From positions 1 through 64,000 of the forward strand of contig JAJXXW010000035.1 in assembly GCA_021780905.1 (NCBI GenBank): DNA of 64,000 bases, in the 5' to 3' direction. A program made the translations under genes and the position numbers. The notes beneath the pieces are model-generated. The model saw nothing but the letters and a program-made list of their open reading frames with translations, was not told where the DNA came from and ran no database searches. Of this stretch, positions 1 through 64,000 are shown piece after piece; the first letter of the stretch is position 1; the number at the start of each line of letters is the position of its first letter. The DNA comes from a bacterium. Lineage in GTDB: Bacteria > Verrucomicrobiota > Verrucomicrobiia > Limisphaerales > UBA11358.

Positions 1-83
1 TCGGCCAGATGCCGCCCACCCAGCCGCATGGCCAGTTCCGCCACCCGTTCCACTGTCGTTTTCTTCGCCGCTTGCTCGCTCAT
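1..83 (-). CDS. N-terminal fragment of an unidentified protein, cut by the window edge
   Basis: Reading the minus strand from an ATG at 83-81, the frame stays open for 27 codons to the window edge. The peptide begins MSEQAAKKTTVERVAELAM. A purine-rich ribosome-binding site (GAAGGG) lies directly before the ATG, which is the main reason to call it a gene. The visible stretch is a charged, probably helical N-terminus and is too short to assign to a family. It is transcribed away from the rest of the window. Confidence 0.45.
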   Translation of the reverse strand, partial: MSEQAAKKTTVERVAELAMRLGGRHLA

Positions 84-640
84 CCCTTCACAGACGCACC
101 GGATATTAAAAGGTTTCTACAAAGCAAGGCGCGGACTCAACGCATCCCGCCTAGAGGCACCGCGAAGCGCCTGCACAGAAGATACGCCAAGCCGCGCCCG
201 ATGGGGCGCGCTCGGTCGGATTCTGTGCGGGCTTGGAAAATTCGCGGTTTTCTAGGCAGCCCGTAGCCGAAGCTACGCAAAATGATTTTGGTTAAATTTT
301 CTGGTCGTTGAATGATTCCGTCGTGGCGAGATTAAGCCCGCGCGCGGCACATGACAATTCCCGTTTTGGATTGCCAGCCGGCGGCAAAGGTGTGAGATTG
401 CCCCAGCCGCGCCCGGAACTGACACCGTCCGCACTGTTGGCAGTGACGCCAGCAACGAAAGTCAAAGAGGACAATTCCCGGCTCCTCCGGTCGCTACGGA
501 GAAGAGTGTCTTGGGTGTGACGGCGGAGCAGGGTTCAAATCCCCGCCTCGGCGCGGCTCTTTTTTCTTACCCGTTTCGCCTGAAAACAGGCGCAGAACAG
601 GTCAAGCCGTTTGCTCAGAGCAGCGTGATAACAGCGAGAG
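84..640. other. Gene-poor stretch, no supported gene
   Basis: About 550 bases without a convincing coding frame; the short open frames on both strands have no ribosome-binding site or recognisable composition. It holds a small perfect hairpin at 261-276 (CGTAGC-CGAA-GCTACG) without a T-run, and a tRNA 3'-half-like segment near 529-553 listed separately. I see nothing else in it. Confidence 0.4.
529..565 (+). tRNA. tRNA-like 3' fragment (T-arm and acceptor strand), no complete tRNA
   Basis: The stretch CAGGG-TTCAAAT-CCCCG has the shape of a tRNA T-arm (four of five stem pairs and a canonical TTCAAAT loop). It is followed by CCTCGGC and a G that could be the acceptor 3' strand and a Ser-like discriminator. 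No matching 5' strand GCCGAGG, D-arm or credible anticodon arm occurs in the 90 bases upstream, so it is at most the 3' end of a tRNA. A T6 run at 560-565 follows, as in a terminator. It may be an old attachment-site remnant or chance. Confidence 0.25.
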
Positions 641-649
641 CCGCATCAA

Positions 650-737
650 TGTGGCAACCAAAAACAGTGACGGAACAGTGAGAATTGCGGCAGTGTGGCA
701 ACTGCTAACAGTTCAAGAACAGTCAAAAGCCAAGTCC
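650..737 (+). repeat. Two imperfect 44-bp direct repeats with 11-bp phased sub-repeats
   Basis: TGTGGCAAC occurs at 650-658 and 694-702, exactly 44 bp apart. After each copy come two AACAGT boxes: at 663 and 674 in the first unit, and at 707 and 718 in the second. All boxes are therefore separated by multiples of 11 bp and lie on one DNA face. The stretch is non-coding on both strands. Such phased boxes are typical of cooperative protein binding at operators, iterons or recombination accessory sites; which one applies here is not known. Confidence 0.7.
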
Positions 738-874
738 GCAACCGTGAAATAATTCCCGTGTCGCCCGCGCCACGTCGCCCGCTGGCGTGTCTTTGTCTCC
801 GTCCGCCATCCAATTCACCTTCCCGGCACTCCGAACGCGCCACGGCCAAGCCAGACGCAAAAACAGGCCGAAAT

Positions 875-962
875 TTTGCACAGGCTTTGCACAGATACCG
901 GCCAGACTTTTTTGTTTGCACAACTTTTGCACAAGCTCCTTTCCTTGCACAGAATTTGCACA
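875..962 (+). repeat. Six TTTGCACA boxes in three pairs, each pair 11 bp apart
   Basis: TTTGCACA (one copy CTTGCACA) starts at 875, 886, 915, 926, 944 and 955. Each of the three pairs has a centre spacing of exactly 11 bp, and the pairs are separated by 29 and 18 bp. Copies 1 and 4 read TTTTGCACA, which fits the relaxed DnaA-box form TTWTNCACA. The region is non-coding and lies just downstream, on the minus strand, of the recombinase remnant. The array may be a replication-initiator or recombinase/excisionase binding region. It is not a CRISPR, because unit and spacer lengths do not fit. Confidence 0.75.
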
Positions 963-997
963 GATTTTCTTTCCGACAAATGCCCACAGAATCGCAA

Positions 998-1535
998 TTA
1001 ACCTTGACAGCATTGTGTTTTGTCTGCTAATTTACGGGCAATGAATGGCATTAAAACACCCCCGACCGGAAACCGTGAGAATCTTGAAAGCGGCATTTCT
1101 AGTGGTTCGATTCCACTCGCTGGCACCATTCCACCAGTTTGACTGGTTTCGACACGTAGTGACCACGGTTTGACGCAAGAACCACGGGCTAATTTGCAGT
1201 CGAGGACAAGGTTCGAGCCAAAGCTCCTTGGGCAAGAACCCGCTTCTCTTGAAGAGAACCCTTAATCGCGATTTCACCCGCGTTTCTCGCGGTTAAAATC
1301 CATTTTTGGAACGATTCGAGCCAATCGGCTCGGCCTTTCAAAAGTGCGCTGCTTTGCTCTTCCAAAGATTTCTTCTGGCTCATTCCTTTGGCCTTCTCCG
1401 CGACATACGTTTCGCGGTCAATCACCCCGTCCAAAAAAGAGTCCAGAACGGCCTGCCGCGTGGTTGGTTGGCAATCCAGCAGCCGATTTCCGCCATCGGC
1501 GCAGATTCAGCAGATCTCATGTCAACCGCGCCGCC
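998..1535 (-). pseudogene. C-terminal remnant of a large serine recombinase, frameshifted
   Basis: On the minus strand the frame from an ATG at 1520 reads ...TTRQAVLDSFLDGVIDRET and then a Lys/Glu-rich helical stretch (SQKKSLEEQ). This is like the coiled-coil and C-terminal region of large serine site-specific recombinases. Near 1225 the homology jumps to another frame, which reads SFGSNLVLDCKLARGS...KPWSL, again typical of this family, and ends with the TAA at 998. About one base has been gained or two lost at the junction. The catalytic domain is absent, since an in-frame stop lies at 1536-1538. The last part of the shifted frame runs antisense through the tRNA-like 3' end at 1101-1128. This is seen when such elements insert at tRNA ends. 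The gene is dead; family assignment rests on recalled motifs. Confidence 0.65.
1101..1128 (+). tRNA. tRNA 3' end (T-arm, acceptor strand, CCA) without a 5' half
   Basis: AGTGG-TTCGATT-CCACT forms a perfect five-pair T-arm with a canonical loop. It is followed by the seven-base acceptor strand CGCTGGC, discriminator A and an encoded CCA. The partner acceptor strand GCCAGCG is not found upstream, and no anticodon arm can be folded in the preceding 60 bases. This is therefore a detached tRNA 3' end, the usual form of an attachment-site half left by an integrative element. A 13-bp palindrome (CCAGT-TTG-ACTGG) follows at 1133-1145. Confidence 0.5.
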
Positions 1536-1602
1536 TCAAATGCCCGGGGGATGACTTGGCGTTGCGTCGCGGGTGGATTTGCGGAACAATTCCCGCGCCC
1601 GC

Positions 1603-2883
1603 ATGACGCGCAAATCCCAAACCCAAAATTCTGCCACCCACGCGATGATCCTTGGGGTCGGCTCGTTCGCGCACAGCCTCGGCGGCGCGCTGGCGGATGC
1701 GGGCGCGGACGTCTCCACCTATCTGACGCGGAATTACGGCCATTATGCGCCGACGCTGGTGGGCAAAACGTTTTCGCGCGACGCGTTTCCGAGTCCGGTG
1801 CCGCTGTTGCGTGAAAACCAAATTGACGTCGTCATCCCCCAGTCCATTGACTGGGCGTTGCAGCCGTGGGCGGAAGACTTGGTCAACTCCGGCGTCGGCA
1901 TTTTCAGTCCCACCGGCGAGGCGATGCGGATTGAGCGCGAACGTGATTGTGCGCGCACGCTGTGTGCGAAGTTCAAAATTCCCTTTCCGAAAGCCTTCGT
2001 TGCCGCCAACCGGATCGAAGCGGAAAAGATTCTCGCACAACATCCCCAGCCGTTCGTCATCAAGAATCCGCTCTGCTCGCCGACCAGTCCGATTCACACG
2101 GTCATGTGCGAAACCGTCGCGGACACGCGGGCGTGGCTGCGGCAGGTGAATTATGCCGAGGGCGTTTTCCTCCAGGAATATCTCGGCCGCGCCGAGGCCG
2201 GCCACATCGCGTTGGTCAGCGGTGGCGAAATCCATTCGCTCGTCACGAACCAGGAATACAAATATGCGCACAATGGAAATCTCGGCATCATCGCCGGCGC
2301 GCCGCTCGGCGGACTCGTGGAACGCGACGAGCATGACAAATACGGTCTGGCGCGCGAACTGATTCATCCACTAAAACCGTGGCTGAAAAAGGTGAATTAC
2401 CATGGGCCGCTGCAAGTCACCGCCATCCGGCGCGGCGGCCGTTGGCACGTCATCGAATACAACATCCGCATCGGTGTCACCTCCGGCCCGATGATTTTGC
2501 GGATGCTGAAAAATCCGGTGGCAGTGGTTTTGGCGGCGGCGCGGAATGAGAAGTTGAAACTGGAGTTCAACGACAAGCTGAACTTCGGCTGCTCGCTGAC
2601 GCTGGCGGGCTACGGTTATCCCTTCACGCAGGTGCGCGGGCCGCAGTTGCCGTTGGAAGTGGACGGAAAATTTGACTGCGATGTGTGGTGGAATGAAGTT
2701 GCGCGTGGCGCGGATGGCAATTTGATTGCGACCGGTCAGCGCATCGCAGACGTGGTTGCGCTCGCGCCGACGCTGAAGACGGCGATGAGCAAAGCTTACA
2801 CGAACATCCGCAAGATCCGCGTCGTCGGCAGTTATTTCCGCACGGATGTCGGCCAAAGCTTGTGGCCGCCGGGAACGGTTTAG
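1603..2883 (+). CDS. PurD-like ATP-grasp protein (phosphoribosylamine-glycine ligase family)
   Basis: The 426-residue protein has a Rossmann-like N-terminus (MILGVGSFAHSLGGALADAG), a central ATP-grasp fold (FVIKNPLCSPTSPIHT, then the Glu-rich core YAEGVFLQEYLGRAEAGH) and a C-terminal part. The C-terminal part, with GYGYPF, LIATGQRIADVVAL and AYTNIRKIRVVGSYFRTDVG, follows the C-domain of PurD. PurD joins glycine to phosphoribosylamine in purine synthesis. The N-terminus departs from the usual GREHA-type motif, so the substrate may differ. The start is uncertain: ATG at 1603 is used, ATG 1645 is possible, and neither has a clear ribosome-binding site. The alanine racemase gene follows 121 bases later on the same strand. 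Confidence 0.7.
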   Translation: MTRKSQTQNSATHAMILGVGSFAHSLGGALADAGADVSTYLTRNYGHYAPTLVGKTFSRDAFPSPVPLLRENQIDVVIPQSIDWALQPWAEDLVNSGVGIFSPTGEAMRIERERDCARTLCAKFKIPFPKAFVAANRIEAEKILAQHPQPFVIKNPLCSPTSPIHTVMCETVADTRAWLRQVNYAEGVFLQEYLGRAEAGHIALVSGGEIHSLVTNQEYKYAHNGNLGIIAGAPLGGLVERDEHDKYGLARELIHPLKPWLKKVNYHGPLQVTAIRRGGRWHVIEYNIRIGVTSGPMILRMLKNPVAVVLAAARNEKLKLEFNDKLNFGCSLTLAGYGYPFTQVRGPQLPLEVDGKFDCDVWWNEVARGADGNLIATGQRIADVVALAPTLKTAMSKAYTNIRKIRVVGSYFRTDVGQSLWPPGTV

Positions 2884-3004
2884 ACGAATCAGGAAAGCAG
2901 GAAGGCTGGAAAAATCCATTCCTTGTTTCCTGCTTTCTTTATTAAAGTTGTTCCGATTTTTTCGTGCGTTTCGTGTATTTCGCGGTAAAGCTTTTAGCCG
3001 TTGG

Positions 3005-4147
3005 ATGAATCTTAATTCCGAAAATTTTCCGCAGCGGCCGGCGTGGACCGAGATTGACCTCGGCAAGTTGCGCCGCAATTTGCAACTCGTCCGCCGCGAC
3101 CTGCCGCGCACGGTGAAACTGCTCGCCGTCGTCAAGGACGAAGCCTACGGCCATGGCGCACTGGACGTGGCGCGCGTGGCGGTCGAGGAAGGCGCGTGGG
3201 GCTTCGGCTTGAGCACGCTGGAAGAAGCAATGCACCTGCGCGAAGGCGGCATCACCGCGCCGTTGCTGCTCCTCGGCGAACGGCAGGCGGCCGAACTCGA
3301 ATGGTGCGTGGCACATGACCTGACAGTTTGCGTGAACGAACCGCACACCGTCCGCAAGCTCGCGAAAATCGCGGCTGATTTTGGCAAGCGCGTGCCGGTG
3401 CATCTTAAAATCCATACCGGCATGAGCCGTTACGGTGTGCGCTGGGACGAGGCGCGGCCGCTCATCGAAGCCATTGTTGCCGAGAAATCGTTGTCGATCG
3501 AAGGCGTGATGACGCATTTCGCGCAGTCGGATGAAACGGATAAAACCTTTTCCAATCTTCAGTTTTCGCGCTTTCAGGAAATTCTTACCGCGTTGGAACA
3601 CAAGAAAGTTTCCGTCAAGCTGCGTCACGCCTGCAACAGTGGCGGGTTTCTGGATTTGCCGCAGGCGCATCTGGACATGGTGCGGGTGGGCATTTTGCAC
3701 TACGGCGTTTTTCCCTCGCAAGTTTGCCGTCGGATTTCCGGCATCGAGCCGGTGATGTCGGTGAAAGCGAAAATCGCCGCGATCCAGAAATTAAAACCCG
3801 GCGAAGTTGTCGGCTACGGCATGCGCTACACGGCGCGGACGGAACGGCGCATCGCGATTCTGCCCATCGGCTACGGCGACGGCTTTCCGCGCGTCCGCAA
3901 TGAAGGCTGCGCGCTCATCCACGGGCACCGCGCGCCCATCGTCGGCGGCATCGCGATGGACGCCTTGATGGTGGACATCACGGACATTCCGCAGGCGCAA
4001 ATGTGGGACGAAGCCGTGCTGATGGGCCGGCAGGGCGGCGATGAAATCACCGTGCGCGACATCGCCAAGCTGAAAAATTCCGTGACCTACGACGTGCTGA
4101 CGAACTGGCGGCTGCGACTGCGGCGCAAACCGGTGAACGGCGGATGA
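3005..4147 (+). CDS. alr: Alanine racemase
   Basis: The 380-residue protein is a PLP-dependent, fold-type III racemase that makes D-alanine for peptidoglycan. The PLP lysine lies in AVVKDEAYGHG (Lys44; the family usually has AVVKADAYGHG). The second catalytic residue is the tyrosine in VGYGMRYTART (about Tyr275), and PIGYGDGFPR matches the PIGYADGYPR motif. The length is normal for the family. The open frame extends upstream into the preceding gene, but ATG 3005 gives the conserved start just before PAWTEIDLGKLRRNL. It probably forms a two-gene unit with the PurD-like gene. Confidence 0.93.
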   Translation: MNLNSENFPQRPAWTEIDLGKLRRNLQLVRRDLPRTVKLLAVVKDEAYGHGALDVARVAVEEGAWGFGLSTLEEAMHLREGGITAPLLLLGERQAAELEWCVAHDLTVCVNEPHTVRKLAKIAADFGKRVPVHLKIHTGMSRYGVRWDEARPLIEAIVAEKSLSIEGVMTHFAQSDETDKTFSNLQFSRFQEILTALEHKKVSVKLRHACNSGGFLDLPQAHLDMVRVGILHYGVFPSQVCRRISGIEPVMSVKAKIAAIQKLKPGEVVGYGMRYTARTERRIAILPIGYGDGFPRVRNEGCALIHGHRAPIVGGIAMDALMVDITDIPQAQMWDEAVLMGRQGGDEITVRDIAKLKNSVTYDVLTNWRLRLRRKPVNGG

Positions 4148-4407
4148 TTTCCGGTGGCTGGCGGCCATGGTTGCTTGCATGGAGGGGTAGATCGTCCATT
4201 TCCGGTCGCAGGTTTGCACCAGGTTGAAATCGGCCGCGATGGTATGGGAGCTTTCCAGAAAACGGTCGGTTTGCGTCTCAATTGCCAGCCGTCCGCCGCG
4301 ATCCGGGTGTTGGTCAGCGCGTGGTCAAGCACGGTCACGGAATTTCAAATCCAGTCCGGCTCTTGCCGGGCCAATGGACAGGATGGCAATGTGTTTCCGC
4401 AAACTCA

Positions 4408-5340
4408 TCATGGTTTGACAAGCTGTCGCGCGTTGAAACCGTTGCCGTTTGGCCGACGTTTGTTTTGGCGGAGGGACGGCGTTATCGGATGCTGATTCCG
4501 GTCGCCTTTGGTTCCGCCGGCTTGGAATTTTTTCCGCCACTGGCCGGGGCTGACCCCGAAGCGGCGGGTGAACATCAGGTTAAACAGGCTGAGTGATTTG
4601 TAGCCGCTTTCCATGGCGATCTCCACCACTTTGGACTCGCTGCTGGCGAGCAGTTCCCGCGCCCGCGCCAGCCGGATTTCGGCCCGCTTTTCGCTGAAAG
4701 ACATGCCGACGACTTCTTGAAAAATCCGGCTCAAATGCCGGGCGGTGCAATGGGTCAACTGCGCCAGTTTTTCAAAACTGATTTCCAGCAGCGTGTCCTG
4801 GGGCGTCGCCTGCAAAAACAACCGGAGCCGGTGCCTGGCATCGGGGCTGTCCAGTTCGGGCTCCAACTGATTGAATTCCGGGCCCAACGTTCCGACCAGC
4901 AACTGAAGCATCGCCAGGCGGAACGCCAGGCCGGCGCGGTTCGGGCTGGCGACCAGTTCGCCCATCCGGGTGGCCACGGCATTGGCCGGCGCCAGCACTT
5001 TGAAGGCGAGGTCCGGCCGGGCGGCCGCCTGTTTGAGAAAATTCTGCTCGCCGAGCGTCATCAGTCCGGCGAGCCGGTCGGGGATGACGGAAAAAAAGGA
5101 GAACGACAGGCTGGTCAACTGGCTGGCCAGGAACCGCCCGCGCGTCAGTCCGGCCCGCAGCACCACCGTGCCCGCCGCCAGTTCGGTGCGCGTCTGATCT
5201 TGCAGCCAGTAACCCTGGCCCTGGTTGATGTGGACCAGCATCCAGCCGCTCGGTTTGGGCAGCCACTCCCGGCCCGGCGGCAGGGAAAACTCCCGCAGAA
5301 CCAAATGCGGTTCGTAAGGCGGATGGTCAGAGGTGCTCAT
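4408..5340 (-). CDS. AraC-type transcriptional regulator (first of three related copies)
   Basis: The 310-residue protein has a cupin-like N-terminal sensing half (FSLPPGREWLPKPSGWMLV, GQGYWL). Its C-terminal AraC/XylS double helix-turn-helix lies at about residues 195-290: ARHLSRIFQEVVGMSFSEKR, then VVEIAMESGYKSLSLFNLMF and RRFGVSPGQWRKKF. Its start, ATG 5340, faces the two-partner secretion genes, with which it shares a 526-bp upstream region. Its overall plan resembles the proteins encoded at 20102 and 26534. It is a good candidate for the factor binding the 11-bp-spaced direct repeats upstream of tpsB and the following genes. The C-terminal tail beyond the DNA-binding domain is Lys/Arg/Asn-rich. 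Confidence 0.85.
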   Translation of the reverse strand: MSTSDHPPYEPHLVLREFSLPPGREWLPKPSGWMLVHINQGQGYWLQDQTRTELAAGTVVLRAGLTRGRFLASQLTSLSFSFFSVIPDRLAGLMTLGEQNFLKQAAARPDLAFKVLAPANAVATRMGELVASPNRAGLAFRLAMLQLLVGTLGPEFNQLEPELDSPDARHRLRLFLQATPQDTLLEISFEKLAQLTHCTARHLSRIFQEVVGMSFSEKRAEIRLARARELLASSESKVVEIAMESGYKSLSLFNLMFTRRFGVSPGQWRKKFQAGGTKGDRNQHPITPSLRQNKRRPNGNGFNARQLVKP

Positions 5341-5866
5341 TCAATCCACACCGGCCATGTTTTCGAACCGGCAGAACCGTTCAATATCATGGCTGCCAAC
5401 GTAGGCCGCCGGTGTTACGAACCAACGACGGTTGTGCAACAGATTCGCAACTATTTTTGCGGGCGGGCGGAAAGCGCCCCTTGCCTTCCGGCCCGAAATC
5501 GGCCGCCGCCAGGATGAATTTTATGCCCGCGAGATTTCGGCGCGAACGCGGCGCGGCGTTTTGTCACCGGATTGTCACCATTTTGACGGGAGTTTGTAAT
5601 ATGAAATGCCCAACTTAACCCGGCGCAAATCATCCGAACGCCAGCCGGCGGCGGGCGGGAAATTTCCGCGCCGGCCCAGACCGGTTTTAGCACCCGTTGA
5701 ATTGCGAAATGGAATTTACCGAAAAACGATTGGCCAACATGAACGGACTCATTCTTTGCGGAAACGCGCCCGGGCTGAAACCGGCAGCCATCCCCAGGCT
5801 TTCCGGGACCCGCCCGGCCCGCCACCCGTCTCCGTCCGGGTCATTGGCCGCGCCGCCTTCTGATTT
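5341..5866. other. Divergent intergenic region with operator-like repeat
   Basis: This region separates the minus-strand AraC gene from the plus-strand tpsB. It contains the direct repeat at 5561-5579 (listed separately), followed by TAATAT at 5597-5602 as a possible -10 element. The 255 bases after that hold an open frame of 85 codons (5606-5863), rich in Arg and Pro, with no ribosome-binding site or recognisable motif. I do not call it a gene. A long 5' leader for tpsB is possible. Confidence 0.45.
5561..5579 (+). promoter_or_regulatory. Operator-like direct repeat, copy 1 (upstream of tpsB)
   Basis: TTGTCACC-GGA-TTGTCACC: two identical 8-bp half-sites with starts 11 bp apart. It is the most regular of six copies of this motif in the window. 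It lies about 290 bp before the tpsB start and 220 bp upstream of the divergent araC-type gene. Confidence 0.65.
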
Positions 5867-8242
5867 GTGAATCCGGCCATCACATCTTCGGCCGTTTTAT
5901 TCAGACGGCCGCTCGCGTTTCCCGGCCGGCACCGGGCCGCCCTGCTCTGTTTTCTCCTCGGCTGCGGTCTGGCCGCCGCCGGGACGGTCGAGACCAATGA
6001 CGCGCCGCGTTTCAACGTCACGGCCTATCGGGTGGAAGGCAACACGCTGCTGTCCACCAACGAACTGGCCGCGCTGCTGGCCAGATACACCGGGCCTCGC
6101 GTCGGTTTGGACGACGTGATCACCGCCGCCGCCGACTTGCATTGGGAATACTATCGCCGGGGTTATCCGCTCATGAGTGTGGCCATCGCGCGGGAACGGA
6201 TCACCAACGGCATCGTCGATTTGAATCTTTTTCAGACGTTCATTCCCCAAGTGGTGGTTTCAGGGGAATGTTATCTGCGCCTGACCAACTATCCGCCGAG
6301 CGTGCCGGCCAATCCCGAGGAAATTGCCCGGGCGCGAACCACGCTTTTGCAGCGCATGACGGAACTGGCGGCCGAGGAGAAAATGGCCGAAATGCGGGCC
6401 GGGGACACGCGCATCCATGTCGTCTCCACGAATGCCGGCCCGCGGTTCGCGGTGACCAAGTATTTGATCGCGGGCAATACCGTCCTGACGCCCGCCAACC
6501 TGGCCGTGGCGCTGACGAACATAGACGGCAATTTCGGCACCAATGTGAGTTTCGATGGCATTCGGACGACGGTGCAGGAGCTGCAAGGCGCCTATCGGGA
6601 GCGCGGCTATGTCACTGTGTCGGTGGGGGTGCCCCAGCAGAAACTCACCAACGGCACGGTCAAGCTCCAGGTCACGGAAGGCCGGCTGGCGGCCATCAAT
6701 GTCATCGGCAACCGTTACTTCAGTTCGAACAACGTGATGCGCTCGCTGCCGAGCCTGCACACGAACACGATTCTCAACGGCCTGGTTTTCCAGGCGGAAC
6801 TCAATCAGGCCAACGCCAACCGGGACCGGCAGATTTATCCGTTGATCGCGCCCGGCCCCGAATCGGGCACCAGCGCGCTCACGCTCAAGGTCAAGGATCA
6901 ACTGCCGGTTCACGGCAAGCTGGAGTTCAACAATGAAAGCACGCCCGGCACGCCGGACCTGCGCGTGAACGCCTCGGCGGAGGCGGACAATCTCTGGCAG
7001 TTGGACCATTCGCTGGGGGTGCAGTATGGGTTCTCCCCGGAACAATACAAGCTGGGCAGTCAGTGGGATTTTTACGACCGGCCGCTGGTCGCCAATTACA
7101 GCGCGTTTTACCGGATGCCGCTCAGCCGGCCGGAGTCGCTGGAGGAGGTCATGGCCGGCCATCCCGGCAGCTTTGGTTATGATGAAGCCAGCCGGCGGTT
7201 CAATCTGCCGCCGTCTTCCGGGGCGACGGAATTGAATCTTTACGCCAGTCGCGCCACCATTGACACCGGTGTGGAAACCTTGCTCGACGAGACGCTGTTC
7301 AATATTCCCCAGGTGCGCCAGGTTTCCCGGCAGGAAGTGCAACAGGGCATCACCGTCAATCAGGACGTCGGCTTCCAGTTGAGCCAGCCCTTGCCGCCGT
7401 TCAAGAGCCTCCGTTCCACCGTGTCCGGAGGGCTTGATTTCAAGACTTACTCGCAGGCCAATTATCAAACCAACATTTTTACGTTCATCGAATACACGAA
7501 AGGGCCGAATCAAAATTTGATCGAACGAGTCAGCCACGATTATCTGGCCACGCCCGCGACCGATCAGAATTTGAATTATTTGCCGCTGGCCCTGAATTAC
7601 AACGCCAGCCTGAGGGATTTCCTGGGTCCGGCCAGCCTGGGCCTGGGCTTGAGCGCCAACCTCTGGTATTCCAGTTCCACCGCCTACACCGCCGCCACCA
7701 ATCCGCCGGCGGATCTCCACGGGCTGAACAGCCTGCAGGGCATCACGGGATCCACCGAATCCACCGGCAACTGGGTGATCCTCCGGCCCAGTTTCTCGCA
7801 GAGCTTTGAGCTTTACACCAATTGGACCTCGACGTGCCGCGCCGACGGGCAATTCGCCAGCGAACCTTTGATCAGCAGCGAACAATTCGGCATTGGCGGC
7901 GTCAACAGTGTGCGCGGCTACCACGAAGGCGAAGTCTTCGGGGACACGGGCTGGCATGTGTCATTCGAGCAACAGACGCCGGCGCATCTCGTGGGCATGA
8001 TCCATGGCAACCAGCCGCTCACCCTCCGCGGCTCGGTTTACATGGACTATGCCACCGCCTATCTGATCGATCCGCAAGGGCGGCCGGGGCGGACCCAACT
8101 GTGGGGCACTGGCTTCGGCGTTGCGGCGGCGGCGGGTTCGCACTGGCAGGCGCGGTTTCTGTTCTCGCTGCCCTTGATCGGCACCAGCCTCACGACGGCC
8201 GACGAACCCTATTTTAATTTTATGCTGACCAGCCAGTTTTGA
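5867..8242 (+). CDS. TpsB/FhaC-type outer-membrane transporter of two-partner secretion
   Basis: The 791-residue protein starts at GTG 5867, right after an in-frame stop, with a signal peptide (about residues 1-38). Three POTRA-like units follow: about 48-128 (FNVTAYRVEGNTLLSTNEL), 193-272 (FAVTKYLIAGNTVLTPANL) and 273-345 (INVIGNRYFSSNNVMRSL). A C-terminal 16-strand-type barrel ends in FNFMLTSQF. The VRGY motif typical of ShlB/FhaC transporters is present (GGVNSVRGYHEGE, about residue 682). TpsB proteins are usually 550-600 residues with two POTRA domains, so this one is longer and appears to have an extra POTRA. It would export the TpsA protein encoded directly downstream. Confidence 0.9.
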   Translation: MNPAITSSAVLFRRPLAFPGRHRAALLCFLLGCGLAAAGTVETNDAPRFNVTAYRVEGNTLLSTNELAALLARYTGPRVGLDDVITAAADLHWEYYRRGYPLMSVAIARERITNGIVDLNLFQTFIPQVVVSGECYLRLTNYPPSVPANPEEIARARTTLLQRMTELAAEEKMAEMRAGDTRIHVVSTNAGPRFAVTKYLIAGNTVLTPANLAVALTNIDGNFGTNVSFDGIRTTVQELQGAYRERGYVTVSVGVPQQKLTNGTVKLQVTEGRLAAINVIGNRYFSSNNVMRSLPSLHTNTILNGLVFQAELNQANANRDRQIYPLIAPGPESGTSALTLKVKDQLPVHGKLEFNNESTPGTPDLRVNASAEADNLWQLDHSLGVQYGFSPEQYKLGSQWDFYDRPLVANYSAFYRMPLSRPESLEEVMAGHPGSFGYDEASRRFNLPPSSGATELNLYASRATIDTGVETLLDETLFNIPQVRQVSRQEVQQGITVNQDVGFQLSQPLPPFKSLRSTVSGGLDFKTYSQANYQTNIFTFIEYTKGPNQNLIERVSHDYLATPATDQNLNYLPLALNYNASLRDFLGPASLGLGLSANLWYSSSTAYTAATNPPADLHGLNSLQGITGSTESTGNWVILRPSFSQSFELYTNWTSTCRADGQFASEPLISSEQFGIGGVNSVRGYHEGEVFGDTGWHVSFEQQTPAHLVGMIHGNQPLTLRGSVYMDYATAYLIDPQGRPGRTQLWGTGFGVAAAAGSHWQARFLFSLPLIGTSLTTADEPYFNFMLTSQF

Positions 8243-8243
8243 T

Positions 8244-8262
8244 TTGTCACCCAAATGTAACC
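8244..8262 (+). promoter_or_regulatory. Operator-like direct repeat, copy 2 (upstream of tpsA)
   Basis: TTGTCACC-CAA-ATGTAACC, half-sites 11 bp apart, starting two bases after the tpsB stop codon. It lies 9 bp upstream of a possible -35 element, the same spacing as at copy 4. Confidence 0.65.
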
Positions 8263-8271
8263 TGCCAATGA

Positions 8272-8299
8272 TTTACCGTTTTTCCCAAGGTGCTAGGCT
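8272..8299 (+). promoter_or_regulatory. Possible tpsA promoter
   Basis: TTTACC (8272-8277), a 16-bp spacer and TAGGCT (8294-8299) form a weak -35/-10 pair placed 9 bp after the direct repeat and about 22 bp before the ATG at 8322. Poor boxes would suit an activator-dependent promoter. Confidence 0.35.
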
Positions 8300-8321
8300 T
8301 CGTGGAAACAGAATTGATGCC

Positions 8322-11300
8322 ATGATGAACGTGTCAACCCGGTGGAGCCGTCTGGTCAGGTGCCTGCTGGTGCCGTGGGCCGTTTGCGGTCTGGGTCCCG
8401 ACCAAGGCCACGCCAATCCCACGGGCGGCGTCGTGAGTCAGGGTTCGGCTTCCATCAGCGGCATCGGCTCGCCATCGGTGACCATCAATCAGACTTCCGC
8501 CAATGCCTTCATCAACTGGAACAGTTTCAACCTCGGCGCGGGCGAGACCACGACGTTCAACCAGCCCTCGTCTTCGTCGGTGACGTGGAACTACATCAGC
8601 GATCCCAACGCCTCGATCCTGAACGGGAATCTCAACGCCAACGGGTATGTGATCCTGCAAAACCCGAACGGGTTTAACGTGGGCGGCGCGGCCGTCATCA
8701 ACACCCACGGTCTGGTGATGACCACCGCCTCCACGCCCAATCTGGACCTGTCCGGCGGCGGCTCCTGGGCGTTCACCGCGCCGCCGCCCACGGCCAAAAT
8801 CATCAACTATGGACAGATCAACATCGCCGGCGGCGGTTCGGCCTATCTGATTGCCAGCGACATTGAAAACCACGGCACGATCTCGGCGCCAAACGGGAAA
8901 ATCGGGCTTTATGCCGGACAAACAGTTTTGGTCTCCTTGAGCCCCGATGGCCGCGGGTTGAGCGCCCAAGTGACGCTGCCCGCAGGCTCGGTCAACAACA
9001 GCGGCCAGTTGATCGCCGACGCCGGCAGCATTGCCGCCCAGGCCCAGTTCGTGAATCAAAACGGCCTCGTGCAGGCCAACTCGGTCCAGAACGTCAATGG
9101 GACCATTGAACTGGTCGCCAGCGGCAACCTGACGCTGGGTGCCAGTTCCCAAATCAGCGCCAACGGCGACGCGACGGCTGCCGGCAAGAGTCCCGGCGGG
9201 TTTGTGGTATTGAACGCGGGCAACAACACGTTTGCCGACAACACCGGTTCCAGCATTTCGGTTGCGGGGGCAGGCGGCGGCCAAAATGGCGTGGTGGAAA
9301 TCATGGGCAGCGGTGTCACCGCCGGCGGGCTGAAATCCACTTACGGCAATCCGTATGCGCTCTTGATTAATCCCTATGACCTGACCCTTTCATCCGGGGC
9401 CATCACGGCCAGCGCCAGCCCGACAGTCAACCTCAGTGCCCTCGCCAACTATGCGCAGATTGATTTGCAGGCGCTCGACAATATTTCTTTGGGTTCGGCT
9501 TGGACTTTGGCCGCCGCCAGTTCGCCGTCGGTCTTGAATTTAAGCGCCGGCAATAACATCAACTTCAACAACTCGCTCACCGCTGGCAACAACTGGAGCG
9601 TGAATCTGGCTGCCGGCACGCTTTATACGGGAATCGTCCAGCCCGCATCCGGCAAGGATGGTGTTTATCTGAACGGCAGCTCTTATCTGCAATCGCTGAA
9701 CGGCGACCTCAACCTTTGGGCCGCCAACGAAGTGGTGGTCGGCAGCGGGGCCATCCGGACCATCGGCGGCGGCAACATTGCCGTGACGGCGGAGTATGGC
9801 AACGTCAATTCCGGCTCCAGCTCTGCCGGGTATAATTATTATGCGCTGGGAACCGGAACCGCGGCCAAACCCTACTATACTCCCTTCCAGCTTAACGGCT
9901 CCGGAACGGCCCAGACGGTCAACTTCAACCAGTCGAATCTGGGCGGCATCAGCACGGCCGCCGGCGGGAACGTGACCATCAATGCCGGCAACAATGTGAT
10001 CAGTTTCCCCACCACCACGGTGGCGGCGGGTGATCCGGGCACGGGGGCGTTCGGGCCGGAAGCGGGGAATGTGACCATCAATGCCGGCGGAAATGTTTAC
10101 GGGCATTTTGTGGAGGCCAACGGCATCGGCACCCTCAACGCCGGCCAGAACATCGGCACGTTGCAGAACAATGTGGCCTTGAGCCTCGTCCAAGGCAGTT
10201 GGGATTTGAATGCGGGCTGGAACCCCGTCACCCAGACGGTTCGGAGCGGGGCGGGCAATATTTATTTGCAGGAGGTGCGGAATCCCAACGGCGTTTTCAA
10301 TAACACCACCGTGGGTCTCAGCCACAAGCCCTCCGCCGGCATCCATCTGTTTAACTACGATCCACAGGCTTCGGTCACGCTGACGGCGGGCAATGCAGTT
10401 AATCTGACGGGTTATGACCTGCCAAGACCCAATGGGGCCGTCCCCATGTTGCTGCCGCCGACGCTGGCCATCAATGCCGGGCCGGGTGGCGTCATTTTGG
10501 ATACACCCAGCGCGATGGACGCCAATGGCAACAGCGTTGCCTTGTCCAGCTATGACATCACCTTGTTTTCCTCCGCCTATGGGAATCTGCAAATCACCAC
10601 CGCCGGCGGCGGCGGTTTGAGCAGCGGGAACGCCGACGGCAGCGTCACCACGCTGCTGATGTCCGACAGCAGCCAGACGCAGTGGTATATCGCCAATTCG
10701 GGGGCGCAGCCATTCAGTGAGGCGGACAACGCCAGCGTGCCGGCGGAGTTGAACAATTATCAGCCGGTGATGCTGGACGTATCCGGAAACATGAACAATC
10801 TCGTTTTGCAGGTTTCCAAGCTGGCCCAGATCACGGTGGGCGGCGACCTGACCGGCTGCTCTTTCTTCGGGCAGAATTTGCACGCCGGCGACATCACCTC
10901 CATCACGGTCGGCGGCCGGATTTACAACGCCGGTTCGTTCAATCAGGTCACTTTGGGCCAGAGTCTCCCCAGTGCCAGCGTGCCCTTGGCGGATCTCCCG
11001 CCCGGCATGGCTGACAACTGGACCACTATTTTTCAACTGGCGGTTAATCCGGCCTTGCTGCCCTCCCAATCGCTCCTGGCCGTTACGCCGTCGCAATTGG
11101 CCTCCTATCTGGTGAACGCCGCTGCATTTCCGGGTCTTAATCTCGGTCAAAGTCTGGCATACGATTCCAATACGAAGACGCTCACCGCGATCGGTCCCTT
11201 GTCATCGGGACTCGTGGGCGTTTTGGAGTCGCCAGCGCTGACGGTGGTGCGTTATGGTCCCAATGGCTATCCCTTGCTGGATGCCAATGGCCACTTTGTG

Positions 11301-12698
11301 ACGGACACCATCCCTTGGATGCCGGCCAACAGCGCGAATGTCCCCCTGATTTCCTACCTGGCCACAATCAGCCAAGGAGCCTCTCCACTGGGGGTCAACA
11401 ACGGCGCCTATGTCGTTGGCGGCACGGGCGAATTTGATGTCACCGCCCATTCCATCGATCTCGGCAATTCCGATGGCATTCTTTCGGTGGGCAATGGCTT
11501 TGTCTTGGGCAGAAATTATTCCTTTTTGTCTCCCTATATCTCATCCGGTGCAAACATTGAGGTCACGGTGGCGCAGGACCAGACGGCGACGGTGAACGGC
11601 GTGACCACCACGACTTCCAGCTTGACCATGCCCAGTTCCACCATCGCGGCACTGGGCGGCGGAAGTGTCACCGTCAACAGCACGGGGGGCACAATGGATT
11701 TGGGTTCCCAATCACTGTTGCCCTTCGAGGCTTCCATCATGAATGACAACGGCCAGATCGGCCTGGGCATTTACACTTCGGGCGGCGGCAATGTGAATGT
11801 CACCGCCCTGGGCACCATCAACATTGACAGCTCGCGGATTGCCACTTTTGATGGCGGCAATATTTTCATCCAGTCGCTTACCGGCGATATCAACGCCGGC
11901 AGCGGCGGCACGATTGCCATTCCCGTCAAATCCTTTTCCCCCACTTTTAGCTTCCCCTACGAGCCGGTGGAATACGTCTATGCCAACGGCATAGTGGCGG
12001 ACACGCTGGCCCCGCTGGCGGACGGCTCACTGGTGCCCGGTGCCGCCACGTTTCCGGGCAACATCACAGTGCTCACGCCCCAAGGCAGTATTTACGCCAG
12101 CTTAGGAGGTATTCTACAGGAGTCGTTGAGCGGAACCCTGCTGCCCGGCCCGACCATCACGCTGGAGGCCGGCACCCCCGCCGGGGGCGATTGGAATTCA
12201 ACCGGCCTGCCGGTCTATGCCGGCAGTGTCCAACTGGGCAATTCCGGCGTGATCGGGGGAACAGTCAATGTCCGGGCCACCGGCAAAGTCACCGGCTTGC
12301 TGATTTCCTCGCAGAATGCCAATGTCATGAGCCAGAGCGTCGGCTCCCTGACGGTGCTCTCGGGCGGCACGGCCAATGTGTCGGCCCAAGGTTCCAGCGG
12401 CGGCGGCATCACCATCATCGGTGCCCAAGGCGTTAATGCCAGCGGCATTGGCAGCGGCGCCACGGTGCTGGGCCAGAATGTCTCCGTGAATGGCGCGGCG
12501 GCCACCTCCACTTTGGGCAGCTCCGCCTCGGCCACCGGCACCAGCACCGCCGCCGCCGGGGTGGCCAGCAGCGAGGCCCAGCAGCAGGTCGCCGGCACGG
12601 ACAATGGCGATGATGACCAGAAAAAGAAGAAAAAGCCGGGGATTCGCAAGATCAGCCGGGTCACTGTCATCATGTCCTCCGCTGTGCCGCCGCCATAG
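8322..12698 (+). CDS. TpsA-type filamentous haemagglutinin-like secreted protein
   Basis: The 1458-residue protein has an N-terminal signal (about residues 1-31). A TPS secretion domain follows: NPTGG, then WNSFNLGAGETTTFNQP, and NANGYVILQNPNGFNVGG with the NPNG motif near residue 114. The rest is a long beta-helix-like body dominated by Gly, Asn, Ser and Thr (VTINAGNNV, NVTINAGGNVYG). The C-terminus ends in a short basic stretch (KKKKKPGIRKISR). It is exported through the TpsB encoded immediately upstream and should be an adhesin or surface fibre. Starts upstream of 8322 are rejected because the operator and possible promoter lie there; ATG 8322 or 8325 are both possible. No PEP-CTERM or LPXTG-like tail is seen. 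Confidence 0.9.
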   Translation: MMNVSTRWSRLVRCLLVPWAVCGLGPDQGHANPTGGVVSQGSASISGIGSPSVTINQTSANAFINWNSFNLGAGETTTFNQPSSSSVTWNYISDPNASILNGNLNANGYVILQNPNGFNVGGAAVINTHGLVMTTASTPNLDLSGGGSWAFTAPPPTAKIINYGQINIAGGGSAYLIASDIENHGTISAPNGKIGLYAGQTVLVSLSPDGRGLSAQVTLPAGSVNNSGQLIADAGSIAAQAQFVNQNGLVQANSVQNVNGTIELVASGNLTLGASSQISANGDATAAGKSPGGFVVLNAGNNTFADNTGSSISVAGAGGGQNGVVEIMGSGVTAGGLKSTYGNPYALLINPYDLTLSSGAITASASPTVNLSALANYAQIDLQALDNISLGSAWTLAAASSPSVLNLSAGNNINFNNSLTAGNNWSVNLAAGTLYTGIVQPASGKDGVYLNGSSYLQSLNGDLNLWAANEVVVGSGAIRTIGGGNIAVTAEYGNVNSGSSSAGYNYYALGTGTAAKPYYTPFQLNGSGTAQTVNFNQSNLGGISTAAGGNVTINAGNNVISFPTTTVAAGDPGTGAFGPEAGNVTINAGGNVYGHFVEANGIGTLNAGQNIGTLQNNVALSLVQGSWDLNAGWNPVTQTVRSGAGNIYLQEVRNPNGVFNNTTVGLSHKPSAGIHLFNYDPQASVTLTAGNAVNLTGYDLPRPNGAVPMLLPPTLAINAGPGGVILDTPSAMDANGNSVALSSYDITLFSSAYGNLQITTAGGGGLSSGNADGSVTTLLMSDSSQTQWYIANSGAQPFSEADNASVPAELNNYQPVMLDVSGNMNNLVLQVSKLAQITVGGDLTGCSFFGQNLHAGDITSITVGGRIYNAGSFNQVTLGQSLPSASVPLADLPPGMADNWTTIFQLAVNPALLPSQSLLAVTPSQLASYLVNAAAFPGLNLGQSLAYDSNTKTLTAIGPLSSGLVGVLESPALTVVRYGPNGYPLLDANGHFVTDTIPWMPANSANVPLISYLATISQGASPLGVNNGAYVVGGTGEFDVTAHSIDLGNSDGILSVGNGFVLGRNYSFLSPYISSGANIEVTVAQDQTATVNGVTTTTSSLTMPSSTIAALGGGSVTVNSTGGTMDLGSQSLLPFEASIMNDNGQIGLGIYTSGGGNVNVTALGTINIDSSRIATFDGGNIFIQSLTGDINAGSGGTIAIPVKSFSPTFSFPYEPVEYVYANGIVADTLAPLADGSLVPGAATFPGNITVLTPQGSIYASLGGILQESLSGTLLPGPTITLEAGTPAGGDWNSTGLPVYAGSVQLGNSGVIGGTVNVRATGKVTGLLISSQNANVMSQSVGSLTVLSGGTANVSAQGSSGGGITIIGAQGVNASGIGSGATVLGQNVSVNGAAATSTLGSSASATGTSTAAAGVASSEAQQQVAGTDNGDDDQKKKKKPGIRKISRVTVIMSSAVPPP

Positions 12699-12750
12699 AT
12701 GGTCTTTGCGTCCCTGCTTTCAATTTTCCCACTGAATGATCGGATTAAAG

Positions 12751-12769
12751 CTGTCATCCGCTTGCAACC
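12751..12769 (+). promoter_or_regulatory. Operator-like direct repeat, copy 3 (upstream of the Sel1 gene)
   Basis: CTGTCATC-CGC-TTGCAACC, half-sites 11 bp apart, 31 bp before the Sel1-protein ATG. It is a weaker match than copies 1, 2, 4 and 5. A TATTAC box at 12792-12797 lies too close to the ATG for a normal leader. Confidence 0.45.
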
Positions 12770-12800
12770 TGCCGGTGCAAGTGGCGCTTGATATTACAAA

Positions 12801-13745
12801 ATGAAATCAAATCGAAATGCAGTTTTCGCGGCTGCCCCCTGGCTGGCAGCTGTGGTGCTTGTGATTCATGGGCCAGGCCAGTGTGCCCGGGCGCAGGACA
12901 CCAATTTCAACTTTCAGGCTACGAATCCAGCAGCGGCACAGAAGCGAGGCGCTGATGCAGACTATGAACTTGGGCGTCGCTATGCGATTGGGCTTGGCGT
13001 TCCCCAAGACTATATCAAGGCGGTAAAGTATCTGCGCCAGTCGGCCGACCAAGGCTACGCCCCGGCGCAGACCGGGCTGGGTTCGTGTTACGCACATGGT
13101 TTGGGTGTAAAACAGGATTATGCGGCGGCGGTTGAATGGTATCGCCGGGCGGCGGCACAGGGAGATCCGCTGGCCCAATACGGCATGGGCTATGCCTATG
13201 CCTATGGCAAAGGAGTGGCAACGAATTTTGACCAAGCGGTGCAATGGTGGCAAAAATCCGCCGAACACGGCCAGGTTTATGCCCAAAGTGCGCTGGGCCG
13301 GCTTTACTTTCAGGGCGAAGGCCCCGGCGACACCAACCATATCAACTACGCGGCATCAGCCAAATGGCTCCGGCTGGCGGCCGAGCAGGGTTATGTGCCC
13401 GCCATGAACACTCTGGGTTTCCTTTATCAAAGCGGCTTGGGGGTGGGACAAGAGTGGACGGAAGCCGTCAGGTGGTATCGCTGCGCCGCTGAACAGGGTG
13501 ATGCCAATGCCCAGGCCAATCTGGGATTGATGTATGAGGATGGACATGGCGGGCTGCCCCACGACAAGGTGCAGGCTTACAAATGGCTTTTGTTGAGCGC
13601 CGCGCAGGGAAATGCCGAAGGCCGGCATGATGTGTTTGAGTTCAAGTCACACCAGTCAATCACGCCCGAACAAACAGCCGAAGCCGAACGCCTGGCCGCC
13701 GAGTTCCGCGCCCGCACCAACCACCCGGCAGAGAATCGCAATTGA
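12801..13745 (+). CDS. Secreted Sel1-repeat protein
   Basis: The 314-residue protein has a signal peptide (about residues 1-31, ending CARAQD). About six Sel1-like repeats follow (36-40 residues each): ADYELGRRYAIGLGVPQDY, AQTGLGSCYAHGLGVKQDY, AQYGMGYAYAYGKGVATNF, AQSALGRLYFQGEG, AMNTLGFLYQSGLGVGQEW and AQANLGLMYEDGHGGL. Sel1 repeats form alpha-solenoids used for protein-protein contacts, so a periplasmic scaffold or assembly role is likely, perhaps for the neighbouring secretion system; this is inference. No ribosome-binding site precedes the ATG. A strong hairpin terminates transcription downstream. Confidence 0.85.
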   Translation: MKSNRNAVFAAAPWLAAVVLVIHGPGQCARAQDTNFNFQATNPAAAQKRGADADYELGRRYAIGLGVPQDYIKAVKYLRQSADQGYAPAQTGLGSCYAHGLGVKQDYAAAVEWYRRAAAQGDPLAQYGMGYAYAYGKGVATNFDQAVQWWQKSAEHGQVYAQSALGRLYFQGEGPGDTNHINYAASAKWLRLAAEQGYVPAMNTLGFLYQSGLGVGQEWTEAVRWYRCAAEQGDANAQANLGLMYEDGHGGLPHDKVQAYKWLLLSAAQGNAEGRHDVFEFKSHQSITPEQTAEAERLAAEFRARTNHPAENRN

Positions 13746-13800
13746 TTCCGGCCGTTGCCCCTGCCCGCCGTCAATACCGCCGATTCCGCTGTCAAAAATG

Positions 13801-13828
13801 CGGGGCGGACAGTTGCCTGTCCGCCCCG
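13801..13828. terminator. Perfect 12-bp hairpin between convergent genes
   Basis: CGGGGCGGACAG-TTGC-CTGTCCGCCCCG is a perfect, G+C-rich 12-pair stem with a four-base loop. It sits in the 112 bp between the Sel1 gene (plus) and the minus-strand secreted-protein gene. The T-run is poor on both sides, but the symmetric position suggests a bidirectional terminator. Confidence 0.7.
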
Positions 13829-13857
13829 TTCGTTCCGTCAACTTCTTGCGAAAGCCG

Positions 13858-14781
13858 TCAGTGTCCCTGAACGCGATAGAACCGTTGCGGATCCGTCGCG
13901 GTGGTATCGGCGTTCGTCAGCATCATGCCGCTGGCCACCTGCGAACTGCCCACGTTGTGCCAACTGGCGGGATTCAAACTGGCGGTGTATTGCAGTTGAT
14001 AGTTGAAGGTGGGCACTGTGTTGCTGCAAACCACCGTCACCATGGTTCCCGTTTTGCTGACCGACGCAATGACCGGCGGCGTCAGCGATGCGGGCGCATT
14101 CATCGGGGTGAAGGTCAGCTTGGGATTGCTGCCGGTGAGGTCCAGCGTGAAGTAGCCTTGATAGGCATACGAACTATGGCCAGTCAAGGTGCCGTTTTGA
14201 GAATACCAGAGGTCCTCGTATAGAACTGTAGAAGGACCAACGGGTGAGTCCGGATTGGGAGCATTGCCGACGAAGGTGGAACTGTTGAGCGTCGGTTCAA
14301 CGTAAGTTTCCCATGATTTGGTGGTGTCCAAAACACTGCCTTGAACCGCCGTTGGCATGGCAACTTGGTTGAGCGTGGAAACGGCAGCATCAATTCCCTG
14401 GCGACTCGTTGTCGCCGTCAGGCTCGAGCCGGCAACCGATGGCAGGCCCGTTCCACCGCTGCGCAACTGGGTGAAGTAAATGTCCGCCGTGATGCTGCTT
14501 TGGTAGCCGCCCACCACCCCGCCGAACAGACTCGATGAGCTGCCCAGGACGGCGTTAAAGTCGGTCAAAGCAAATTTGCTGCTGAGATCAATTACCGAGG
14601 ATCCGCCAACAATGCCGGAGGCCGGGCCGAGGTCGATGATATAATCCTCGGTTCCGCCGCCCGCCTGATTTTGGAATCCCAAATAAAGGTGGTTTGTGCT
14701 GAACGTGTTTTGGGCAAATCCCGCCTGGGAAGCCAGTATGGCTCCGCCAACCAGGATTGCGGTTTTCATTAATTTTTTCAT
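13858..14781 (-). CDS. Secreted protein of unknown function with C-terminal FYRV-type module
   Basis: The 307-residue protein starts with a signal peptide (MKKLMKTAILVGGAIL...QAGFAQN). The body is rich in Ser, Thr, Gly and Asn (HLYLGFQNQAGGG, EDYIIDLGPASGI, GSSSSLFGGVVGG). The last 70 residues form a small beta module (YQLQYTASLNPASWHNVGS ... DPQRFYRVQGH). The tail of the RCC1 protein at 16830 and a segment of the protein at 54937 follow the same pattern. It follows the PstS-like gene by about 60 bp and is probably co-transcribed with it. A longer open frame upstream (to 14838) is unlikely, because the signal peptide begins at ATG 14781. The function is unknown. Confidence 0.75.
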   Translation of the reverse strand: MKKLMKTAILVGGAILASQAGFAQNTFSTNHLYLGFQNQAGGGTEDYIIDLGPASGIVGGSSVIDLSSKFALTDFNAVLGSSSSLFGGVVGGYQSSITADIYFTQLRSGGTGLPSVAGSSLTATTSRQGIDAAVSTLNQVAMPTAVQGSVLDTTKSWETYVEPTLNSSTFVGNAPNPDSPVGPSTVLYEDLWYSQNGTLTGHSSYAYQGYFTLDLTGSNPKLTFTPMNAPASLTPPVIASVSKTGTMVTVVCSNTVPTFNYQLQYTASLNPASWHNVGSSQVASGMMLTNADTTATDPQRFYRVQGH

Positions 14782-14841
14782 AGTGATCATTGCGGTTGTT
14801 TCGAGCCGGCTGTCACGGCGTCTCAACGGGTCTTCCATGGA

Positions 14842-16200
14842 TCAAAAGCCGGGGAAGGCCACATCCGTGCTTTTGGTGACATTCATGAGTGAATTTTGAA
14901 TGGCCGGATCATGGCCCGCCGGATTGGCTCCCAGCGTCAGGGCGGCTAGCGACTTCACGATCCCCGAGAAGAGATAGTTGCCCACGAGATCCGCCGTGCC
15001 GCTGATCTGATATTTGCCATTCAGGTGTTCATGGCCCCAATACCAAAACTGGCCATTTTCAATGGTGCCGTTATTGGACGGAAAACCGTCCACCGTCATC
15101 CAGCAGTTGGTGGGCGCGCCGCCGAAATTCCCGGTGTTCAGCGCGTCGGAAGGGCTGATATAGCCGACGGCAAACCAACTGGTGCCGCCGTTGAATGGAT
15201 CCGCCTGCTGGCAACTGCCAGTGGGGGTGATGATGCCCAGGGCCTTGGCCACGTCGCCGCCGCTTTCATAACCGCCGTTGCCCTCGTTGGTGAGGATGAG
15301 CGAGTTCTGGTGCGGAGTTTCTTCAATGCCATAGCCGATGGAGTATTGCTGCACGGGACGATGGGCGCCGTAGGTGCTGCAACCCAGCACATTCATCCGG
15401 GTGCCGGAACCGAGGTTGCGGCCTACCAGATAGACGGTGGACGTGCTGTCATTGGTGTTGCCGCTGAGGAAACTGGCCGGCACCACGCCGCTGGAAATCA
15501 GCGTGTTCAATTGGGGCAGCGTGATGTTGGAGCAATCCGCCCAGGCACTCGATGCGCCGCTGGGAACGCCCGAACCGGAATTTCCGGTCTGGTTATTCCG
15601 GGTGATGCAGAAGGTGACGATGCCTTCCACGCCGTAATCCTTCAGCGCCGTCTGGGTGTTGGCCACATAGGGTGTCCAGGAAATCGCCTGAGACGTGTCA
15701 GACTGGGCGAGATCCGCGCCGTGGAAGGGAACACCGCCGTTTTCCATCAGATTGATCGGCGGATTCGCGCTGTTGACACTGCCGTTCAACGTGACATTGC
15801 TCACATTCAACCAGGCTTCAGGTGAACCAGCCAGGGTAATCGTGTTTCCATTGCGATCCACATTCAGGAGTGTTGAATTACACGCCGAGGCGATGCCGGC
15901 TTCGGAACCGCTCCAGGCAATATTCAGATAGATGGGATTGCCGGCACCACCGATGGTGCCATGAACCACCGCGTAGTTGGCGCCGACAGGGCTAGAGTTG
16001 CCATAGGTGACATAGGTGACGCTGCCGGCGTCGAATACGCCGCCGCTGTTGGTGCCGGCATTGCTCAAGATGGCCGTCATGGCGGTCGAACGGAAGGCCG
16101 TTGAACCGGTGAGATAGATGACCGGATCGGCACTGGCCTGAGAGACGAGGCCCAAGGCGAGGAGCGCCCCCGCAAATTGAGTGCTAATTTTTATTTTCAT
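14842..16200 (-). CDS. PstS-like periplasmic substrate-binding protein
   Basis: The 452-residue protein begins with a signal peptide (MKIKISTQFAGALLALGL...SQASA). It continues with IYLTGSTAFRSTAMTAIL, which resembles the phosphate/oxyanion-binding GSTA loop of PstS-type proteins. Later segments such as VYLVGRNLGSGTRMNVLG (like the GSGTR-type loop of that family) and GYISPSDAL support the fold. No ABC permease or ATPase gene lies nearby, so it may act as a scavenging or sensing protein, or be an extracellular binding protein, rather than part of a classic Pst importer. The start is ATG 16200, where the signal peptide begins. It is the only minus-strand gene pair between 5.3 and 64 kb. Confidence 0.75.
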   Translation of the reverse strand: MKIKISTQFAGALLALGLVSQASADPVIYLTGSTAFRSTAMTAILSNAGTNSGGVFDAGSVTYVTYGNSSPVGANYAVVHGTIGGAGNPIYLNIAWSGSEAGIASACNSTLLNVDRNGNTITLAGSPEAWLNVSNVTLNGSVNSANPPINLMENGGVPFHGADLAQSDTSQAISWTPYVANTQTALKDYGVEGIVTFCITRNNQTGNSGSGVPSGASSAWADCSNITLPQLNTLISSGVVPASFLSGNTNDSTSTVYLVGRNLGSGTRMNVLGCSTYGAHRPVQQYSIGYGIEETPHQNSLILTNEGNGGYESGGDVAKALGIITPTGSCQQADPFNGGTSWFAVGYISPSDALNTGNFGGAPTNCWMTVDGFPSNNGTIENGQFWYWGHEHLNGKYQISGTADLVGNYLFSGIVKSLAALTLGANPAGHDPAIQNSLMNVTKSTDVAFPGF

Positions 16201-16442
16201 ATCGTTACTTTGTTGTCTTTTGGATCTGTTTTTTGGTTTGTTCTTGTTTTCGCTTCCACACAATGTGGTTCACGATGCAAAGTCTATCCGGGTCACCCTC
16301 GCTTGGCTTCGCGTTTGAGGACATGGACCTGCTGTTTAAGGACATCCAAGGCTATGATTCAACGCCATCTCCATTATGAGGTTACGAATCGTCCTCCGAC
16401 GGATTTGAACTGGCCGGCGCATTGTCGCAAGAAAGTAACATG

Positions 16443-16460
16443 GCCGATTTGGAAATCGGC
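16443..16460. repeat. Perfect palindrome GCCGATTT-GG-AAATCGGC
   Basis: Eight perfect pairs around a GG centre, about 240 bp from the start of the PstS-like gene and 390 bp from the RCC1 gene. It could be a dimeric regulator site; two bases are too short for a stable hairpin loop. Confidence 0.4.
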
Positions 16461-16675
16461 GGTCGCTTTCAGACCGGGCAGTGAGGTCATTGGGGTTGGC
16501 ACCATCGCCCCGGCGTCCAAGCGGGTTGCAATGGCTTGGGCGTGGTGCCGTTGCAACATTCGTTTCTTTACCCAGCCGGCGGACGAGACATCGTGGCTCC
16601 GGTCATTCTGATTTCAACCCGTCGGGACGTTTGGGCGGCGCATTTTTCCAATCCGCCGGTCGCGGCCCGATCCGT

Positions 16676-16694
16676 TTGTCACATTATTGTAACC
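16676..16694 (+). promoter_or_regulatory. Operator-like direct repeat, copy 4 (upstream of the RCC1 gene)
   Basis: TTGTCACA-TTA-TTGTAACC, half-sites 11 bp apart, ending exactly 9 bp before the -35 box of the best promoter in this region. Confidence 0.65.
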
Positions 16695-16703
16695 GCAAAT
16701 CGC

Positions 16704-16732
16704 TTGAACCGGTTTGGCCGGGCATTTATAGC
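16704..16732 (+). promoter_or_regulatory. Promoter of the RCC1-repeat gene
   Basis: TTGAAC (16704-16709), a 17-bp spacer and TATAGC (16727-16732) make a reasonable sigma70-type promoter. The direct repeat lies immediately upstream, in the position of a classical activator site. The transcript would have a leader of about 90 bases before ATG 16830. Confidence 0.55.
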
Positions 16733-16829
16733 TGTGAGGTTTTTCTGGAGCTGGAACCTTGAATCAGGGCCGGAGCGGGAATTTTTCTTCCCCAACCGGG
16801 GCCGCGATTTCAGCCCAGGTCGCGCGAAG

Positions 16830-18044
16830 ATGATTTTTTATATGAAGAGATTTTGGGCCAGGATTGGGGCCGGCCGCGGAGATTTTTTCGCGCTGGCGGT
16901 TTTGGCGCTGGCGCTGGCTGGTGCCGCGAGGACCGCCCGCGCCGGAACCAACGTGGGCGCGTGGGGCGCGGGAAAGACCGTCAATCCCAATTCGACGAAC
17001 GATTACGGCCAATCCATCGTGCCGGGCAATTTAACCAACGCCGTGCAGGTGGCCGGCGGCTGGCGGCACAGCATGGCCGTGAAGGCCGACGGCACGCTGG
17101 AAGGCTGGGGCGACGACACCTTGGGACAAACCAATTTCCCGCCAGGAAGCAATTATCTGTGCGTCGCCTGCGGCGACTTGTTCAGTCTGGCGCTGAAATC
17201 GGACGGCACCGTGGCGGCAACGGGAGATGATTTCTACGGTCAAGCAAGTGTTCCGACCAATTTGAACAAGGTGGTGGCCCTGGCGTGCGGCTTTTATCAC
17301 AGCCTGGCGTTGAAGGCCGACGGCACCGTGGCGGCCTGGGGAGCCGGAACCATTATGAATCCTGAAGACGGCTATGATTTTGGGCAGTCCATCGTTCCGG
17401 CCGGCTTGTCCAACGTGGTGGCCATCGCCGCCGGCGGCTACCACAATCTGGTGCGCAAATCCGACGGCACCTTGTTGGCCTGGGGAGACAACACCTATGG
17501 TGAGACGAACATTCCCGCCGGCTTGAGCAATGTCGTGGCGATGGCCGCCGGCGGCTGGCACAATCTGGCCGTGAAAAGCGACGGAACCGTGGTGGCCTGG
17601 GGACTGGACAACTACGGTCAAACGGATGTTCCCGCCGCGTTGAGCCACATCGTGGCGGTGGCGGCCGGCGAGTGGCACAGCCTGGCCCTCAAAGCCAATG
17701 GCACCGTGGTGGCCTGGGGACTGAACACCGAGGGCGACACCAATGTCCCCGTCAACCTGACCAACGTGGTCCAAATTGCCGCCGGTGATGTGCATAGTCT
17801 GGCCCTGATGGGAACCGCTCCGCCCGTCACGCGGGCCGTCCCGATGCAACCCAGTTTTGGCGCTAACGGATTCAGTTTTTGGCTGCCCACTCAAAACGGC
17901 CGGGTTTACCAGCTCGAATACAATACCTCCATGACGCAGAATGGCTGGATGTCCCTGCTGCTTCAGGCTGGCACCGGCCACCCGCTGCCATTCACGGATT
18001 CCGCGTTCGCCCCCATGCGCTTTTACCGGGTCAGCCAGTGGTAA
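16830..18044 (+). CDS. Secreted RCC1-repeat (beta-propeller) protein
   Basis: The 404-residue protein has a signal peptide (about residues 1-37, ending ARTARAG). About seven RCC1-type repeats follow, with the recurring pattern VVAIAAGGYHNLVRKSDGTL then AWGDNTYGETNIPAGLSN, which should form a beta-propeller. The final 65 residues (YQLEYNTSMTQNGWMSLLL ... APMRFYRVSQW) match the C-terminal module of the protein encoded at 13858-14781. Such extracellular RCC1 proteins are frequent in Verrucomicrobiota; their role is unknown. ATG 16830 (or 16842) starts the signal peptide and is downstream of the promoter. The gene carries a copy of the shared operator-like repeat. Confidence 0.85.
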   Translation: MIFYMKRFWARIGAGRGDFFALAVLALALAGAARTARAGTNVGAWGAGKTVNPNSTNDYGQSIVPGNLTNAVQVAGGWRHSMAVKADGTLEGWGDDTLGQTNFPPGSNYLCVACGDLFSLALKSDGTVAATGDDFYGQASVPTNLNKVVALACGFYHSLALKADGTVAAWGAGTIMNPEDGYDFGQSIVPAGLSNVVAIAAGGYHNLVRKSDGTLLAWGDNTYGETNIPAGLSNVVAMAAGGWHNLAVKSDGTVVAWGLDNYGQTDVPAALSHIVAVAAGEWHSLALKANGTVVAWGLNTEGDTNVPVNLTNVVQIAAGDVHSLALMGTAPPVTRAVPMQPSFGANGFSFWLPTQNGRVYQLEYNTSMTQNGWMSLLLQAGTGHPLPFTDSAFAPMRFYRVSQW

Positions 18045-18070
18045 AGCTCCTTTCTTGACGCAGCCAAACG

Positions 18071-18089
18071 CCCAGCCGGAGCCGCTGGG
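18071..18089 (+). terminator. Possible terminator hairpin after the RCC1 gene
   Basis: CCCAGC-CGGAGCC-GCTGGG forms a six-pair stem 27 bases after the RCC1 stop codon. Only a short T-run (ACTTTTCC) follows, so termination strength is doubtful. Confidence 0.35.
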
Positions 18090-18179
18090 TGAAGGCACTT
18101 TTCCAATTCGGCGTTCATAAAAATTATCCTCCTCTGCCGTTGGCGGGCGCAAATCCCCGGTGAATCCGTTCTGCCAAAA

Positions 18180-18198
18180 TTGTCACCGCTTTGTAACC
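18180..18198 (+). promoter_or_regulatory. Operator-like direct repeat, copy 5 (upstream of the porin)
   Basis: TTGTCACC-GCT-TTGTAACC, half-sites 11 bp apart, 45 bp before the porin ATG at 18244. It is one of the best matches to the consensus of the six copies. Confidence 0.65.
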
Positions 18199-18243
18199 GA
18201 GATGACATCCATTCGTAGCCTTGGGTTTGCAACATCGTCGGCC

Positions 18244-20004
18244 ATGCAAAACATTGAGATCAAACGCCGGGCGGTCTGGCTCACGGGCGGGAGCCTGATG
18301 GCAGCGTTGTTGGCGGCCGGCCCGGCCTTGGGCACGGAGGCCGCCAACCCCGGCTCCGATTCCAGCGAACTGCTTTTGAATTTGTTCATCGAAAAGGGGT
18401 ATGTCAGCCAGGCGGAGGCGGACAAGATCAAAGCCGAGGCCGAGAAACGGAAGGCCGAACTGGACCAATACAAGGCGGAAGCCCAAGCCCTCAAGACCGA
18501 GACGGAAGCGCTCCAGGCGCAAGTAGTCACGCTCCAGTCGCAGTCGGTTGCCAGCCAGACCAATCTCCTGCCGGAAATCTCGCGGTCAACATCCGGCAGC
18601 GCCCTGGGAAAAATGACCTTTTTTGGCGATGTCCGGTTGCGATATGAAGACCGCGCCGTGGAGGATCCCGCCGGCAACAAAATGGACTTTCAACGCTCCC
18701 GATACGCCCTGCGGTTTGGGGTGCGGGGTGATTTGCCGGATGATTTCAATTTTGGTTTCCGGCTGGAAACGGCCGCCAACCCGCGTTCGCCCTGGGTCAC
18801 GCTGGGCACCTCCTCCAGCGCCTCTGGCCCCTACCAAGGGCCATTCGGCAAATCCACCGACGGCATCAATGTCGGCCAGATTTACCTGGGCTGGCATCCG
18901 CAGGACTGGGTGGATCTGGAACTGGGCAAGCTGCCCAACCCGCTCTACACGACGCCCCTGATCTGGGACTCGGACTTGAACCCGGAAGGCGCCGCCGAAC
19001 ACTTCAAATACACCGTGGGGGAGGCGGACTTGTTTGCAACCCTGGGACAATTTTTTTATGGCGATTTCAATCCCAGTTCGGCCAGCGCTGGCCTGGGGGT
19101 CAACGGACTGCTTGGGCAGAACACGCAAAACATTTTCATGTTTGCCTGGCAGGGGGGCGTGAACTATCACATCGGTCCGGACACTTCCGCGAAGATCGCG
19201 GCCACGTTATACAACTACATGGGGCTTGAACGCAGTTCGGTCAACAGCGGAACTTCTTCAGCCCCCTATTTTGGCGACCCTTATGTGGGGGAAGGCGCGA
19301 GTTATTATTATGGCGGCCCCGGGCGCGGCTACGCCTCCGGTTACGGCGGCTACAGTCCCGGAACGCAGTTCAATCTGCCGGGCTATGGCAGCGAGAGCTA
19401 CCCGTTCAACCAGGTTGGCCTCAACGACCTGCTGGTGGTGGACGTTCCCTTTGAAGTCAATTTCAAGCTCGCGAAAAACGTGGCGGCGCGCGTCTTTGGC
19501 GACTTTGCCTACAATCTGGATGGTGCCCAACGCGCTCAGGCTGCGGCTTCCGCCTATTCCTACGTTTTATCCCAGCAGATCCAGCAGGGGATTGGCATCG
19601 CGAATTCTTTTGCCGCACAGACGCATGATGTGAAGGCTTATCAATTCGGCTTCGGCTTCGGCAGCACCAATTTTGTTTCCGGCCCGATGCAGGGCGTGGT
19701 TTACGGCACCAGCGACCGCAAGCATGCCTGGGAGTTTCGGACTTACTGGCAACATATCGAGCAATACGCGCTGGATCCCAACCTGATTGACTCGGACTTC
19801 TTCGAGGGCCGCGAAAATATGCAGGGTATTTACGCGGCCTTCGCTTACTGTTTCACCGCCAATGTTTACGCCACGGTCCGTTACGGCTACGCCAGCCGCA
19901 TCAACAATCTCCTGGGCACGGGCGGCAGCAACCAGGACATCCCGCAAATGAATCCGATCAACAGCTATAATCTTTTGCAACTGGATCTGGGGGTCCGGTT
20001 TTAA
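18244..20004 (+). CDS. Putative outer-membrane porin with N-terminal coiled coil
   Basis: The 586-residue protein has a signal peptide (MQNIEIKRRAVWLTGGSL...). A Lys/Glu/Ala coiled coil follows (about residues 45-95; ADKIKAEAEKRKAELDQYKA), likely for trimerisation or peptidoglycan contact. The rest is a long beta-barrel (GKMTFFGDVRLRYEDRA, ALRFGVRGDLPDDFNFGFRL, VELGKLPNPLYTTP-like strands) ending in LLQLDLGVRF with a terminal Phe, the outer-membrane insertion signal. It fits the putative porin family found in PVC and related bacteria. ATG 18244 is preferred over 18160 and 18202 because it starts the signal peptide and leaves the operator-like repeat outside the gene. The transported solute is unknown. 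Confidence 0.85.
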   Translation: MQNIEIKRRAVWLTGGSLMAALLAAGPALGTEAANPGSDSSELLLNLFIEKGYVSQAEADKIKAEAEKRKAELDQYKAEAQALKTETEALQAQVVTLQSQSVASQTNLLPEISRSTSGSALGKMTFFGDVRLRYEDRAVEDPAGNKMDFQRSRYALRFGVRGDLPDDFNFGFRLETAANPRSPWVTLGTSSSASGPYQGPFGKSTDGINVGQIYLGWHPQDWVDLELGKLPNPLYTTPLIWDSDLNPEGAAEHFKYTVGEADLFATLGQFFYGDFNPSSASAGLGVNGLLGQNTQNIFMFAWQGGVNYHIGPDTSAKIAATLYNYMGLERSSVNSGTSSAPYFGDPYVGEGASYYYGGPGRGYASGYGGYSPGTQFNLPGYGSESYPFNQVGLNDLLVVDVPFEVNFKLAKNVAARVFGDFAYNLDGAQRAQAAASAYSYVLSQQIQQGIGIANSFAAQTHDVKAYQFGFGFGSTNFVSGPMQGVVYGTSDRKHAWEFRTYWQHIEQYALDPNLIDSDFFEGRENMQGIYAAFAYCFTANVYATVRYGYASRINNLLGTGGSNQDIPQMNPINSYNLLQLDLGVRF

Positions 20005-20043
20005 CGTCCGGCCAACCGGTCCGGCGCTGCGATTGTTTCTCAT

Positions 20044-20062
20044 TTGTGACAGTTTGGAAACC
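20044..20062 (+). promoter_or_regulatory. Operator-like direct repeat, copy 6 (upstream of the second AraC gene)
   Basis: TTGTGACA-GTT-TGGAAACC keeps the 11-bp half-site spacing with two mismatches per half-site against the consensus. It lies 39 bp before ATG 20102, which would fit feedback control of this regulator. It is the weakest of the six copies. Confidence 0.4.
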
Positions 20063-20101
20063 GGAAAGACACAATGGGTGAATATCATCGTCACTCGATA
20101 G

Positions 20102-20998
20102 ATGCTTAACGAGCAACATTTGCTTTTGCAAAAACTCATTCTGGCGCCAGCGGATGAGTGGAAGCCCAACCCCCTCGGCTGGACCGTCGCGCGGGTGGCC
20201 GAGGGCCATGGCTTCTGCTTTCGGGGCGACGGGGACGCGCGGGAAATCAACCCGGGCGATGCCATCGTGGCCGGCCCCCGGACGGCCACGACGCTGCGTG
20301 CCAGCCAGCTCTGCGACCTGACGCTCGATTATTTTCAGGTGGTCCCCCTGCGGCTCAACGGATTGATCACCGTGTTGGAATGGCGACAGCTCGAACACGT
20401 TTCCGGCCCGGGTTCGCCGCCATTTTTTTACTATGCGGCCAGCGATCCGCTCGCTCAGAAATTCACCCGGCTGGCGGCCTTGTCCCACGCGGATGATCTT
20501 TCCGGCCGGACGGGGTTTTTGCAGTTGTGGGCCGCCAGTGTGGCCAGCCTGCTGCGGGACAATGCGGAGCCGGGAGCGAAAGGGGAAAAGCTCCGGAAAA
20601 AATTCCGTCAGCTTGTTGGCGCGATTTCCGAGAAAGAGCTGGTGGCATTTTCCCTGGCGGAAATTGCGGCCCGCTTGAATTGCAGCGAACGCCATTTCAA
20701 CAAGTTGTTTCGCGAGGAATTCGGCCTCTCGTTTCGCAAATGCCAGGCCGAGCTGTGCCTGCAACGAGCGCAGGTGCTGCTCGCGGATGACGGGATCAAA
20801 ATCAGCCAGGTGGCCCGCGCGAGCGGCTATCGAAAGCCCGGTTTTTTCAACACGCTGTTCAAAAAACGCTTTGGACTGTCGCCCAGCGAATGGCGCCGGC
20901 GGAATTGGGGCGGCTCGCGCCAGGACAAAGTTACGCCCAGCCCGGACGGCTCCCGTCTGGCCCGTCAAAATTCAACCGCAAAAATCAAACACCTATGA
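20102..20998 (+). CDS. AraC-type transcriptional regulator (second copy), coupled to exbB
   Basis: The 298-residue protein has an N-terminal cupin-like domain (LILAPADEWKPNPLGWTVAR, GHGFCFRGDG, NPGDAIVAGPRT). Its C-terminal AraC DNA-binding domain comprises LAEIAARLNCSERHFNKLF, REEFGLSFRKCQAELCLQRA, ISQVARASGYRKPGFFNTLF and KKRFGLSPSEWRRR. The stop overlaps the exbB start (ATGA at 20995-20998), so the regulator and transport genes are translationally coupled. A copy of the shared direct repeat stands upstream, suggesting autoregulation or control by a paralogue. It resembles the regulators at 4408 and 26534. Confidence 0.88.
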   Translation: MLNEQHLLLQKLILAPADEWKPNPLGWTVARVAEGHGFCFRGDGDAREINPGDAIVAGPRTATTLRASQLCDLTLDYFQVVPLRLNGLITVLEWRQLEHVSGPGSPPFFYYAASDPLAQKFTRLAALSHADDLSGRTGFLQLWAASVASLLRDNAEPGAKGEKLRKKFRQLVGAISEKELVAFSLAEIAARLNCSERHFNKLFREEFGLSFRKCQAELCLQRAQVLLADDGIKISQVARASGYRKPGFFNTLFKKRFGLSPSEWRRRNWGGSRQDKVTPSPDGSRLARQNSTAKIKHL

Positions 20999-21831
20999 TC
21001 ACCTCCATCCACCCGATCCTGGCCACCAATGCGGCCGTCTATGCCATCCAGAATGCGACCACCGAGGGCCAGGTCACCGTCATCGTGCTGTTGCTGCTCT
21101 CGCTGTTCAGCTGGACCATCATCATCACCAAGTTCCGCCAGCTGACCATCGCACGCGGGGCGACGAAGAAATTCATGGCCGCCTATGCCGGCACGCGCGA
21201 CCCGCTGGACATCAAAAACCGCGGCGAGGAATTTGACGGTTCGCCGGCCTACACGCTTTATGATCGCGGCGCGGAGGAGGTTTTATATCACCTGAAAAAC
21301 AACCCGGTGGAAGTGGCGGCCCGCTTGGAGGTGCAGAGCACGGGCGATGGCAACACGGATCATCTGGCGCGGGCCAAAACGACCAAGATCAGCAGTTCGT
21401 CTTTTGAAGCCGTGAAAGTTGTTCTGGAGGAAGCGGCCTCAGCCCAGGCGATGTCTTTGGAAAAAGGCATGATTGTGTTGTCCACCGCCGTCGCCGGCGG
21501 TCCTTTCATCGGCCTGCTGGGCACGGTCTGGGGCGTTATGTCCACGTTCGCCGGCATCGCCGCGTCGAACTCCGCCAGCCTCACGGCGATGGCGCCCGGC
21601 GTGGCCGCCGCGCTGGTGGCCACGGTCACCGGCCTGCTGGTCGCCATCCCGGCGATGTTCGGCTACAACTTCATGGTGACGACCATCCGGCACATCACGC
21701 AGGAGCTGGATGGTTTCGCCACGCGTTACGCCAACCAGATCGAACACACCTATGTGGACAACCGCGACATCGAAGACAAGATCGCCGGCGCCTTGAAACG
21801 CCATGACCAATCTGCGCCAACGCGGTTCTGA
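20995..21831 (+). CDS. exbB: ExbB/TolQ/MotA-type proton channel protein
   Basis: The 278-residue inner-membrane protein has three hydrophobic segments: about residues 24-44 (VTVIVLLLLSLFSWTIIITK), 160-185 (IVLSTAVAGGPFIGLLGTVW, the conserved GLLGTVxG signature) and 198-225 (APGVAAALVATVTGLLVAIP). ExbB with ExbD converts the proton gradient into movement of TonB at the outer membrane. It overlaps the regulator gene by four bases and heads a four-gene exbB-exbD-tonB-exbD unit. It could equally be named TolQ, since the TonB partner has a TolA-like C-terminus. Confidence 0.9.
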   Translation: MITSIHPILATNAAVYAIQNATTEGQVTVIVLLLLSLFSWTIIITKFRQLTIARGATKKFMAAYAGTRDPLDIKNRGEEFDGSPAYTLYDRGAEEVLYHLKNNPVEVAARLEVQSTGDGNTDHLARAKTTKISSSSFEAVKVVLEEAASAQAMSLEKGMIVLSTAVAGGPFIGLLGTVWGVMSTFAGIAASNSASLTAMAPGVAAALVATVTGLLVAIPAMFGYNFMVTTIRHITQELDGFATRYANQIEHTYVDNRDIEDKIAGALKRHDQSAPTRF

Positions 21832-21847
21832 AACGAGTTCTCGTTCC

Positions 21848-22255
21848 ATGAAAAAGTGTTCGCACAGCGCGCACGAGTCGCTGACGGAGTTGAACATCAC
21901 GCCGATGCTGGATCTGGCGTTCGTGCTGCTCGTCATTTTCATCATCTCGACCATTCCGCCAGTGAAGGACATGGCTTTGAAACTGCCCGTGGCGTCCAAA
22001 CACCAGAAGGATCCGCCGCACAAGGCGAATTACATTTCAGTGCAGGCGGACGGCAATGTGTTTATTGACCGGATGGAATTGAAACTGGCCGAGTTGCAGG
22101 GCGAACTGCTCAAACGGCGGGACGCCGATCCGGACTTGAATGTGATCATCCGCGGCGACGCCCACACCAAATACAAGCAGATCCGCGCCGTGTTGGACAT
22201 CTGTCAGCAGGTCAATATTTTGAAAGTGGACCTGGCCACGGAAATCAACAAATGA
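21848..22255 (+). CDS. exbD: ExbD/TolR-type biopolymer transport protein (first copy)
   Basis: The 135-residue protein has a short cytoplasmic N-terminus and a single membrane helix beginning LNITPMLDLAFVLLVIFIIS, with the conserved Asp (TPMLD) that carries protons. A periplasmic domain follows (YISVQADGNVFIDRMELKL, DLNVIIRGDAHTKYKQIRAV). ATG 21848 is chosen because it gives an N-terminus like that of the second ExbD; ATG 21803, overlapping exbB, is also open. The 3' end overlaps tonB by four bases. Confidence 0.9.
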   Translation: MKKCSHSAHESLTELNITPMLDLAFVLLVIFIISTIPPVKDMALKLPVASKHQKDPPHKANYISVQADGNVFIDRMELKLAELQGELLKRRDADPDLNVIIRGDAHTKYKQIRAVLDICQQVNILKVDLATEINK

Positions 22256-22923
22256 TTCCGCAATCCCAACCGAAGAAGCCGAAGAATTCGTCGAAGGCGA
22301 ACCTGATTATTTCGGCGATATTCCACGGCATTCTCGTGGGCCTGCTGTTTTACTTCGCCGCCAAGGAAGGGTTGCTCGGCAAGAAGGTGCAGAAAATCGC
22401 GGTGGAAATGGTCAAGGAAAAGAAACCCGAACCGCCGAAACCGAAACCTGAACCCCCCAAGGTTGAGCCGCCCAAAGTCGCGCCGCCGAAAATTGTTGAA
22501 GCGCCCAAAGTGGTCGAGGCGCCGAAAACCGCGCCGGCAACCGCGCCGCCGATGGTGGCACCGCCGGTCGCCGAGATCCCCTCATTTGATTTTGAAGGCG
22601 GCAAGGCCGTAACCTCAGAGAGCGATCCGGTGCAGCTTTACAAAGGCTACTTGGAATACGTCCTGCGCTCGAAATGGAACCGGCCCGAAGACATGCCCGA
22701 CGACAAGTATGTCGCGGAAGTCGCCGTCAAAGTGGACCGGCAGGGAAATTTAAGCCCAACAAAATGGCTGAAAGGCAGCGGCGACGCGAAATGGGATCAG
22801 ACCGTCAAGGACGTTTTCAAGCAAGTCGCCAGCATGGACCGCCGGCCACCGACGAATTTTCCGCCCAGCGTGGTCGTCCGGTTTGACGTGCAGGAGGAGG
22901 CCGATTTGTTGTTTGCGCCATGA
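22252..22923 (+). CDS. TonB/TolA-like energy-transducing protein
   Basis: The 223-residue protein has one N-terminal membrane helix (about residues 17-37; LIISAIFHGILVGLLFYFA). A rigid proline-rich linker follows (EPPKPKPEPPKVEPPKVAPP), then a globular C-terminal domain of about 100 residues. The C-domain (YKGYLEYVLRSKWNRPEDM, AEVAVKVDRQGNLSPTKWLK) lacks the usual YPxxAxxxGxxG opening of TonB and looks closer to TolA/TonB-like C-domains of type YxxxVxxxIxxxW. It is coupled at both ends to exbD genes by four-base overlaps. Its outer-membrane partner is not obvious; no TonB-dependent receptor is encoded in the window. Confidence 0.85.
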   Translation: MIPQSQPKKPKNSSKANLIISAIFHGILVGLLFYFAAKEGLLGKKVQKIAVEMVKEKKPEPPKPKPEPPKVEPPKVAPPKIVEAPKVVEAPKTAPATAPPMVAPPVAEIPSFDFEGGKAVTSESDPVQLYKGYLEYVLRSKWNRPEDMPDDKYVAEVAVKVDRQGNLSPTKWLKGSGDAKWDQTVKDVFKQVASMDRRPPTNFPPSVVVRFDVQEEADLLFAP

Positions 22924-23327
22924 GCCTGAAAAAAACATCCAAGCGCGGGCACAGCACGATGAACGAGCTGAACATCACGCCGTTGCTGGACCTGGTGTTC
23001 GTGCTGCTGGTGATTTTCATCATCACCACGCCGCAACTGGTCAACAATCTGGAAATCAGCCTGCCCTCCGGCAAGAAACCGCCCGTGAATCTCAAGCCGA
23101 AACCGCCCACCCGCATCAACGTATCCGCTGCCGGGCAAATCACCCTCAACGACGAGGTCGTGACGGTGCCGCAATTGAAAGACAAGTTGCAGCAGCTCCA
23201 AAACGGCAATCCCGACCTGGGCGTGGTGGTCAAGGGTTCGGACGAGGTGGATTATCAGGTCATGGTCAATGTCATGGACACCCTCCGCCAGTTGGCCATC
23301 ACCAAAATGGGCCTGGCCACCGAGTGA
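22920..23327 (+). CDS. exbD: ExbD/TolR-type biopolymer transport protein (second copy)
   Basis: The 135-residue protein has a membrane helix with the conserved proton-carrying Asp (LNITPLLDLVFVLLVIFIIT) and a periplasmic ExbD domain (INVSAAGQITLNDEVVTVPQ, LGVVVKGSDEVDYQVMVNVM). It overlaps the tonB-like gene by four bases. Two different ExbD proteins with a single ExbB suggest a heteromeric ExbD pair in one motor or two motors sharing ExbB. Confidence 0.9.
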   Translation: MSLKKTSKRGHSTMNELNITPLLDLVFVLLVIFIITTPQLVNNLEISLPSGKKPPVNLKPKPPTRINVSAAGQITLNDEVVTVPQLKDKLQQLQNGNPDLGVVVKGSDEVDYQVMVNVMDTLRQLAITKMGLATE

Positions 23328-23466
23328 TCCGTGGCCCGGCCGGTGGATCGGCGGGCGGCGGAAGGCCGGGTGCCGCGGGGCGTTCGCCGATGTCACCGAA
23401 TTTTTTCAAGGCGAGGGTTGCATTCTGCGGCCAGAATTTTATAGTTCGCTCGTTTGAACCATTGAG

Positions 23467-25407
23467 ATGAGCAATCCGAACGACGCCGCGCCGGTGTGGA
23501 ACATTGAATCCGCCCGCGCGCTTTACAACATTCAGCGCTGGGGTGCGAAGTATTTTGATATCAACGACGCCGGCCATGTCGTCGCCAAACCGTTGCAGGA
23601 CGCGGGCGCGACGGTGGATCTGACCGACGTTATCGAGGAGGCGAAAGGCCGCGGGCTGAAATTTCCCCTGCTCATCCGGTTCCAGGATATTTTGCGGCAC
23701 CGCGTCGAGGCCATCAACAAGGCGTTTCTCAATTCTATCGCGGAATTCAATTATCAGGGAAAATATCGCGGCGTGTTTCCGATCAAGGTGAACCAGCTTC
23801 GGGAAGTCGTGGAGGAAATTCTGGACGCCGGCAAGCCGTTCGACTTCGGCCTGGAAGTCGGCAGCAAGCCCGAGCTGTTCGCCGGCCTGGCGCTGCAAAA
23901 CCAGCCGGGTTGCCTGATCATTTGCAACGGCTACAAGGACTGCGAGTTCATCAAGATGGCGCTGCTTGGCGTCAAGCTCGGCAAAAAAGTCATCATGGTC
24001 GTCGAGAAACTGGAGGAGCTGAAGCAGATCATTTCCGTTTCCAAGCAGCTCGGCGTCGAGCCGCAGATCGGCATCCGCGCGCGGCTGCTGAGCAAGGGTG
24101 CGGGCAAATGGGCCGAGAGCGGCGGCGAAAACGCCAAGTTCGGCCTGAGCACGGTGGAGCTGTTGACCGCGACGGAAATGTTGAAGGCGGAACATCTCGG
24201 CCACTGCCTGAAGCTGTTGCATTTTCACATCGGCTCGCAGGTGCCGGATATTTTGACGGTGAAAAAGGCCGTGCAGGAAGCCGCGCGCTTCTACGCCAAG
24301 CTGCACAAGATGGGTTTTCCGATCGAGTATGTGGACGTGGGCGGCGGCCTCGGCGTGGATTACGACGGCTCGCGTAGCGCGTTTGATTCCTCGACGAATT
24401 ACTCGTTGCAGGAATACACCAACGACATCGTTTATTACATCGCCGACGTGTGCAACGCCGAGAAAGTGCCGCACCCGAACATCATCAGTGAAAGCGGCCG
24501 CGCCCTTGTCGCCCATCACAGTGTGCTGATCGTCGAGGTGTTTGGCGCGATTGAAAAAATCCGTCCCGGCGCCGCCTTCCAATACGGCGACAGCGAGCAC
24601 GCGCTGGTCCGCGAACTGCTCGACCTCAAAAAAAACCTGGCGAGGGCGAACAAGCTGGAGGCGTTTCACGATGCGCAGGAGCGCAAGGAGGACGCGCAGC
24701 AGATGTTCGCGCTCGGCCTGTTGGATTTGCCGGACAAGGCGCGGATTGAAAATCTCTATTGGGAAATCAGCCGCGAAGTCGTGACCAGTTTTCGCGGCCA
24801 GGCGTATGTGCCGGAGGAAATCCGCAAGCTCGAAGACTCGCTCGCCGACCAGTATCTCTGCAACTTTTCCGTCTTCCAGTCGCTGCTGGATCACTGGGCG
24901 CTGGGCCAGTTGTTTCCCATCATGCCGGTCTCACGTTTGAACGAGCGTCCCACCCGCGAGGGCACGCTGGTGGACATCACCTGCGATTCCGACGGCGCGG
25001 TCAATAAGTTCATTGACCTCCGCGATGTGCGCGACACGCTCTCGCTCCATCCGCTCGTGGCCAACGGCGACGGCAAGCCGGAGCCGTATTACCTCGGCTT
25101 TTTCCTGATGGGCGCCTATCAGGACATCATGGGCGATCTGCACAACCTGTTCGGCCGAGTGAATGAAGTCCATGTCTTCCTCGAATCTGACGAGCCGACC
25201 GGCTATTACATTGAGGAAATCATCGAGGGCAACACCGTCATCCACTCGCTGACCGCCGTGCAATACGACGAGAACGAACTCAAACGCCAGATGAAGGCGC
25301 AGATGGACGAAGCGATCAAATCCGACCGCATGAAACCCAGCGAAGCCATGCGGCTGCTGGACGATTACGAGCGGGGGTTGAAGGCTTACACTTACCTGAG
25401 TTTTTGA
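23467..25407 (+). CDS. speA: Biosynthetic arginine decarboxylase
   Basis: The 646-residue PLP enzyme of the SpeA type converts arginine to agmatine for polyamine synthesis. The PLP lysine motif is GVFPIKVNQLREVVEEIL. GGGLGVDYDGS, the SESGRALVAHHS-type segment and the C-terminal Asp-rich half with CDSDG (near residue 507) follow the family. The length matches bacterial SpeA (about 630-660). It starts 139 bases after exbD, in an interval with no obvious terminator, so it may be a separate unit. No other polyamine genes are adjacent. Confidence 0.93.
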   Translation: MSNPNDAAPVWNIESARALYNIQRWGAKYFDINDAGHVVAKPLQDAGATVDLTDVIEEAKGRGLKFPLLIRFQDILRHRVEAINKAFLNSIAEFNYQGKYRGVFPIKVNQLREVVEEILDAGKPFDFGLEVGSKPELFAGLALQNQPGCLIICNGYKDCEFIKMALLGVKLGKKVIMVVEKLEELKQIISVSKQLGVEPQIGIRARLLSKGAGKWAESGGENAKFGLSTVELLTATEMLKAEHLGHCLKLLHFHIGSQVPDILTVKKAVQEAARFYAKLHKMGFPIEYVDVGGGLGVDYDGSRSAFDSSTNYSLQEYTNDIVYYIADVCNAEKVPHPNIISESGRALVAHHSVLIVEVFGAIEKIRPGAAFQYGDSEHALVRELLDLKKNLARANKLEAFHDAQERKEDAQQMFALGLLDLPDKARIENLYWEISREVVTSFRGQAYVPEEIRKLEDSLADQYLCNFSVFQSLLDHWALGQLFPIMPVSRLNERPTREGTLVDITCDSDGAVNKFIDLRDVRDTLSLHPLVANGDGKPEPYYLGFFLMGAYQDIMGDLHNLFGRVNEVHVFLESDEPTGYYIEEIIEGNTVIHSLTAVQYDENELKRQMKAQMDEAIKSDRMKPSEAMRLLDDYERGLKAYTYLSF

Positions 25408-25780
25408 ACGGTCGTTTTGACCGGCGGCGGACGGGGGAAAAATGGATAACGCGATTCCGTCGCTCGGCCGAAAGCAAATTTTCCGATAGCAGATCGTGCC
25501 GGTGCGCGTCTCTTTGGTGATACAACCCGTCCTAAAAGCGATAGAATTTAAGATAATCAAACTGCTACATTTCAAATTAAACAATTTGAAAACCGGTTTT
25601 GGCCATTTAAAATAGCATGTTTGGCGTTGGACTAGCGGGGAAAATCGCTTGAAAACAGCAGCCGGGATGATATCGGGATCAGACATTTTGGAGAATCGGC
25701 CGGGTGGACAGAAAATCCAGTCGGGTGGTTAAATTTAGCCGGACCAGTCTCCGGGGTGTGAGTTAGCCGTCGGTTTATAA
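25408..25780. other. 373-bp intergenic region
   Basis: No gene is seen. A five-pair hairpin (CGGTC-GTTTT-GACCG, 25409-25423) just after speA might be a weak terminator. A perfect TATAAT at 25776-25781 abuts the receiver-domain gene but has no good -35 partner. The middle is A+T-rich compared with its surroundings. Confidence 0.35.
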
Positions 25781-26164
25781 TTGAATCAAAATAACGTGCA
25801 AAGTGAATCTTCAAAACCTGTAAAAACCATTCTGGTGGTGAACGATGACGACGAAAGCAGGGTGCTGCTCAAATTTTTTCTGGATAATGTCGGCTACGCA
25901 GTGGATTTGGCTCCGAATGCGGAGGAGGGACTGTCGCGTTTTGATCGCAACCTGCATGACCTGGTGCTGACGGATAATTCAATGCCCGGAATGTCGGGAG
26001 TGGAAATGGCGCATATCATCAAAATGCGTTCACCCACCACGCCGGTCATCATGTTCACCGGCAATCCGCCGAAGGACCATTCGGCGGTGGATTTGGTCAT
26101 CGCCAAACCGGCGCATTTGATCGAGATCAAAGAGGCGGTGGAAAAATGGCTGGCACCTCAATAA
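25781..26164 (+). CDS. Orphan single-domain response regulator (receiver only)
   Basis: The 127-residue CheY-like protein has the acidic pair in ILVVNDDDESR, the phospho-acceptor Asp in LVLTDNSMPGMSG, the switch Thr in VIMFTGN and the conserved Lys in VIAKPAHL. There is no output domain, so it must act by protein contact or phosphotransfer. The start is uncertain: the frame is open from TTG 25781, but GTG 25796 would lie better relative to the TATAAT at 25776. No histidine kinase is adjacent. Confidence 0.85.
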   Translation: MNQNNVQSESSKPVKTILVVNDDDESRVLLKFFLDNVGYAVDLAPNAEEGLSRFDRNLHDLVLTDNSMPGMSGVEMAHIIKMRSPTTPVIMFTGNPPKDHSAVDLVIAKPAHLIEIKEAVEKWLAPQ

Positions 26165-26289
26165 GCACGTTCCCCGGAATTTAAACCGCGCACGCATCAA
26201 TCCCATATTGGCATCAAGGCTGCGTTCAATGTCGAACGTCTCAAAAGTGCATGAGCGACGACATCTTGTGTATAGACAGCAACCATAAA

Positions 26290-26310
26290 TTGTGTTAAAT
26301 CTTGACACAA
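26290..26310. repeat. Inverted repeat TTGTGT-N9-ACACAA
   Basis: A near-palindromic 21-bp site with outer arms TTGTGT and ACACAA. It lies 240 bp upstream of the third AraC gene and contains TTGACA (26302-26307). It could be a dimer-binding operator. Confidence 0.4.
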
Positions 26311-26436
26311 TAAAGTTGGATGGTGGAGGAAATGTTATTGATGCACATTTTGTGCTCAAATCGGTCATGCATTGAAAGCTTGAATTCCAGCATGGGCAGG
26401 ATTTACCACATATTGGCGCTTGGCTCGCATGAGTTT

Positions 26437-26464
26437 TTAACTTATCGCATTGTTTTTAAGTTAA
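26437..26464. promoter_or_regulatory. Perfect inverted repeat TTAACTTA-N12-TAAGTTAA over the promoter
   Basis: Two perfect 8-bp arms 12 bp apart; the putative -35 box (26450-26455) lies in the spacer. This is the classical position for a repressor operator controlling the regulator and exopolysaccharide genes. Confidence 0.5.
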
Positions 26465-26479
26465 GGGCACTGCTAGTTA
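26450..26479 (+). promoter_or_regulatory. Candidate promoter of the exopolysaccharide cluster
   Basis: TTGTTT (26450-26455), an 18-bp spacer and an extended -10, TGC-TAGTTA (26471-26479), about 55 bp before ATG 26534. The expected leader of around 48 bases carries GGAGGTG six bases before the start codon. Confidence 0.45.
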
Positions 26480-26533
26480 CTGGTTTGCGTTCAACAGGCC
26501 ATTGCGGTCTGGAGAATTTTCCGGAGGTGACCC

Positions 26534-27505
26534 ATGCTTGATGCAAGCCACCTCAAACTTAAGCTGGTCCGCCTCAAGCCGACGGAACAGTGGGTCAATC
26601 AGACCGACGGTATTTCGCTCATTTTCGCCCAGGCGGGCATCGGCAGCTTTGCGGCGGGGGGCGTGAACCACCGGCTGGATGCCGGCGACGTGTTGGCGTT
26701 GAACGGGGTTGGCAGCGGCAAGATTTCGGCGGATGCCAAAAGTGATTTTCTATTCCGCGGTTTTTCTCTGGGCGTGGATCAGTTTTTCCCATTGTTTGAA
26801 AGCCGTGAAATCAGTTTTTTGAATTCAGTGGTTGACCGGTTTAAGGCCGGAAAGTTTTATCCCAGAAACAGCGCGCTGGCCCAAAACTGCCAGAAATTGA
26901 TTGGGGCCGTGGAGGCGCAGTTCAATCTGGAGCACCGCAGTCAGCTGCTGCGCATTGCGGCGGCCGTGTTGACCGTGGAATTCCAGAGCGTGCAGGGCCA
27001 GCTGGGCAACCTGGGCCGGACCGGCGACCACACGCTGCGGGCGTTTGAAAAACTTTCCTCGGCGGAACTGCTCAACCTCTCGGTGGATGAACTGGCGAAA
27101 AAGTTCAATTGCAGCCGCCGGCACTTGAACCGCCTGTTCCACGACCATTTTGGCGTTTCCGTGTCCGCGTTGCGGATGGAGATGCGTTTGCTGAAGGCGG
27201 TTTCGCTGCTGCGCGACCCTGATTTAAAAGTCATCAATGTGGCCGAACAATGCGGTTTCAACCATCTGGGTTTGTTCAACACGTGCTTCAAACGCCGGTT
27301 TGGCACCAGCCCGGGCAAATGGCAGAAAGCGCAGATGAAACTGGGATCGCCACCGTCCGGCAAGACGGCCGGCGCCCATAGTTGCCCCCTCCAAAGCAAG
27401 GGCATTTGCCCGTGGACCGGCTGGTCGGAAAAAACTCCTGGCGGGGCGGGCGCGAAGGCTGGACCGAACGCGGCAACCCCGGGGATGCGGGCCAGTATTT
27501 GCTAA
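26534..27505 (+). CDS. AraC-type transcriptional regulator (third copy) heading the exopolysaccharide genes
   Basis: The 323-residue protein has a cupin-like N-terminal half (LKLVRLKPTEQWVNQTDGIS, GSFAAGGVNHRLDAGDVLAL). Its C-terminal AraC DNA-binding domain has VDELAKKFNCSRRHLNRLF, HDHFGVSVSALRMEMRLLKA, INVAEQCGFNHLGLFNTCF and KRRFGTSPGKWQKAQ. The start is fixed by a strong ribosome-binding site, the best in the window. A Gly/Ala-rich tail of 40 residues follows the DNA-binding domain. The next gene begins 12 bp after its stop, so it is most likely co-transcribed with, and the local regulator of, the polysaccharide genes. Confidence 0.88.
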   Translation: MLDASHLKLKLVRLKPTEQWVNQTDGISLIFAQAGIGSFAAGGVNHRLDAGDVLALNGVGSGKISADAKSDFLFRGFSLGVDQFFPLFESREISFLNSVVDRFKAGKFYPRNSALAQNCQKLIGAVEAQFNLEHRSQLLRIAAAVLTVEFQSVQGQLGNLGRTGDHTLRAFEKLSSAELLNLSVDELAKKFNCSRRHLNRLFHDHFGVSVSALRMEMRLLKAVSLLRDPDLKVINVAEQCGFNHLGLFNTCFKRRFGTSPGKWQKAQMKLGSPPSGKTAGAHSCPLQSKGICPWTGWSEKTPGGAGAKAGPNAATPGMRASIC

Positions 27506-27517
27506 CCAACCTATGCC

Positions 27518-28885
27518 ATGATTAATTTGAATCTCCAGGCCAGTCCGGAAGCCGCCTGTCGCCGCCAAACGCCAGTGGCTGATGCTTCCTTCAAAGAGCC
27601 GGCATACTGGCTGCCCTGGCTAGTGGCCGGCCTGGTGGCCTGGGCGACGGCGGCTCCGGCCCAGGTGGCCTTGCGCGATGCGGTCGCGAACGACACGGCG
27701 GCCACGGCGCGAAGCCTGCAGCAGCAATCGCAGGATTATACTTACAAGAACGGCGACTTCCGGCTGCTCGTGACGCCGGCGCTGAATCTCCAGTGGATTG
27801 ACAACCCGACCCTCTCGTCCTCCAACGTGGAATCAGACTTTGTCATCCAGCCGACGGTCGGCGTGCTGACCAGCTATCCCCTCTCCGAGCAGAACTTGTT
27901 GCAGTTGAATTTCACCGCCGGCTATAACGCCTATGTTCGAGAGCAATATTTGGACTCATTTTTTTTGCAGTCCGGCTCGGGGCTGTCCTTTGATATTCAC
28001 CTGAAAGACATTCTGATCAACCTTCACGACCAGTTCAGCTATGAGCAGGACTCGGCGCAAAATTCCGCGTTGGCCAACACAGGCAACTATGGCATTTTCC
28101 AGAACAGTCTCGGCCTGTCCGTGTCCGAGGATCTGACCAAGATCAATTTAAGCGCCGGCTACGACCACCAGAATGTTTTGTTCTCCGGCAGCCAGTTCAG
28201 CGGCGCCGACCATGCGACGGAAAACTTTTTTTGCCGGGGCGGGTATGTCTTTAACTCCCGGCTGACCGCCGGGCTGGAGGCCAGCGCCGCCTTTACCACC
28301 TATGACCAGACCGGCTCCACCAATGGTCTGTCCTACGGTCTCAACAATAATCAAGCTTACAGCGTGGGCGTTTACGCCACGTTCCAACCGGACGAATTCT
28401 TGCAGATCCAGCCGCGGGTCGGCTACATCATCATGCAATTTGACCAGACCAGCCAGTCGTTGAGCACGTCGGATTTGAATTCCTGGTATGCCGATTTAAA
28501 CCTGACCCACGCGATCACCAAAGCCATTAGCTACTCTCTGGATATCGGCCGCAGTGTCAGCGGCGGTGTGCAGTCGGATGTCGTCCAAACTTATTATGTC
28601 ACACCTGGCGCGACCTGGAACTTCCGGAAAGACTGGACCGTGCAAGTCTCGCTGTCCTACAACTACGGCCAGCAGGGCACCGGGAGCACGTTGCTGGCCC
28701 CTAACAGCAATCTGGTTTCCGAGGATTTTACCTGGTATACCGGAACCCTGGGTTTCAGTCATGCCATCACCAGCCGGCTGAATGTCAGCTTCGACTATCG
28801 GTTTACCGAGCGTTCCTCCACCGCTCAATTGCGGGGATACACCCAGAACGAACTGGACTTGCAACTGACCTATCATCCCAAATGA
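27518..28885 (+). CDS. Outer-membrane beta-barrel protein of the exopolysaccharide cluster
   Basis: The 455-residue protein has an N-terminal signal with an unusually long cytoplasmic lead (hydrophobic core about residues 32-48, ending AAPAQ). It continues with alternating beta strands (FRLLVTPALNLQWIDNPTL, LQLNFTAGYNAYVREQYLD, LNVSFDYRFTERSSTAQL) and ends near LDLQLTYHPK. Size and position before the wza-like gene resemble EpsL/OMP-type barrels of exopolysaccharide loci, which may serve as an outer-membrane secretion pore. The stop overlaps the next start (ATGA). Confidence 0.75.
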   Translation: MINLNLQASPEAACRRQTPVADASFKEPAYWLPWLVAGLVAWATAAPAQVALRDAVANDTAATARSLQQQSQDYTYKNGDFRLLVTPALNLQWIDNPTLSSSNVESDFVIQPTVGVLTSYPLSEQNLLQLNFTAGYNAYVREQYLDSFFLQSGSGLSFDIHLKDILINLHDQFSYEQDSAQNSALANTGNYGIFQNSLGLSVSEDLTKINLSAGYDHQNVLFSGSQFSGADHATENFFCRGGYVFNSRLTAGLEASAAFTTYDQTGSTNGLSYGLNNNQAYSVGVYATFQPDEFLQIQPRVGYIIMQFDQTSQSLSTSDLNSWYADLNLTHAITKAISYSLDIGRSVSGGVQSDVVQTYYVTPGATWNFRKDWTVQVSLSYNYGQQGTGSTLLAPNSNLVSEDFTWYTGTLGFSHAITSRLNVSFDYRFTERSSTAQLRGYTQNELDLQLTYHPK

Positions 28886-29685
28886 AGCCTGAAATTTCAA
28901 AATCGGAGATTATGCCGCCCGCGAAATTGGGCCGGGTAATTTCCGGCTGCGGTGGCCGGCCAGTCGGACGACATGGCCGCCGGCTGGTGCTGGCGTTGTG
29001 CCTCACCGGTTGGACGATTCCAGCCTGGTCGTCAGGAAGCCAGACGTTGGCTGCCACCAATGGGGCGTCGTCCAGCCCCGCCACCAATGGAACGGCCCTG
29101 GGCAGTGGAACGAACAACTTGGCGGACGACAACCTGGCGATTGACCAGATGAACCGGCTCGATGACAAATACAAACTGGCCATAGGCGATCGGTTGAGTT
29201 TCCGTATCACGGAAGACGAGGACGATCCCAAGACCATTTTGGTCACGGATTCCGGGGAGATCGACGTGCCTTACATCGGGCGTTTTTCCGCCGTGGGCAA
29301 GACGTGCCGTGAACTGGCCTGGCAGTTGAAAGGGGAACTGGAAAAAAATTATTACTATCGCGCCACGGTCATCATCTCGGTGGATGCGGTCATCACCCGA
29401 GGCACGGTTTATCTGGTCGGGCCGGTGCATGCGCCCGGGCCGCTGGAAATTCCCCGCGACGAAACCCTGACGTTGAGCAAGGCCATCATGCGGGCGGGCG
29501 GGTTCACCGACCTGGCCGACCAGAAGCAGGTCCGGGTCACGCGCGAAGGCAAGGACGGGGCCAAGGACCGGCAGACTTTTATCATCAATGTTGCCGACAT
29601 CTTAAACCGGGGGATCGCCGACAAGGACATGGTGCTGCTGCCGGGGGATGTAATCTATATACCGGAACGGCTGTTGCGCTTCTGA
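28882..29685 (+). CDS. Wza-like polysaccharide export lipoprotein/secretin-like protein
   Basis: The 267-residue protein has a signal-like N-terminus (hydrophobic core at about 34-49). A polysaccharide-export domain follows (YKLAIGDRLSFRITEDEDD, VTDSGEIDVPYIGRFSAVGK), then one SLBB-type domain (VYLVGPVHAPGPLEIPRDET, LSKAIMRAGGFTDLADQKQV). It ends with LLPGDVIYIPERLLRF, a usual terminal motif. It forms the periplasmic and outer-membrane channel for polysaccharide. No lipobox cysteine is clear. It is shorter than E. coli Wza (about 380) and lacks the second SLBB domain, which is common in GumB-like exporters. Confidence 0.88.
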   Translation: MKPEISKSEIMPPAKLGRVISGCGGRPVGRHGRRLVLALCLTGWTIPAWSSGSQTLAATNGASSSPATNGTALGSGTNNLADDNLAIDQMNRLDDKYKLAIGDRLSFRITEDEDDPKTILVTDSGEIDVPYIGRFSAVGKTCRELAWQLKGELEKNYYYRATVIISVDAVITRGTVYLVGPVHAPGPLEIPRDETLTLSKAIMRAGGFTDLADQKQVRVTREGKDGAKDRQTFIINVADILNRGIADKDMVLLPGDVIYIPERLLRF

Positions 29686-29689
29686 AGTT

Positions 29690-31840
29690 ATGAATTATTT
29701 ACCACCTGCCGCGCCCGAAGCGTCGGAGTATCCGTTGGGCTATCCGATGGACAGCCAGCCCAAGAAGACGACCGTCGGGGTGCGTGTGCAAAAGTTTTTT
29801 TGGGCCCTCCGCAAATTTTGGTGGGTGCCATTGTTGACCTTGGTGATCTGCATTGGCGCGTGTCTCATCCAATTCATGAACACCCCGCCGATGTTCGCCT
29901 CCTATGCGCGGTTGTGGGAGACGGAAAAGTTCAACTTGCCGGGCGGCGCGGCCTTTATTGACGATCCCGATACTTATTTTGGCACCTTGAAAGAAGTGTT
30001 GCGGAGCGACTCGTTGAAGCATAACGCGCTGCAACTGATGCGCCTCGCCAGCCCCAACGTCCCGACGACCGATCTGGAAGGCAAGGAATTTGACGTGCAG
30101 ATCAATGTCGTGCAGGCCAACAAGAGCGCGGTGTTTCTGGTCGAAGCCGACAGTCCCAATCCGGCCTTCACCCCCGCCTATCTCAACGCCTTGATGGCGG
30201 CCTATCGCGAATACAAGCGCACGATCCGCAAGGAGGTTTCCGGCGACACCCTGGCCTCCATCGCGGGTCAGGTCAAGCGGTTGGAGGGGGATCTCAAGGC
30301 GAGTCAGGACGCATTGGCCGAAGCGGAAATGACAAACAACTACGTCGTGCTGCAACAGGAGAACCAGATCGCGGGCGATTATCTGGCCCGGTTGAAAACC
30401 CAATTGGCGGATTGTCAGCTGCAAATCCGGCTTCTGGAGGCCGTGGGCCAGAAAAAAACGGACTACTCCAAGGGCGGCACCAACGATGTCGTCTCGCTGG
30501 TGGCCTCATTGCATGAGTCCAGCATCGGGTCGCCCGCGCCCACCGAGAGCGACCTCGCCCAGCGCGAAATTCAGATGCTCAAGCTGCAACGCGAGCGGTT
30601 GAGCAAATATCTCAGGCCCGCCCACCCGAGGATTGTGAAACTGGATGAGGACATCGCGCACAGTCAGCATCTATTGGAAACTTATCACCAGCAGACCGAA
30701 CAGCAACTGGCCTCGGACCGGCAGGCCTATCAACTCCGGATCGCGGGGCTGAATAACTCCATCAAGGAATGGGAGGACAAGGTGTCCAAAGACAACGTCC
30801 TCATCGCGGGCATCGGCCGGCTCCGGATGAAAGTGGCGCGCGATCAGGCCTACTATGACCGCCTGTCCGAGCTGTTGCAAACCGTGGACATCAGCCGCAA
30901 CATTGATCAGGAAACCCTCGAGGTGCTCGAGCCGGCTTCCACGGCAACGCGGTCCTGGAAATCTTTCAAAACCAATCTGCTTCAAAGCGCCTTTGGCGGT
31001 TTGGGGCTGGGCTTGGGACTGATCTTTTTAATCTCGCTGCGCGATGACCGAATTACCTCCCTGGTGGAGGTCAGTGAGAATATTTCGGACAACGTCGTCG
31101 GTCAGGTGCCAGATATCCGGCGGCTCAAATCCAAGTCACCGCTGATGATCTTGGAAAAGAACGATGACCGGCACATGTATATCGAGTCCTTTCGCAGCCT
31201 CCGGTCGGCGCTATTTTATCTCTCCAAGGAGCCGGAGCCGCCCAAGCTAATCCTGATCACCAGCGGCGTGCCCAACGAAGGCAAGTCCACCATTTCCGCC
31301 AACCTGGCGCGTGTCCTCGCTCTGGGCGGCTCTCGGGTGCTGCTGGTGGACGGCGATTTGCGCAAGGGCCATCTGCATGACCTGATGGGATTGCGGGCCA
31401 AGCCGGGGCTGACCGAACTTTTGCTCCGGCCGGATGAATTCGACCGGATTGTGCAAACCAATTCCTTTGAAAATCTTTCCTTCATTGCCTGCGGCACCCT
31501 GACCCAAAATTCCGCCGAATTGTTCTTGGGCAGCGCCTTCAACGATCTGCTGGCCCGGGTGCGGGAGCAATATGATTATGTGATCATTGACAGCAGCCCG
31601 GTGTTTGCGACGGACGACGCCGCCACCATCGCGCCCAAGGTGGACGGCACCTTGTTTGTCGTGCGGAGTCATTTTTCGCGGAGCGGGATGATCAAGGCGG
31701 CGCTGGAAATGCTCTACCGCCGGCAAGCCAAGGTGCTGGGGCTGGTGATCAACCGCGTGGATTCCGCCAACCGCTCCTACTATTATTACAAATACGATAG
31801 TTACTATTCTCCCGCGGCGGATACACCCGCCCAGGAATGA
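29690..31840 (+). CDS. Wzc-like polysaccharide co-polymerase with tyrosine-kinase domain
   Basis: The 716-residue protein has an N-terminal Wzz/GumC-like membrane part (helix about residues 41-60; PLLTLVICIGACLIQFMN). Long periplasmic coiled coils and a second helix (about 430-450; FGGLGLGLGLIFLISL) follow. The C-terminal BY-kinase has Walker A GVPNEGKSTISANL (about 525), Walker A' VLLVDGDLRKGH (about 550) and Walker B-like YDYVIIDSSPVFATDDA. A cluster of seven tyrosines near the C-terminus (SYYYYKYDSYYS) is the autophosphorylation tail. It controls chain length and couples to the Wza-like exporter encoded upstream. Confidence 0.92.
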   Translation: MNYLPPAAPEASEYPLGYPMDSQPKKTTVGVRVQKFFWALRKFWWVPLLTLVICIGACLIQFMNTPPMFASYARLWETEKFNLPGGAAFIDDPDTYFGTLKEVLRSDSLKHNALQLMRLASPNVPTTDLEGKEFDVQINVVQANKSAVFLVEADSPNPAFTPAYLNALMAAYREYKRTIRKEVSGDTLASIAGQVKRLEGDLKASQDALAEAEMTNNYVVLQQENQIAGDYLARLKTQLADCQLQIRLLEAVGQKKTDYSKGGTNDVVSLVASLHESSIGSPAPTESDLAQREIQMLKLQRERLSKYLRPAHPRIVKLDEDIAHSQHLLETYHQQTEQQLASDRQAYQLRIAGLNNSIKEWEDKVSKDNVLIAGIGRLRMKVARDQAYYDRLSELLQTVDISRNIDQETLEVLEPASTATRSWKSFKTNLLQSAFGGLGLGLGLIFLISLRDDRITSLVEVSENISDNVVGQVPDIRRLKSKSPLMILEKNDDRHMYIESFRSLRSALFYLSKEPEPPKLILITSGVPNEGKSTISANLARVLALGGSRVLLVDGDLRKGHLHDLMGLRAKPGLTELLLRPDEFDRIVQTNSFENLSFIACGTLTQNSAELFLGSAFNDLLARVREQYDYVIIDSSPVFATDDAATIAPKVDGTLFVVRSHFSRSGMIKAALEMLYRRQAKVLGLVINRVDSANRSYYYYKYDSYYSPAADTPAQE

Positions 31841-32104
31841 AACACGGTCGCCGGCCCAGTGCGGTCAAATCCCAGGCGGTTCCAACGGCGTCGCTGTTAG
31901 GGGTGGATGGAGTGGCCGCGCGGAAGCTTGAAGTGGCGGACCGCAGCAAAATGAAAACCGGTGAAAATGAACGGATATTCGCAAAGCCGCACGGCGCTGC
32001 GAATTGACCGGCACGAAGTGTCGCCTGAATTTTTCGTTGGGACCGGTTTTGAAAAATGATTTCGCGCGCCGTCCCTTTCATTCTTGCAGCTTGGAAAACA
32101 CATC
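31841..32104. other. 264-bp intergenic region within the cluster
   Basis: No gene is seen. TTGACC at 32004-32009 with an A+T-rich stretch 18 bp on (AATTTT) might be an internal promoter for the ABC-exporter genes, but the -10 is poor. Confidence 0.3.
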
Positions 32105-33004
32105 ATGTCTGAACCCCAACCACAAACCCCGGCACCCGGCACCACCGGCGAGGCTGCCGACTGGTCTTTGGTCCTGCGGCCGCAAACCGGCTGGCTGGAA
32201 CTGCACCTGTCTGACCTGTGGCGTTACCGCGACCTGACGATGCTCTTCGTCTGGCGCGATTTTGTGTCGCAATACAAACAGACCATCCTGGGTCCGCTCT
32301 GGAATATTATCCAGCCCTTGTTCACCACGCTGCTGTTCACCTTGATTTTTGGCCATGTGGCCAGGCTTTCGACCGACGGCCTGCCGCCGATGTTATTCTA
32401 CATGGCGGGCATCACCTGCTGGAATTATTTCGCCGAATGCCTGAACCGGTCCTCCGGAACGTTCATTCAGAATGCCGGCATATTTGGCAAAGTCTATTTC
32501 CCGCGGCTCTGTGTGCCGGTTTCGATTGTGATTTCCAATATCATTAAATTTGCCATCCAGTTCGCCTTGTTTCTGGCGTTCATGGTCTTTTTTTATGCCA
32601 AGGGCGAGCAATTCCATCCGAACAAGCTTGTCCTGCTTACGCCAGTGCTGCTGCTCATTATGGCGGCGCTGGGGCTGGGCGCGGGCATCATCGTCTCCTC
32701 GCTCACAATCCGCTACCGTGACTTGCAGGTGCTGGTGACTTTTGGCGTGCAGTTGTTGATGTATGCCACACCGGTGTTTCTGCCCCTTTCGGGATTCCCA
32801 GAAAAATACCGCTGGCTGGTGTTGGCCAACCCGATGTCGGCACTGATAGATACGTTTCGCTATGCCTTCCTTGGATCGGGCACGGGTGCCAGCACATTTG
32901 CCTGGACCAATCTGGCTTACAGCGCGGGCGCCACGGCGGTCATTCTGACCATCGGCATCCTTCTGTTCAACCGGGTGGAGCGCACCTTCATGGACACGGT
33001 CTGA
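32105..33004 (+). CDS. ABC-2 type polysaccharide exporter permease (Wzm-like)
   Basis: The 299-residue protein has six predicted membrane helices (for example PLWNIIQPLFTTLLFTLIF, ISNIIKFAIQFALFLAFMVF, LLTPVLLLIMAALGLGAGII). It carries the ABC-2 signature region VWRDFVSQYKQTILGPLWN near residue 50. With the ATPase encoded next, it would export lipid-linked polysaccharide across the inner membrane. ATG 32105 is preferred over the upstream in-frame start at 32084. The ATPase gene begins 36 bp after its stop. Confidence 0.9.
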   Translation: MSEPQPQTPAPGTTGEAADWSLVLRPQTGWLELHLSDLWRYRDLTMLFVWRDFVSQYKQTILGPLWNIIQPLFTTLLFTLIFGHVARLSTDGLPPMLFYMAGITCWNYFAECLNRSSGTFIQNAGIFGKVYFPRLCVPVSIVISNIIKFAIQFALFLAFMVFFYAKGEQFHPNKLVLLTPVLLLIMAALGLGAGIIVSSLTIRYRDLQVLVTFGVQLLMYATPVFLPLSGFPEKYRWLVLANPMSALIDTFRYAFLGSGTGASTFAWTNLAYSAGATAVILTIGILLFNRVERTFMDTV

Positions 33005-33040
33005 AGAAAATATCCGCCGCATTTCAATTTAAATTTTCCG

Positions 33041-34273
33041 ATGAGCGCCGTCATCCAAGTTGAGAAATTGAGCAAGTGTTACCGGTTGGGCACCCTGGGC
33101 GGCGGCACCTTGCGGGCGGATGTGTCCCGCTGGCTGGCGAAGCTGCGGGGCAGGCCCGATCCCAATCTCCCGATCGGTCAGGAACATCATGCGCGGCTCC
33201 TGGGCCAGGAGTTTTGGGCGTTGCAGGACGTGAGCTTTGAGGTCAGGCAAGGCGAAATCCTCGGCATCATCGGCCGGAACGGTGCCGGCAAGAGCACGCT
33301 CCTGAAAATTCTCTCACGCGTGACCGCGCCCACCAGCGGCGAGGTCCGGGTGAAAGGCCGGATCGCCTCGCTGCTGGAGGTGGGCACGGGGTTTCATCCC
33401 GAATTGACCGGCCGTGAAAATATTTTTCTCAACGGCGCGATTCTGGGCATGACCAAGGCGGAAATTAAACGGAAGTTTGACGAGATCGTGGAGTTTTCGG
33501 GCGTGGCGCAATTTCTGGACACGCCGGTTAAACGCTACAGCAGCGGGATGTATGTGCGGCTGGCGTTTGCCGTGGCGGCACACTTGGAGCCGGAGATCCT
33601 GATTGTGGACGAGGTGCTGGCGGTGGGCGACGCGGAGTTCCAGAAAAAATGCCTCGGCAAAATGCAGGATGCCGCCAAAGGCGGGCGCACCGTCCTGTTT
33701 GTCAGCCACAATCTGGCAGCGGTCCGCCAGCTCTGCAGCGATGGGATCATTCTTTCTGCGGGCGGGCTGCTGTATGCGGGAACCAGCGAGGCGGCGGTTC
33801 AATTTTACCTGAACTCCCTGCCGACGACACGCCCCGCCAAAAATAAACCGGCGGGCACCGGATTTGGCGATGTGTTCATAGTGGATCCAGTTGGCAAGGC
33901 GGTTGAGTCCGTTGCCGCCGGTCAAAAGGCCTTTGTCCGGCTGCATTTCCAAAATGATTCTCCGCACCGATTGCAGGCGGGATTTACGATTTACAACCAG
34001 ATGGACACGCCGCTGATTTCCAGCGCCGGCAACGACAGCCAGGTGAAAATTGAGCCGGGCCGGCACGTTTTTCAGGTGCGCCTGCCCACCGAACTGCTGG
34101 CGGCCGGCCACTATCGGATTGAGGGGGCCGTTTGGGATGCGCATGAGGTATATCACCAAGAGGACTGTCTGTGTGAATTTGAAGTGATCCCCACGTCCGG
34201 GCATGAAGCGACCGGAAATAGTTATCGCAGCCAGATTGTCCTCCGTGAATTGTGGCAACCCGGCAATCTTTGA
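33041..34273 (+). CDS. ABC polysaccharide exporter ATPase with C-terminal sugar-binding domain (Wzt-like)
   Basis: The 410-residue protein has Walker A GIIGRNGAGKSTLLKIL (about 75-90) and a signature with the SSGM variant typical of Wzt (KRYSSGMYVRLAFAVAAHL). Walker B is ILIVDEVLAVGD, and the His switch is VLFVSHNLAAV. A C-terminal domain of about 145 residues follows (AFVRLHFQNDSPHRLQAGF, GRHVFQVRLPTELLAAGHYR), as in Wzt proteins that recognise the modified end of the polymer. That end modification may come from the methyl- or acyltransferases encoded in this cluster; this is inference. Confidence 0.92.
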   Translation: MSAVIQVEKLSKCYRLGTLGGGTLRADVSRWLAKLRGRPDPNLPIGQEHHARLLGQEFWALQDVSFEVRQGEILGIIGRNGAGKSTLLKILSRVTAPTSGEVRVKGRIASLLEVGTGFHPELTGRENIFLNGAILGMTKAEIKRKFDEIVEFSGVAQFLDTPVKRYSSGMYVRLAFAVAAHLEPEILIVDEVLAVGDAEFQKKCLGKMQDAAKGGRTVLFVSHNLAAVRQLCSDGIILSAGGLLYAGTSEAAVQFYLNSLPTTRPAKNKPAGTGFGDVFIVDPVGKAVESVAAGQKAFVRLHFQNDSPHRLQAGFTIYNQMDTPLISSAGNDSQVKIEPGRHVFQVRLPTELLAAGHYRIEGAVWDAHEVYHQEDCLCEFEVIPTSGHEATGNSYRSQIVLRELWQPGNL

Positions 34274-34274
34274 C

Positions 34275-35708
34275 ATGGAAACAATTTTAATTCTCGGTGC
34301 CGGCCCCACCGGACTTGGCGCCGCCCGGCGTCTTGAGGAACTGGGCCACTCGAACTGGCGACTGCTGGAAAGCAGTTCCGCCGCGGGCGGTCTGGCCGCG
34401 TCGTTCGTGGATGACCACGGTTTTACCTGGGATATCGGCGGCCATGTGCAGTTCTCGCACTACGAATATTTTGACCGGGCCATGGTGGAGTTTCTTGGCC
34501 AGGATGGCTGGCTGCATCACGAGCGGGAATCGTGGGTCTGGATGCGCGATCGGTTCATCCCCTATCCGTTCCAGAACAACATCCGCCGCCTGCCGCCGGC
34601 GGATTTGGACAAATGCCTGGCCGGCTTGGTGGACATCACCCGCAACGGCCACGTCCAGCCGGCGAACTTCCGGGACTGGATTCTCGCCACATTCGGCCAG
34701 GGTCTTGCGGAGGTTTTCCTGCTGCCCTACAATTTCAAGGTGTGGGCCTATCCGCCGGAATTGATGAACGCGGTTTGGGTCGGCGAGCGCGTGGCGGTGA
34801 CGGATCTCAAACGGGTGCTGCACAATCTCGTCCATGCCCGGGATGATGTCTCTTGGGGACCAAACAACACCTTTCAATTCCCGGTGCGCGGCGGCACCGG
34901 GGCCATCTGGCGCGCGTGCGCGGAGCGGTTGCCGCAAGACCGGCTGCAATACAACACCCGTGTGATGGGCATTGACCTGAAAGAAAAAACCGTCACGACG
35001 GCTGATGGCCGGAGTTTCCGCTACCACTATCTGATTTCCACCATTCCGCTTACGGAACTGATTCAACTCACCGGCCAGACGCAGTTTCAGCCGGCGGCGG
35101 AGCGGGGTCTGCTCCATTCGTCCTCCAATATTTTTGGCATCGGCTTGCGTGGCCAGCCGCGCGCCGAACTGGCGAAAAAGTGCTGGATGTATTTTCCCGA
35201 GGACAATTGCCCGTTCTACCGGGTCACGGTCTTCAGCAACTACTCGCCGAACAACGTGCCAGACATCCGCCATTACTGGTCGCTGATGGCCGAAGTCTCG
35301 GAATCGCCGCACAAGCCGGTGGACCAGACGCGGCTGATGGAGCAGGTGATTGACGGGCTGCTGGCCACGCGGCTGATTGAGCGGAGGGAGGACATTGTCT
35401 CCACTTGGAAATACCGGGCGGGGCATGGTTATCCCACGCCCGGCCTGCAACGGGACGCGGCCCTGGCCGAGATCATCCCGTTTTTTGAATCCAAGAATGT
35501 TTATTCGCGCGGCCGCTTCGGTCTGTGGAAATACGAGGTGAGCAATCAAGATCATTCCTTCATGCAAGGGGTGGAGATCGTCGAACGCCTCCGGAACGGC
35601 TGTGCCGAAGTCACGGCTGCCAACCCCAATCTGGCCAACAGCAAAAAACATCCGTGGCCGTTCGAATCATGGACCCCGAAAAATCTATGGGCCGCAAACC
35701 CTGCCTGA
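34275..35708 (+). CDS. FAD-dependent oxidoreductase, UDP-galactopyranose-mutase-like
   Basis: The 477-residue flavoprotein has an N-terminal dinucleotide-binding motif (ILILGAGPTGLGAARRLEEL), the E-rich ribose contact LLESSSAAGG and DIGGHVQFSHYEYFDR. Its C-terminus (WKYEVSNQDHSFMQGVEIVE) is like the FAD-closing helix of amine-oxidoreductase/mutase proteins. UDP-galactopyranose mutases are about 370-390 residues, so this is a longer relative. A role in making a nucleotide-sugar precursor is plausible, but the substrate is open. ATG 34275 follows the wzt-like stop directly. Confidence 0.75.
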   Translation: METILILGAGPTGLGAARRLEELGHSNWRLLESSSAAGGLAASFVDDHGFTWDIGGHVQFSHYEYFDRAMVEFLGQDGWLHHERESWVWMRDRFIPYPFQNNIRRLPPADLDKCLAGLVDITRNGHVQPANFRDWILATFGQGLAEVFLLPYNFKVWAYPPELMNAVWVGERVAVTDLKRVLHNLVHARDDVSWGPNNTFQFPVRGGTGAIWRACAERLPQDRLQYNTRVMGIDLKEKTVTTADGRSFRYHYLISTIPLTELIQLTGQTQFQPAAERGLLHSSSNIFGIGLRGQPRAELAKKCWMYFPEDNCPFYRVTVFSNYSPNNVPDIRHYWSLMAEVSESPHKPVDQTRLMEQVIDGLLATRLIERREDIVSTWKYRAGHGYPTPGLQRDAALAEIIPFFESKNVYSRGRFGLWKYEVSNQDHSFMQGVEIVERLRNGCAEVTAANPNLANSKKHPWPFESWTPKNLWAANPA

Positions 35709-36829
35709 TTTTCAACAATTATTATGGGATGCGGCCCACCGATGGCGGGCCCAGCGGGTTTCTCGCGCAAAATTTACTGGGCCATCCCGGTGCCGACTAC
35801 CATTTGGGCCAGTGTCATGGCGAGCCGCCGCGTTCGCGGTGGCAGCGATTTCGCCAGGGCTATCTGCATTACAACCGGGTCGGCACCTTGAAGAAAATGG
35901 GGATGCCGTCCGACAGCCATTTCGGACCTTGGATGCTTTCCGCCCGGCACACTTTTGTCCGTGAAAACGCCCGGCACTATCCTTGGATTTGGTTTCATGA
36001 CATTTGGGGTCTGGCCGCCTGTTGCGACCTGCTCCAGTCGCATCAAAAAATCATCCTGCAATCCCATTGCCCGGAACTGCCGAGCGAAGAGGCGGCCAGT
36101 TTGGGAATCCATTTGCCGGAACTGATGGCGGTTCGAGCGGCGGAACGGCGCGCTTTTGACCGGGCCGATGTCTGTGTCTTTCCCCATGCCGGTGCCCAGG
36201 CCATATATGCCCCCTTGTTGAAGCCGGGGACGCGGATAGAATATTTGTTGAGCGGAAGCCAGCAGCTCAAAACCCGCCACACGCTGCCACTAGATCCAAA
36301 ATATATTTACTACCTTTACATTGGCCGCCGCAACGCCATCAAAGGTTTTGACATCATCATCCAGGCGTTTGAACAGGCTTACCGGACGGATGCCTCCCTG
36401 CGCCTGCTGTTGGTTGGCGGCGGCGATCCAGTCCGGCATCCCGGCATCATTGATCTTGGCCGGTCGGAGGAACCCGGAAACTGGATTGCGGCCTGCGATT
36501 TTTTTGTCAGCGCCAACCGCCAGAGTTATTTCGACCTTTCCGTGATGGAGGCTTTGTCACTGGGCACGCCGCTGATCATCGCCAGCACCGGCGGCCATCG
36601 TTTTTTTGCCGATTTGAACGCACCCGGAATCACCGCCATCCGCGCCGCCAATCCTGAACTGCTGGCCCAAGCCATGTTGCAGAACCGCAAAAAGCGCGGT
36701 GAAAACCGGGCGGCCACCGTCAGCAACCAGAAAATATTCGACGAACAACTGGCCAGCGAACATTATCGCTCGCGGCTGGATCACCTGCTACGACAGTTGG
36801 TGACGGTGCCGGCGGATGCCGGTTCGTGA
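35669..36829 (+). CDS. Glycosyltransferase, GT4-like
   Basis: The 386-residue protein has a GT-B fold pattern. The N-terminal half (CLIFNNYYGMRPTDGGPSGF, YPWIWFHDIWGL) is followed by the C-terminal donor site: YYLYIGRRNAIKGFDIII, then FFVSANRQSYFDLSVMEAL with SLGTPLIIASTGGH. It lacks a strict EX7E but keeps the spacing. The start at ATG 35669 overlaps the flavoprotein gene by 40 bases; ATG 35687 is an alternative. Donor and acceptor sugars are unknown. Confidence 0.75.
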   Translation: MDPEKSMGRKPCLIFNNYYGMRPTDGGPSGFLAQNLLGHPGADYHLGQCHGEPPRSRWQRFRQGYLHYNRVGTLKKMGMPSDSHFGPWMLSARHTFVRENARHYPWIWFHDIWGLAACCDLLQSHQKIILQSHCPELPSEEAASLGIHLPELMAVRAAERRAFDRADVCVFPHAGAQAIYAPLLKPGTRIEYLLSGSQQLKTRHTLPLDPKYIYYLYIGRRNAIKGFDIIIQAFEQAYRTDASLRLLLVGGGDPVRHPGIIDLGRSEEPGNWIAACDFFVSANRQSYFDLSVMEALSLGTPLIIASTGGHRFFADLNAPGITAIRAANPELLAQAMLQNRKKRGENRAATVSNQKIFDEQLASEHYRSRLDHLLRQLVTVPADAGS

Positions 36830-36892
36830 TGGAACGGTAATTTCCCCTCTGGCGTTTGGTTCAAACTGTCTTGATCGAATCGTCCGACGGCA

Positions 36893-38137
36893 ATGAAAGT
36901 TGTTTTTTGCTATTATGACGGGCCCAATGATGTGGGCGGCGTGTCGTCCTGGTTGCAGCGGTTGTTGCCAGGTCTGCAAGCGGTGGGCGTGGAGGTGGAA
37001 GTGCATATGTTTGGCTCCTCCGGGGCCAATTGCGCTGGGTTCGCTCGTCAAGGAATTCCCTTTCGCCTGATTCCGGGCGAACCTGAAACTCCGCGGGCGG
37101 TGCGAAATTGCCTGAAGCTGATTGAGGAAAGCCAGCCTGACATTTATGTGCCGAATTGCATCGTGCCGGCTTACTTCGCCGCCGGCATGGCCCGCCGACA
37201 GGGGGTGCACACCGTGGGCGTCTTGCATTCGGTTGATCCGTTTTATGAGGCCGTTGTGGACGAGTTTGTTTGTGGTGCCCCGGCCTTCCGCCTTTCGTCG
37301 TTGGTGGCGGTCTCAAAATTCATCGAGGAATCGGTGGCCGTATCAACCGAAAAACACAAGGTCATCACCCGGCGCATTGGCTGTGGAGTTCCGCTCGCAA
37401 GCGAATTTGCACAGCGTTCGGAGGATGTTTTTCGTCTGGTCTACACCGGACGGTTGGAAGAGGAGCAAAAAAGAATTAGTGAAGTCACTCGCGCGATGTG
37501 CGCAGTGGTGAAACAAAACCCCGGTGTGGAAGCATGGATTGTGGGCGACGGCAGCGCCCGCCCCGCCGTCGAGCGCATCATTCAGACGAGCGGCCTGGGC
37601 CCGCATCGCGTCAAGCTGCTCGGGCGGGTGGAGGTTTCGCGCATCTATTCCGTGCTCCAACAGTGTCACGCCTTTGTGTTGCTGTCCGATTATGAAGGGT
37701 TGCCGGTTTCCATGCTGGAGGCCATGGCTGTCGGGGTGGTGCCCATTTGTTTGGATATGCGCAGCGGCATTCGAGAAGCGATCCAGTCGGGTTTCAACGG
37801 CTTGATTGTCCAGAACCGGCAGGAGGATTTTTACGCGGCCGTTCAAACCCTGAAAAACGACTCGGTGCGCTGGGCGGAATTTTCCGCGAACGCCCGCGCG
37901 ACGGTGCGGGAAAGATTTTCGGAGGAAGCCTGCGCCTCCGCGTGGGAGGAACTCCTAAGATCCTTTGATCGAACCCCGCGCCGCCCGCCATTTAAGTCCC
38001 CCCGCCTCCTTTCGCTGCCGCGCCGGAATCCCAAGTTTGGGATTTATGACCAAAGAACTCCGCTGTTAAGAAAGGGGCTGAACCATCTGCGAATCACCCT
38101 CGGTCATTATCGGCGAAAGCTTTTCCCGGCCGCTTGA
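36893..38137 (+). CDS. Glycosyltransferase family 4
   Basis: The 414-residue GT-B enzyme has an N-terminal acceptor domain (VVFCYYDGPNDVGGVSSWLQ, with the Gly-Gly loop). Its C-terminal donor domain comprises FRLVYTGRLEEEQKRISEVT, EAWIVGDGSARPAVERII, then CHAFVLLSDYEGLPVSMLEA with the E-G-x-P-x-x-x-x-E signature. A C-terminal basic extension of about 60 residues may bind the membrane surface. The stop overlaps the next gene start. Confidence 0.88.
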   Translation: MKVVFCYYDGPNDVGGVSSWLQRLLPGLQAVGVEVEVHMFGSSGANCAGFARQGIPFRLIPGEPETPRAVRNCLKLIEESQPDIYVPNCIVPAYFAAGMARRQGVHTVGVLHSVDPFYEAVVDEFVCGAPAFRLSSLVAVSKFIEESVAVSTEKHKVITRRIGCGVPLASEFAQRSEDVFRLVYTGRLEEEQKRISEVTRAMCAVVKQNPGVEAWIVGDGSARPAVERIIQTSGLGPHRVKLLGRVEVSRIYSVLQQCHAFVLLSDYEGLPVSMLEAMAVGVVPICLDMRSGIREAIQSGFNGLIVQNRQEDFYAAVQTLKNDSVRWAEFSANARATVRERFSEEACASAWEELLRSFDRTPRRPPFKSPRLLSLPRRNPKFGIYDQRTPLLRKGLNHLRITLGHYRRKLFPAA

Positions 38138-40185
38138 TCCCGCCATGCCAGCCGCCAACATTCGTGTCCGCCAAAACCTCCAGCTACCAGCCGCACATTG
38201 ATGGCCTGCGGGCGATTGCCATCCTCAGCGTGGTGTTTTATCACGCGGGTCTGGGCTGTCCCGGCGGCTATGTGGGCGTGGATGTCTTTTTCGTCATCTC
38301 CGGCTACCTCATCACCTCGCTGATCCTTAAAGACCTCCGCGAAGACAATTTTTCTTTGGTCAATTTTTGGGAGCGGCGGTTGCGCCGGATTTTCCCCGCG
38401 CTCGCGGCCACGGTGCTCCTCACTCTGCTGGCCGGGTGGTTTCTCCTGTTGCCGGACGACTTGGAGAAGCTGGGCAAGTCCACCATTGCCCAGGGGCTGC
38501 TTTCGGCGAATTTTTATTTTTGGCGCACGGACAACTACTTTGGCGGGGCCAACGAGGACAAGCCGCTGCTGCATACCTGGTCGCTCGCGGTCGAGGAGCA
38601 GTTTTATCTGTTCTTTCCCCTTGTGCTCGTCTGGTTGTTCCGGCGCGCGGAATTCCGCCGGCCGCACGTCTTGGTTTCCCTGCTGCTGGCCGGATTGGCG
38701 GCGAGCCTGCTGGTGGCTGTCTGGGGAGTGAAGCACCAGCCCTATGCCACGTTTTTTCTCCTGCCGACGCGCGCCTGGGAACTGGGCTGTGGTGCGCTGG
38801 TCGCCGTGTTGGCCGGGACCACTGTTCCTGCTTCGCGCCGGGTTCGTGAAGCAACTTCCTGGCTTGGGCTGGCGGGAATCTTTTTGCCCGTGTGGCTTTA
38901 CCATGACAACACGCCGTTTCCGGGACTGGCCGCCCTGCCGCCCTGCCTGGGCACCGGATTGCTGATCTGGGCGAACTCGACCGCCGCGAATACCGGAATG
39001 CCAGCAACGCCCCGCACGCTGCCGGCGGTTTGCCTCTCCTGGCCGGCGGCGACCTTCATCGGCCTCATTTCCTATTCGCTCTACCTTTGGCATTGGCCGG
39101 TCATGGCGTTCAGCAACTATTGGAAAACCGCCTTGTTTTCGCAGGCCGACCGCTGGGGGCTTGTCGTGGTTTCCTTTACGCTGGCCGTCCTCTCGTGGCG
39201 CTGCATCGAAACACCGTTCCGCAACCGGTCCATCTGCGGGACGCGCCGGGGAATTTTTTTGCTGGTGTCGGGCGTTTCATCCCTTTCCCTCATTTGCAGT
39301 GGATCGCTGATCTTGTCAGATGGGTTTCCGGCCCGCATCCCGCCAGCTGCCCTAGCGGTGGTCCAAGCGGTGGCGCAAAATGCCGACGTGTGGAAACAAT
39401 ATTCCGCCGTGGACGGGAATATCAAAAATATTTCCGAGGTCAGAAACGACCGGCTGAAATCGTTTGGAAGCACCAACCCGGACGCCCCGTTGAAGTTCCT
39501 GGTTTTGGGCGACAGCCACGCCGGCTGTTCGATCCCGATTTTTGACCGGCTTGGTCGGGAGCATGGCGTGGCGGGAGCCGCCATCACGTATCAGGGCACG
39601 CCGCCGGTGTTCGGTTGGAAGCAGCATTTCCGCCATGCGGCCAGCAACCCCGACCAGTTGTGGCGGGCGGCATTGGAGTATGCGAAGCGCAACCACGTCA
39701 GCCATGTTTTTCTGGTTGCCTATTGGAGCAATTACCAGCGCGCGGTTGGCGCCGGGCAATTGGAACAGTCCCTGGCGGACACGATAAAACTTTTCCAGGC
39801 CAGCGGGGTGACAGTCTGGGTGGTGCTGGATAATCCAACCTATGAAGGCGATGTCGTGAAGGCGCTGGTGAGGAAAACTTTGTTTCCACAGCTGGCTCCG
39901 CAACCAGGCGCCTGCACCGAAGCCGATCACCTGATGCGCAATAGCGCGCTCTATGCACTGTGGAAAAAAGAGGCAAGCCCAAGGTTTCTGGATCCGGCCC
40001 CGTTTTTCCTCGACCCCCAAAATGGAACCTTTGTCGTCACGCAGGCCGGCGTGCCACTTTACTTTGACCATGACCACCTGACGCTGCGCGGCGAGGAAAT
40101 CGGGCTGCTGCCGCTACTGCAACCGATTTTTGAAAAGGAGCTGACGCCGGCGCGTTTGTCCGGCAACACCCCGGCACGACTGTGA
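38134..40185 (+). CDS. OafA/YrhL-type acyltransferase with C-terminal SGNH domain
   Basis: The 683-residue protein has an N-terminal acyltransferase-3 membrane domain with about ten helices. It begins HIDGLRAIAILSVVFYHAG, with the catalytic-type His, and continues VGVDVFFVISGYLITSLIL and LLHTWSLAVEEQFYLFFPLV. Its periplasmic SGNH-hydrolase-like domain has FLVLGDSHAGCSIPIF (GDSH) and a C-terminal D-H pair (YFDHDHLTLRGEE). Such proteins O-acetylate or acylate surface polysaccharide. The likely start is TTG 38134, which overlaps the stop of the preceding gene (TTGA); no ATG gives the full conserved N-terminus. Confidence 0.9.
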   Translation: MIPPCQPPTFVSAKTSSYQPHIDGLRAIAILSVVFYHAGLGCPGGYVGVDVFFVISGYLITSLILKDLREDNFSLVNFWERRLRRIFPALAATVLLTLLAGWFLLLPDDLEKLGKSTIAQGLLSANFYFWRTDNYFGGANEDKPLLHTWSLAVEEQFYLFFPLVLVWLFRRAEFRRPHVLVSLLLAGLAASLLVAVWGVKHQPYATFFLLPTRAWELGCGALVAVLAGTTVPASRRVREATSWLGLAGIFLPVWLYHDNTPFPGLAALPPCLGTGLLIWANSTAANTGMPATPRTLPAVCLSWPAATFIGLISYSLYLWHWPVMAFSNYWKTALFSQADRWGLVVVSFTLAVLSWRCIETPFRNRSICGTRRGIFLLVSGVSSLSLICSGSLILSDGFPARIPPAALAVVQAVAQNADVWKQYSAVDGNIKNISEVRNDRLKSFGSTNPDAPLKFLVLGDSHAGCSIPIFDRLGREHGVAGAAITYQGTPPVFGWKQHFRHAASNPDQLWRAALEYAKRNHVSHVFLVAYWSNYQRAVGAGQLEQSLADTIKLFQASGVTVWVVLDNPTYEGDVVKALVRKTLFPQLAPQPGACTEADHLMRNSALYALWKKEASPRFLDPAPFFLDPQNGTFVVTQAGVPLYFDHDHLTLRGEEIGLLPLLQPIFEKELTPARLSGNTPARL

Positions 40186-40190
40186 AACCC

Positions 40191-41411
40191 ATGAAAATCC
40201 ACCATGTTTCATCCGCGCCGATCAACGGGGGCGCGGCACGGGCGGGCTTGCGTCTGCATCAGGGCTTGTGCCAGACGGACGACATGGAGTCGCTTTGGCT
40301 CGACGCGGGTGGCCTGCCGGACGCGCCCCGCGCCAGGCATCTGAACGCGGCTAGCCGTCCGACTCCGTTGTGGACGCGGGTGCATCGCGCACAGTGGCGC
40401 CGCCGGCTGCGAAAGCATTTGGCCGGAGCCACGACGCCTTACAGCAGCCCTTTTGGTTGGGGCAGCCCGCTTCCATTTCAAAGCCTTCCGGTGCCGGATG
40501 TCTGGAATCTGCATTGGGTTTCACAGTTTCTGGATTGGGAACGGCTGTTGCCATGGTTGGCGAAGCAGGCTCCGATCGTCTGGACTTTGCACGACCTGAA
40601 CCCGCTGCTGGGCATCTGGCATTACGCGCCGCTGGCTGGGGAATTGAATCAAGACCGGCAACGGATGGAACAAAAAGCCATCGTTTTCAAGCAGCGGGCG
40701 CTGGCGCGTATCCCGAAAAACCGGCTGACTTTCGTCGGCCCTTCCGAATGGATGGTGGAGCAATGCCGCCGCAGCCCGGTGACGCAAGACTTTGAGGTGG
40801 TTCATATCCCCTACGGACTGGATCCCGGGACTTTTGCGGCCAGGGACAAAAGAATTGTTCGCTCCATGTTTGGCATCCCCGATGAGGTGTGGGTGCTGGG
40901 TTTTGTCGCCGACGGAATCAGCGACCCGCGGAAAGGCATCCGCCAACTGGAGTCGGCCATTCGGTCGTTGCCCGCAGCCCTGCCGGTGCATCTGCTCACG
41001 GTGGGCAACGGTCATTCGCCGGCCTTCAACTTTCCGCACCATCATTTGGGACCGATCCAAAGCGACCATCTGCTTTCATTTTTTTACTCCGCATGCGATC
41101 TGTTTGTCTGTCCTTCTTTGCAGGACAACCTGCCCAACACCGTGCTGGAAGCCATGGCGTGTGGAACCCCGGTGGCCGCCTACGACACGGGCGGCCTGCC
41201 GGACATGGTGCGCGAAGGGGTATCTGGCCGGCTCGCGAATCCGGTGGGCGACGCACCAGCGTTGGCGGCTGTCATCAGCGGCCTGCTGTCCAACCCGGCG
41301 GGCTTGTCGGAGTTGCGGGCGCGGGCGCGGGCACTGGCGGTTAAAGATTATTCGCTTGGAGTCCAGGCCGGCCATTACCGCGAACTTTACCTGAGCCGCG
41401 TGGTTACTTGA
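40191..41411 (+). CDS. Glycosyltransferase family 4 (WcaC-like)
   Basis: The 406-residue GT-B enzyme has the N-terminal KIHHVSSAPINGGAARAGLR, a middle WNLHWVSQFLDWERLLPWL and IVWTLHDLNPLLG, and the donor-site signature DLFVCPSLQDNLPNTVLEAM followed by ACGTPVAAYDTGGLPDMV. The HWVSQ and WTLHD pattern is shared with the enzyme at 43854, so the two may be paralogues. GTG 40182 overlapping the previous stop is an alternative start. Confidence 0.87.
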   Translation: MKIHHVSSAPINGGAARAGLRLHQGLCQTDDMESLWLDAGGLPDAPRARHLNAASRPTPLWTRVHRAQWRRRLRKHLAGATTPYSSPFGWGSPLPFQSLPVPDVWNLHWVSQFLDWERLLPWLAKQAPIVWTLHDLNPLLGIWHYAPLAGELNQDRQRMEQKAIVFKQRALARIPKNRLTFVGPSEWMVEQCRRSPVTQDFEVVHIPYGLDPGTFAARDKRIVRSMFGIPDEVWVLGFVADGISDPRKGIRQLESAIRSLPAALPVHLLTVGNGHSPAFNFPHHHLGPIQSDHLLSFFYSACDLFVCPSLQDNLPNTVLEAMACGTPVAAYDTGGLPDMVREGVSGRLANPVGDAPALAAVISGLLSNPAGLSELRARARALAVKDYSLGVQAGHYRELYLSRVVT

Positions 41412-41434
41412 AAATATCCCGACGCCGTCCCTGC

Positions 41435-42598
41435 ATGTCCAAGCCGAGAATACTGCTCGTGTCCTACACCGTCCCGGAAAACCGCATGGGCGGCGCGCTG
41501 ATTCTATATCGGCACTTTGTCCGCAAGAATGATTTTGAGATCGGGGTGGTCACCAACAACGCGGTCGCAGTGCCGGGAGTTTTTTACCGGCACATCCCGG
41601 AACCACGCTGGCTGCGGCGGCTCAAAAACACCCGCTTCAATTTATGGCTGGAGGACTACACCCACTTGGTTCATTCGTGGACGTTTGACCACCGGCTGCT
41701 GGCGGCCGCACGGGAATTCCAGCCGGATCTTATATTCAACGTGGCGGAAACATATTTCTCGTTTCAGGCGCGGGCGCTGGCAAAAAAACTGGGGGTCCCT
41801 TTCGTCGCTTATTTCATGGACTGGGCCACCTATGCCGCCCGCTGCCATTCCTGGGCCGCGCCATCCCTGGACCGGATGTATCGCCGGCTCTATCGCCAGG
41901 CGGACCTGGCCTTCTGCATTTGTGATGGCATGAAAAAGGAGTTGGGGCCGCATCCCAATGCCCAGGTCCTTTATCCCAGCGGGGCGGACATTCATCTGGA
42001 AATTCCCCCGGCCCGCATGGAAAACGGGAAATTCACCTTTTGTTTTGCCGGCAACCTGAACCACTGGTATGGGCGGATGGTTCAGGATTTGATGTTGGCC
42101 ACCGAAGCGGACGCCGACGGGACCCTCGGGCTGCGGGTGTTCGGGGCGCATCATAATTGGCCGGAAAAATTTGCGGCTGACCAAGCCGCCAAAGGGGTGT
42201 TTCTCGGATTTCGTTCGTTTGAGCAACTCATCCCGGAATTTCAAAAGGCGGACGCGTTCCTGTTGCCGATGGGTTTTGGCGCCGACGCGGCCCTGATTGA
42301 ACGGACGAGCTTCAAGACCAAGCTGCTGGATTACATTATTTTTGAAAAACCGATTCTAGTCTGGGGGCCGGAATATTCCACCGCCGTTGACATCGCAAAA
42401 AAATACGACTGCGCCTATTGCGTCACCGACCCCAGCCCGAAAGCCGCCCTGGCCGGCATGAAAGCCCTGGCAACCAACCCGGCCCTGGCCGCCCGGCTGG
42501 TGAAAAACGCCACGCAACTGCGGGAGACCGGATTGAACCACAACAACGTTCACGCCATCCTGAAAACGGAGATGGAAAAATTGTTGCCGCGAAAATAA
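41435..42598 (+). CDS. Glycosyltransferase, GT-B fold
   Basis: The 387-residue protein begins KPRILLVSYTVPENRMGGAL, and its donor half has GKFTFCFAGNLNHWYGRMVQ and GVFLGFRSFEQLIPEFQKAD. The C-terminal part (FLLPMGFGADAALIERTSFK, then KLLDYIIFEKPILVWGPEYS) resembles glycosyltransferases with a modified nucleotide-binding site. Specificity is unknown. The start ATG 41435 is preferred to TTG 41408. The stop overlaps the next ATG (TAATG). Confidence 0.78.
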   Translation: MSKPRILLVSYTVPENRMGGALILYRHFVRKNDFEIGVVTNNAVAVPGVFYRHIPEPRWLRRLKNTRFNLWLEDYTHLVHSWTFDHRLLAAAREFQPDLIFNVAETYFSFQARALAKKLGVPFVAYFMDWATYAARCHSWAAPSLDRMYRRLYRQADLAFCICDGMKKELGPHPNAQVLYPSGADIHLEIPPARMENGKFTFCFAGNLNHWYGRMVQDLMLATEADADGTLGLRVFGAHHNWPEKFAADQAAKGVFLGFRSFEQLIPEFQKADAFLLPMGFGADAALIERTSFKTKLLDYIIFEKPILVWGPEYSTAVDIAKKYDCAYCVTDPSPKAALAGMKALATNPALAARLVKNATQLRETGLNHNNVHAILKTEMEKLLPRK

Positions 42599-43857
42599 TG
42601 GAGCAGGCCAGCCAGTTGAAAACCGGCGGTTCCGCCAAGCCGGGAAAGCCGTTGAAGATTGCCTTGAGCATCTGGATGTTCAAGCCGGGCACCGGCGGTT
42701 TGCAGGCACATGCCGAGCAGCTTGCACGGGCGTTGCGGCAACAAGGACATGAAGTGGTGGTGGTGACCCGCGCCTACAGTCGCGTCCCCGAATTTCTGGA
42801 TTTTTTGTTTTTCAACGAACCGGCGGGCGATACCGAGGTCAACGGCGTGCGTGTCCGGCCACTGCGGCTTGATCCCGTTTGGCGGCCGGTCCAATGGCTG
42901 CTGTCCAAGTGCATCCATCATCCCGGCCTGCAAAAGTTTGGCGTATGGCTCTACGAACTCCAGGCGCGGCGGCCGACGCGGGCGGCCTTCATGGGATTCG
43001 ACCTGATTCATCATGTCGGCCAGGCGACGGCACTTATCGGGTTTGCGGCGGAGCAGGCCGCCCGTTCTCACCGGGTGCCATTTGTGGTTCAGCCCACGTG
43101 CCACCCCTATCAAGCGGGCGATGATCCTTTGGATCACTTGTTGTTCAAACGTGCGGACCGGCTGCTCGTCCATACCCGGTTTGAGGCCGGGCATTTCATT
43201 TTCGGAAATTACCGGATGCCAGTGGACGTGGTGGGCAATGGGATTGAGGACCGGACCGACGGCGACGCAGAGCGGTTCCGTCGGCAGACGGGCATCTCCG
43301 GTCCCATTGTGCTTTACATCGGTCGCAAGGATCCGGACAAAGGTTACCCGCTGGTCGTGGAGGCATTCCGCCATTTGCGCGCAAAATTGCCCGACCTCAA
43401 CCTGGTCTGCATCGGGCCGTCCGGCGGCAACCCAGCGGAAGCGCAACCCCGATTCCACGACATGGAATTCGTCTCCGAACAGACCAAGCACGACGCCCTG
43501 GCCGCCTGCGACTGCCTGTGCGTGCCGTCGGTCGGCGAATCTTTCGGGCTGGTGTATATGGAGGCCGGCCGATACTCCAAGCCGGTGGTCGCCCGGCGGC
43601 TGCCGGTGCTGGAGGAACTGCTGGAAAACGGGCGGGCGGGCCTTTTGGTTGGCCAACCCGATGTCAAAAATAATCATGTGCCGTTGGCGGCCGAAGAACT
43701 GGCGGCCACCTTGGAGCAGCTTTTGGCCACGCCGGAAAAACGCCGCGAACTCGGCCAGAATTGCCGCCGGGTTTCCGAAAAATTCATCTGGCCGGAGGTG
43801 GTCAGACAATTTGAGTCGGCCTACCAGGCGGCACTGGTTGGCGTTGCGGACCAATGA
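42598..43857 (+). CDS. Glycosyltransferase family 4
   Basis: The 419-residue GT-B enzyme has the N-terminal acceptor site KIALSIWMFKPGTGGLQAHA and a donor domain with IVLYIGRKDPDKGYPLVVEA. The signature is LAACDCLCVPSVGESFGLVY with MEAGRYSKPVVARRLPVLEE (E-S-F-G-x-x-x-x-E). The first 18 residues are a flexible lead. The gene overlaps both neighbours by one to four bases, indicating tight translational coupling. Confidence 0.88.
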   Translation: MEQASQLKTGGSAKPGKPLKIALSIWMFKPGTGGLQAHAEQLARALRQQGHEVVVVTRAYSRVPEFLDFLFFNEPAGDTEVNGVRVRPLRLDPVWRPVQWLLSKCIHHPGLQKFGVWLYELQARRPTRAAFMGFDLIHHVGQATALIGFAAEQAARSHRVPFVVQPTCHPYQAGDDPLDHLLFKRADRLLVHTRFEAGHFIFGNYRMPVDVVGNGIEDRTDGDAERFRRQTGISGPIVLYIGRKDPDKGYPLVVEAFRHLRAKLPDLNLVCIGPSGGNPAEAQPRFHDMEFVSEQTKHDALAACDCLCVPSVGESFGLVYMEAGRYSKPVVARRLPVLEELLENGRAGLLVGQPDVKNNHVPLAAEELAATLEQLLATPEKRRELGQNCRRVSEKFIWPEVVRQFESAYQAALVGVADQ

Positions 43858-45092
43858 GGATTGCCCATTACAACACCTTTGCCGACGGCGGCTCGGCCGT
43901 CTTGATGTTGCGCTTGCATGAGGCGTTGCGGGAGCAGGGCCAGGACAGCCACATCCGTTACCGGAAGGGCAATTTGCTTTTGCCCGAAGCCCGGCGGCTC
44001 GAATACTGTTCGGGCTGGCTGGACCGCCAGCGCGAGCGGGTGCAGCAGCGTTTTGAAAATTGGGCGATGGTTCCCGAGGCCGCGTCCTATTTTGGCCGTT
44101 ACCGCCGGCACAAGGCGACGCCACCGCCGGCGGAGGACACCACGGCGGACATCATTCATCTGCATTGGATCAGTCAGTGGCTGGATCTGCCGAGTTTTCT
44201 GCGGGGAATTCCCCGGCACGTTCCCATCGTCTGGACCATCCACGACATGAGCCCGCTGGCGGGCGGCTGTTTCACGGATTTTGGCTGCGACCAGACTGGA
44301 AACGGTTGCCGGATGTGTCCGCTCCTGAAGCCCCCGTTCAACCGGCTCCTGGCCGCGCGGGAATGGAGACGCCGTTCCCGGGCGCTGGCCGGACGGAAGC
44401 TGGTTTTGGTGGGCAACAGCGCCTTCACCAACCAGCTCATAAGAAAATCGGCCTTGTTTCGCGGCGCTGAAAAAATTGAGACGATCCACCCGGCTATGGA
44501 TGTCCGGGCGTTCGTCCGCCACGACCAAGACGAGGCCCGGCGGCTGCTCGGCATGGCTCCGGACCGTTTCGTGCTCGGCTTTGGGGCGGCGGCGCTCACG
44601 GACGAAAACAAGGGGTTCAGCCGGTTTCTGGAAGTGGCGGAACGCGTGGCGGAACGGCGGGGGGCGGTGGAGGCGCTGATCTTTGGCGATGGACTTTCAG
44701 CGGCGGGGAGTCCGCGAGTCAAGGTGCATGGTCTGGGGCGGTTGTCTTCGCCGGTCCTCCAGAGCCTGGCGTATTCGGCCATGGATGTTTTCGTGGTGGC
44801 GTCGCGCATGGAAACCTTTGGCCAGGTGGCCACCGAGGCGCAGGCGTGCGGCACGCCGGTGTGGGCTTTCGATGTCGGCGGTTTGCGGGATGCGATTAAA
44901 AACGGCATTACCGGAAATTTGATCCCCTATCCCGACACCGCCAGGATGGCTGAAAGCATCTGCGCGGCGGCGGCGAGCGGCGGCCTGAAGGCGCTGGGCG
45001 ATCGGGGTGCCGAATGGACGCGCCAGACTTTTTCAGCCGAACAAATGGCGGAACAATACTTGAATCTTTACCGCGCGGCCTTGGGGCAATGA
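43854..45092 (+). CDS. Glycosyltransferase family 4 (WcaC-like)
   Basis: The 412-residue enzyme has the N-terminal RIAHYNTFADGGSAVLMLRL. HLHWISQWLDLPSFL and IVWTIHDMSPLAGGC follow, then a Cys-containing segment (FGCDQTGNGCRMCPLL) typical of the colanic-acid WcaC/WcaL-type group. The donor signature is MDVFVVASRMETFGQVATEA. The start ATG overlaps the previous stop (ATGA at 43854-43857). Specificity is unknown. Confidence 0.88.
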   Translation: MRIAHYNTFADGGSAVLMLRLHEALREQGQDSHIRYRKGNLLLPEARRLEYCSGWLDRQRERVQQRFENWAMVPEAASYFGRYRRHKATPPPAEDTTADIIHLHWISQWLDLPSFLRGIPRHVPIVWTIHDMSPLAGGCFTDFGCDQTGNGCRMCPLLKPPFNRLLAAREWRRRSRALAGRKLVLVGNSAFTNQLIRKSALFRGAEKIETIHPAMDVRAFVRHDQDEARRLLGMAPDRFVLGFGAAALTDENKGFSRFLEVAERVAERRGAVEALIFGDGLSAAGSPRVKVHGLGRLSSPVLQSLAYSAMDVFVVASRMETFGQVATEAQACGTPVWAFDVGGLRDAIKNGITGNLIPYPDTARMAESICAAAASGGLKALGDRGAEWTRQTFSAEQMAEQYLNLYRAALGQ

Positions 45093-45104
45093 CGTCGGGC
45101 AACA

Positions 45105-46076
45105 ATGAGCGAGCCAATAAACATCGTGTTTTGCGCTGACCGCCGGGTTTTGCCCGGACTGCATGTGGCGATGTATTCGTTGCTGGCGCACCTCGGTCCG
45201 GCCGCGCCGCCGGCCCAATTTTTTGTTTTCAGCGATGAACTGGATGAATCTGATCTGGCGTTGCTCCACCGGACGCTGGCTGCGCACAAAAAATTATTCA
45301 CCTTGGAACTCCGCCGGGTGGACGCGAACCTGTTCACCGGTTTTCCGTCCCTGAACGGCAGTTGGACCACCTATTATCGCCTGGCGGCGGCGCAGGTTCT
45401 GGACGTGGAACGGTTTCTTTATGTGGATGCCGACACATTATGCGAGACGGATGTGAGCAGCTTGAACACCTTCGATTTGGGGCCGTCGCCGGCCGGCCTG
45501 GTGCCGGAAGCGCCGCTGGCCGGGGCGGCGGACCGCTTGGTGGCGGAACAGTTGGGCAACAGCCCGGTGGAACCTTACTTCAACGCCGGCGTGATTTTGG
45601 TGAACGTGCCGGAATGGCGGCGGCAGCGGGTCACGGAACGGGCTATGGAATATCTGGCCGAACACCGTCCTGACTTCTGGGACCAGTCCGCGTTGAACGT
45701 GGTGTTGCATCGAAGCGCCGTTGCTCTGGATGAGCGTTTCAACTGCATCGCCAATATGCGTAAACATTGGCCGGCACTGGCGCAGCCTCCAGGAAAGACC
45801 GGCAGGATGATTCACTTTTTGGATTATCCCAAGCCTTGGGATTTTTTGGGCGAATGGCTGCATCCGCAATTTGGCCGCTGGCGTGCGGTTTTGGACAAGA
45901 CGGCGATGAATAATTTCCGCTCGTGGCACGCCACGCCGGCCCGCACAATTCCTAAAGCCCGCAAGGCCTGGAGTGGTTATAAAAAGACGGTCAAAGACCG
46001 GATATTGTTCGCCGGTTACACGCATGGCTGGCTCAAGCAGGTCAAAGGCGTGCCGAAATTAAAAGCTGAAAGTTAA
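45105..46076 (+). CDS. Glycosyltransferase family 8
   Basis: The 323-residue GT-A enzyme of the LgtC/GspA type has INIVFCADRRVLPGLHVAMY at the N-terminus and the metal-binding DxD in VERFLYVDADTLCETDV. PYFNAGVILVNVPEWRR is typical of the family, as is the HFLDYPKPW segment, where the His is a late metal ligand. It transfers a hexose from a nucleotide sugar with retention. It is the only clear GT8 in the cluster. Confidence 0.9.
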   Translation: MSEPINIVFCADRRVLPGLHVAMYSLLAHLGPAAPPAQFFVFSDELDESDLALLHRTLAAHKKLFTLELRRVDANLFTGFPSLNGSWTTYYRLAAAQVLDVERFLYVDADTLCETDVSSLNTFDLGPSPAGLVPEAPLAGAADRLVAEQLGNSPVEPYFNAGVILVNVPEWRRQRVTERAMEYLAEHRPDFWDQSALNVVLHRSAVALDERFNCIANMRKHWPALAQPPGKTGRMIHFLDYPKPWDFLGEWLHPQFGRWRAVLDKTAMNNFRSWHATPARTIPKARKAWSGYKKTVKDRILFAGYTHGWLKQVKGVPKLKAES

Positions 46077-46101
46077 AATTGGCAAAGGAGAAATCAGCAG
46101 T

Positions 46102-47040
46102 TTGAACATCCAAGCGCCATTCGGTTTTGTGACCGGTTGTCATGCCGGCGACAAGTTCATGGTTCAGGCCACACTGGCCAGCATGAGGCATTATTGTCCC
46201 ACGGTGCCCATTTGCCTGGTGGTGGACGGCATATTTGACGTTGCGGATTTGGCAAAGGAATACGGCCTGGTTGTCCTGCGCGTTCCCGACCTGCCTTCGG
46301 CGGAAATGAGAAAACTGATCGGCGGGAATTATCGCGCCAAACTGGCGGCCATGTGGGAGGGGCCGTTTGAATTTTATGTCTGGCTGGATTCGGATGCAAT
46401 TGTGTGGGGCGATTTTACGCCCCAAGTTCGCCGGGACGTGGATTTTCAGATCTTTTGGAGTGAAATTTCCATCCCGGCCGGGGCCGTGGAAATACCGTCG
46501 TGGCTGCCCCATTTTTATTTCGATCCGCTGAAGCTGCAGCAGTTCGATGCCGCCTTTGACTGGCGGGGTTGGCCTTATTTCGTGTCCGGCGCGTTTGCCT
46601 GCCGCCGGAACGCCCTTTCATTTCAGCGATGGGCGGAAATCGAGGCGTGGGAACGGGAGGTGCCGGGGATGTTTGCCTGGGGAGAAATGGGGATGCTAAA
46701 CTATCTGGTGCATGCCCTGGTGCAGCGGGGGGAATTGCGGACGACTTGTTCGGATTTACAGCATGTCTGGCCGCATCATGGGATTGGGGAACTGGAGCAG
46801 GACTGCCTGGGGGCCGGCTGGCATTTTCCGGCGAAGATTGCCCGGCCCCGCGTTGCCCACTTTTGCGGGCGCAAGCCGTTCTTGTTCGACCGCAAAGCGT
46901 ATTCGCGTCCCTTCACCATTGCCCGGCTGGAACATCATCGCCGGCAAAGCGGCAATATCGGCGCCTGGCTCAAAACAATTTCCGAAGACCGGCGGGTGTT
47001 GGCGCAAAAAATCCAAAGACGACTGCGGCCCAAAACGTGA
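46102..47040 (+). CDS. Putative glycosyltransferase with GT-A-like DxD motif
   Basis: The 312-residue protein has VPICLVVDGIFDVADLAKEY, FYVWLDSDAIVWGDF (a DxD-type motif) and a middle rich in Trp and Phe (WSEISIPAGAVEIPSWLPHF). The family is not certain; it resembles nucleotide-diphospho-sugar transferases. The start is TTG 46102, supported by AAGGAG about ten bases upstream; no ATG gives the full N-terminus. The stop overlaps the next start (GTGA). Confidence 0.7.
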   Translation: MNIQAPFGFVTGCHAGDKFMVQATLASMRHYCPTVPICLVVDGIFDVADLAKEYGLVVLRVPDLPSAEMRKLIGGNYRAKLAAMWEGPFEFYVWLDSDAIVWGDFTPQVRRDVDFQIFWSEISIPAGAVEIPSWLPHFYFDPLKLQQFDAAFDWRGWPYFVSGAFACRRNALSFQRWAEIEAWEREVPGMFAWGEMGMLNYLVHALVQRGELRTTCSDLQHVWPHHGIGELEQDCLGAGWHFPAKIARPRVAHFCGRKPFLFDRKAYSRPFTIARLEHHRRQSGNIGAWLKTISEDRRVLAQKIQRRLRPKT

Positions 47041-47906
47041 ACCCGACCAACAAAACGCCCAGCGTGGTGTTCCTGATCCCCTTTGCGCCGCGAAGCGTCA
47101 AAACCCAATGGGACACGGCCTGCGCCCAGTTGCGCCAGACCCTGGCGTCCATCCGCAACTCGACCAGCGGCAAGTTCGCGGTGGTGGTCGCCGGCCATGA
47201 GGCTCCGACTTTCCCGGTGGCGACGGATGACCGGTTCCATTTCCGATCGCTGAATCACCCGTTGCCGGAACATCCCAGTCGCGGGGTGGCGGTCAGGTTG
47301 GACAAACTGGCCAAAATCTCCGCCGCCTGGGAATACGCCAAAGCCAACTGGAAACCCAAGTATGTGATGAAACTGGATGCGGATGACTTCGTCAGCTCGC
47401 AATTGGTGGGCTGGTTGGACAGTGCTGGCACCGCGCCGGGCTATTTGATCAAGCAGGGCTGGATCTGGCGCTCGGAAGCCCGCTGGCTGATCCAACGCAC
47501 CGAAACTTTGGACCGGATTTGCGGATCCTGCCTGCTGATCCGGAGCGATCTGGCGGATCAAACCGGACCGTTTCTCACCGAGGTCGAGGGCGTGGTGCTA
47601 GGTGAGGCCAATTCGAACTTTGCAGCCAGCGATCATTATTCACTCGTCCCCGGTTCCGGGATCAGCACACTTTTGTCAAACGACAGTCATCAGCGGTATG
47701 CGGCTCAATTTGCTTATCTTGGACATGAGTTGCCCAGTCTGCCGTTTCCCGCCGTGGTGTATCGGACTAGTAATGTCAACAGCATCACCCGCATCACCGC
47801 CGAGGCGCGGCCCAAATTCAAGGCGCGGATGTGGCTGGGGAAAATCCGCCGGCTGCGGCTGATCACCCCGAAATTGAAAAGCGAATTTGGATTGAATGCC
47901 AGTTAG
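47037..47906 (+). CDS. Putative glycosyltransferase, GT2/GT-A-like
   Basis: The 289-residue protein has PSVVFLIPFAPRSVKTQWD at the N-terminus and YVMKLDADDFVSSQLVGWLD, with a DADD metal site. GLIK-type and basic C-terminal segments (FKARMWLGKIRRLRLITPKL) follow. The pattern suits a GT-A glycosyltransferase. The start is GTG 47037, overlapping the preceding stop. The open frame continues upstream to 46569 but there it is a shadow of the neighbouring gene. Confidence 0.68.
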   Translation: MNPTNKTPSVVFLIPFAPRSVKTQWDTACAQLRQTLASIRNSTSGKFAVVVAGHEAPTFPVATDDRFHFRSLNHPLPEHPSRGVAVRLDKLAKISAAWEYAKANWKPKYVMKLDADDFVSSQLVGWLDSAGTAPGYLIKQGWIWRSEARWLIQRTETLDRICGSCLLIRSDLADQTGPFLTEVEGVVLGEANSNFAASDHYSLVPGSGISTLLSNDSHQRYAAQFAYLGHELPSLPFPAVVYRTSNVNSITRITAEARPKFKARMWLGKIRRLRLITPKLKSEFGLNAS

Positions 47907-47918
47907 CAGGAGACCAGC

Positions 47919-49190
47919 ATGCCCGAAACGCACCGTGGCGGGCCAAATATGAATGCCGCGAATTCAAATAAAACGGTTGCCATTGTCGAATGGAACTGGA
48001 CCGGACACCACCCCGGCTTTTTTAACAATTTTATTTTGGCCCTGGAAGAGGGCGGCTTCGATGTTTTGGCCATTTGCCCGAATCCTGCCGAAGCGGCCGA
48101 ACTGGCCAATCGCACCCGGCGGGATTCGGGTGCTGGGATGTCTGGCCGGGGCCACACACAATACTTGGAAATCGCCATCTCTTCCGCTGCTTTTCGGGCC
48201 GGGCGTTCCGGGGGATTCCGCACGGTTTATTGGACCATACACTTTTTTAGAAACATCGAACAGCAGGTGCGCGCCTGGTCAAAACTTTCCAAAACCAAGG
48301 TCAATAGTGTGTTTTATTGCTGCATCTATGATTGGGAGTTTCAGTGGGCCCATGTTGCCCAGCCCTTCCTGCACCTGCCCTGGACGGGGATGTATGTCCA
48401 TGCCCGGTCTTACCGGATGCCCGGTTCGGTCAATCCGGTGACGGGCAAGGTGCCCCGGCCGGAAATCATGTTTCGCGGCCGGTTGTGCAAAAGCATTGCG
48501 ATGTTGGATGAGGGGAAATGCCAGGAAATGTCCAAGTCGATCGGCAAACCCGTTGTGGTGCTGCCCGAGGTGACCGATGAGCGGCAGGAGGTCAATCTTG
48601 ACGGACGCCGGTTGGGGGATCAAATGGAGAGCTTTGCCGCCGGGCGTCCCTTGGTTGGACTGTTTGGTCATTTGGGCCTGTCCAAGGGGATCCTGACCTT
48701 TTTGGAAGGAGCAAAAAAGTCCAACCCTTCCGAAATATGTTTTGCGTTGGTTGGCGAGATCGGCTGGTCAAAAGAGGATGATGAGCGGATCAGTTCCATC
48801 CGGGAGCATTGTCCAAACCTTTGGTGCCACCTGCGCAGGATTCCAGACGAGGCGCTCCTAAACCACCTGATGTCAAAGTGCCAGGTGATATTTGCCGCAT
48901 ACCTGGATTTTCCGCACAGCAGCGGAATGACCAGCAAGGCTGTGCTCCTGGAAAAGCCGCTGGTGGTCAGCGATGGCTATTTAATGGCCGAGCGGACGCG
49001 GCGGTTTAACCTGGGAGAAATCATTCCCCAAGGTGACGTTGACGCCTTCCTGGCTGCCGTCGCGCGGATCACAAACAATCCGGCGGCTTGGATTGCCGGC
49101 CATCAGCCAAGGTGGGCTGATTACCGGCAGGAGAATTCGTTCGAACGCCTCAAGCAAAAAATGAAGGAGTTGATCAGGCATACCGAATGA
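47919..49190 (+). CDS. Glycosyltransferase, GT4-like
   Basis: The 423-residue protein has VAIVEWNWTGHHPGFFNNFI (acceptor-side loop) and PLVGLFGHLGLSKGILTFLE in the donor half. CQVIFAAYLDFPHSSGMTSK with AVLLEKPLVVSDGYLMAERT replaces the usual EGxP signature. An AGGAG ribosome-binding site precedes ATG 47919. Donor and acceptor are unknown. A signature lacking the usual second Glu suggests a divergent subfamily. Confidence 0.72.
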   Translation: MPETHRGGPNMNAANSNKTVAIVEWNWTGHHPGFFNNFILALEEGGFDVLAICPNPAEAAELANRTRRDSGAGMSGRGHTQYLEIAISSAAFRAGRSGGFRTVYWTIHFFRNIEQQVRAWSKLSKTKVNSVFYCCIYDWEFQWAHVAQPFLHLPWTGMYVHARSYRMPGSVNPVTGKVPRPEIMFRGRLCKSIAMLDEGKCQEMSKSIGKPVVVLPEVTDERQEVNLDGRRLGDQMESFAAGRPLVGLFGHLGLSKGILTFLEGAKKSNPSEICFALVGEIGWSKEDDERISSIREHCPNLWCHLRRIPDEALLNHLMSKCQVIFAAYLDFPHSSGMTSKAVLLEKPLVVSDGYLMAERTRRFNLGEIIPQGDVDAFLAAVARITNNPAAWIAGHQPRWADYRQENSFERLKQKMKELIRHTE

Positions 49191-49257
49191 TTTCAGCGGC
49201 CAAAAACTGGCGGTTTCCGGTCATGGCGATCACCGTTAGCGGCCGGAGCAATCTACG

Positions 49258-50079
49258 ATGAGCACCACCAAAATATCGGCCTGTTATGCGCTGGGCGGCC
49301 GTCTCCGGGACAAGCTAAAACTGGCTCTCTTTGGCTTGCTTGCTCCTCCCCGGGAGAGGGCCAATAAACGTTGGTGGCGGTTGGGTTCGCGGTTTATCCC
49401 AAAACTTTGGCTGCGGCCAAAAAAGTTGAACGGTTTGCGGCTCTTAATCCAGCCTTCTGACTGGTCTCAAACCGTCATTTTTGAAGAAGTGTTTCTCCAG
49501 TCGAGTTACGATCTGGACAAGCTGTCGTTCACGCCCGAGTTAATACTCGACTGCGGGGCGCACATCGGCACTTTTTCGTTGCTGGCAAAAAGCAGATTTC
49601 CCGGGTCAATGCTTAAGGCCTATGAACCGAATCCACAGAACGCGGAGTTTGTCCGCAAACAAATTGCGAAAAACGGTTTAGACATCCAGTTTTTCGAGTG
49701 TGCGATTTCCATTGAAACTAAAGAACTGCATTTTGCCATTTCCAACAGCCACCACGGCACTTTGCAGCATGACCCGGCAAGTCCTGGCACTTGCAAGGTT
49801 CATGCCATTGATTTCATAGAGACCTTTCAGAAATTCAAACCGCGTTCACTGTTGCTCAAGATGGATGTCGAGGGCGAAGAGCGTCTCATTTTGCCAATGC
49901 TGGTGCCGCTGTTGCCCCAGCAAACCGCATTGTTTTTTGAAACCCATGCCGGCGAAGCGGGCTGGCGTGAAATGGCCGCGCTGCTACAGGCTGCCGGATT
50001 TCTCGTTGAACAGGTCAATGCGCGCGGCCAGTTCTATGACGGCTTTGCCCAGCGGAATCCGGCTCCAACCAAATTATGA
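49258..50079 (+). CDS. FkbM-family methyltransferase
   Basis: The 273-residue protein has the SAM-binding motif I LILDCGAHIGTFSLLAKS, motif II-like KAYEPNPQNAEFVRKQIAK and the FkbM-typical LLLKMDVEGEERLILPML. Such enzymes methylate hydroxyl groups of sugars, so this one probably O-methylates a sugar of the polymer. The first 90 residues are basic and probably membrane- or substrate-associated. It follows the preceding glycosyltransferase gene by 67 bp. Confidence 0.88.
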   Translation: MSTTKISACYALGGRLRDKLKLALFGLLAPPRERANKRWWRLGSRFIPKLWLRPKKLNGLRLLIQPSDWSQTVIFEEVFLQSSYDLDKLSFTPELILDCGAHIGTFSLLAKSRFPGSMLKAYEPNPQNAEFVRKQIAKNGLDIQFFECAISIETKELHFAISNSHHGTLQHDPASPGTCKVHAIDFIETFQKFKPRSLLLKMDVEGEERLILPMLVPLLPQQTALFFETHAGEAGWREMAALLQAAGFLVEQVNARGQFYDGFAQRNPAPTKL

Positions 50080-50140
50080 CAACCCGGGTTTCGCGCCTCT
50101 CCTGTTGGCGAACTGTTGGTTTCAACCGGCTTAAATTTTT

Positions 50141-51016
50141 ATGACGATATCGGTGATGATCACCACCAAGAACCGGGCGGTGGATTTGCGCCGGACGCTC
50201 CAGGTGCTGCGTCAGCTGGATCCGCCACCGTTGGAAATTCTGATCACGGCGGATGGCTGCACGGACGACACCCTGCAGATGCTGAAAGCTGAAGCGTTGA
50301 AGGGTGAAATCAACAATCTGAAAGTGATGATCAACGAGGTGGGTATGGGGTCGGTGGCGTCGCGCGACCGGATGATGCGCGCAGCCAAGGGCGATTTGGT
50401 CTTGGCACTGGATGATGACAGTTATCCGGAACAGATGGATTGCCTCCAGCTTCTATCCTCCCTCTTCGATCGTCGCCCATCCTTGGCCATCGCCCATTTT
50501 CCGCAACGGACGGATGAATACCCCGCCAGCCTTGCGCAAACGGATTTTGGCCCGGCCCGGCTGACGCGTTCGTTCGCCAATTCCGGCGCGGTCTTGCGGC
50601 GCTCCACTTACTTGGAACTGCCCGGCTTTGAACCCAGGTTCTTCCACATGTATGAAGAGCCGGATTATGCCCTGCAATGCGTGGCAGCGGGATACGAAGT
50701 CTGGTTCACCCCGCAGATCACCATCCGCCACCATTATTCGGGGGCGACCCGCAGCGAACTACGCAATCATCACCGGCATTCCCGCAATGAAATGTGGAGC
50801 GTGTGGCTGCGCTGTCCGTTTCCGCAGTGTCTCGGCTTGGCGGCCTATCGGGTGTTTTCCCAGTTCCGTTATGCCTGCAAACGGGGGCTTGGCTGGGTGG
50901 TCCGCGAGCCGGTCTGGTGGGGGCAAGCATTGGGCGGCATTCCATTTTGCGTGCGCCAGCGCAAACCGATTGCTTGGAAACATTACCGGGCCTGGCTGAG
51001 TTTGGCGGACCGGTGA
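50141..51016 (+). CDS. Glycosyltransferase family 2
   Basis: The 291-residue GT-A enzyme has ISVMITTKNRAVDLRRTLQV at the N-terminus, ILITADGCTDDTLQMLKAEA, and the DxD region LVLALDDDSYPEQMD. The acceptor-side HMYEEPDYALQCVAAGYEV carries the catalytic-type EEPD. It would add a sugar by inversion from a nucleotide donor. It is the clearest GT2 in the cluster. Confidence 0.9.
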   Translation: MTISVMITTKNRAVDLRRTLQVLRQLDPPPLEILITADGCTDDTLQMLKAEALKGEINNLKVMINEVGMGSVASRDRMMRAAKGDLVLALDDDSYPEQMDCLQLLSSLFDRRPSLAIAHFPQRTDEYPASLAQTDFGPARLTRSFANSGAVLRRSTYLELPGFEPRFFHMYEEPDYALQCVAAGYEVWFTPQITIRHHYSGATRSELRNHHRHSRNEMWSVWLRCPFPQCLGLAAYRVFSQFRYACKRGLGWVVREPVWWGQALGGIPFCVRQRKPIAWKHYRAWLSLADR

Positions 51017-51119
51017 ACCTGAGCGCAAACGCCGGGAAATTCTTGGGACCAAAGCGAATGGCTGCGGTCGTTCTGACCGATGCTGATTGGTTGTGGCAAT
51101 TGGCCCGAACCTTGCTAAT

Positions 51120-53195
51120 ATGCTGATTGTGCATTTTAAACTGAATTCAGGATCGCATCGAACTCCAGTGCCCCCGGGTTCGTTGCCGAGTTTGAAACGA
51201 TTTGCGGCCGGGCGGTGGCTGCTGTCAGTCTGCTTCATTTTGGCCGGTTTTAGCTTCGCCGCCACGGCCCAGATTTCCCTCAATGTCACGAACTACGGCG
51301 GTCGGGGTGACGCCATTTCATGCTACGTCAACACGGTCAGCAATTCGGTGGTCGTCACCACCACCAACCAGCTTTCCGCTGCGGACATCGGTAAAACGAT
51401 GGAGGTGTTTGGCGTGGGGCGGCACACCTATGGGTTGAATAGTTATGGTGCCACCACCGACGGTTGGCAGGATGTCATCGCCACCATCACCAATGTCGTG
51501 AACGGCACCAATGTTTACTTGAAGGTCACGCCGCAAGACGGTTCAACTAACTTTATTCCATCGCGCACCATGACCGCCTGGGCCACTTATGGAACTGACA
51601 ATCATGACGCATTTGCCCGGTGCATAGCTGCCGCCGGTGGATATACCAACGCCGTCATCAACATTCCCAATGGCAAGTATTTGACCATGTCCTATTTTGG
51701 TGTGGGCTACGGTGAGAACGCCATCTGCATTCAGCGGGGCGGACTGCATTTTTTGGGTGAAAGCCGGGACGGCACCGTTCTTTTGTCCCGGGGCGCGTGG
51801 CAAAGTTATTACGGCGTGGCCGGCGGGCATTATCCTTTTCGCGGGTATTTATTCGAGATCATGTCCCCGGTGACCAACGGCGCAGTCCCCTTGATTCTGG
51901 AAAACCTGACACTGGATGGCGGCGTGGGTCAGGGGATGTTGAACGTGCATGGCATTCAGTGCAATCAAACCGACGGACTGGGCTGGGACGAACAGCACGG
52001 AGCCTATCTGACGTTTGACCAGAACGGGCAAAATTCTGGAACAGTGGCTCTCCAGATGCTCACCAACGTGAATGTGGTCCATTGGCGCGGGGAAATGATC
52101 AAGAGCATTGACCAGAACACCAACGGCACCATTGACATCGAGAATTGTTTGTTCGGCGATGGGGCCGCCACGGCTTTGAACGTCTATCCGCGCTGGAATG
52201 TTCGCAACAATGTCTTTTCAAACCTCTGGCAGGTGACCGAGTATTACCAGAAATTTTACCGGGGAACGGCTTACTTCTGCAATAATCTCATCACGAACGA
52301 TGCCAATCTGGAATACCCGCAGGGGTATTTTGGCAACAGCATATCCATCAATGGAGGCAACTGGAGCGCCTCGCCGTTGGTGATTCAAAGCAACATACTA
52401 TACTCGCATAATTACGGTTATAACGTTTTCATCACCACGCCGGCGGCGAATGTTTCGTTCCTCAACAACGAAATCCACGCGCCGCCCTTTGGTTATGTCT
52501 TCAATCTCAATGCTCCGGGATCCCAAGGCGACCAATGCGACAGCAACATTCTCATCTCCGCCAACAGCATTTACGGCTCCGGCTCTCCCGCGCAAGCCTT
52601 GGTCGGTTTTGGCAGCAACAGCGGCACCAATGCCAACAACCTGGACTTGATCTATGATCTGACCGTATGCAGCAACTATGTGGCTGTGCCATCAGGCCTG
52701 TCCGTGACCATCTGGCCGTCCCAGTTTTTCTACCGGGTCCATTTCCACGACAATGTTTTCAACGGCGCCGTCGGCCCGCTGATAACCGGTTACGCAGGCA
52801 CCGGGATTCCCTATGTTTTGGTGGAAACCAACAATGTTTACACGCCCCAGGGACTCTATTTGCCCAACCTGGCCACCAACACGGTTTCCTACGCCAACGG
52901 CCCCAAGTGTGTGCTGGGAACGGTAAAGACCGGAAACCTATTTGTTCTCGACGACACGAATACCAACCAAATCCCGGCCGGAGCCTGGTTATGCCTGGAC
53001 AATCGTAATAATCAGTGGCCGCAAAACGGTTATGGCGGCGGCGACATGAGTGGCAATGTCATGGTGTATCCGTCGCGGCTGATGACCAACAGCCTGGTTT
53101 TGTCGAATGGTTCCGCCATCACCTTCTATTGGAACGGTGGTTCGTGGGTGACCAATCGCCTCAGCCCGCCGGCTAATTTCCGCCTTTTGAACTAA
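51120..53195 (+). CDS. Secreted right-handed beta-helix protein (pectate-lyase-like fold)
   Basis: The 691-residue protein has a long N-terminal lead and a signal (about residues 35-52; WLLSVCFILAGFSFAATAQ). An N-terminal pectate-lyase-superfamily motif follows (NVTNYGGRGDAISC, DNHDAFARCIAAAGG, NIPNGKYLTMSYFGVGYG). Asn-rich beta-helix rungs come after it (VIQSNILYSHNYGYNVFITT, NVSFLNNEIHAPPFGYVFNL). Proteins of this fold in polysaccharide loci often are lyases, hydrolases or epimerases that trim or release the polymer; no catalytic residue can be assigned here. It is transcribed with the cluster, about 100 bp after the GT2 gene. Confidence 0.8.
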   Translation: MLIVHFKLNSGSHRTPVPPGSLPSLKRFAAGRWLLSVCFILAGFSFAATAQISLNVTNYGGRGDAISCYVNTVSNSVVVTTTNQLSAADIGKTMEVFGVGRHTYGLNSYGATTDGWQDVIATITNVVNGTNVYLKVTPQDGSTNFIPSRTMTAWATYGTDNHDAFARCIAAAGGYTNAVINIPNGKYLTMSYFGVGYGENAICIQRGGLHFLGESRDGTVLLSRGAWQSYYGVAGGHYPFRGYLFEIMSPVTNGAVPLILENLTLDGGVGQGMLNVHGIQCNQTDGLGWDEQHGAYLTFDQNGQNSGTVALQMLTNVNVVHWRGEMIKSIDQNTNGTIDIENCLFGDGAATALNVYPRWNVRNNVFSNLWQVTEYYQKFYRGTAYFCNNLITNDANLEYPQGYFGNSISINGGNWSASPLVIQSNILYSHNYGYNVFITTPAANVSFLNNEIHAPPFGYVFNLNAPGSQGDQCDSNILISANSIYGSGSPAQALVGFGSNSGTNANNLDLIYDLTVCSNYVAVPSGLSVTIWPSQFFYRVHFHDNVFNGAVGPLITGYAGTGIPYVLVETNNVYTPQGLYLPNLATNTVSYANGPKCVLGTVKTGNLFVLDDTNTNQIPAGAWLCLDNRNNQWPQNGYGGGDMSGNVMVYPSRLMTNSLVLSNGSAITFYWNGGSWVTNRLSPPANFRLLN

Positions 53196-53304
53196 TCTGG
53201 CCGCAAGGCCGGATCCTGGCGGTTTTGAATCTCACGGTGACGTCTTGCAGCCATTCGTCTGTATCTGCAACGCTTTCTGCATTAGGATTTAATATTTGTT
53301 TGTG

Positions 53305-54636
53305 ATGTCAGATTCCAAGGCTCCACAACCCGGCATCCAGTCTCCCGCCTCTCGAGATAAATGGATTTGTTGCCAGCTCGGTGCCCGGATGCACTATGCC
53401 GTTCCACGTCTCCTCCATGCCTCGGAAAAATTAGAGAGGTTCTACACGGATCTTTACGCCGGGCCAGGAGGTGGCTGGCCACAGTTGTTGGCCGCGTTGC
53501 CGCCCCAATGCGGTCCGGCTGGCATACGTCGGCTGCTGGGCCGCGCCGCCGCGGACTTGCCGGGGGATCGCATCCGATCTTACCCGTTTTTTGGCCTGAC
53601 TTACTACACCCGCCGCCGGCGGGCGAGAAGCCTGGAAGCAATGGACCAGGCGCATCTGTGGGCCGGGAAAGCTTTTGGCGAGAAGGTGGTTCGTGACGGC
53701 TTTGGAGAGGCGCGCGCGGTTTATGCCTTCAACACGGCTGGGCGCGAAATATTAACCGCGGCGCGCCGGTGCGGCTTGTTCACGGTTTTGGAACAGACCA
53801 TTGTCCCGCGCTCTATCGAGGAGGCTTTGCTGGCGGAAGCCCAGGCGCGGTATGCCGGCTGGGAGCCCCGACGGGAACCGAGTGTCGTGGTAACCGCCCT
53901 GGCTCAACGTGAGCGAGAGGAGTGGGCGCAGGCCGATTTGATCGTTTGTGGCAGTGAATTTGTGCGCGCGGGCATCCAGCAATGCGGGGGGCCGGTGGAG
54001 CGTTGCATCGTGTTGCCCTACGGTGTGGATGCTCATTTTGCCCCCCGCATCCGGGAAAGCAGCGGGAGACTATTGCGCGTGCTTACCGTGGGGCAGGTCG
54101 GATTGCGCAAAGGTGCCGGCTGCGTCATGGCAGTGGCCAAGGCCCTGCATGGCAAAGCCGAATTCCGCTGGGTGGGGTCGGTTGCACTTTTGGAGCCGGC
54201 CCGACTTGAGCTGGGCCGACACATCGAATTGACCGGCGCGGTGGCCCGCAGTGAAATCTTGAAACACTACGCTTGGGCGGATGTTTTTTTCCTGCCCTCC
54301 GTCTGTGAGGGATCGGCCACGGTGACCTATGAAGCACTGGCCTGTGGATTGCCGGTGGTGACCACTCCCAATGCCGGCAGCTTGGTGCGTGATGGCGTTG
54401 ATGGATATGTAGTCCCCATTTATGATACGATGGCTATGGCCGAACGGTTGCGCCTGTTAGCGGATGATCGCGCCCTGCTGACAAAGTTCAGTGAGGCCGC
54501 CGCCCAAAGAGCGGGCGAAGTTTCTTTAACGGCCTACCAACAACGGTTCCATCGTCTAATAAAAGCCGGTGCGAACCACGGCACCGCCGAGGTTGCGCAA
54601 ATCCCGGCGGGAGGTAAGCCCATATTTCCCCAATAG
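53305..54636 (+). CDS. Glycosyltransferase family 4
   Basis: The 443-residue GT-B enzyme has the N-terminal WICCQLGARMHYAVPRLLH. The donor domain begins LLRVLTVGQVGLRKGAGCVM and ends with ADVFFLPSVCEGSATVTYEA (E-G-S-x-x-x-x-x-E) and ACGLPVVTTPNAGSLVRDGV. ATG 53305 is preferred to the in-frame TTG 53296. It is followed by a transposase remnant, so the run of genes is interrupted here. Confidence 0.88.
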   Translation: MSDSKAPQPGIQSPASRDKWICCQLGARMHYAVPRLLHASEKLERFYTDLYAGPGGGWPQLLAALPPQCGPAGIRRLLGRAAADLPGDRIRSYPFFGLTYYTRRRRARSLEAMDQAHLWAGKAFGEKVVRDGFGEARAVYAFNTAGREILTAARRCGLFTVLEQTIVPRSIEEALLAEAQARYAGWEPRREPSVVVTALAQREREEWAQADLIVCGSEFVRAGIQQCGGPVERCIVLPYGVDAHFAPRIRESSGRLLRVLTVGQVGLRKGAGCVMAVAKALHGKAEFRWVGSVALLEPARLELGRHIELTGAVARSEILKHYAWADVFFLPSVCEGSATVTYEALACGLPVVTTPNAGSLVRDGVDGYVVPIYDTMAMAERLRLLADDRALLTKFSEAAAQRAGEVSLTAYQQRFHRLIKAGANHGTAEVAQIPAGGKPIFPQ

Positions 54637-54695
54637 ACTTCACAAGCCGGAGTTAGTGACTTGCAGAAAAGGCGCATAAACAAAGGCTTTCCTCT

Positions 54696-54840
54696 ATGCC
54701 CAACCAACGAAAAACGGCGCATCCAACGGGCGCAGGCAAAAGACCGGGTCTGCGGGTGGGTTTCGAAAGTCGTTTGAAGCTGGAGTTTCAGGGTTCCAAG
54801 ATCACGTCGGAGGCGGGGTTATTGGCCGATCGGGAATTCC
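54696..54840 (+). pseudogene. N-terminal remnant of an IS1380-type transposase
   Basis: From ATG 54696 the frame reads MPNQRKTAHPTG and then LRVGFESRLKLEFQGSKITS and EAGLLADREF. This is the conserved N-terminus of IS1380-family transposases (FDSRLKLEFHGSKVTSDAG type). The homology stops after about 48 residues, and none of the catalytic DDE core is present. No terminal inverted repeats are seen. It marks an old insertion and deletion inside the polysaccharide cluster. Confidence 0.65.
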
Positions 54841-54936
54841 CGTTTAAGACTTGCACGCCGGCGGCACTTGAGGAAGTTTGTGGCTGGCGTGCGCGCTGGT
54901 CGTGGGTCACAAAACCAGCGGCAACATCCAGTTGAT

Positions 54937-56214
54937 ATGAGACTTAAATACATGAACGGGCTTGCTCTTTTGCTCATCTTTGCCGGCCTTGGGCAATTGC
55001 GCGCGGACGTGATGGTGGACAACCTAGGGCAACCCACGGAAAATTATTTTGGCCCGATTGGCAGCGACTCCAACACCAACGATTTTGAGATCGCGCAGGA
55101 ATTCACCCTGCCGGCGGCCGCGACCCCCTTTCAACTGAATGCGATCAGTCTCCTCTACTATGCCACGGGGGGCGGCGCCAACCTGACCGTCAGTATTTGG
55201 GGTGCCGATTCAAACAATAACCCGACCAACGAAATCGCCGGGGTGGGCACGCAATATTTGGCCAACGCCGGGGTGGCGACGTTCACTCCCTCCACCAACG
55301 TCCTCCTTGGGCCGGGAATTTATTATGTGGTCGCCGCACCGGCGACGCCTGCGGACAGCGGACTGATCCATTGGGCTTACGCCACCACCACAAACTGGAC
55401 GGGTCCGGGTTCCCTGGAAAACATTGCCGACACGATACCCGGCAATTGGGAAAATGTTTCCGTGACCAACCTGCCCCAGCAAATGAGCGTGCAGGCCACA
55501 CCGGTGGCCGCCACCCTTGGCCTGGAACAAACCGCCGGCGTCACCACCCTTTTCTGGCCAGCCGCCTTGAATGGATTTGTGGCGGACAGCACCACCAATC
55601 TGGCTTCACCCCCCTGGCAAGCCCTGACCAATCCACCGGTGCTGGCGGCGGGGACCAACACGGTAACCGGCACCTCGACTGCGCCCATGCAATTCTTCCG
55701 GCTGCGCCAGAGTCTGGTGGCGGAAAATCTGGACCAACCGGCCGTCGGCTGGGACGGTCCCATCGGCTCGGACAACAACACCAATGATTTTCAGATGGCA
55801 CAGGAATTCATCCTGCCGCCGGGGAATTACGCCCTGACCCAGGTCACTTTGGCGCTGATTCCGGCCTACGGCAGCGGGAATGTGACCGTCAGTATTTGGA
55901 GCGTCGGTTTGGATGGCAATCCGGCCAGTCAAGTGGCGGTCGTGGCTTCGCAGTTGGTTGCCAGCGCCGGCAACGTGGCGTTCATCCCCCCGGCACCCCT
56001 GAAACTCTCCGGCGGCGCACATTATGCGGTGGCGGAGCCCACCACTCCCGCTGACAATGGCCTGGTGGGTTGGGACTATACCATTTCCACGAGTTGGACC
56101 GGTTTCGGGGCGCTCGCCAACTTCGCCAGCACTTATAATGGCATGTGGGTGAATGCCCCCATCAGCCAGGGGCCATATCAAATCAGCATTCAAGCGACGC
56201 CGATGACACCTTGA
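54937..56214 (+). CDS. Secreted protein with two tandem jelly-roll-like domains
   Basis: The 425-residue protein has a signal peptide (MNGLALLLIFAGLGQLRA) and then a domain duplicated about 240 residues apart: VDNLGQPTENYFGPIGSDSN then NTNDFEIAQEFTLP, and AENLDQPAVGWDGPIGSDNN then NTNDFQMAQEFILP. It resembles extracellular anchor-type repeats (choice-of-anchor class) with Trp/Gly/Asn-rich strands such as LTVSIWGADSNNNPTNEIAG. Between the copies lies an FFRLRQ-containing module similar to the C-terminal FYRV modules of the proteins at 13858 and 16830. No PEP-CTERM signal is seen. The function is unknown. ATG 54952 is an alternative start. Confidence 0.72.
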   Translation: MRLKYMNGLALLLIFAGLGQLRADVMVDNLGQPTENYFGPIGSDSNTNDFEIAQEFTLPAAATPFQLNAISLLYYATGGGANLTVSIWGADSNNNPTNEIAGVGTQYLANAGVATFTPSTNVLLGPGIYYVVAAPATPADSGLIHWAYATTTNWTGPGSLENIADTIPGNWENVSVTNLPQQMSVQATPVAATLGLEQTAGVTTLFWPAALNGFVADSTTNLASPPWQALTNPPVLAAGTNTVTGTSTAPMQFFRLRQSLVAENLDQPAVGWDGPIGSDNNTNDFQMAQEFILPPGNYALTQVTLALIPAYGSGNVTVSIWSVGLDGNPASQVAVVASQLVASAGNVAFIPPAPLKLSGGAHYAVAEPTTPADNGLVGWDYTISTSWTGFGALANFASTYNGMWVNAPISQGPYQISIQATPMTP

Positions 56215-56465
56215 TTTTTGGTTCCGGCAAGTTCCTCCTCGAAATCCACGATTGGTTTGATCTGGATCAGGAACCAGCGGTCAATTTGGGTAAGCTGATA
56301 AACCTCCTGTAAAAACTAGAAAACCGAATGCGCCAACCTGGAGTTTCTGTCGTCGTTATGGCTCACCAAAGTTGCTGATGTTTTCATGACTGATTGCGGC
56401 AGCAGCTTGCCGCTGTTAATTCTTCATTTCACTGCCAACCGCGTTCCACAAATCCATTTTCTCAA

Positions 56466-58040
56466 GTGTTTGAAACCCTGTCCATTCTGCCCGTCTCGTT
56501 TTGGGTGGTGATTTTATTGCTGCTCGGAGGCGCGGTCTGGTCGTTTCAGCATCTCAGCGGCGGCACCGGGCTGCCGCTGCTGGCGGTGTTGGGCACGACG
56601 GCCGCCTGGTATGTTGGCGATGCGATTTACAATGATTATGCGCACAACCACCGGCTCCTTTTCAGTTCGGCCATTCTTGACGGCGCTTGGTGGGAGGTGG
56701 CCTGGTTTCTGGTGGTATTGCTGGTTTCGGTCCCGGTGGTTCACCGCCTGATCAATGCGCGGTATCTCAACCGGCGCAGCGGCGTGTTAACCTTGTTTGC
56801 ACACGGGGTCAATCAGCCGATCATTCAACGCCAGTTGAATCTGATGTTTGGCACCTGTGCGACCGTCTGGATCATCCTGTTGGTGATTGCGGCCTTGGTG
56901 CTCAAGGGGCAGGTCATTTATTTTTTATTTCCATTTCTGGGTTACAAGCCGAACCCTTGGGGCCACGGCCAAATTGGGGCCGGTTTTGATTGCTTTTCCA
57001 TCGTCGCGCTTTATCTGCAACTGTTGACCGCCACGATGTTCGGCGTGGTGGCGGCCCTGGCCATGAATCGCGGCGTGCGTCGGGCGGCCATTGTGCTTTG
57101 CCTGCTCGCCTGGCCTTGGTTTGTTTTTGACCGCGTGCGGAACTTGATTTTGGCCTTGGTGATTCCCACCGTGTTGAGCTGGGTCTTTCTCCGGTTCCGG
57201 GGCCAGTTATGGAAAAAAGTTCTGATCCTGTCACTCTTGTTTTGCGTGTTTAACGTCTGGATGAAATTCGTGATTGCGAACCGATCGCACGAGAGCATTG
57301 TCCAGGCGTTTTCCCAAAAGGGACTGGATCTGGCGGAGACCAAGAACGCCCATAACGAAGGACTCAATATGTATGAGGAACTTTGCTGGATCAACGACTT
57401 CATAGACAAAGGCACCTATCGGGTTAATTGGGGCGCGCGTTATTTTGCCGAGTTGGTTAATCCGATCCCGCGGGCGCTGTGGCCGGGCAAACCGCTGATT
57501 GGCCTGGATTACGCCGTGGCTCGCGGTCACAAAATGAACGAAGTGACCCACACGGTGGACACAACCATCGCAACCGGCATGATCGGGCAGGGCGTGGTGA
57601 ACTTTGGCCGCCTTTTGGGGCCGGCGGCGGCGGCCGTTTTGATGAGCCTTTGGGTGGCGTGGCTGGCCCGGTTGGATCTGAACGTCCACGCCTTGGGCCG
57701 GTTGCCGTTGTATGCGATGGGGCTGATCCTCACCTTCAACCTGGGGCGGGACATCACCTTGATCACACTTTATCCATTTGTCTTTGGTTCTCTCGCGGTT
57801 TGGTGGCTGGATCGCAACCAGCCGAGCCGGCCAAATCCTTCCCGCCGGAGAATGAATCGGTCCAATTCGCCGGCCGGGTTGCCTCCGAAAGCAAGCGGCC
57901 AGGCCTGGGCGGGATACCGCCCGCCCTTTCGCCCCAACGAAGCTCGGCCCATCCGACCGGCCCCGCCGCGCCGCCCGCCCAATGGCGGTCCGGGTTTCAG
58001 TTCGCAGCGGCCATGGCCACGGGGGCGAACCCCAAAATGA
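56466..58040 (+). CDS. Wzy-like oligosaccharide-repeat polymerase
   Basis: The 524-residue integral membrane protein has about ten hydrophobic helices (FWVVILLLLGGAVWSFQHL, WWEVAWFLVVLLVSVPVVH, LQLLTATMFGVVAALAM). A large hydrophilic loop (ELVNPIPRALWPGKPLIGL, TIATGMIGQGVVNFG) matches the O-antigen polymerase/exosortase-cluster polymerase type. The C-terminal 70 residues are Pro/Arg-rich and soluble. The start is uncertain; GTG 56466 begins the first helix, and TTG 56394 is the alternative. It would join repeat units on the periplasmic side. Confidence 0.75.
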   Translation: MFETLSILPVSFWVVILLLLGGAVWSFQHLSGGTGLPLLAVLGTTAAWYVGDAIYNDYAHNHRLLFSSAILDGAWWEVAWFLVVLLVSVPVVHRLINARYLNRRSGVLTLFAHGVNQPIIQRQLNLMFGTCATVWIILLVIAALVLKGQVIYFLFPFLGYKPNPWGHGQIGAGFDCFSIVALYLQLLTATMFGVVAALAMNRGVRRAAIVLCLLAWPWFVFDRVRNLILALVIPTVLSWVFLRFRGQLWKKVLILSLLFCVFNVWMKFVIANRSHESIVQAFSQKGLDLAETKNAHNEGLNMYEELCWINDFIDKGTYRVNWGARYFAELVNPIPRALWPGKPLIGLDYAVARGHKMNEVTHTVDTTIATGMIGQGVVNFGRLLGPAAAAVLMSLWVAWLARLDLNVHALGRLPLYAMGLILTFNLGRDITLITLYPFVFGSLAVWWLDRNQPSRPNPSRRRMNRSNSPAGLPPKASGQAWAGYRPPFRPNEARPIRPAPPRRPPNGGPGFSSQRPWPRGRTPK

Positions 58041-59305
58041 TCCATGGCAATAACCGGAAGCAAACCGAATTTGTGAAAGTCGCCGTCCTCTTCGATAATT
58101 TTGGCCCGTATCATCTGGCCCGGCTGCGCGCCGCGGCGCAGGTCTGCGAATTGCTGGCCGTGGAAGTCGCGGCGGCCAGCGCCGAATACGCCTGGGAACC
58201 GCGCGACCAGCGGATGGCGGATGGAACCGAATGGCAGATCGTCACCTTGCTGGAACAGGGCACCAGCCGGAAAGCCTCGGCCAAACAATTGCGGCAGCGT
58301 TTAAGCCGCGCCCTGGAAGATTTTCGTCCGCAAGCCGTTTTCATTCCCGGCTGGTCCAGTCCGGCCGCCTTCATTGCTTTGGCGTGGTGCCTGCAGAGCC
58401 GCGTGCCGGCGGTGGCGATGTCGGAAAGCACCGCCTGGGATGAACGCCGGGTTGGGTGGAAGGAACAGATCAAAAAGAAATTTTTGAAGCTGTGCTCGGC
58501 GGCCCTGGCCGGCGGTCAGGCCCACCGGGAGTATCTGGGGCAATTGGGCCTGCCGCCGGAGCGCGTCTTCCTTGGCTACGACGCGGTGGACAACGATTAC
58601 TTTGCCGCGCAGTCCGCCGCCAGAAGTCAACGGTCCGCCTCCAGCCAGCCGCATGATTTGCCGGCGAAATATTTTCTGGCGTCCAACCGGTTCATTGCCA
58701 AGAAAAACCTGTTTCGCCTGATCGAAGCCTATGCCCGTTACCGCCAGTTGGCAGAAAACAGAAATCCGCCGGCGGACATCTGGGATTTGGTTTTGCTCGG
58801 CGACGGCGAGCAGCGAAAAGACCTGGAAAATCACATCGCCAGGCTGGGGCTGGGCCGCTGGGTGCGGCTGCCCGGCTTCCAGCAGTATCCCGACTTGCCG
58901 GCGTATTACGGCTGCGCGCAGGTTTTCATCCACGCCAGCACCACCGAACAGTGGGGGCTGGTCGTCAACGAGGCGATGGCGAGCGGCCTGCCGGTGCTGG
59001 TTTCCAACCGCTGCGGCTGCGCCCGAGATCTGGTGGCCGAAGGCCGCAACGGTTTCACCTTTGATCCCTCCAACCTCGAGGAACTGGCCCGCCTGATGCT
59101 CAAGGTTTCCGCTGATCTATTTCCCCTTTCCGATTTTGGCGCGGAAAGCCGGCGCATCATTGGCCGGTGGGGACCGGACCAGTTTGCGCGGGGGTTGAAG
59201 TCTGCGGCCGAAGCGGCGCTCGCGGTCGGACCCCAATCCGGCTCCTGGCAGCAAAAACTTTTTTTGGCGGCGCTGGTGTGGCAAGCGTCGCGGACTCACC
59301 GTTGA
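58037..59305 (+). CDS. Glycosyltransferase family 4
   Basis: The 422-residue GT-B enzyme has VAVLFDNFGPYHLARLRAAA at the N-terminus, WDLVLLGDGEQRKDLENHIA in the donor domain and CAQVFIHASTTEQWGLVVNE with AMASGLPVLVSNRCGCARDL (E-x-W-G-x-x-x-x-E). The start ATG overlaps the polymerase stop (ATGA). Confidence 0.88.
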   Translation: MIHGNNRKQTEFVKVAVLFDNFGPYHLARLRAAAQVCELLAVEVAAASAEYAWEPRDQRMADGTEWQIVTLLEQGTSRKASAKQLRQRLSRALEDFRPQAVFIPGWSSPAAFIALAWCLQSRVPAVAMSESTAWDERRVGWKEQIKKKFLKLCSAALAGGQAHREYLGQLGLPPERVFLGYDAVDNDYFAAQSAARSQRSASSQPHDLPAKYFLASNRFIAKKNLFRLIEAYARYRQLAENRNPPADIWDLVLLGDGEQRKDLENHIARLGLGRWVRLPGFQQYPDLPAYYGCAQVFIHASTTEQWGLVVNEAMASGLPVLVSNRCGCARDLVAEGRNGFTFDPSNLEELARLMLKVSADLFPLSDFGAESRRIIGRWGPDQFARGLKSAAEAALAVGPQSGSWQQKLFLAALVWQASRTHR

Positions 59306-59344
59306 AAAATGACCATTTGCTCCGATGAATGGAGACAGTCTTGA

Positions 59345-60583
59345 ATGTCTGAAATCATCCAAGTTACCTCGTGGCTCTCGAATGCCGGCGGCGGCATTCC
59401 GCCGGTCATCCGGTCATTGGTGGCCGAATTTCGGCGGCAGTCATCGGATGGCCTGATCGCCGGCCTCGCCGATCCCGCCGGCGCGCCGCCGATTTTCCCC
59501 GCCGACTGGCCGGTCATTTCCGGCCGCATCACCGGGCCGGCCGCCTTCGGCTTTTCGCCCGACCTGGCCCGGCAACTGCGGCCGCGCATTCAAAAAAATT
59601 CCGTGCTGCATGTTCACGGCCTGTGGATGTATCCGGGTTGGCTGGCGCGGAAACTGGCCGCCGCTGCGGGCGTCCCGCGAATCGTTTCGCCCCACGGCAT
59701 GCTGGATCCGTGGGCGCTCAAAAATTCGCGCGGGAAAAAACGGCTCGCCGCCGGGATTTTTGAAAATCAAAACTTGCGCACCGCCGGCTGTCTCCATGCC
59801 TTGTCCGAGGCCGAAGCCGGCGGGTTCCGCGAACTGGGACTGAAAAATCCCGTGGCCGTCATCCCGAACGGCATCGAGTTGCCGGACGCGGGCCGCCCGA
59901 CTTCAGCCGGCCCGCCGCCACCGTGGCAGGATTTTGTCCGGCCCGGCCAAAAGGTTTTGTTGTTCCTCAGCCGGATTCATCCCAAGAAAGGACTGATCAA
60001 TCTGCTGAAAGCCTGGGCGTCACTGAAAGCATCCCCATGGACACTGGCCATTGCGGGCTGGGATCAGGGCGGACACGAGCAGCAACTCAAACTTTTGGCG
60101 GTCGAACTGGGGTTGAACTGGTCAGACATCCGCGAGTCCGGCGTTGCCGGCGGCAAACCGGAATCAACTTTTGCCGCCCAAAATCCTTGCTCCGTGCTTT
60201 TTCTGGGGCCACAGTTTGACGCCAGCAAGTCGGCTTGTTTTGAGCACTGCGACGGTTTTATTCTGCCGTCGGCGAGCGAAGGCGTGCCGATGGTGGTGCT
60301 CGAGGCGTGGGCACATGGCCGGCCGGTGCTGATGACGCCGGCGTGCAATCTGCCGGCCGGCTTCGAACGCGGCGCGGCCGTTTGCATCGAGACCGACGCC
60401 GGCCGGATGGCCCAGGGGTTGCGCGAGTTTTTTGAAATGTCGGACGCGCAGCGTCGGACGCTGGGCGACAACGGGCGGCGGCTCGCGCGCGAGCGGTTTG
60501 CGTGGCCGCAACTGGCGCAGGAGATGAAGCGCGTTTACGATTGGCTGCGTGGCGGCGGCAGCCCTCCGGGTTGCGTTGTTTGA
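59345..60583 (+). CDS. Glycosyltransferase family 4
   Basis: The 412-residue GT-B enzyme has the acceptor loop QVTSWLSNAGGGIPPVIRSL, HVHGLWMYPGWLARKLAAA, IVSPHGMLDPWALKNSRGKK, and the donor domain VLLFLSRIHPKKGLINLLKA with CDGFILPSASEGVPMVVLEA. The PHGMLDPWAL motif is typical of glycosyltransferases in capsule and colanic-acid-like clusters. Confidence 0.9.
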   Translation: MSEIIQVTSWLSNAGGGIPPVIRSLVAEFRRQSSDGLIAGLADPAGAPPIFPADWPVISGRITGPAAFGFSPDLARQLRPRIQKNSVLHVHGLWMYPGWLARKLAAAAGVPRIVSPHGMLDPWALKNSRGKKRLAAGIFENQNLRTAGCLHALSEAEAGGFRELGLKNPVAVIPNGIELPDAGRPTSAGPPPPWQDFVRPGQKVLLFLSRIHPKKGLINLLKAWASLKASPWTLAIAGWDQGGHEQQLKLLAVELGLNWSDIRESGVAGGKPESTFAAQNPCSVLFLGPQFDASKSACFEHCDGFILPSASEGVPMVVLEAWAHGRPVLMTPACNLPAGFERGAAVCIETDAGRMAQGLREFFEMSDAQRRTLGDNGRRLARERFAWPQLAQEMKRVYDWLRGGGSPPGCVV

Positions 60584-60620
60584 AGCCAAACTGAAATAAT
60601 TTGCCGTAGTTCAACCGCAC

Positions 60621-61187
60621 ATGGAAAACACAACTTCAAAGCATGTGGATCTGGCGCGCTTCGCGACCGCCGGTTTTGACCGCGGTGCCTCGCGGTTCAA
60701 GGAGATGCTGTGGGTGCTGGTGCGCTGCCTGTTTTTCGCGCCGGCGTGGCCGCTGCCCAGCGCGCTTCGCGTTTTCTGGCTGCGCTGGTTCGGCGCAAAA
60801 GTCGGTCGCGGTGTGGTGATCCGCCCCCGGGTGAACATTCATTTTCCGTGGCGGCTGGCAATTGGCGACCACGTCTGGCTGGGCGAGGAATGCTGGCTGT
60901 TGAATCTGGCACCGATCGTCATCGGCAGCCAGGTGTGCCTTTCGCAGCGGGCGTTTCTTTGCACCGGCAGTCATGATTACAAATCCTCCACTTTTGATCT
61001 GGTTGTAAAACCAATCACGGTCGAAGACGGTGTTTGGATTGGCGCGGGCGGCTGGGTTGGTCCGGGAGTCAAAGTGGGCACCCACGCCGTGCTCGCCGCC
61101 GGTTCGGTGGCCACGAAAGATTTGCAGCCGTGGGGCATTTACCAGGGCAACCCGGCGGCATTCGTCAGGCTGCGGGCAATCCGATAG
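60621..61187 (+). CDS. WcaF-like hexapeptide acetyltransferase
   Basis: The 188-residue left-handed beta-helix protein has an N-terminal hydrophobic lead, then hexapeptide rungs (VVIRPRVNIHFPWRLAIGDH, LAPIVIGSQVCLSQRAFLCT). The SHDYKSSTF segment contains the catalytic His, and WIGAGGWVGPGVKVGTHAVL and PWGIYQGNPAAFV follow. It probably acetylates a sugar of the polymer from acetyl-CoA. The next gene starts 21 bp downstream. Confidence 0.9.
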   Translation: MENTTSKHVDLARFATAGFDRGASRFKEMLWVLVRCLFFAPAWPLPSALRVFWLRWFGAKVGRGVVIRPRVNIHFPWRLAIGDHVWLGEECWLLNLAPIVIGSQVCLSQRAFLCTGSHDYKSSTFDLVVKPITVEDGVWIGAGGWVGPGVKVGTHAVLAAGSVATKDLQPWGIYQGNPAAFVRLRAIR

Positions 61188-61208
61188 AACTATTTAAGAG
61201 GCTGTCAC

Positions 61209-62786
61209 ATGGAAACCACCATAACCAAACCGCTGGCGCCGGAAAAAAAACTTTTCCAATCGGCCTGGCTGCTCGTGCCGGTCGGCTATCTCTGGTTCCG
61301 GCTGATTGACAACCTCCGGCTGGAGTGGACCACGAATCCGCAGTATAGCTTCGGTCTGGTCGTGCCGCTGCTGGTGGCGGGATTGCTGCTGCGGCGCTGG
61401 CATCGGGCCGCCGCCCTGCCGCTGGCACCGGTCGCGCGGCCGGCATGGCGGATTTTTTTCTGGCTGGCCTTGCCGGTTTTATTCTATCTGCCCACGCGCC
61501 TGGTTGAAGCGGCCACGCCGGAATGGCGGCCGATCCAATGGCTGCTCGGCATCGAAGCCGCCGGCCTGACGCTGGCGGCCGTCTATTTTATCGCGGGGAA
61601 AAACTGGCTGAAACAAATGGCGTTTCCGGTGCTGTTTTTCTTCGTGGCCATTCCGTGGCCGTCGCTGTTCGAAACGCCGATCATCCAGGGCCTCACGCAC
61701 ACGAATGCCGCCCTGGTGGTGCAGGTGATGAGCCTGGCCGGTGTGCCGGCCTTTCAGCACGGCAATTTGATCGAAGTCAGCACCGGCATGGTGGGTATCA
61801 ACGATGCCTGCAGCGGCATCCGCTCGCTCCAATCCAGCATCATGCTCACGTTTTTCTTCGGGGAGTTTTATTGGCTGCGCTGGCCGCGCCGGCTGCTGCT
61901 GGTGCCCGTGGGTTTTCTGCTGGCAATGACGTTCAATTTATGCCGCACCTCGCTGCTGGCTTGGATCGCCGCCAACAAGGGCGTCGCCGCCGTCGCGGAT
62001 TATCACGACGAGGCGGGGTTCTCGATTTTGGTGGCCTGCACGCTGACCATCTGGCTCGCCGCCATTTTACTGGGCTGGCGTCACCATCAGCCCGACCGCG
62101 CGGAAGCGGCAGTCGTTTCCGCACCGAGCGCCACCGGTTCGGCCTGGCAACCGGTGCGGTGGATGGCGCTGCTGCTGGTGCTCTGGCTCGTCCTCGTCGA
62201 AACCGGCGTGGCAATGTGGTATCGCATCCGGGAATCGCACATCAAACCCGGTCTGGTCTGGTCGGTGAAACTGCCGGAGGACAAACCGGCGTTCCAAAAA
62301 ATTCCCGTCACGGCGGACGAAAATATTCTGCTGCGGTTCGATGACGCCCGGCAGGGTCGGTGGCCGGAAGCGGATGGCACCACCTGGGTGGTTTATTATT
62401 TTGACTGGCGGCCCGGCCGGGTGGCCGGTTATCTGGCCAAACGGCACACGCCGGACATCTGTCTGCCGGCCGCGGGCTTGAAAATGGTCGCCGGTCCCAC
62501 CTTGCTGCCGATCCAGATCCACGGCGTGGCACTGCCGTTTCGCAGCTATGTCTTCGCCGGCCAGGGCGGCCAGTATCAAGTCTATCAATGCCACTGGGAG
62601 CCGGGCGAAAACGATTTGTATGCCAATGAGTCGTCGCGCTTCAATCTGATCCGCGGCGTTTGGGCCGGACGCGGCAACCAGGGGCAAAAGGTTTTGGAAA
62701 TCATCATCGCCGGTGCCGCCGATCCGGAACAGGCGCGACAGGAATTGTTGCGGCAACTGGACGGTTTGATCCAGGTGGAAAAATAA
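61209..62786 (+). CDS. Exosortase fused to an EpsI-like domain
   Basis: The 525-residue protein has an N-terminal membrane half (about residues 1-300, roughly eight helices) with the exosortase triad: Cys201 in GINDACSGIRSL, Arg246 in TFNLCRTSLL and His266 in VADYHDEAGF. Its C-terminal periplasmic part (about 320-525; HTPDICLPAAGLKMV, QYQVYQCHWEPGENDLYAN) resembles the EpsI protein that accompanies exosortases. Exosortases process PEP-CTERM-type tails of exported proteins, usually in polysaccharide loci like this one. A ribosome-binding site (AAGAGG) precedes ATG 61209. No PEP-CTERM protein is encoded in the window. Confidence 0.92.
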   Translation: METTITKPLAPEKKLFQSAWLLVPVGYLWFRLIDNLRLEWTTNPQYSFGLVVPLLVAGLLLRRWHRAAALPLAPVARPAWRIFFWLALPVLFYLPTRLVEAATPEWRPIQWLLGIEAAGLTLAAVYFIAGKNWLKQMAFPVLFFFVAIPWPSLFETPIIQGLTHTNAALVVQVMSLAGVPAFQHGNLIEVSTGMVGINDACSGIRSLQSSIMLTFFFGEFYWLRWPRRLLLVPVGFLLAMTFNLCRTSLLAWIAANKGVAAVADYHDEAGFSILVACTLTIWLAAILLGWRHHQPDRAEAAVVSAPSATGSAWQPVRWMALLLVLWLVLVETGVAMWYRIRESHIKPGLVWSVKLPEDKPAFQKIPVTADENILLRFDDARQGRWPEADGTTWVVYYFDWRPGRVAGYLAKRHTPDICLPAAGLKMVAGPTLLPIQIHGVALPFRSYVFAGQGGQYQVYQCHWEPGENDLYANESSRFNLIRGVWAGRGNQGQKVLEIIIAGAADPEQARQELLRQLDGLIQVEK

Positions 62787-62795
62787 CCAGCCCCA

Positions 62796-62805
62796 CCCCC
62801 CCCCC
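62796..62805 (+). repeat. C10 homopolymer tract just before a start codon
   Basis: Ten C residues end one base before the GTG 62806 of the next gene. Changes in tract length would alter the spacing between any upstream ribosome-binding site (GGTGGAA, 62774-62780) and the start, and could alter expression. Confidence 0.8.
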
Positions 62806-64000
62806 GTGCGCATCACGCTCATCAACCAGGCATTTTATCCCGACGTCGTTTCCAGCGGACAACATCTGACGGATGTCGCGCGCGGACTGGCCGAACGCGG
62901 GCATCAGGTCACGGTGGTCGCCAGCCGCCGGGCCTACGATGAGCCGGCCAAAAAATTTCCCGGCCGGGAAAGCTGGCCGGGCATCACGATTCATCGCGTG
63001 TTCAACACCGGTTTCGGCAAGCGCGCCAAATGGCGGCGCGCGGCGGATTTTCTGACCTTTCTGCTTGCCGCCGCCGGGCGGCTGGTCTGGCTGCCCAAAC
63101 CGGATGTCGTGATGGCCCTGACCTCGCCGCCGCTGGTTTCGGTGATGGCGGCGCTGTATGCGCGCTGGCGCGGCGCGAAATTCTGCTACTGGATCATGGA
63201 TTTGAATCCCGATGAAGCCGTGGCGGCCGGCTGGCTGAAACCGGATTCGCTGGCCGCGCGCTGGCTCGAACGCCTGTCGCGCTTCAGCCTGAACCAGGCC
63301 GCCGTCATCGTGGTGCTGGATGAATACATGCGCAAAAAAATCCTGGCGAAGGGAATCGCCGCGGAAAAAATCGCGGTCATCCCGCCGTGGTCGCACGATG
63401 CGGAAATCCATTTTGACGCGGCGGGCCGGGCGCGCTTCCGGCAGGCGCAGAATTTGGACGGCAAGTTTGTCGTGATGTATGCGGGCAACCACAGTCCCTG
63501 CCATCCGCTGACCACGCTGCTGGCGGCGGTGAAGGAACTGGCGGCGAGCCAGCCGGACCTGTTTTTCTGTTTTGTCGGCGGCGGCTCGGAACAGCAGCGG
63601 GTCAAAATGTTCGCCCAGGAACACCGGCTGGCGAACGTGCGTTGCCTGCCGTATCAACCGCTGGACCAACTGGCCGGCGTGCTATCGGCGGCGGATTTGC
63701 ACCTGGTCGTGATGGGCGATCCGTTCGTCGGTCTGGTCCATCCCTGCAAAGCTTACAATTTGCTGCGCGTGAACGCGCCGATGCTTTATCTCGGGCCGAA
63801 ACCCAGCCACATCTCGGAAATGCTGGATCAAATCAACGGCGAGCTGCCAACCGGTTGGGCGCCGCACGGGAATCCGAATCAAGCCATCCAAGCCATTCTG
63901 GAACTGCAACAGGCCGTCAGCCGGACCGCGCGCAAAAATGGCGATCCGCTGGCCGGGCGGTTTGCGAAAGAAACTTTGCTGCCCCGGCTGTTGGAACTGA
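62806..64000 (+). CDS. Glycosyltransferase family 4, cut by the window edge
   Basis: The 398 visible codons have no stop by the window end. The acceptor half reads RITLINQAFYPDVVSSGQHL and GRLVWLPKPDVVMALTSPPL, the donor half FVVMYAGNHSPCHPLTTLLA and ADLHLVVMGDPFVGLVHPCK. This is the WbuB/putative colanic-acid glycosyltransferase type, with VHPCK in the place of the EGxP signature. GTG 62806 is used because it starts the conserved RITLINQ. It lies 19 bp after the exosortase stop, across the C10 tract. Confidence 0.87.
   Translation, partial: MRITLINQAFYPDVVSSGQHLTDVARGLAERGHQVTVVASRRAYDEPAKKFPGRESWPGITIHRVFNTGFGKRAKWRRAADFLTFLLAAAGRLVWLPKPDVVMALTSPPLVSVMAALYARWRGAKFCYWIMDLNPDEAVAAGWLKPDSLAARWLERLSRFSLNQAAVIVVLDEYMRKKILAKGIAAEKIAVIPPWSHDAEIHFDAAGRARFRQAQNLDGKFVVMYAGNHSPCHPLTTLLAAVKELAASQPDLFFCFVGGGSEQQRVKMFAQEHRLANVRCLPYQPLDQLAGVLSAADLHLVVMGDPFVGLVHPCKAYNLLRVNAPMLYLGPKPSHISEMLDQINGELPTGWAPHGNPNQAIQAILELQQAVSRTARKNGDPLAGRFAKETLLPRLLEL

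Follow-up and report, generated by a model that had tools for sequence, protein, structure and literature searches.

The locus and its paired boxes

Two arrays of short boxes, each with an 11-bp phasing, lie near the start of the window (the entire 64,000-nucleotide stretch of DNA that was analysed), a little upstream of the 3′ end of a tRNA sequence and of what is left of a recombinase gene (Table 1). Both arrays and their phasing had been pointed out in a first-pass annotation, and both are real: they were recovered by direct search and were unmatched in 300 dinucleotide shuffles of window positions 1–1560, not one of which gave four AACAG per 80 bp, or even three TTGCACA per 95 bp. The first array has TGTGGCAAC at 650 and 694 and AACAGT at 663, 674, 707 and 718, with spacings between the latter of 11, 33 and 11. 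The second, which spans 875–962, had been described as six boxes; its organization into three pairs is as reported (11 bp within a pair, 40 and 29 bp from one pair to the next), five of the boxes being TTTGCACA and the odd copy, at 944, CTTGCACA. The motif TTGCACA is found at 876, 887, 916, 927, 945 and 956.

Table 1. Features of the window at and around the paired boxes (positions are those of the window).
Feature	Positions	Strand	Remarks
Two 44-bp units TGTGGCAAC-AACAGT-AACAGT	650..723	+	Seen at this locus alone
Conserved right-end block	729..1081	+	90% identity to C15, another contig of this genome; present in 8 other same-genus genomes
Predicted arm-site pair 1, P arm	875..893	+	TTTGCACA-GGC-TTTGCACA; most complete elements have a counterpart at about -215 relative to the core
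Predicted arm-site pair 2, P arm	915..933	+	TTTGCACA-ACT-TTTGCACA; counterpart at about -176 in most complete elements, inverted in G009
Predicted arm-site pair 3, P arm	944..962	+	CTTGCACA-GAA-TTTGCACA; counterpart at about -147 in most complete elements
Left half of inverted repeat, TGCCCACAGA	981..990	+	Other half, TTTACGGGCA, at 1031-1040; imperfect; flanks the predicted promoter
Predicted attP promoter	1004..1033	+	TTGACA at 1004-1009; similar in right ends with the same box, weaker in diverged ones
Putative start of split integrase ORF, N-terminal leader	1041..1142	+	Translation MNGIKTPPTGNRENLESGISSGSIPLAGTIPPV, then a stop; the ORF enters the tRNA core
Putative attR core, 3′ end of tRNA-Met(CAT) (T arm, acceptor, CCA)	1101..1130	+	The intact tRNA-Met of G034 contains the same sequence
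Large serine recombinase, C-terminal remnant	1189..1434	-	89% DNA identity to contig C56, which has the intact 497-aa enzyme

The two arrays fare differently when relatives are searched for the same boxes, a check that the annotation itself had proposed. The TTTGCACA array passes it, as described below. The 650–723 array fails it: its units have no match with two mismatches or fewer in the 48 other genomes of the genus, nor in the rest of the same genome. In the copy of the block on contig C15 a short ORF fills the interval that this array occupies in the window, and the tail of that ORF remains at window position 729. The 650–723 array may be a binding array private to the element of the window or, alternatively, the product of a local duplication.

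The recombinase remnant beside the boxes, with which they had initially been associated, is not the enzyme that uses them; it is a serine recombinase that comes from a different element. The flank at 1104–1448 is the remnant of a serine-recombinase element like that on C56 (L080), where the large serine recombinase gene occupies 2376–3869 and its C-terminus is apparently encoded by the antisense strand of the 3′ end of a tRNA-Leu.

There are also features of some interest upstream of both arrays. At 520–550 a T-arm-like stretch, CAGGGTTCAAATCCCCGCCTC, ends a block shared with C15 and is followed by a run of T; it received neither a tRNA nor an Rfam call. Further upstream, positions 121–312 (in a conserved block that reaches to 557) hold a conserved non-coding element of about 185 nt, with several copies in many genomes of the genus. 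Window 127–557 is matched in 33 of 49 same-genus genomes, and some of these copies lie within tRNA-integrating elements. The homologues of 121–312 (n = 25) have the structure of a single long stem, with compensatory changes in 22 of its 41 pairs, and a search of Rfam 15 gave no match at E≤10. The element is thus a candidate for a new structured RNA or a hairpin DNA element. At six of the 25 loci (L089, L093 and L095 among them) a protein cluster that by eye resembles DNA methyltransferases lies on one side of the homologue; these genes mostly start tens of bases from the structured element and run in the opposite direction.

Complete elements and the geometry of their probable arm sites

The window forms the start of contig C54 in a 3.9-Mb draft genome whose named relatives place it in Verrucomicrobia subdivision 3 (Limisphaerales). 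A search of this genome for the pattern of TTTGCACA pairs, tolerating up to two mismatches, found it in the window, on contig C15 (three pairs), on contig C3 (one pair) and in one poor match with two mismatches. The three pairs on C15 are in the block that it shares with the window; from the end of this block it is about 142 bp to a tRNA-Gln 3′ fragment. The single pair on C3 lies between an intact tRNA-Gln and a 419-codon gene for a tyrosine recombinase. These two contigs, unjoined in the assembly, have a 36-bp core in common and appear, from their sequences, to carry the opposite ends of a single element. The pilT gene on the C15 side was tried as a guide to the empty site of this element and rejected, being without an adjoining tRNA-Gln in 29 relatives. 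Right behind the integrase on C3 (L010) is a small toxin-like gene (8260–8586; phrog_3445 toxin), with a possible antitoxin ORF after it.

Relatives of the C3 recombinase are present in 59 of 97 related genomes (E≤1e-20) and, under a limit stricter than that, in 62 of the 293 Limisphaerales genomes; in 287 other genomes sampled across the phylum there was no match at E≤1e-50. The relatives match both PF00589 (Phage_integrase) and phrog_1 (integrase). Ten complete elements, from 6.2 to 13.1 kb in length, could be recognized, each bounded by an intact tRNA on the integrase side and by a directly repeated copy of the tRNA 3′ end on the other. They are G018 (Leu), G009 (Leu), G030 (Gln), G041a (Gln), G041b (Arg), L102 (Leu), L105 (Asn), L106 (Gln), L109 (Leu) and L112 (Leu). 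One element encodes an excisionase-like HTH_17 protein and a Prim-Pol protein.

The box pairs of these elements follow a common plan. At the right end most elements have two or three pairs, close to the distances from the core given in Table 1; the exceptions, besides the inverted middle pair of G009, are L106, with one clear pair, and L105 and L109, which are irregular. All ten complete elements also have a left-end pair next to the integrase, some 34 bp past the core (at about +34 in most). When the 38 integrated copies that have a detectable tRNA are considered, 36 of them have a direct pair of 7-mers, differing by no more than one mismatch, at a spacing of 11 bp, as against one to six at spacings of 8–10 and 12–14 bp, and since these sequences are related rather than independent such counts overstate the significance. 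The box itself differs between elements (TTTGCACA, CCGCACA, CGACACA, TGACACA or CCAAACA), yet the 11-bp spacing persists. Moreover, the elements with CCGCACA, CGACACA, CCAAACA or TGACACA have the identical box at both ends. In the diverged elements the tRNA repeat served to find the right ends, at a stage when the left-end boxes were already known; the matching boxes were predicted beforehand and then observed. Because the box changes jointly at both ends, beside the integrase, we take the boxes to be arm-type sites and not DnaA boxes, for which no such drift would be expected. Putative arm-type sites are repeated on both arms and match each other, as would be expected of a tRNA element.

In the first-pass annotation an initiator-binding site, perhaps in a replication region, had also been considered; the array would then be a replication origin, with DnaA boxes or iterons as the initiator's targets. 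Copies 1 and 4 (TTTTGCACA) do literally fit the relaxed DnaA form TTWTNCACA, and the Prim-Pol protein encoded by one member of the family could be thought to point the same way. However, this form is not kept: the homologous elements hold CCGCACA, CGACACA or CCAAACA in its place, changed at both ends together and tracking the other arm of the integrase, and the sites are found at fixed distances from the tRNA core. Nor did the GC-skew check for an origin, which was made within the window, give a turning point at the site. We judge the fit to the DnaA form to be a coincidence and an origin at this position to be highly improbable.

The annotation had also allowed for the binding site of a recombination complex, perhaps in the excision region of a former element, and it is this suggestion that the comparison with relatives upholds, the 875–962 array corresponding to the arm-site cluster of the attR of a tRNA element. 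Very probably, window 860–1130 represents attR of a small integrative element that has inserted into the 3′ end of a tRNA-Met(CAT) gene, with the TTTGCACA pairs as predicted arm-type sites for the N-terminal domain of a lambda-type tyrosine integrase; this degree of confidence applies jointly to the attR end, the arm sites, the integrase ORF that spans attP and the deduced expression switch. The tRNA-Met of G034 that has the identical core stretch adjoins a related integrase, and 1101–1130 is the sole copy in the assembly of the window. What the assembly holds of this element is the attR end, its left end and integrase being absent. A tRNA or tmRNA gene was sought in the window with ARAGORN and Rfam; neither called one, and there is only the 3′ fragment.

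An integrase reading frame that appears to run through attP

It had been supposed that the boxes lie in a non-coding stretch. For 875–962 this is correct, but an integrase-linked ORF begins at 1041, and in the relatives the pair at the left end is within coding sequence. When the ends of the ten complete elements are joined to give attP, all ten produce one open frame that begins at an ATG in the right end, passes through the tRNA core and the left pair and continues into the integrase; G034, joined from two contigs, also gives such an in-frame attP ORF. In these joined ends, then, attP lies inside the integrase ORF, and integration appears to remove the promoter of the integrase together with its first codons. 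The attP sequences are those obtained by joining ends: a pattern scan gave no natural attP or excised circle, a search of IMG/VR for a natural attP returned two close integrases (one integrated beside a tRNA-Asn, the other cut off 57 bases upstream), and phage records yielded only distant integrases, from Akkermansia phages.

The integrated copies tell a similar story. Of 38 copies, 36 have no stop in the integrase frame from inside the tRNA to an internal start codon, from which a shorter form of the integrase can be read (the other two frames are open in 1 and 21 of 38). The two exceptions are C3 of the genome of the window and L178; C15 and C3 join in frame, but there is one TAA just past the core. 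In G018 the tRNA is read in another frame than in the other elements, and the two ends of G018 agree in this. As for the start of the short form, the motif [KRT][FWY]P is preceded by GTG or ATG in all 28 cases of an initial set. The 20 valines at this position are all encoded by GTG, though GTG accounts for 41% of the valine codons in these genes. In a larger set there is a GTG or ATG in 44 of 45, the exception possibly reflecting a misplaced start. Many of the short-form starts have no obvious Shine-Dalgarno sequence. According to structural modelling, the integrase of the relatives has arm-binding, core-binding and catalytic domains; the model of the short form (mean pLDDT 72.6) opens directly with the beta-strands and helix typical of an arm-binding domain (residues 6–62), and its best PDB match in Foldseek is lambda Int (1z1b).

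At the right end, the predicted promoter of the window has two candidate -10 sequences, GCTAAT at 1026–1031 (16-bp spacer) and TAATTT at 1028–1033 (18-bp spacer), which sit 7–9 nt before the ATG at 1041; the mRNA from this promoter is possibly leaderless. In several diverged elements the promoter matches are poor. The inverted repeat around the promoter is a possible operator, and in G041a its two halves, TGCTCATAGA and TCTATGAGCA, co-vary and match perfectly. With the paired boxes upstream of the predicted promoter, and this imperfect repeat flanking it too, one could imagine that the pairs serve chiefly to regulate the attP promoter, through Int or a repressor, and only secondarily as arm sites. 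There is a precedent in KplE1, where the attL sites overlap the int promoter and lead to autorepression by Int (PMC2951348). Nevertheless, the integrase ORF contains one of the pairs, on the opposite side of the core, and the sites are laid out as P and P′ arms; moreover, operator and arm roles are compatible. A chiefly regulatory array therefore seems to us rather improbable.

With the pairs read as arm sites, the arrangement suggests a simple working scheme. In the excised circle the right-end promoter would drive the long integrase, whose mRNA may be leaderless. Int would bridge the core and the arm pairs (three on the P arm and one on the P′ arm) and insert the circle into the tRNA, an event that would strand the promoter and the leader at the far end of the element. 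The integrated form would retain a complete short integrase that could be started only at the conserved GTG or ATG before the arm-binding domain, and any transcription of it would come from another promoter, perhaps that of the tRNA. Such a short integrase, along with the excisionase-like HTH_17 protein, could still excise the element. The output of integrase would thereby depend on whether the element is integrated or excised.

Two other views of the split gene deserve consideration. The first is that the integrase is truly suicidal, no active Int being made after integration and excision requiring help in trans, as proposed for the archaeal SSV-type enzymes. The loss of promoter and start on integration is in keeping with this, as are the many short-form starts without an obvious Shine-Dalgarno sequence; but the conservation of the short-form GTG or ATG, the complete arm-binding fold that the model gives to the short form and the excisionase-like gene carried by one element all argue in the other direction, and we find this view unlikely. 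The second is that the long ORF does not act as a functional fusion: Int would always be made from the GTG or ATG, and the leader would do no more than let translation into int. The leader is only weakly conserved in its amino acids, with its middle dictated by the tRNA that is used, and a test of codon positions in the leader gave no significant excess of variation at the third position (223 of 2000 shuffles). Against this stands the frame itself: all ten joins preserve it, as do 36 of 38 left ends, with tRNAs of several classes and also in G018. A kept frame separates chance from selection, but not a function of the peptide from translational coupling. The second view, while on balance doubtful, is somewhat more plausible than the first.

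As a generalization, which we would give about an even chance of being correct, there would be an order-wide bacterial family in which attP lies in the 5′ part of the integrase gene, in which translation in the circle takes in the tRNA T arm and the P′ sites, and in which integration switches the product from a long form, expressed from an attP promoter and possibly from a leaderless mRNA, to a short GTG/ATG form, so that both the form and the amount of integrase report the integration state. The Limisphaerales, as a whole order, appear to carry tRNA-inserting elements with an integrase gene that starts beyond attP, and the arrangement holds over several tRNA targets, even though the coding region includes the tRNA sequence. 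Provided that expression follows the DNA, insertion by itself would lower the activity of the integrase gene or change its product, which would be a simple way to fix integration. From a practical point of view, the 11-bp box pairs and the frame running into the tRNA should together be an aid in finding the ends of such elements.

Comparison with known integration systems

Our literature searches returned no description of this Limisphaerales element family, which is weak evidence given that most subscription journals were uncovered, and in the searchable literature we did not find a bacterial case of 5′-end loss with a conserved second start. There are, however, several well-described systems with which parts of the arrangement can be compared. 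The most obvious is lambda, which resembles these elements in its arm sites flanking the core, in the arm-binding, core-binding and catalytic domains (here predicted) of its Int and in having an excisionase gene, here represented by an excisionase-like one. Unlike those of lambda, the arm sites here come in 11-bp pairs, one of them within the integrase coding sequence, and attP interrupts int.

In ICEclc, as is predicted for our elements, a promoter at the far end drives the integrase gene only in the circle; a coding sequence through attP is not reported for ICEclc, as far as we have seen. Pcirc is the promoter listed for its intB13 gene (PMC2892462). In prophages of the KplE1/HK620 type the promoter, arm sites and tRNA core are likewise interleaved at the integrase end (PMC2951348), but their promoter stays with int after integration, whereas here the predicted promoter is at the other end of the element.

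The Myxococcus phages Mx8 and Mx9 provide a bacterial parallel for an attP inside the int coding sequence, and with them too integration alters the protein (PMC6070905; PMC4383910). Indeed, the authors of Islander allowed for integrases that extend across attP (PMC4383910). The difference is that in Mx8 int acquires a new 3′ end, while in the elements described here it would be the promoter, the start codon and the N-terminus that are lost, leaving a short form with a conserved start of its own.

Finally, the archaeal suicidal integrases (SSV1/pTN3/pT26-2) also have attP within the gene, and a review calls them exclusive to archaea (PMC8371274). As in those systems, integration would detach an N-terminal part of the protein. 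The Pfam match of the Limisphaerales integrases is to PF00589 only and not to Phage_integr_3 (PF16795), which places them outside the SSV family. They differ from the archaeal enzymes in being bacterial, in losing the leader alone, with the modelled fold left whole, and in having a conserved internal start from which the short form could be made.
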